Shown here one piece after another: positions 1-20,375 of a DNA stretch of 20,375 nt. The stretch is from positions 1 to 20,375 of IMG/VR virus record IMGVR_UViG_3300042505_000144; one strand, given 5' to 3'. Positions within the stretch are counted from its first letter, which is position 1. Each line of letters begins with the position of its first letter. The notes below the pieces were generated by a model that was not told the DNA's origin, searched no databases, and was given only the letters and a program-made list of their open reading frames with translations. A program made the translations under genes and the position numbers. The stretch comes from a virus.

Positions 1-3000
1 CGCCTACACGTACTGCCCATTCTTCGTAGTAATTGATCGCTGATTTTAAATTGTTAAATTCAGCACGGGTTAATTCATTAACCGCATTAGCACTACCTTT
101 CTGACGAATGTATCCTTTGTAGAATTCAATTTGTGTTGTGTCACTTAGTCCTAGATCTGCTAGGTACTGTCTCGGTTTATATCCAATCAAACCGTGACTG
201 TATTTTATAACGTTTTCGTCGTCAAAGTCACTGTATGAATCATAATATGATTGTGGTTTAACTGCGATAGTTGACCAGTTAGGTAGTAAGCCTGTTTTAA
301 TTTCTGAACTAGATAATTGTTTCCATACTGAGAAGTCAAAGTCAACTGCTGCTGGCACTAGTTTAAGGGCCACATAGTATAGATTTTTGTATTCTACTAG
401 ATCGCCTTTAAGGTAATCTTTACCCTGTTGCCATGTTTGTACATCACCTGAATTATATACAAATCCAGGAGCATATAAACTACCATCCCAGTTGGCTGTT
501 TTTTGACCAACTAGTTTTAAACGATATTGTCTGTTACCCAATTCTGGTCTATAGATAACATCATTAAACACTGTGCTGTTGTCAAATATTAAAACATGTT
601 CGTATTGTACTAAATTTAATTCAGCAAATGCCAAAACGCTGTTAGCATCAGTTAATGATACTGAAAAGTTGTTTGCTGATCTAGTAACATTGTAACTGGT
701 ATTTTTAACCAAGTTAAAGTTTTGATCTAAGATTCTAGAACTGTATTGACTGTTACTTATTGCGTCTACAATACTACCGTTGGTGTTGACTTTTAAGTAA
801 TTAACAATAGGACTTAGAATCATTAAGCTACCAACATTCCATCCTTGTTGGGCCCAGAATAAGAATTCTTTAGCACTTAATTTAAAGTTACGTGTTTCTT
901 TTAATTGGCCATCGTATTCGTTAAATTGAAAACCCAGCGCCATTAAGTAGCGTTCATAGCTAATTAAGAAATCAACAACCTGTTGACGTGATTTAAATTC
1001 ATAACCATATGGAACAGTTAATTTAATGTTTTGATAGTCACGGAAAATAGTCCCGTCGGCATTTAATACAGTGATCTTAAACGCATTGGTATTAACCACA
1101 CTAGGAATAATAGTAAAGTACGGATTATTTAAATCATAGCCGCGTACCGTATATCCGTTAGATGTTTTTTCTACAATTACACCACTGTAAACTACTTTGT
1201 CTATAGGTGTTGATTTATACAAATAAATGTTATAGTTTTCATCCGGTAGTAACACGCTTTCATTTGTGCTTGTTGGGCTACTTTGCTCTGCTAGGACATT
1301 TAAGAATTTCTTATCAGTAAAGCCTGCCATTTTGTAGGCTAAATTTACTTGATAGTTTTGGATCATACCTTTTAATTTTACCTCAGGACTTATACCTAGG
1401 TTAGTTAAATAATCCGCAATCCAATTTAAATATCCAGCACTACGTTTAACACTCCCAGAACTAGTGTCACCATTGTAATATATTTCTTTTTGGTTAACGT
1501 GTTGATTGTTTGCTGTTAGGTATTGGTCTAGATCACTATTGAATTTAATATTATATGTGTCGATAAATCTACCAAAATACATTGCCGGACGGGTCAATGC
1601 TAGTGCTTGGTTAACAGCAAACGGATAATCACTACTTGCTCTCCATGTCCACTCAACTGGTCCAATCTGCCCGATTGCCCACGATGTGGCGGCTTTAGTA
1701 GAGTTTGTTGCTTTGGCAATAATTGCGGCTGGGCTCAATAAGAATCCATTTTCGTCAACCGGAATAATCGATGTTAACCCAGGGCGAGCAAATTGTTTAT
1801 CAATGCCTGCGCGGTCACCATCAACAATTAATCCTGCTTCTAAGTCTTCCCACAATAGTCCGTTGCCACCAGTGTATGGTGCTGGGCCGTAATAATTTTC
1901 CCACCAATTAGGTTTAATACTAAATCCTAACATTTCCCATGGACGTTGATGCGGTGCTATTGTATCATAGAAATACATATAGCAAGCACGCCAGCTTCCT
2001 GGTAGGTACTCGTTGTCCAATCTATCAACAAAAAGATTATAGTTCCAGGTAAATGCGTCATTGCTTTCAAATAGACTATTCGATGTGTAGTCTAGTTTGT
2101 TATTTCCTACCCAGCTTAAGAAGCTCTTAGTTAAAACATTGTTAATCTCAACGTTGCTATAATCATTATTTCTAAATTTGCTAGGTAAAATATGATAGAT
2201 ATTTTTATAGATACCAGTATCTACTAGTTTGATATTATTAAATATACGTTTTTCTAATTCTAATAGAATATTATCTCTATAGTCATTGAATGCTGGAGTA
2301 ATACTACCGTCATGTCCACGAATGGCATTGATAGTTATTCTGTAAGTATCATCTTCATACAGTTCAGGAATAAATTTGGGATATAATCCCAACTTAGTCG
2401 GAGTCTCCGGAATGTAAGCGCCGTCTGTGTTAGAATATTCAACAAATGTAATTTTATCATCAATCGTTAATGTAATCGCGTCTGTGTTGAAAACAATACT
2501 TGGACTAACTTTACTAAATGTATAGTCTCGATCTTTAACTAGTTGTACATCGTTTAGGTACACCAATACTGCCAACCCACTTAATGTTGTGTCATTAAAC
2601 ACATTAGTGATTTGGTATTCTGTAACTAACGGATCAAATACTGTATAGTTAATTGTAGTTTTAAGTGTACCGTATGGGACCATGTCACTGTAAAACCACG
2701 AGAATGTAGAATTTTTATTAGCGTTGATTTGTGTTAAAATAAGATCTACAGACGCAACCGGATTCATTGGGTCAATTCCGGGTAAAGAACTACTTAATTC
2801 TATAAATTTATTTTTAAACTTAGTATATTCTTTTTGCGCATATTTCAATGAATCAATATAGCTAGCCTGCTCGTCCAACAGGAACAAACTAGCGTAAGGC
2901 AATGGAGCACTGTGCTGCAGGATCGTGCCGCCTTGTGCTTTAAGTTCGATATCTCGTAGATCGCTAGTGCCTAAAATATTTCCGTCTATGGCAAAACTAT

Positions 3001-5815
3001 TCTGACTTAATTCAACTAAGTGATTTCGCATCTGACCTAATGTCAGTGATGTTAAGTTAACACCCTGCGCATTTAGATCTAAGTTACTAGGGACTTGATA
3101 GTGTCCTAATTTACTAATTTGTCTACTGTGGATTAATAGATCAACTTTATCGTTGACTGTCAGCGGGTATGTATTAAGAATATGAATACCATTCTTTTTA
3201 GTATAAACATCTGCGCTGTTAGCCAATACCAAATTCCATTGGCTATTTGGCACTAATTTATTATTAACAAAAACTTTTACATAAGGGATTGTTGCTTCTG
3301 TTTCTGGTAGAATATCAATATAGAATTTTTGATCGTCGTTAACGGTACCTATGTTTTTACCAATTTGATTATTGCCGTCATATACTGTGTTAATAATTTG
3401 GTATTGTCTACTAGCTTCAACTACAGTTCTCCAAGTATTAGCAGATTTAACTGTATTTCTATCTACAGTTTTCTGCAACAAGCCGGAACCCACATCAACA
3501 GATAGTGTTTCGTTGTTAACCACATAGGTAAACGTATCATTACTAAAATAGTTAAGGAATTGGATATCGCCCTGTGTTTGGAAATTTTTATACGTTAGTG
3601 GAAATCCTAGTACTAAGTCATTTACTCCGGCAGTATTGCGTTGGTACCCAAATATTTTACAGCCGGTAAATGCGCTTCTAGGATATGTTGTGGTATCACT
3701 GAAGCTAATTCCGCTGTTATTAAATACATCAAATAATGGGTCTTGTTGTAGGGTAGTTTTTTGTTGACTTTCTAACCAACTAGTACCATCATACCACCAT
3801 TGGCTACCTTTGTAATTTCCGTTTGTAACTGCTACAGTGTCGTATATCTCACTGTCGCCGTCGTCGGCTATGGTCAATTTGATATAAAAATCACCTTCTG
3901 GGATTCCTGTTACAGGATTTGCGTCATATTGAACTAAATTTACTACATAAATTTTATCACGTACTAATGGGTCAACTGCTGATCCAAATAACACACGAAG
4001 ACCGTCGGTTAGAGTAATACCAAATGCCCCACTTAGTGTTTTACCTTCTAATGTATTAAACGGGTCTGTGGTATTTGTATCTAAAATATCAATGGCACGT
4101 TTACCGATTCTACCATTGTTAAATAGTCTGTAATCACTTTCAAATTGGACGATAGGGCGTTGCGCACGCAAGGTTTGGTTAAATGATAATAATGTACCAT
4201 TATACTCAGATGTTGCTACAATAACCTCTCTATGGAACCAACGATTATTGCGTGCCCATGCGTTAAGATCTAACGCATCGCGTTTGATTGTAATATATTC
4301 TGGGAATACTTGATCAGGATAGTTTACTGCTAATTCATCATTGTATAGTTCTGGTGTCACTAGCAATGTTACGTCTACTAGTCGAATCGCATCACCAACG
4401 TTTTCTACGTAATAGGTATTGTTTTGATAGCTAGCCGGAGTTACATCATTTTCAAAATGTATTTTTAATCCGCTGGTAAATTTAACACCGTTCGGGCTAG
4501 TATAAGTTTTCTTACCTAGAATATCGTTCTCTACATCAATCACAAAATTAGTCGAATCAACAATTTTAATGAATGAATAAATGCCGGGGTCTGTGCCGTC
4601 TTGGATATACAATGTATCCTGTACCGCAGTAATATGTGGCACTCGACGTAGTTGCCCGTCTAATTCTTTATAGAACTCTTTGTTAGCATTGCCAATACCG
4701 TACTTAATATATACTTTTTCTTCAATGGCTATGTCTTGCTCGTATACCAAGCGAATCAATGGATCACCGGCACCACCATCAGTGTACAGTACTTTCCATA
4801 CACCAAATCTTTGGTTCTCTGGAACTGCTACGCCTGCGTCATATCCATCAATTGCTAACCCATCACGATCAAACACACCACGGGCAACCCATGCTTCTTC
4901 GGTTGACTCTGACCACTTGTCTACATCAACAAATACCAATGTTTTGCCGTTGAGCTGACCAGTAATGCCTGCGTATTGCGGATATTCTTCTAGGAAATCG
5001 CTTAAAATACGATTATGTAATTTGCTATAAGGAATAGGTGCCGCATAATCTACATTGTAGACTGAGCTCATTAGTGTATAACGATCTTGCGCATCTTTTT
5101 GTGGCACATCAAATATTACTGCGCCGGTTTCTAGGCCGTTGTTGTATACACCAAGTACATCTCTTGTGCTAACTGTAGGAGTCGCGTTAACTTTGCCGTC
5201 TAGTCCCAACTCACTTTGAATCCAAAATTTATGTCCTGGTTGATTAATATTAAATGTATATGTGCCGCCGCGTGCCAATGTTATGGTGTTATTTTTTAGA
5301 TTGCCAATATCAAAATCGTAGGTGTTAGTTGTAACATTACGAGTTACATCAAACGATTTAACTAGAGGTACTCCGGTTGTGTTAACGTGTACTGTGTCGG
5401 GTCCGTCGGGCAACCAGTAGTACTGACCAAAGTTAACAAACTTGTCAAAGCTAATACCTGGATCATATGTGTAGTATTCGTTTTTAAATAAACGACTATG
5501 GTCTGTTATTGAGCCGCCATAGTACTTAACTTTGTTTAGAAAGTCAATGTAACTGGCAAAGAAAGTAACATCACCCGACTCATTTTTAATTAATACACTA
5601 GGTTCAAGTTGATAATTTTCTCTATTAGCATTGTTTTCTAATAGATAGCTATCTGTGCTTTTATATGTTGGAGCAAATTTACGGCCAATATAACCATTGA
5701 TATTCTTCAGTGATGGTTCGCTGATTAATTGATCAATCGTCGCAGATAAAAACTTGTCGTTGATGTCTGTTTGAAATATTTGTGGAAGTAAATTTATACT
5801 TTTTCTTGCGGCCAT
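1..5815 (-). CDS. Giant baseplate-associated structural protein, C-terminus cut by window edge (VrlC-like / gp7-position)
   Basis: I read this frame codon by codon from the ATG at 5815 down to about 4920 and again from about 4980 to base 1 in sampled and continuous stretches; I found no stop, giving at least 1938 codons with the end outside the window. It follows gp6 directly, where T4 has gp7 (1032 residues). The sequence is rich in Tyr, Asn and Thr, looks beta-rich, and shows no signal peptide or membrane segment. Distinctive stretches are WARNNRWFHREVI (from residue 520), QQDPLFDVF (from 690) and RPWEMLGFSIKPNWW (from 1291), the last followed by NYYGPAPYTGGN. From memory, such motifs occur in very large proteins next to gp6 in marine T4-like phages, often annotated 'VrlC' or virulence-associated. 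A baseplate wedge or peripheral baseplate role is inferred from position; no enzymatic motif was seen. The start is preceded by a weak AGAGA ribosome site and a late-promoter-like element. Confidence 0.8.
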   Translation of the reverse strand, partial: MAARKSINLLPQIFQTDINDKFLSATIDQLISEPSLKNINGYIGRKFAPTYKSTDSYLLENNANRENYQLEPSVLIKNESGDVTFFASYIDFLNKVKYYGGSITDHSRLFKNEYYTYDPGISFDKFVNFGQYYWLPDGPDTVHVNTTGVPLVKSFDVTRNVTTNTYDFDIGNLKNNTITLARGGTYTFNINQPGHKFWIQSELGLDGKVNATPTVSTRDVLGVYNNGLETGAVIFDVPQKDAQDRYTLMSSVYNVDYAAPIPYSKLHNRILSDFLEEYPQYAGITGQLNGKTLVFVDVDKWSESTEEAWVARGVFDRDGLAIDGYDAGVAVPENQRFGVWKVLYTDGGAGDPLIRLVYEQDIAIEEKVYIKYGIGNANKEFYKELDGQLRRVPHITAVQDTLYIQDGTDPGIYSFIKIVDSTNFVIDVENDILGKKTYTSPNGVKFTSGLKIHFENDVTPASYQNNTYYVENVGDAIRLVDVTLLVTPELYNDELAVNYPDQVFPEYITIKRDALDLNAWARNNRWFHREVIVATSEYNGTLLSFNQTLRAQRPIVQFESDYRLFNNGRIGKRAIDILDTNTTDPFNTLEGKTLSGAFGITLTDGLRVLFGSAVDPLVRDKIYVVNLVQYDANPVTGIPEGDFYIKLTIADDGDSEIYDTVAVTNGNYKGSQWWYDGTSWLESQQKTTLQQDPLFDVFNNSGISFSDTTTYPRSAFTGCKIFGYQRNTAGVNDLVLGFPLTYKNFQTQGDIQFLNYFSNDTFTYVVNNETLSVDVGSGLLQKTVDRNTVKSANTWRTVVEASRQYQIINTVYDGNNQIGKNIGTVNDDQKFYIDILPETEATIPYVKVFVNNKLVPNSQWNLVLANSADVYTKKNGIHILNTYPLTVNDKVDLLIHSRQISKLGHYQVPSNLDLNAQGVNLTSLTLGQMRNHLVELSQNSFAIDGNILGTSDLRDIELKAQGGTILQHSAPLPYASLFLLDEQASYIDSLKYAQKEYTKFKNKFIELSSSLPGIDPMNPVASVDLILTQINANKNSTFSWFYSDMVPYGTLKTTINYTVFDPLVTEYQITNVFNDTTLSGLAVLVYLNDVQLVKDRDYTFSKVSPSIVFNTDAITLTIDDKITFVEYSNTDGAYIPETPTKLGLYPKFIPELYEDDTYRITINAIRGHDGSITPAFNDYRDNILLELEKRIFNNIKLVDTGIYKNIYHILPSKFRNNDYSNVEINNVLTKSFLSWVGNNKLDYTSNSLFESNDAFTWNYNLFVDRLDNEYLPGSWRACYMYFYDTIAPHQRPWEMLGFSIKPNWWENYYGPAPYTGGNGLLWEDLEAGLIVDGDRAGIDKQFARPGLTSIIPVDENGFLLSPAAIIAKATNSTKAATSWAIGQIGPVEWTWRASSDYPFAVNQALALTRPAMYFGRFIDTYNIKFNSDLDQYLTANNQHVNQKEIYYNGDTSSGSVKRSAGYLNWIADYLTNLGISPEVKLKGMIQNYQVNLAYKMAGFTDKKFLNVLAEQSSPTSTNESVLLPDENYNIYLYKSTPIDKVVYSGVIVEKTSNGYTVRGYDLNNPYFTIIPSVVNTNAFKITVLNADGTIFRDYQNIKLTVPYGYEFKSRQQVVDFLISYERYLMALGFQFNEYDGQLKETRNFKLSAKEFLFWAQQGWNVGSLMILSPIVNYLKVNTNGSIVDAISNSQYSSRILDQNFNLVKNTSYNVTRSANNFSVSLTDANSVLAFAELNLVQYEHVLIFDNSTVFNDVIYRPELGNRQYRLKLVGQKTANWDGSLYAPGFVYNSGDVQTWQQGKDYLKGDLVEYKNLYYVALKLVPAAVDFDFSVWKQLSSSEIKTGLLPNWSTIAVKPQSYYDSYSDFDDENVIKYSHGLIGYKPRQYLADLGLSDTTQIEFYKGYIRQKGSANAVNELTRAEFNNLKSAINYYEEWAVRVG

Positions 5816-5842
5816 TGTTGTAAGATCTCTTTTGCTATAATG

Positions 5843-5850
5843 TATTTAAA
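5843..5850 (-). promoter_or_regulatory. Probable T4-type late promoter for the giant baseplate gene
   Basis: On the minus strand this reads TTTAAATA, 7 of 8 matches to the T4 late element TATAAATA, and it is followed by CATTATAG. Almost the same downstream extension, CATTATAA, follows the gp6 late element. The element lies in the 41-nt gap after the gp6 stop codon, so initiation about 6 nt downstream would give a leader of roughly 22 nt before the ATG at 5815. Late promoters of this type are recognised by host RNA polymerase carrying gp55, which is encoded in this window. Confidence 0.55.
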
Positions 5851-5856
5851 CGTTTT

Positions 5857-8800
5857 CTAAACCTGGTTTAATTGCGCAGCAGTAATGGAACTAATAATTT
5901 GTACATTGTCTACTGTTGCGGCACTTACTATAATTTCATTGTATTCAGCGTTGATTTGAAACAGTCTACCAAATGCTTCTGTTTCGCTTGCTGGCACAAT
6001 TATAACACTGGCAATGTTAGGTGCTAGAGCATTGTGTAGATACGCACTTAGCTCTGAAAAGTAAAATGTTTCACCAAAGTCCCAGTTAGCTATATCAAAA
6101 TATTGATTAATAGCCGCAATTACTCCAACTTTAACGTCGTTGTCGCTGACAACCACGTTGGGATTTTTAACTACCTTAAACGTAGCCTGTAATGCTGTAG
6201 CTGCCTTGCTACCAAAGATTGGTTTAAATTTAGCAGGATTGTAAATGATTGTATCACTGATGCTCTTATAGTTGTCTAGCGCATTAAAGTCTGTGGCTAA
6301 AACCTCAGGAGTAGGAGCAGTCGGTTCAGATAATTTATTTGATGTGTCCTGTAACCAAGCAACGTAATCAGTAGCATAAGTTTTAGTCAGCATGTACAAG
6401 TCAACAATATTATTTGGACTAGGGTCAATACGTCTGTTGTTAGGACTGTTATGACGATACTGGAAGTATAGGTCTTGACGTCCTATTTTAGCAGTGTAGC
6501 CAGTGACCAATGTTGGAGTATATACTGAGCCAACTACTACTAGTTGATAAAATTCATTTCTGTCTGCTAGATAAAATAGTTGCCCGTTAGTGTATAAGGT
6601 TGCCGCAGATTGTATTTGTACTAGGGTGTCGTATTCTGTTATAACCAAATCATTGCTAACTGGTGTTTGTACTACAAAATTATCATAGCTATATGTATTT
6701 TGGAAGAACACATATTTAGATTTTGTGTCTGTACTAGGAGCAACAATTAATTCAAACAGTTCAGGATTATCTGGCACGCCATCATTGTCACTGTCGGGAA
6801 AGGTAACTAAGATCTTACTAGGATTTTCGTAGCCATCTGCTTCTGTAATATTTTTATAAACATACCAACTATAATCAATACCCAAGAAGGCTGTGCTATC
6901 GGGCTGACTATTAATTTTGAGGACGTTGATTTGGTCGTTGATTGTAAATCCTGTTTTAGGATCAAACACTTTAACTTTAGTATCAAAATAGAAGTTAGTT
7001 TCTATAACACTTTCAAACGCATAGTTAACACCACGGTACCAAACTGTAAATGTTTGTCCTTTGGTTTGGAAACGAATTATCCAGCTAGTGTCATTAGCAA
7101 GTCCTGCGTTTGCTAGACTAAAGTCACCTGTGGTGTTTAGGTTTTCTGGTAGGACAATTTTCCAACTGCTAGTGTCAACATCATAACGTATACCAAAGTC
7201 TTGGAATGCTTCAATGTATTCAGTCATGCTAGTGATTAATGAATTTGGTAGATCAATATTAAACACCGCATAGGCTTGAATTGCCTTAGCACCTGTAGGC
7301 ACGGATTGATTAATAACTACCGGGCCACTGCCGTTAGATAAATTGCCGTTGCCGCCGTTAGTACCGTCAGCTAGTACTTCACGTATGCTAGCATAGATAT
7401 AAAATTTATCACCGTTTTTAGTAGGAGTACCTGCTTTAATTTGATTTAACGCATTAAAATAGTTGCCTTCACCTGCGCTAAATTTAACAATAGCATCTTG
7501 TTTAATGTATTTTTTGTTACCAGCTACATAACTACCAAGTTGTAGAATCTTATCTGAGCTGTCATAGAAGTATCCTGTGTTGCCGTTGGCAATCTCAGTT
7601 GATTTATTCCAATAGCAGTCATCAAGATTGATTAGATCATAGAAGGCATAGAAGAATTGTTGTGTTTCTTTTTCTGCCACAATAGGTTTAATTCTATTTG
7701 TTAATATTTTAAAAATATCATTGGTTGTGGCAAAATCAAAATTAAACGAATTAATGAATGATTCGCGATACAACATACCATCTTGGCAGAAAATATTAGT
7801 AGTTGAATACTTACCTGTAGTATCGATAACATCTAGGTAACGACTAACACCAGAACTTGTACGGTTAACTGCTTTAACTTTTAATACGTTGTTGAACAGG
7901 GTATATGGTAAAATGTTATAGTCTTCCGCAGTGACCATACGATCTTGTGTATAGTATTGTTGCGGTGCTTTTTGGCGCACGTCATCTAATGTTTCACGTG
8001 TTGTAGCATTAGCCACTGTGTACTGTAAGCTAGCACGCATGGTCAATGTTTCAACACGATTGTTACGGCTAGTGTAGTTTATTGACATAGTAATGCCACG
8101 TAGCTCGTCTGGAGTAATTTTATATTCTAATCCGTTGCTGACACGATAGTAGATACGGAAACGACCCTGTGGTACGTTACTAAATGATCCGTCACCAAAC
8201 ACTAGATCAATTTGATCGCCAGCACGGCTGTTTACTTGGTAAACATTTTTGTTTGTGCTCTTATTGTAGATCACGTTGGTAGTGCCCACAGCAGGAACTT
8301 TAGCCCACTGTGTGTCGACAGCGCCATTTTGATCTAAACTATAAACCCAGATGTCAGAGTTGTTAATGTTATTAACGTTAATGCTATAAACACGATTAGG
8401 TAAACTTTCTTGGAAGTTTACATCAATTGATTTTAATTCGCCTTGCTTGAAGTATAAGAAAAATCCAGTATTAGCACTGTTATTTCCTAGGTTGTCGTTT
8501 TTGTACAATAGATTAAAACTAGTATTAGGGCGAGGCGCAGCTTCGTAGATGTAACTTTGACCAGCACTAGTAGGGCTTACTAATTCAAAAGGTGTTTGGC
8601 TACCTTCAATGTCTGCTTGGAAAGAATATGTAGCAACAAGGTTAGGAATTAGATTAATTTGATATTCATCAGTTACAATGTTGTTAATTAAGGCACTGTT
8701 ACTAGGCTTACCTACAACCTGCGTTGAGTTAAAACTAGCATTCAATACTGTGATGAACTGTTCATACCAGTTATCATTACCAGCATCTGCCCAGTTAACA

Positions 8801-9222
8801 ACCAAGCTGGCTAAATTTAAGCCGTTGCTGTCAAATACTGTTTCGGTAGTACTTACACTGTCAAGTTTTAAATAACCGCTACTAGCAACATTGCGTTTAG
8901 GGTTATATGAAATTAGTTTAGCAAGTTTAAGAATGCTATCACGACGTTGCGCTGTGTCGATAAAGTTTTCACGTGCGTTTAAGTCGCCGCGGAATGCTAG
9001 CGATTGTCCTAAGAAAGCAATGAGATCAATTAAGGCAACAAATTCACTTGATTCAATGAAGTCGTTGAAATCTTCTGGGTAGTATAAGCGAAGATAGTCG
9101 ACCATGCTCTTACGCAAGGTTTCATAATCATAGCTTTGAAAATCCGCACTACGGAAGGTTTGATAGAGCTTTGTCCAGTCTTCAGCAACTAGTAAACTCG
9201 TTTGTCTTGTTGTGGTAGCCAT
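5857..9222 (-). CDS. gp6: Baseplate wedge protein gp6
   Basis: gp6 forms the inner ring of the baseplate wedges around the hub and helps trigger sheath contraction. This 1121-residue protein is much longer than T4 gp6 (about 660). The N-terminus (residues 15-120) carries the gp6-typical helical block with LGQSLAFR, DLNARENF and ISYNPKRN. A baseplate-J-like core follows: VFGDGSF at 341-347, YRVSNG at 359-364, and KAPQQYYTQDRMVTAEDYN at 418-436. The last ~100 residues (INQYFDIANWDFGETFYFSEL region) match the gp6 C-terminal part that pairs neighbouring subunits. Residues 810-821 (DSDNDGVPDNPE) form an acidic calcium-loop-like motif within the long middle region absent from T4. The ATG has a good AGGA ribosome site 7 nt upstream, lying inside a hairpin. 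gp25 ends 51 nt upstream, and the two are functional neighbours in the wedge. Confidence 0.9.
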   Translation of the reverse strand: MATTTRQTSLLVAEDWTKLYQTFRSADFQSYDYETLRKSMVDYLRLYYPEDFNDFIESSEFVALIDLIAFLGQSLAFRGDLNARENFIDTAQRRDSILKLAKLISYNPKRNVASSGYLKLDSVSTTETVFDSNGLNLASLVVNWADAGNDNWYEQFITVLNASFNSTQVVGKPSNSALINNIVTDEYQINLIPNLVATYSFQADIEGSQTPFELVSPTSAGQSYIYEAAPRPNTSFNLLYKNDNLGNNSANTGFFLYFKQGELKSIDVNFQESLPNRVYSINVNNINNSDIWVYSLDQNGAVDTQWAKVPAVGTTNVIYNKSTNKNVYQVNSRAGDQIDLVFGDGSFSNVPQGRFRIYYRVSNGLEYKITPDELRGITMSINYTSRNNRVETLTMRASLQYTVANATTRETLDDVRQKAPQQYYTQDRMVTAEDYNILPYTLFNNVLKVKAVNRTSSGVSRYLDVIDTTGKYSTTNIFCQDGMLYRESFINSFNFDFATTNDIFKILTNRIKPIVAEKETQQFFYAFYDLINLDDCYWNKSTEIANGNTGYFYDSSDKILQLGSYVAGNKKYIKQDAIVKFSAGEGNYFNALNQIKAGTPTKNGDKFYIYASIREVLADGTNGGNGNLSNGSGPVVINQSVPTGAKAIQAYAVFNIDLPNSLITSMTEYIEAFQDFGIRYDVDTSSWKIVLPENLNTTGDFSLANAGLANDTSWIIRFQTKGQTFTVWYRGVNYAFESVIETNFYFDTKVKVFDPKTGFTINDQINVLKINSQPDSTAFLGIDYSWYVYKNITEADGYENPSKILVTFPDSDNDGVPDNPELFELIVAPSTDTKSKYVFFQNTYSYDNFVVQTPVSNDLVITEYDTLVQIQSAATLYTNGQLFYLADRNEFYQLVVVGSVYTPTLVTGYTAKIGRQDLYFQYRHNSPNNRRIDPSPNNIVDLYMLTKTYATDYVAWLQDTSNKLSEPTAPTPEVLATDFNALDNYKSISDTIIYNPAKFKPIFGSKAATALQATFKVVKNPNVVVSDNDVKVGVIAAINQYFDIANWDFGETFYFSELSAYLHNALAPNIASVIIVPASETEAFGRLFQINAEYNEIIVSAATVDNVQIISSITAAQLNQV

Positions 9223-9223
9223 A

Positions 9224-9262
9224 CTTATTTCCTGTTATAATGTATTTATCAGGAAATATAAG
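9224..9262 (-). promoter_or_regulatory. RNA hairpin covering the gp6 ribosome binding site
   Basis: An imperfect inverted repeat fills most of the gap between gp25 and gp6. On the minus strand the upstream arm is CTTATATTTCCTG (9262-9250) and the downstream arm CAGGAAATAAG (9234-9224). They can form 11 base pairs with one 2-nt bulge around a 15-nt loop. The downstream arm contains the gp6 Shine-Dalgarno AGGA (9230-9233). The loop contains the late promoter. mRNA reading through from gp25 could therefore fold and hide the ribosome site, while mRNA started inside the loop would lack the upstream arm. No U-run follows either arm, so it is not a standard terminator. Confidence 0.65.
9243..9250 (-). 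promoter_or_regulatory. Probable T4-type late promoter for gp6
   Basis: The minus strand reads GATAAATA, 7 of 8 matches to TATAAATA, followed by CATTATAA. Initiation about 6 nt downstream (near 9237) would give a leader of about 15 nt carrying AGGA and then the gp6 ATG. The spacing fits a functional late promoter, and its place inside a hairpin loop suggests it is used to express gp6 separately from the upstream genes. Confidence 0.6.
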
Positions 9263-9273
9263 TGCGTAGTTTA

Positions 9274-9651
9274 TTATACCATTGTAACTGAGTTTGATTG
9301 ACTGTTGAAGCGTAGATTCATTGCGCTGGTCTGATTAGTTTGAATGTAGCGTAGTTCTAATTCAATTTGAATACCAAATTCGTATTCTGTGATGATTACG
9401 TTGTCGATGCCAACACGTGGATCGTAGCTAGCAATAGATTTAATGTCAGAAGTTATTACACTTTTTAAGTCTTCGGTCAAAGGCTCATGTAGTACGTTCC
9501 AGATGATCGTACCAAAGTTAGGATTCATTAACTTCTCACCCTTACGGATATGGAAGTGATTGATAATATCCTGTTTAACTAGTTCAAAGTCAGTCAGACG
9601 AAACTTTCTAGTTCGCCCCACTGTACTAAATCCTCTATACATAATAGCCAT
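9274..9651 (-). CDS. gp25: Baseplate wedge protein gp25 (lysozyme-like fold family)
   Basis: gp25 is the small inner wedge protein that joins gp6 and gp53 and contacts the sheath; homologues exist in R-type pyocins and type VI secretion (TssE). At 125 residues it is close to T4 gp25 (132). The family signature is clear: RKGEKLMNPNFGT at residues 36-48 (an RxGE segment followed by NPxFG), then WNVLHEPL, and the ITEYEFGIQIELELRY strand pair near the C-terminus. Despite the family's 'lysozyme' label no hydrolase activity is expected in this group. It starts 8 nt after the gp5 stop and has no strong ribosome site; the ATG three codons in (before YRGFSTVG) is an alternative start and could be the true one. 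Confidence 0.93.
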   Translation of the reverse strand: MAIMYRGFSTVGRTRKFRLTDFELVKQDIINHFHIRKGEKLMNPNFGTIIWNVLHEPLTEDLKSVITSDIKSIASYDPRVGIDNVIITEYEFGIQIELELRYIQTNQTSAMNLRFNSQSNSVTMV

Positions 9652-9659
9652 AGTAATAT

Positions 9660-11771
9660 TTATCCAGCGTTGATCTCTGGCATTTTAGGTGCCAGCACTG
9701 ATACAGCATATTTGCCTGTTTTGAAATACAAGCTACCGGTTGTACCATTGCCGTCCTGCCCACTACCTGTTTTGCGCCAAGTATTTGCTCCGCTTGCGCC
9801 CAACATGTGTCCGGTCATCAACATACCACCAACATCTTCTGGGGTCATATCTTTGGTAATAGCACCGTTGCTAATCATGTCAGAATAGTTCTGAGCTGTA
9901 AATTGTTCCATTATTTTTTCTTGTAGTGCTGGATTGTTAAGGAATTCGTCTTGGCTAGCACATTTATTAGCGACCCAGCTGTTAGGATTGTTTAGTAGAG
10001 CCTTGTGCTTTTCTGCTCCTAGCTGTTTATAGCTGGTTACTAATCCTGATTTAATATAACCCATACGTTGTAGGGCTTCTGCGCCAAATTGATATTTTCC
10101 TATATAACCAAAAGGATTAATGCTAGTGTAATTTCCGCCACTTTCACTGTTACCAATTTGTGCTAGTAATGCTGTCATTTGTTCTTTTGATAGATTGCCT
10201 ACAGTACTACCGGGGTCGGGTTGATTTCTTAAAGATTTATCACCTGCGGGTTTATGTAGACCTGCGCCCGTGACAGTTTTTGTAGCATCCGATGCTCCAT
10301 CAAATTTTTCCTGTGGAGTAACTCCGGCAGCCTCTGATTTGAAATATTCAACACTAGCACCTCTGTAGTAGGGCTCGTGTGTTGGTGCCGCTGTAACTAT
10401 AGTATTCAACGCTTTAGCTTTGTTTAGCCAAACCCCTAGTGAGGAATCAAATGTAACATCCGGCAGGTCGTTAGTCGGCAACGGAGTTAGTTTGTTAACT
10501 ATATTAGTTCCGCCGCTTTGTTGTAGTAGTTGTGATCCTTCTATTGCTATTGCTCCGCCAGCTTTTAACGATATCTTGGCTTCTACGTCAAAGTTACAGG
10601 TGCCGCCTACTTTAAATTCACTGTTGCTAGCAGACTCTAAACTAAATTTATTCTGTAGTAGATTTGTAGTAACGCTGTTAACTTGAAACTTGTTGCCGGC
10701 TCTAAAATTAATATTGTTTTTAGCTTCGATATTAATCGAACTGTCAGAGTGTAGATTTATACTACCTTCACTGCGAACATGAAATCCAGACTTAGCATAT
10801 ATTTTAACTGCGCCTTGTGGAGTTAGTTCTATCCAGCTGGTGCCATCTGCGTGACTTATGTATAGATTATTAGCAGTGTCATGCATCAACACCTGATGAC
10901 CTTTTGCTGTGCGTAGACGCACCAGCTGATCCTCACCCAATGTTGCTCCATCGTCCATGACAAACGTGTGCCCACCTTTGCGTGATTTTACACGGAAGTA
11001 TTCTTTGTCAATTTCACCAGAGTTTAATTTAGCTTCGTACTGCCCGTCGTCGGCCGGATCATTCATTGGACGACCTGGTGTGCTGATACCAAATACATGA
11101 CTAGGAGTTTCGCGTTGGCTACTGCTGGTTGTAGATCCTCGAATTGGATCTCTATCTAGACCTTGATTTTTTAATATATTATACTGTACCGTGTGTACAG
11201 GTTTTGGTAAATTATAAAACTGTGGACTGCTTACGCTATCTTTGTTGTTTTCATTAAACTCAACTACTGGTACCGGAATACCGTAGATTAATGTTTTCTT
11301 ATCTCCGGCTTCAGCCGTGGCCACTTCAAAATTTGTACTACCTGCCATGCCTGGTAACATGTGATGACTTAGATTAGAGTTAACACAAGCCAACCAATAA
11401 CCCCTTAATGGATCGCCAGCAACAAACAGTACAATGACTTCTACACCTAAATCAGGTGGCACTGCCCACATGCCATAGGTATGGGTCACTGTGTCAAATT
11501 TGTTTTCTGTTTGATAAGGATCGGCTGCTTTTTGTTCAGTGCTGGTATAGCCCATAAACGGACTAGCATAACTTACTGTACGCCAGTTTTTTTGATCATC
11601 AGGATTACCACCTAGGTCAGGAATGAATACCTGTAAGCGGCCAGACCGGGTAGGATCTAAATTGTTTTTTACTACACCAATATACGGATATGGGTCAACA
11701 CGTGTGCCCGGAGCATCTTCGCGTCTAATATGTTTTGATACTTTACTACCCGTTCTTTGATCTATTGCCAT
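9660..11771 (-). CDS. gp5: Baseplate central spike gp5 with C-terminal peptidoglycan hydrolase domain
   Basis: gp5 is the cell-puncturing spike under the hub. This copy has 703 residues (T4 gp5: 575). Residues ~28-135 form the OB-fold collar domain (PYIGVVKNNLDP, RLQVFIPDLGG, GYWLACV). Residues ~265-425 show short alternating repeats of a triple-stranded beta-helix (INLHSDSSINIEA, INFRAG). A linker follows, then residues ~525-690 resemble a transglycosylase/lysozyme-like hydrolase: IGNSESGGNY with candidate catalytic Glu543, and GKYQFG at 558-563. In T4 the lysozyme sits between OB fold and helix; here that place (135-265) has no visible hydrolase motif. The gene starts 3 nt after the hub-protein stop, consistent with co-assembly of spike and hub. 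The assignment to gp5 is strong; the exact hydrolase family is inferred from a few motifs. Confidence 0.9.
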   Translation of the reverse strand: MAIDQRTGSKVSKHIRREDAPGTRVDPYPYIGVVKNNLDPTRSGRLQVFIPDLGGNPDDQKNWRTVSYASPFMGYTSTEQKAADPYQTENKFDTVTHTYGMWAVPPDLGVEVIVLFVAGDPLRGYWLACVNSNLSHHMLPGMAGSTNFEVATAEAGDKKTLIYGIPVPVVEFNENNKDSVSSPQFYNLPKPVHTVQYNILKNQGLDRDPIRGSTTSSSQRETPSHVFGISTPGRPMNDPADDGQYEAKLNSGEIDKEYFRVKSRKGGHTFVMDDGATLGEDQLVRLRTAKGHQVLMHDTANNLYISHADGTSWIELTPQGAVKIYAKSGFHVRSEGSINLHSDSSINIEAKNNINFRAGNKFQVNSVTTNLLQNKFSLESASNSEFKVGGTCNFDVEAKISLKAGGAIAIEGSQLLQQSGGTNIVNKLTPLPTNDLPDVTFDSSLGVWLNKAKALNTIVTAAPTHEPYYRGASVEYFKSEAAGVTPQEKFDGASDATKTVTGAGLHKPAGDKSLRNQPDPGSTVGNLSKEQMTALLAQIGNSESGGNYTSINPFGYIGKYQFGAEALQRMGYIKSGLVTSYKQLGAEKHKALLNNPNSWVANKCASQDEFLNNPALQEKIMEQFTAQNYSDMISNGAITKDMTPEDVGGMLMTGHMLGASGANTWRKTGSGQDGNGTTGSLYFKTGKYAVSVLAPKMPEINAG

Positions 11772-11774
11772 TGA

Positions 11775-14700
11775 TTATTGTCCGCCTTGTTTGATGATTG
11801 ATAATTTTTGAATACTTGCGCTATATGTAGACTGTGCTTTTTTATTGGCTGCTTCTGCCGCATTAAGTTCATCTTGCGCTGCCTGGGCTCGAGCTCTCCA
11901 AGCCGGATCATCTAAGTATTGATAAGGATTTGCACTATTCATTTGGTCTGTAAATACTTTATATTTTGCTTTGGCTGCGTCATATGCCGCCTCTGTAGTT
12001 TTAGTATCCGCCTGGGTTGACAACAGTTCTCGAGTTGCGACTACTTCTTTTGGTGGTGGTGTAGTTGTAGTAGGCTCAGTGGTACTTGATATTGGTTGTG
12101 TTTCAGCATTAGCCGCTACATTTGCTAGATTAGGATCTTCTTCCAACGGAGGTAATGCGCCTTCTTCTGTTGGCGGTATTGCCGGTAGTCCGTCTGCGCC
12201 ATCACTGTTGTCGGCTGTTGTTCCTGTTGAAGTGTCAGTGTTTGGTGCTGTTTCTGCTGTCTGTTGATTAGCGTTAGCATCTGCTGTTAATGTGCCCGGC
12301 GCTTCAGCTTTTCTTGCCGCTGTTGGTTTAGGCGCATTAGTAGAATAGTCAAACTTGTCCTGTGTAGGTATCCTAACCATTTCTAGTTGCTGCATAAATT
12401 GGCCTTGGCGGAACGTACTCATCACTGTGAGTACTTGATAGAACCCGCTAAACAAACTAGAATCATATTTGCCAAATCGCATTAGCCCTGTCGATTCGTC
12501 TACATCTTCCGGAGTTCTAAATTTTACCAGCACATAAACTTCACCGGTGTCCATGCTTAGACTTCCATTGGCCACAAGTCTAGGATCGTCACTGGTGTTG
12601 GTTGTTGAATCAAATGCCCCGTCACTTAGATTAGGAATATAAAATAGATCATCTTGTTTGATAAATTGTGGGTCACCAATGATAGTTAATTTTAAATCCA
12701 TCATATCAGCACCGTAGCTGTTCATCAATGATCTTTCTAAATCTGCTACTGCTACCTGTTTAGCTGTAATAGATCCGCTGTTTGCTCTAGACTGCGCATC
12801 AATAACCTGAGACTTCATTGCCATAGGCATGATTGTGTTATTATTTTGTAGTACCCCGTCATAACTATCCGGATTGTTGGAATTAGATTGTTCTGTATAA
12901 TTAGGAGTATTGTAAATATCTGCCAGAGCATCTCTATAGAAAGTCATGGCATTATAATAAAGACAATTAAATGTTATATCAAAATCTAACACATCATCAT
13001 TTTTACCTGTATAGATATAATTGTATTCTTTAACCGGATACTCTGCTTTGGCCTGTGGGCCAATGTCTGTCATTTTTAAATTACGTATTTCATATCGTTG
13101 AACATGGTACGTAATATCTCTTTGCCAGACCTTACGTACATTGTCGTATGCCCCTAATACAATGCTAGGAACAATTTTAATCCAATAAAATGGTTTATTT
13201 TCCATAGCGGCTTTTTTACGCAGATACACTTCGGGGTCTTGCCCATCGGGGATATTAACCTGATTCTGCATAAAGTCACTCATGCGTACTACATCGACTA
13301 TCAACTTGTCTATGGCACTGCCGGCGTTGATTTGGAATATTCGTAACGTAGGGTCATAATCATCTGTATTTTTTCCAAGATCAGCTTGTTTGATCGAAAT
13401 TAACTTATTAGGATCAACCATGCCTGTATCTTTAGGTGCTGTTACTGAATCATTGGTAAATTCACTGTTGCCGATTTCAGAATCAAATTTAAAAAAGTAT
13501 CTATCATTGACACCAATCTTATTTTTAATGTACAAATCTTTATTGTAGTCATTAATGGCACTGCCAAAAGATTTGAGTAATCCTATTTCACGTAGAGACT
13601 TAGCACTTATCAATGAAGCATTTATTTCTGTCAATGACGTATACTGGCCGTCTGCGCCCACTAGTCTACCGTCGTTGGTGCGCCATAGTGTTGCGTTGCT
13701 ACCTTCTCGCTGGGTTGTAGTATCTGTTGCTCCACCTGCTGATTCAATTGACTGAAAGAACTGTGCCACTGTTCTAGCTTGTATTTCAAAGTTAGCTGGT
13801 GCTTCACCGTAGCTATGATCAAAGGCAATATGCCCATACGGACCCGCTTCGATTGTGTATTCAGCACCCTTGGTTGATACCTTAACATCCATTGTAAGAA
13901 ATCTAATAGGTATTTTTTTAGTAGTATTTGGTATTAACCCAATAATTTCGCCGGCATCATCCATACCGTAGAAATCTATTTGTAATAGATATGGCATGTC
14001 TAGGTAATTTTTACAATTTACTTCAGGGTCGTTACATTGATCAATTAATCTATTGATAAAAGTAAATCCGTAAGGTTCTATTAGTGTAAAGTTAATACCA
14101 ACAGCATTTGAAGCACGTGATCTTTCATTGTAGCCAATTAATGTTTCAATTGATAAATTGTCAAAGTAAAAATCATCGTTAAAATAAGAACTGCGAATAA
14201 ACTGTGTAGGGCCTGGCGTGTTATTATACTTGCCTGCGCTGGCTACTAGTACACGATTAGGTAAAAACGTTTGATTTTTCATAACGTCATTGTATTCAGC
14301 CGCAGTTAACAAATGTAGACTTATGCCGTAGGTATATCCAGCATAGTTATGTAGTACGTTGGGCAAGGGTTTTTTGATTGTAGCGTCGGGAGTTTTACCA
14401 GTGTCGGTATAAGGATTGGCGGCGTCGTTACCGGTCTGGATTGCGCCCGCACCGCTACTACTGCCGTTGCCACTGCCCCTGCCGCTGCCACTGCCGCCAT
14501 TGTCTAGTGGTTGGCCTTGATCGTTAACCCCCGCAGCTTCACCATTTTGTGGGTTGGCGGCGTTATTTAAGTTTCCTTGTTCTGTTGTTGATAATTCCTC
14601 ACCAGCCGCCGGCACTGGCGCATCGTTGGAAATAGCGGATGCAGCTGTGTCTTGTGTCACCGCACCAACTCGATTGGGTAATGGTGCGCCTTTGGCGACT

Positions 14701-14888
14701 ATCGCAGGAGCATTTTGTATAGAAGTAATTTCTCTGGCGATGCTGTTTCTTTGGTTGATAGCATCAGTGAGTGCTTGACCGCCAGTATCTCTTGCCTTAG
14801 GAATAGTTGTATCATCAAATTGAGCAAGTTTTGCGTAGAGAGCCTTTAGTTTTGCGGTTTCTTCAGCAGTATAGGTTTTTGTTGCCAC
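11775..14888 (-). CDS. Putative baseplate hub protein (gp27-like by position)
   Basis: This 1037-residue protein lies between gp53 and gp5 and probably carries the spike and starts the tail tube, as gp27 (391 residues) does in T4. No direct T4 match is recognised. Residues 175-845 look folded. Their end, IIGDPQFIKQDD (736-747), then FSGFYQVL (813-820) and FRQGQFMQQLEMVR, resembles the closing part of hub proteins of the gp27/VgrG/gpD type. Both ends are low-complexity: residues 1-170 include a Gly/Ser run (GGSGSGRGSGNGSSSGAG, 131-148), and 850-1037 are Thr/Pro/Glu-rich followed by an Ala-rich helical tail. The start is GTG, supported by an AGGAG site 8 nt upstream and by the 3-nt gap after gp53. 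A structural baseplate role is likely; the hub identity is inference. Confidence 0.68.
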   Translation of the reverse strand: MATKTYTAEETAKLKALYAKLAQFDDTTIPKARDTGGQALTDAINQRNSIAREITSIQNAPAIVAKGAPLPNRVGAVTQDTAASAISNDAPVPAAGEELSTTEQGNLNNAANPQNGEAAGVNDQGQPLDNGGSGSGRGSGNGSSSGAGAIQTGNDAANPYTDTGKTPDATIKKPLPNVLHNYAGYTYGISLHLLTAAEYNDVMKNQTFLPNRVLVASAGKYNNTPGPTQFIRSSYFNDDFYFDNLSIETLIGYNERSRASNAVGINFTLIEPYGFTFINRLIDQCNDPEVNCKNYLDMPYLLQIDFYGMDDAGEIIGLIPNTTKKIPIRFLTMDVKVSTKGAEYTIEAGPYGHIAFDHSYGEAPANFEIQARTVAQFFQSIESAGGATDTTTQREGSNATLWRTNDGRLVGADGQYTSLTEINASLISAKSLREIGLLKSFGSAINDYNKDLYIKNKIGVNDRYFFKFDSEIGNSEFTNDSVTAPKDTGMVDPNKLISIKQADLGKNTDDYDPTLRIFQINAGSAIDKLIVDVVRMSDFMQNQVNIPDGQDPEVYLRKKAAMENKPFYWIKIVPSIVLGAYDNVRKVWQRDITYHVQRYEIRNLKMTDIGPQAKAEYPVKEYNYIYTGKNDDVLDFDITFNCLYYNAMTFYRDALADIYNTPNYTEQSNSNNPDSYDGVLQNNNTIMPMAMKSQVIDAQSRANSGSITAKQVAVADLERSLMNSYGADMMDLKLTIIGDPQFIKQDDLFYIPNLSDGAFDSTTNTSDDPRLVANGSLSMDTGEVYVLVKFRTPEDVDESTGLMRFGKYDSSLFSGFYQVLTVMSTFRQGQFMQQLEMVRIPTQDKFDYSTNAPKPTAARKAEAPGTLTADANANQQTAETAPNTDTSTGTTADNSDGADGLPAIPPTEEGALPPLEEDPNLANVAANAETQPISSTTEPTTTTPPPKEVVATRELLSTQADTKTTEAAYDAAKAKYKVFTDQMNSANPYQYLDDPAWRARAQAAQDELNAAEAANKKAQSTYSASIQKLSIIKQGGQ

Positions 14889-14891
14889 CGA

Positions 14892-15194
14892 TTAAACTCC
14901 TATCGCAGCTTGAATTGTTTCTTTTTTAGGAATATAGATAATTGCTCCCGGAACAAAATCAAACACTGGATCTTGTAATGCGTTAGGATTGCGCACACTG
15001 AATACCCACCAAAGACCTGTATCACCGTATAAGTCATAGGCTAATAAATCAGGACGATTTTTATATACTGCGTCAATTTCGTAGCGAACATCGCTAGCGT
15101 CATAGGGTAATTGCGGTATATTTGCTACGTCTAAAAAGAAACTGAATGTTTCTGTAGTCGCATAAGGACTAGTTTTACTGTAAGCTACAGCCAT
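14892..15194 (-). CDS. gp53: Baseplate wedge protein gp53 (LysM-like)
   Basis: gp53 clamps the inner wedge (gp6/gp25) together around the hub. The 100 residues are about half of T4 gp53 (196) but carry the recognisable core: RYEIDAVYKNRPDLLAYDLY, GDTGLWWVFSVRNPN and FDFVPGAIIYIPK, which is the LysM-like end where a PG..I.IP strand closes the fold. Its ATG overlaps the gp48-like stop (TAATG), and a strong GGAGG lies 9 nt upstream. It is followed after 3 nt by the hub gene, so translation through these genes is probably coupled. The short length is complete, not truncated: it has its own start signal and stop. Confidence 0.85.
   Translation of the reverse strand: MAVAYSKTSPYATTETFSFFLDVANIPQLPYDASDVRYEIDAVYKNRPDLLAYDLYGDTGLWWVFSVRNPNALQDPVFDFVPGAIIYIPKKETIQAAIGV
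14897..14901 (-). promoter_or_regulatory. Ribosome binding site that fixes a GTG start
   Basis: The minus strand reads AGGAG, 8 nt before the GTG at 14888. It lies in the last codons of gp53 and is one of the best Shine-Dalgarno matches in the window. It supports GTG, rather than a later ATG, as the start of the hub gene. Confidence 0.75.
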
Positions 15195-16180
15195 TATAAG
15201 AAGCCTCCAAAGCCTTTGTCTTTATCTGCGATCAATTTACCTTGAGCAAAGTCGTTAAGATTAAATCTATCATGTAGATTTTTGCGACTGTATATTGGTC
15301 GCAGTGTTACTGATACAGTACTGTTAGTTGGCAACCTTGTAGTACTAGTTGTTGTAGTGGACATTGTTGTCTGTGACTGTGTTGTTTGTCCTGTTGGCGC
15401 ACCGCTACTTAACATTGCTGGATAATCCTTCCCAGGTATTGCCCCCTGTACACTTCCATAATCAGTTGTAAGGGTTTCTGTGGTGGTTACATACACCGGC
15501 ACATTTACATAATCAACTTCATTGGGCATGGTATGTGTAAAATTAGTTATCACTACTGGTACATGTGGGAAATAATGGCTTCCGTATCCATCTAAGAATA
15601 AGATAGGCGGAGGATTGCCCACATTATTACCACTACCAAAGAACATTTTAGTACTGGCACGCAGAAAGTAAATCACTGCCATTAAATATTGCCCTTCTTC
15701 TACGTTTTGCACAGTAAAATCGCCAGATATCTGTATATCTGCCACATCTGAGTTGTTGTAGAATTGTGCGGAATAATTACTATGTGTAAGCTGTACAGGA
15801 TTGTAGTTAGCAACATGACTAATTGAAACTTGTGGGGTATATGGCCAAATAACACCGTTGGTTTCAATCAGAGGTGTCATTATAGAATCTGATGGAGATG
15901 AAGAGTCTTTATAAAATATAGATGATCCTTCTGCCAAACTTAATCGCACTCGCCAATCATCTTCGCCGGCGGCAGTTGCTGATCCAGATCCGGCTTGATC
16001 TTGGAATCCTATGTTTGGTGATTCTTTACTACCGCTTGCGCCGCCCGGTAGTAGACCAGATATAGCTCGACGTGCGTTCGACGGATCTAATAGGTCAAAC
16101 ACAGTGCCAGACGACCGCTTAGAAGCACCCCTAAGTAAGTTACTAGCTGTTTGTGCTACACTGGAAAAATTAAATGCCAT
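15194..16180 (-). CDS. gp48: Baseplate/tail-tube cap protein, gp48-like
   Basis: gp48 and gp54 of T4 sit on the hub and start tail tube assembly; relatives are annotated gp48 beside gp53 in marine T4-like phages. This 328-residue protein (T4 gp48: 364) begins with a helical, Ser/Gly-rich 75-residue stretch. It then has a folded core, DDWRVRLSL (74-82), IWPYTPQVSISHVANYNPV (111-129), GDFTVQNVEEGQYLMAVIYFLR (153-174), FPHVPVVITNFTHTMP (204-219), a pattern of tube-like baseplate proteins. A Thr/Ser-rich linker (262-287) precedes a basic C-terminal tail with FNLNDFAQGKLI and the ending GFGGFL. It is the first gene of the leftward unit, 27 nt from a perfect late promoter, with AGAGG upstream of its ATG. 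gp54 is the main alternative identity. Confidence 0.66.
   Translation of the reverse strand: MAFNFSSVAQTASNLLRGASKRSSGTVFDLLDPSNARRAISGLLPGGASGSKESPNIGFQDQAGSGSATAAGEDDWRVRLSLAEGSSIFYKDSSSPSDSIMTPLIETNGVIWPYTPQVSISHVANYNPVQLTHSNYSAQFYNNSDVADIQISGDFTVQNVEEGQYLMAVIYFLRASTKMFFGSGNNVGNPPPILFLDGYGSHYFPHVPVVITNFTHTMPNEVDYVNVPVYVTTTETLTTDYGSVQGAIPGKDYPAMLSSGAPTGQTTQSQTTMSTTTTSTTRLPTNSTVSVTLRPIYSRKNLHDRFNLNDFAQGKLIADKDKGFGGFL
15204..15208 (-). promoter_or_regulatory. Strong ribosome binding site for gp53
   Basis: GGAGG on the minus strand, 9 nt before the gp53 ATG at 15194. It sits inside the final codons of the gp48-like gene and so supports the overlapping start. Confidence 0.75.
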
Positions 16181-16183
16181 AAT

Positions 16184-16191
16184 TATAAATA
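16184..16191 (+). promoter_or_regulatory. Possible rightward T4-type late promoter toward gp55
   Basis: The plus strand reads TATAAATA, 8 of 8 matches to the late consensus, starting 3 bases right of the gp48 start codon. It is one arm of the inverted repeat, so it may exist because of that symmetry rather than as an independent promoter. If used, transcription would start near 16197 and run into gp55, gp47 and gp46. Confidence 0.45.
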
Positions 16192-16195
16192 CCTC

Positions 16196-16225
16196 TTGCT
16201 TTCATGTATTTATAGGCTTTATAAT
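16196..16225 (+). promoter_or_regulatory. Sigma70-like promoter for gp55
   Basis: TTGCTT (16196-16201) and TATAAT (16220-16225) are spaced by 18 nt. The -10 box is perfect, the -35 box keeps TTG. Start of transcription would be near 16232, leaving a short leader with the AAGGA ribosome site. Host sigma70 would thus make gp55 before late transcription starts. The -35 box lies within the spacer of the inverted repeat, so late-promoter occupancy could interfere with it. Confidence 0.55.
16207..16214 (-). promoter_or_regulatory. T4-type late promoter for the leftward baseplate genes
   Basis: The minus strand reads TATAAATA, an exact match to the T4 late consensus, followed by CATGAAAG. Transcription starting about 6 nt downstream (near 16201) would give a leader of about 20 nt with AGAGG before the gp48-like ATG. 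It is the only perfect leftward element I found and likely drives the whole structural unit. Confidence 0.75.
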
Positions 16226-16237
16226 AGTAGTATATAA

Positions 16238-16242
16238 AAGGA
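16238..16242 (+). promoter_or_regulatory. Ribosome binding site for gp55
   Basis: AAGGA, 10 nt before the ATG at 16253, supporting that start. Confidence 0.6.
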
Positions 16243-16252
16243 ACTAACCCCA

Positions 16253-17128
16253 ATGAGAAAGGTAAATTATCTTAACAATAAAGATATTCTTAAAGAAATT
16301 CATAAAAGTAAAACAACATATTGTAGCTTTGTTAGTCCAACTGACAGTAGTTATGACATGATCGTAGCAAGTATTGATAAAATAAACAAAAAATCCATAG
16401 CAGAAGCACGCAAAGCACGTGCCGAACGTCTAGCCAAAGAACAACAAGAAATTGATCTGTTAAATGGTGTCAAGAAAAAATTAGATGAATATCTAACAGC
16501 ATTAGGTAAAATTCCCCAAACAGATGTAGTGTTCCGTGTTATGACCTGGGATCATATACCTATTGACGACATCAAACAAAAGAAAGCAGATGCTAAAGCA
16601 CAGGAGGAATGGTACGAAGAAAACTTTGAAACTGAATACGATGAGCCTATGGTTATTAAAGGCGCAACCAAGTACACTAAAGTTAATTTCCCCCCATTTA
16701 AACATTACAAAGTAGATGAAGAAAGCAATCCAGTGCTAGTAGGAATTAGTCATTGGAAGGGCGACTTTGAAAAAGGTAAGTTTACCAAAGACCACGGGTC
16801 AATGACGCCTAAACTAGCACACATGTTTATTAAACTATGTGAACGCTATGCTACACGTAGTAACTGGCGTGGTTATACCTACAACGATGAAATGCGATCA
16901 CAGGCATTACTCCAGTTAAGTCAAATTGGCCTACAGTTTGACGAAGCAAAATCACAAAACCCATTTGCCTACTACACAGCGGCTATTACTAACAGCTTTA
17001 CACGTGTTCTAAACATTGAAAAGCGTAATCAAAACATTCGTGATGATATTTTAGAAATGAATAACTTTACTCCAAGCTATACACGCCAAGGAGATTGGGG
17101 TGGCGGTGGTTGGGGTGCTGACGAATAG
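16253..17128 (+). CDS. gp55: Late-transcription sigma factor gp55
   Basis: gp55 binds host RNA polymerase core and directs it to TATAAATA promoters such as those found here. The recognisable part is residues ~185-265: MFIKLCERYATRSNWRGYTY, then NDEMRSQALLQLSQIGLQFD and AYYTAAITNSFTRVLNIEKR, which matches the sigma region-2-like helices of gp55 that contact core and the promoter element. At 291 residues it is much longer than T4 gp55 (185). The extra part is mostly N-terminal: a basic, probably helical segment (residues 45-85, KARAERLAKEQQEIDLL) and an acidic stretch near 115-132. The C-terminus ends in a Gly/Trp-rich tail (DWGGGGWGADE); in T4 the C-terminus contacts the sliding clamp, and no clear clamp motif is seen here. 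Its place upstream of gp47-gp46 also fits T4-like phages. Confidence 0.87.
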   Translation: MRKVNYLNNKDILKEIHKSKTTYCSFVSPTDSSYDMIVASIDKINKKSIAEARKARAERLAKEQQEIDLLNGVKKKLDEYLTALGKIPQTDVVFRVMTWDHIPIDDIKQKKADAKAQEEWYEENFETEYDEPMVIKGATKYTKVNFPPFKHYKVDEESNPVLVGISHWKGDFEKGKFTKDHGSMTPKLAHMFIKLCERYATRSNWRGYTYNDEMRSQALLQLSQIGLQFDEAKSQNPFAYYTAAITNSFTRVLNIEKRNQNIRDDILEMNNFTPSYTRQGDWGGGGWGADE

Positions 17129-17144
17129 TTTGGCAAAATTACCA

Positions 17145-17174
17145 TTGCGTTCTTCCCATTAATTAGCGTATACT
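17145..17174 (+). promoter_or_regulatory. Sigma70-like promoter immediately before gp47
   Basis: TTGCGT (17145-17150) and TATACT (17169-17174) are 18 nt apart, the same layout (TTGC, 18-nt spacer) as the gp55 promoter. The -10 box ends only 6 nt before the gp47 ATG, so transcripts would begin at or next to the start codon. No Shine-Dalgarno is visible before that ATG. Confidence 0.45.
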
Positions 17175-17180
17175 AAACAT

Positions 17181-18197
17181 ATGGCAAATTTATTTAAAAA
17201 AGCAGCAGTGCTCACTGACATTCACTTCGGCTTAAAGTCTAACAGTCAGCTACATAATGATGACTGTTTAAACTTCGTCAAGTGGTTCATAACTAAGGCA
17301 AAAGCAGAAGGGTGTGATACTTGCTTTATGCTAGGCGACTGGCATAATAACCGAGCGGCTATCAATATCGTTACCTTAAACTATAGCCTAACAGCTTTAG
17401 AGTTGTTGGGCAAAGCCTTTGATCGTGTTATCTTTATTCCGGGCAATCATGACCTGTACTATAGAGATAAACGCGATATTCAGTCAGCTGAATGGGCAAG
17501 ACATATTCCCAACATTGAGATTGTAAATGATTTCTATAGCGAAGGTGATGTTGCTATTGTACCTTGGTTAGTTGGTGACGACTATAAAAAGATTCCTAAG
17601 ATGAATGCCAAGTATATGTTTGGCCATTTTGAACTACCACACTTCTTTATGAATGCTATGGTACAGATGCCAGAACACGGCGAACTACGCGGCGAACACT
17701 TCGGGCATGTCGATCATATGTTCAGTGGACACTTCCATAAACGTCAAACTACCAAGAACATTACCTATATTGGCAATGCTTTCCCGCATAACTACGCAGA
17801 CGCAGGAGATGACGAGCGTGGCATGATGATACTCACATGGGGAGAAGAGCCTGTATTCCATGCTTGGCCAGATCAACCTAGATATCGAGTGTATAAATTA
17901 AGTGACGTTCTTAAGGTACCCGATGCGCTACTGCTAAAAGACATGCACTGTCGTGTTAATATTGACATCGATATCACTTATGAAGAAGCTACATTTATTA
18001 AAGAAACGTTTGTGGGCACGTACAATCTACGTGAACTTACATTGATTCCAGTAAAAAATATGGATATTGGTCAGGACATACAATTAGGTAACATTGCTTT
18101 TGAAAGCATTGACACTATTGTTACTAATCAATTAACCAACATCAATTCAGATCATTACGATCCCAACTTATTATTAGACATCTATAGGCATCTTTAA
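17181..18197 (+). CDS. gp47: Recombination nuclease subunit gp47 (Mre11/SbcD-like)
   Basis: gp47 is the nuclease subunit that, with the gp46 ATPase, resects DNA ends for recombination-dependent replication and degrades host DNA. The 338 residues match T4 gp47 (339). The metallophosphoesterase motifs are in order: DIHFG (13-17), GDW (52-54), GNHD (88-91), GHFE (148-151) and GHFHKR (183-188), supplying the Asp, Asn and His ligands for the two metal ions. The Mre11 fold ends near residue 240; the remaining ~100 residues would be the capping and gp46-binding part. It follows gp55 after 52 nt, which hold a possible promoter, and its stop overlaps the gp46 start (TAATG), fitting equal production of the two subunits. 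The start is supported by the first motif lying at residue 13. Confidence 0.95.
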   Translation: MANLFKKAAVLTDIHFGLKSNSQLHNDDCLNFVKWFITKAKAEGCDTCFMLGDWHNNRAAINIVTLNYSLTALELLGKAFDRVIFIPGNHDLYYRDKRDIQSAEWARHIPNIEIVNDFYSEGDVAIVPWLVGDDYKKIPKMNAKYMFGHFELPHFFMNAMVQMPEHGELRGEHFGHVDHMFSGHFHKRQTTKNITYIGNAFPHNYADAGDDERGMMILTWGEEPVFHAWPDQPRYRVYKLSDVLKVPDALLLKDMHCRVNIDIDITYEEATFIKETFVGTYNLRELTLIPVKNMDIGQDIQLGNIAFESIDTIVTNQLTNINSDHYDPNLLLDIYRHL

Positions 18198-19969
18198 TGT
18201 TTAGAATCAAACATCTGACTGTACGTAATTTTATGAGCGTAGGTAATGCCACGCAGGCTGTTAACTTTGATCGCAAGGACTTAACATTAGTATTAGGCGA
18301 GAACATCGACTTAGGTGGAGATGACAGCGGAGCACGTAATGGCACAGGTAAAACCACTATCATTAACGCATTGTCGTACGGCTTATACGGTACAGCACTT
18401 ACTAACATTAAAAAAGACAACTTAATCAATAAAACTAACGCTAAGAATATGTTAGTTACTATTGAGTTCGAAGTTAATGGAGTTGACTACAAGATCGAAC
18501 GTGGTCGTAAGAGTAATGTACTTAAGTTCTACATTGGTGATCAAGAACAAGAAGCTAAAGACGATAACAGTCAAGGTGATAGCCGTGAAACCCAGCATGA
18601 GATCGAACGCTTGCTAGGTATGAGTCACGATATGTTTAAGCACATTGTAGCACTTAATACATATACTGAGCCATTCTTGAGTCTTAGGGCCAATGATCAG
18701 CGTACTATCATCGAACAGTTGTTGGGTATTACTTTGTTGTCGGAAAAAGCCGATTCGCTGAAAGAGCAGGGCAAGGCTACCAAGGATGCAATTCAGCAAG
18801 AAGAGTTCAATATTAAGGCGATTACTGACGCAAATGGCCGTATTCAAGAGCAAATCGACAGCCTAAAACGTCGACAAACTATGTGGACTACTAAGTACGC
18901 AGAAGATGTAAGTAAATTACAAATTGCGTTAGATGAGCTACTAAAGATTGATATTGATACAGAAATTCAAGCACACAAAGAACTAACTGCGTACAATAAC
19001 AAACGCAAAGACATCGCCGATTTAGACAAGGCTATTCAGCGTGCTGATCAAGACCTAACCCGTGAAACTAAAAATATACAAAAATTAGAGGCAGATATTG
19101 CGTTACTACGTGATCATAAGTGTAGCAGTTGCGGTCAAGACCTACACGATGATAAGCACTCTGAAATGCTGGAAGTTAAAGAAGGCAACCTCCGTGAAGT
19201 GCAAGTATTACACACCCAACATGAATCGGACCTACAAGCATTGACTATAGCTAAACAAGAATTAGGTGTGTTGAGTGTGCCTCCTAAGGTGTTCTATGAT
19301 AAGGAAGAGGATGCTATCCACCATCGTAGTACTGTAGCAAGCCTACAAACACAATTAGCAAGCAAGGTAGCAGAAACCGATCCTTATGATGAGCAGATTG
19401 AGGAAATGAAACAAACTGCCCTTGCTGAGATTGATTACGCAGTAATGAACGAACTGATGCGTGTTAAAGAACACCAAGAGTTCCTATTAAAATTACTAAC
19501 AAACAAAGATTCATTTATACGTAAACGTATTATCGATCAGAACTTAAGCTACTTAAATGCTCGCCTAGGCTATTACTTAGATAAGATTGGCTTACCGCAC
19601 AGCGTTAAGTTCCTAAACGATCTAAGTGTAGAAATACAAGAACTGGGTCGTGAGTTAGATTTTGATAACTTAAGTCGTGGTGAACGTAACAGACTTATCC
19701 TTAGTTTGTCATGGGCATTCCGTGATGTATGGGAAAGTTTATATCAACCAATTAACTTATTGTTCATTGATGAGCTCGTTGATTCGGGCATGGATACATC
19801 GGGTGTTGAAAATGCTTTGGCTATCCTTAAGAAAATGACCCGTGAAAGTAATAAAAGTGTATGGCTTGTTTCGCATAAAGATGAACTAGCAGGTCGTGTA
19901 AACAATATTCTTACAGTGGTTAAGGAAAACGGGTTTACAACATATAACACAGACGTAGATGTTAAATGA
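18197..19969 (+). CDS. gp46: Recombination ATPase subunit gp46 (Rad50/SbcC-like)
   Basis: gp46 is the SMC-like ATPase partner of gp47. Its 590 residues compare with 560 in T4. Seen in order: an N-terminal ATPase half with P-loop NGTGKTT (48-54); a first coiled coil (~180-300); the zinc hook CSSC (309-312) at the tip; the returning coil (~320-440); then the C-terminal ATPase half with signature LSRGERNRL (492-500), Walker B LLFIDE (521-526, Glu526 catalytic) and the H-loop His560 in WLVSHKDE. Thus all key ATPase elements are present. Compared with T4, about 11 residues are inserted in the P-loop, between GEN (35-36) and NGTGKTT, so it reads GEN-IDLGGDDSGAR-NGTGKTT. The start codon overlaps the gp47 stop, and its own stop overlaps the next start (ATGA). 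Confidence 0.95.
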   Translation: MFRIKHLTVRNFMSVGNATQAVNFDRKDLTLVLGENIDLGGDDSGARNGTGKTTIINALSYGLYGTALTNIKKDNLINKTNAKNMLVTIEFEVNGVDYKIERGRKSNVLKFYIGDQEQEAKDDNSQGDSRETQHEIERLLGMSHDMFKHIVALNTYTEPFLSLRANDQRTIIEQLLGITLLSEKADSLKEQGKATKDAIQQEEFNIKAITDANGRIQEQIDSLKRRQTMWTTKYAEDVSKLQIALDELLKIDIDTEIQAHKELTAYNNKRKDIADLDKAIQRADQDLTRETKNIQKLEADIALLRDHKCSSCGQDLHDDKHSEMLEVKEGNLREVQVLHTQHESDLQALTIAKQELGVLSVPPKVFYDKEEDAIHHRSTVASLQTQLASKVAETDPYDEQIEEMKQTALAEIDYAVMNELMRVKEHQEFLLKLLTNKDSFIRKRIIDQNLSYLNARLGYYLDKIGLPHSVKFLNDLSVEIQELGRELDFDNLSRGERNRLILSLSWAFRDVWESLYQPINLLFIDELVDSGMDTSGVENALAILKKMTRESNKSVWLVSHKDELAGRVNNILTVVKENGFTTYNTDVDVK

Positions 19970-20375
19970 AGTTAGCAACATGGCATTGGCACATAGAAAT
20001 ATCTAGCAAGTGTACATTAAAATGTCCACGCTGTGCCCGTACAGAAGTGCCTGATACCTTAGTCAACACTGAACTAAGTTTAGATTTCTTTAAAAAGAAC
20101 TTCACACCAGAGTTTATCGAATCCAACGTAGAAAAGATCACGTTCTGTGGTGATGACGGTGATCCAATATATGCGCATGATCTAATAGCTGTAATTGAAT
20201 ATGTTAAAAGCGTTAAACCAGTTAAGTTTGTTATTGTTACCAACGGTAGCTATAAGCACATAGATTGGTGGACTAGACTAGGACAGGCGTTAGATCAGGA
20301 TGATCATATTCATTTTAGTTTAGACGGGTGGGACCAATCCAGCAACGAACAGTATCGCGTCAATAGCGATTGGGC
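19966..20375 (+). CDS. Radical SAM enzyme, C-terminus cut by window edge
   Basis: The first 136 residues are visible. CTLKCPRC (16-23) is the CX3CX2C motif whose three cysteines (16, 20, 23) bind the 4Fe-4S cluster that splits S-adenosylmethionine to start radical chemistry. The stretch FCGDDGDPI (60-68) takes the place of the usual GGEP strand that holds SAM. VTNGS (91-95) and HFSLDGWDQSSNEQYR (116-131) are further typical strands of the partial TIM barrel. The overall look resembles the SPASM/twitch-type radical SAM proteins that modify peptides or proteins; marine phages carry 'twitch' members, from memory. The substrate cannot be told, and any extra C-terminal cysteine cluster is outside the window. 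The ATG overlaps the gp46 stop (ATGA) and has no ribosome site of its own, so translation probably depends on gp46. Confidence 0.88.
   Translation, partial: MKLATWHWHIEISSKCTLKCPRCARTEVPDTLVNTELSLDFFKKNFTPEFIESNVEKITFCGDDGDPIYAHDLIAVIEYVKSVKPVKFVIVTNGSYKHIDWWTRLGQALDQDDHIHFSLDGWDQSSNEQYRVNSDW

Follow-up and report, generated by a model that had tools for sequence, protein, structure and literature searches.

The gp25-gp6 junction

The window analysed here is the whole 20,375-base phage record IMGVR_UViG_3300042505_000144, from a T4-like environmental phage, and its T4-like baseplate genes lie on the minus strand (Table 1). The gaps in this operon are no longer than 8 nt up to gp25, and the first sizeable one is the 51 nt before gp6 (9273-9223). 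Both gp25 and gp5 are structural and presumably late genes. The gp55-like protein encoded on the plus strand is presumed to be the reader of the ATAAATA promoters. When an earlier promoter was sought upstream of gp6, sigma-70-like matches were at chance level.

Table 1. Positions of the genes and elements discussed, in window coordinates except for the last two rows
Feature	Position	Strand	Remarks
Upstream structural gene	16180-15194	-	Before gp53 in operon order
gp53	15194-14892	-	Operon
1037-aa protein	Between gp53 and gp5 in operon listing	-	
gp5	11771-9660	-	Operon
gp25, baseplate wedge subunit, 125 aa	9274..9651	-	Stop codon 9276-9274
Upstream (anti-Shine-Dalgarno) arm CTTATATTTCCTG	9250..9262	-	Pairs with 9234-9224; lost when RNA starts near 9237
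Late promoter element GATAAATA (T4 consensus TATAAATA)	9243..9250	-	Loop and closing stem base
Predicted late transcript start	9237..9237	-	T4 geometry
Downstream arm CAGGAAATAAG	9224..9234	-	Sequence, folding
gp6 Shine-Dalgarno AGGA	9230..9233	-	7 nt before ATG; inside 3' arm
gp6, baseplate wedge subunit, 1121 aa	5857..9222	-	phrog_10646 E=0; phrog_219 6e-26
gp55-like late sigma factor	16253..17128	+	phrog_12791 3e-79
Candidate upstream late promoter ATAAATA	16207..16213	-	Would serve operon reading through into gp6
Repeated-leader sites of relative G001	69487, 310888	+	
	82786, 89241, 91841, 170291, 260122, 270185	-	Counted from other end

Read on the minus strand, the gp25 stop codon is followed by CTTATATTTCCTG (9262-9250), ATAAATA (9249-9243), CATTATAA (9242-9235), CAGGAAATAAG (9234-9224), a single T and the ATG (9222). 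The first-pass annotation had described a hairpin of 11 pairs with one 2-nt bulge, its arms bracketing a late promoter element and its downstream arm containing the gp6 AGGA. The sequence agrees on each point: 11 Watson-Crick pairs join the arms, interrupted by a 2-nt bulge, AGGA (9233-9230) falls within 9234-9224, and GATAAATA lies between the arms, its G closing the stem so that the element makes up the loop plus one stem base. RNAfold added four further inner AU pairs through ATAAATA, with an energy of -9.4 kcal/mol compared to -3.6 +/- 2.0 for shuffled sequences (z -2.9). In T4 late promoters the 8-bp TATA box precedes the start by about one helical turn (PMC2988020), and this geometry places the start near 9237, giving a gp6 leader of 15 nt.

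The gap hairpin was rejected as an intrinsic terminator, its stem being AU-rich and followed by UAUGGC with no T run; a search of 9223-9273 on the minus strand found no GC-rich stem with a T run after it. Rfam gave no match at the gathering threshold anywhere in the window, and blastn of the gp6 leader against cultured phages returned none.

ATAAATA occurs four times in the window against 10.9 expected, each time at a gene start, which looks like selection against stray late promoters. At 9652-9664 (minus strand), the gp25 ribosome site, the gp5 stop codon and ATAAATA overlap in GGATAAATATTACTATG. As a gp25 promoter this ATAAATA (9663-9657) was rejected, since its RNA would begin exactly at the ATG and be leaderless; relatives also have GGTTAAATA or GGCTAAATA there. 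We take it for a ribosome site that shares letters with the stop codon of gp5, not for a promoter. The gap after gp6 (5815-5849, minus strand), with the next structural gene downstream, contains TTAAATACATTATA, one letter off the ATAAATACATTATA of gp6.

Accessibility of the gp6 ribosome site

It had been proposed that RNA reading through from gp25 could fold and block gp6 translation, while RNA started at the internal promoter would leave the site free. Folding of the leader with and without the upstream arm agreed with this in computation: freeing AGGA costs 8.5 kcal/mol in the read-through RNA and 1.2 kcal/mol in RNA from ~9237. The computed cost was 0.9-1.2 kcal/mol for every start from 9240 to 9234. 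With the 24 nt before the element shuffled 1000 times, the opening cost was 1.34 +/- 1.40, the native value being reached once. As in a T4-type switch, the Shine-Dalgarno is computed to be paired in the long transcript, and the late promoter is placed so that its RNA, from the predicted start, would lack the 5' arm.

Conservation of the pairing in relatives

When IMG/VR was scanned with gp6 and gp25, 70 distinct gp6 leaders were obtained, of which 69 were analysed, from phages with gp6 N-termini 61-100% alike. In these near relatives the gp25-gp6 gap is 45-56 nt, and ATAAATA (rarely a one-base variant) stands at a near-constant distance from the ATG. Mean Shine-Dalgarno opening over the 69 distinct leaders was 6.50 kcal/mol in read-through RNA, 0.85 in late RNA and 2.60 with the upstream 30 nt shuffled. 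Read-through and late opening differed by at least 2 kcal/mol in 66 of the 69, and 67 exceeded their own shuffled mean. When arms were exchanged among 49 near representatives, own arms paired at -8.68 compared to -7.35 for exchanged ones (sd 0.26, 0/10000 permutations), and the effect held in 13 representatives below 78% identity (p=0.001). Among 34 disjoint sister pairs, own arms were favoured in 22 and hybrids in nine (Wilcoxon p=0.007). One close relative, L083, is without the upstream arm and has instead a 9-pair hairpin, ATACTGTAT-AACAGGA-ATACAGTAT, with AGGA in the loop; the 5' arm of this hairpin lies mostly before the predicted start, and its computed Shine-Dalgarno opening is only 1.9.

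Two further scans supplied 91 distant leaders, which were not used to form the hypothesis and are independent of the 49 near ones. Here too own arms were favoured over exchanged ones (-6.85 vs -5.37, sd 0.20, 0/10000). Of the distant leaders, 86 had an element and a late leader that could be computed; the opening difference was at least 2 kcal/mol in 55 of these and below 2 in 31. With about a third of them under this value, the accessibility difference is not universal.

Individual leaders show how the pairing is retained. Compensatory changes convert CCTG/TAGG to CCAA/TTGG (L121 vs L059) and TCCT/AGGA to ACCT/AGGT (L154). L274 pairs AATAATACC with GGTATTATT through an arm shifted upstream, and L250 pairs AATAATACCTGTT with AACAGGTATTATT through a different, more upstream arm. 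Covariation in fixed columns was not above shuffles (62.8% vs 61.8% paired), and RNAalifold predicted zero pairs in the full alignment of 49 leaders. We attribute both null results to clades that pair in registers shifted by 1-2 nt; support for the pairing therefore comes from the register-free duplex tests. The first-pass annotation had proposed that related gp25-gp6 gaps be aligned to look for paired base changes, and had named arms that vary without keeping pairing as evidence against its reading. Register-free tests and arm swaps bear out the paired changes, fixed-register covariation does not, and the relatives vary their arms and keep the pairing. These comparisons indicate that the pairing is kept by selection in the relatives. 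Well over a hundred related leaders keep it despite changes of letters, which makes a real switch very probable.

The same data bear on a simpler reading, an ordinary late promoter with a chance hairpin in a short AT-rich gap, where only the promoter and the ribosome site would matter. The short AT-rich sequence, the null fixed-register covariation and the distant leaders without pairing are in its favour. Against these stand the single window shuffle in 1000 that reached the native value, the 67 of 69 near leaders above their shuffled mean and the arm-swap tests in two leader sets, which already largely refute it, and we consider a chance hairpin very unlikely.

The pairing could also act in DNA, as an inverted repeat binding a protein that represses or activates the late promoter, I-TevI, which acts so on its own late promoter, being the precedent (PMC2988022). 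The arms do flank the promoter, and in a tally of mismatches inside helices, made to separate the RNA from the DNA level, A-C (17) was about as common as G-U (23). A sequence-specific protein would not readily allow arm letters to change while pairing stays, however; the ribosome site almost always serves as the 3' arm, and pairing distance and register shift among relatives. Such a DNA palindrome is highly unlikely.

RNA processing or stability is a frequent role of intergenic hairpins. A hairpin cut by, for example, RNase III or RNase E, or one shielding a 5' end, would turn read-through RNA into gp6 mRNA, and in T4 the 5' ends mapped by primer extension cannot separate initiation from cleavage (PMC2988020). 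However, the conserved ATAAATA at near-fixed spacing already provides a 5' end, the stem is short and AU-rich, and the pairing aims specifically at the Shine-Dalgarno, so we regard processing as extremely unlikely.

Translational coupling, with ribosomes finishing gp25 melting the hairpin and gp6 translation depending on that of gp25, appears exceedingly improbable. The hairpin does begin near the leading edge of a terminating ribosome: its distance from the gp25 stop is 11 nt in the window, and 68 relatives have a median of 11 with a range of 4-20. From its footprint size, though, such a ribosome would reach the stem foot at most and not the Shine-Dalgarno pairs, and coupling would make the embedded promoter superfluous.

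The upstream arm and other late-type sites

Late-type ATAAATA sites near gene starts were compared in six related records and the window; the gp6 leaders ranked near the top for 5' pairing and most other sites were unpaired. The upstream arm is probably not promoter sequence, since most other ATAAATA sites do without the pairing and nothing upstream of the TATA box serves as an element in T4 late promoters (PMC2988020). A few other genes also showed pairing with 5' sequence: two for GIY-YIG homing endonucleases, one for a large structural protein and one for a head-tail adaptor, whose stem has 14 pairs.

The adaptor gene (phrog_211) is preceded, in L192 near 19289 (minus strand), by a perfect 14-pair hairpin, AAATTATCCTGTTG/CAACAGGATAATTT, around ATAAATA. 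In the relative G001, the ribosome site of two GIY-YIG genes pairs with 5' sequence. About eight genes of this record (loci L169-L185), at least one of them for a GIY-YIG homing endonuclease, have ATAAATA followed by a repeated leader, GTAGTT(CGCG)...CCAACTACTCTAACA (sites in Table 1), which is possibly a structured leader RNA. The Rfam freshwater-2 RNA (RF02980) was found with an ATAAATA late promoter motif on one side and the start of an unnamed gene (MGRPIK...) on the other, at L193:17316-17389 and L186:5879-5962 (both minus strand), the L186 copy being below the gathering score.

Comparison with T4 and with cultured phages

The first-pass annotation had likened the locus to T4 genes e, soc and I-TevI, where long RNA is silent and late RNA is translated, and published accounts show this to be right (PMC3014915, PMC2988022). 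At T4 gene e (lysozyme), the ribosome site is hidden by a hairpin whose 5' strand is encoded where the late promoters lie, and late RNA is without that strand; lysozyme synthesis from the long RNA is reported to be 100-fold lower (PMC3014915). The design is described for T4 genes e, soc, 49 and I-TevI (PMC3014915), and a review lists soc, e, 25, 26, homing endonucleases, segB and mobE, gp6 not being among them (PMC2988022). Among the papers searched, none described a late-promoter/Shine-Dalgarno hairpin at a baseplate wedge gene.

The gp6 locus resembles gene e in having a TATAAATA-type promoter in the 5'-strand region of the hairpin and a late RNA that would be without that strand. It differs in that early RNAs are silenced at gene e and the effect was measured, whereas here the upstream genes are structural and the switch is predicted by computation. 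T4 soc, 49, I-TevI/II/III and segB and Aeh1 mobE share the architecture in front of different genes; in the T4 examples the silenced RNAs are early or middle, whereas gp25 and gp5 upstream of gp6 are structural. The split ribosome site of T4 gene 25 is likewise an RNA structure at a baseplate gene start, but it helps translation by shortening the spacing (PMC3014915), whereas the gp6 hairpin would hinder it.

In Mimasvirus (GAP32, CBB, XbC2), Erwinia phage Hallingskeid and XaC1, gp6 likewise has its own ATAAATA late-type promoter. These phages differ in that an intrinsic-terminator-like hairpin precedes ATAAATA, and read-through would be blocked at transcription; their gp6 N-termini are about 40-44% identical. 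In each gp25-gp6 gap (L161, L162, L168, L160 and L167 for XbC2, GAP32, CBB, Hallingskeid and XaC1) the terminator-like hairpin lies directly upstream of ATAAATA. In cyanophage S-SM1 and Pelagibacter phage HTVC008M gp25 and gp6 overlap, and in cyanophage P-SSM2 they are 4 nt apart.

A proposed switch before gp6

Taken together, the computed hairpin, promoter motif, accessibility difference and conservation of pairing suggest that a cis-acting translational switch very probably precedes gp6, of the same late-promoter-in-hairpin type as in T4. The mechanism came through nearly all of the computational tests, with fixed-register covariation as the one exception. In read-through RNA from gp25, the 5' arm would pair with the gp6 Shine-Dalgarno region and keep the 30S subunit from binding. 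The RNA polymerase carrying gp55, the phage late sigma factor, would start at GATAAATA within the hairpin, near 9237, and the resulting mRNA, with a leader of ~15 nt and no 5' arm, would have an open ribosome site. The source of gp6 would then be its own late mRNA instead of the polycistron of the upstream baseplate genes. We infer the use of the promoter by gp55-polymerase, the start near 9237, the existence and poor translation of the read-through RNA and repression in vivo, and likewise a purpose in giving gp6 a separate dosage, which the first-pass annotation had tied to baseplate stoichiometry.

Since gp25 and gp5 are structural and presumably late, the switch would separate two late cistrons, and not early from late expression, barring an early transcript that runs unseen across the junction. 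In T4 it is early or middle RNA that is silenced, but both cistrons here look late, so the purpose may be insulation rather than timing.

With gp6, a control device long familiar from T4 is carried over to a core baseplate gene, in a group of T4-like phages that is large and mostly uncultured. That the pairing survives changes of sequence, of register and even of arm position lends this class of switch strong comparative support. A further question is why termination insulates the gp25-gp6 junction in one lineage and RNA folding in another, and why cyanophages leave it uninsulated. We tentatively suggest, at somewhat less than even odds, that a large environmental T4-like clade separates two late cistrons by a hairpin-promoter switch and that the same junction is insulated differently per lineage, by a terminator in Mimasvirus and not at all in cyanophages and HTVC008M. 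If true, such lineage-specific insulation would point to a selected need for setting gp6 dosage on its own.
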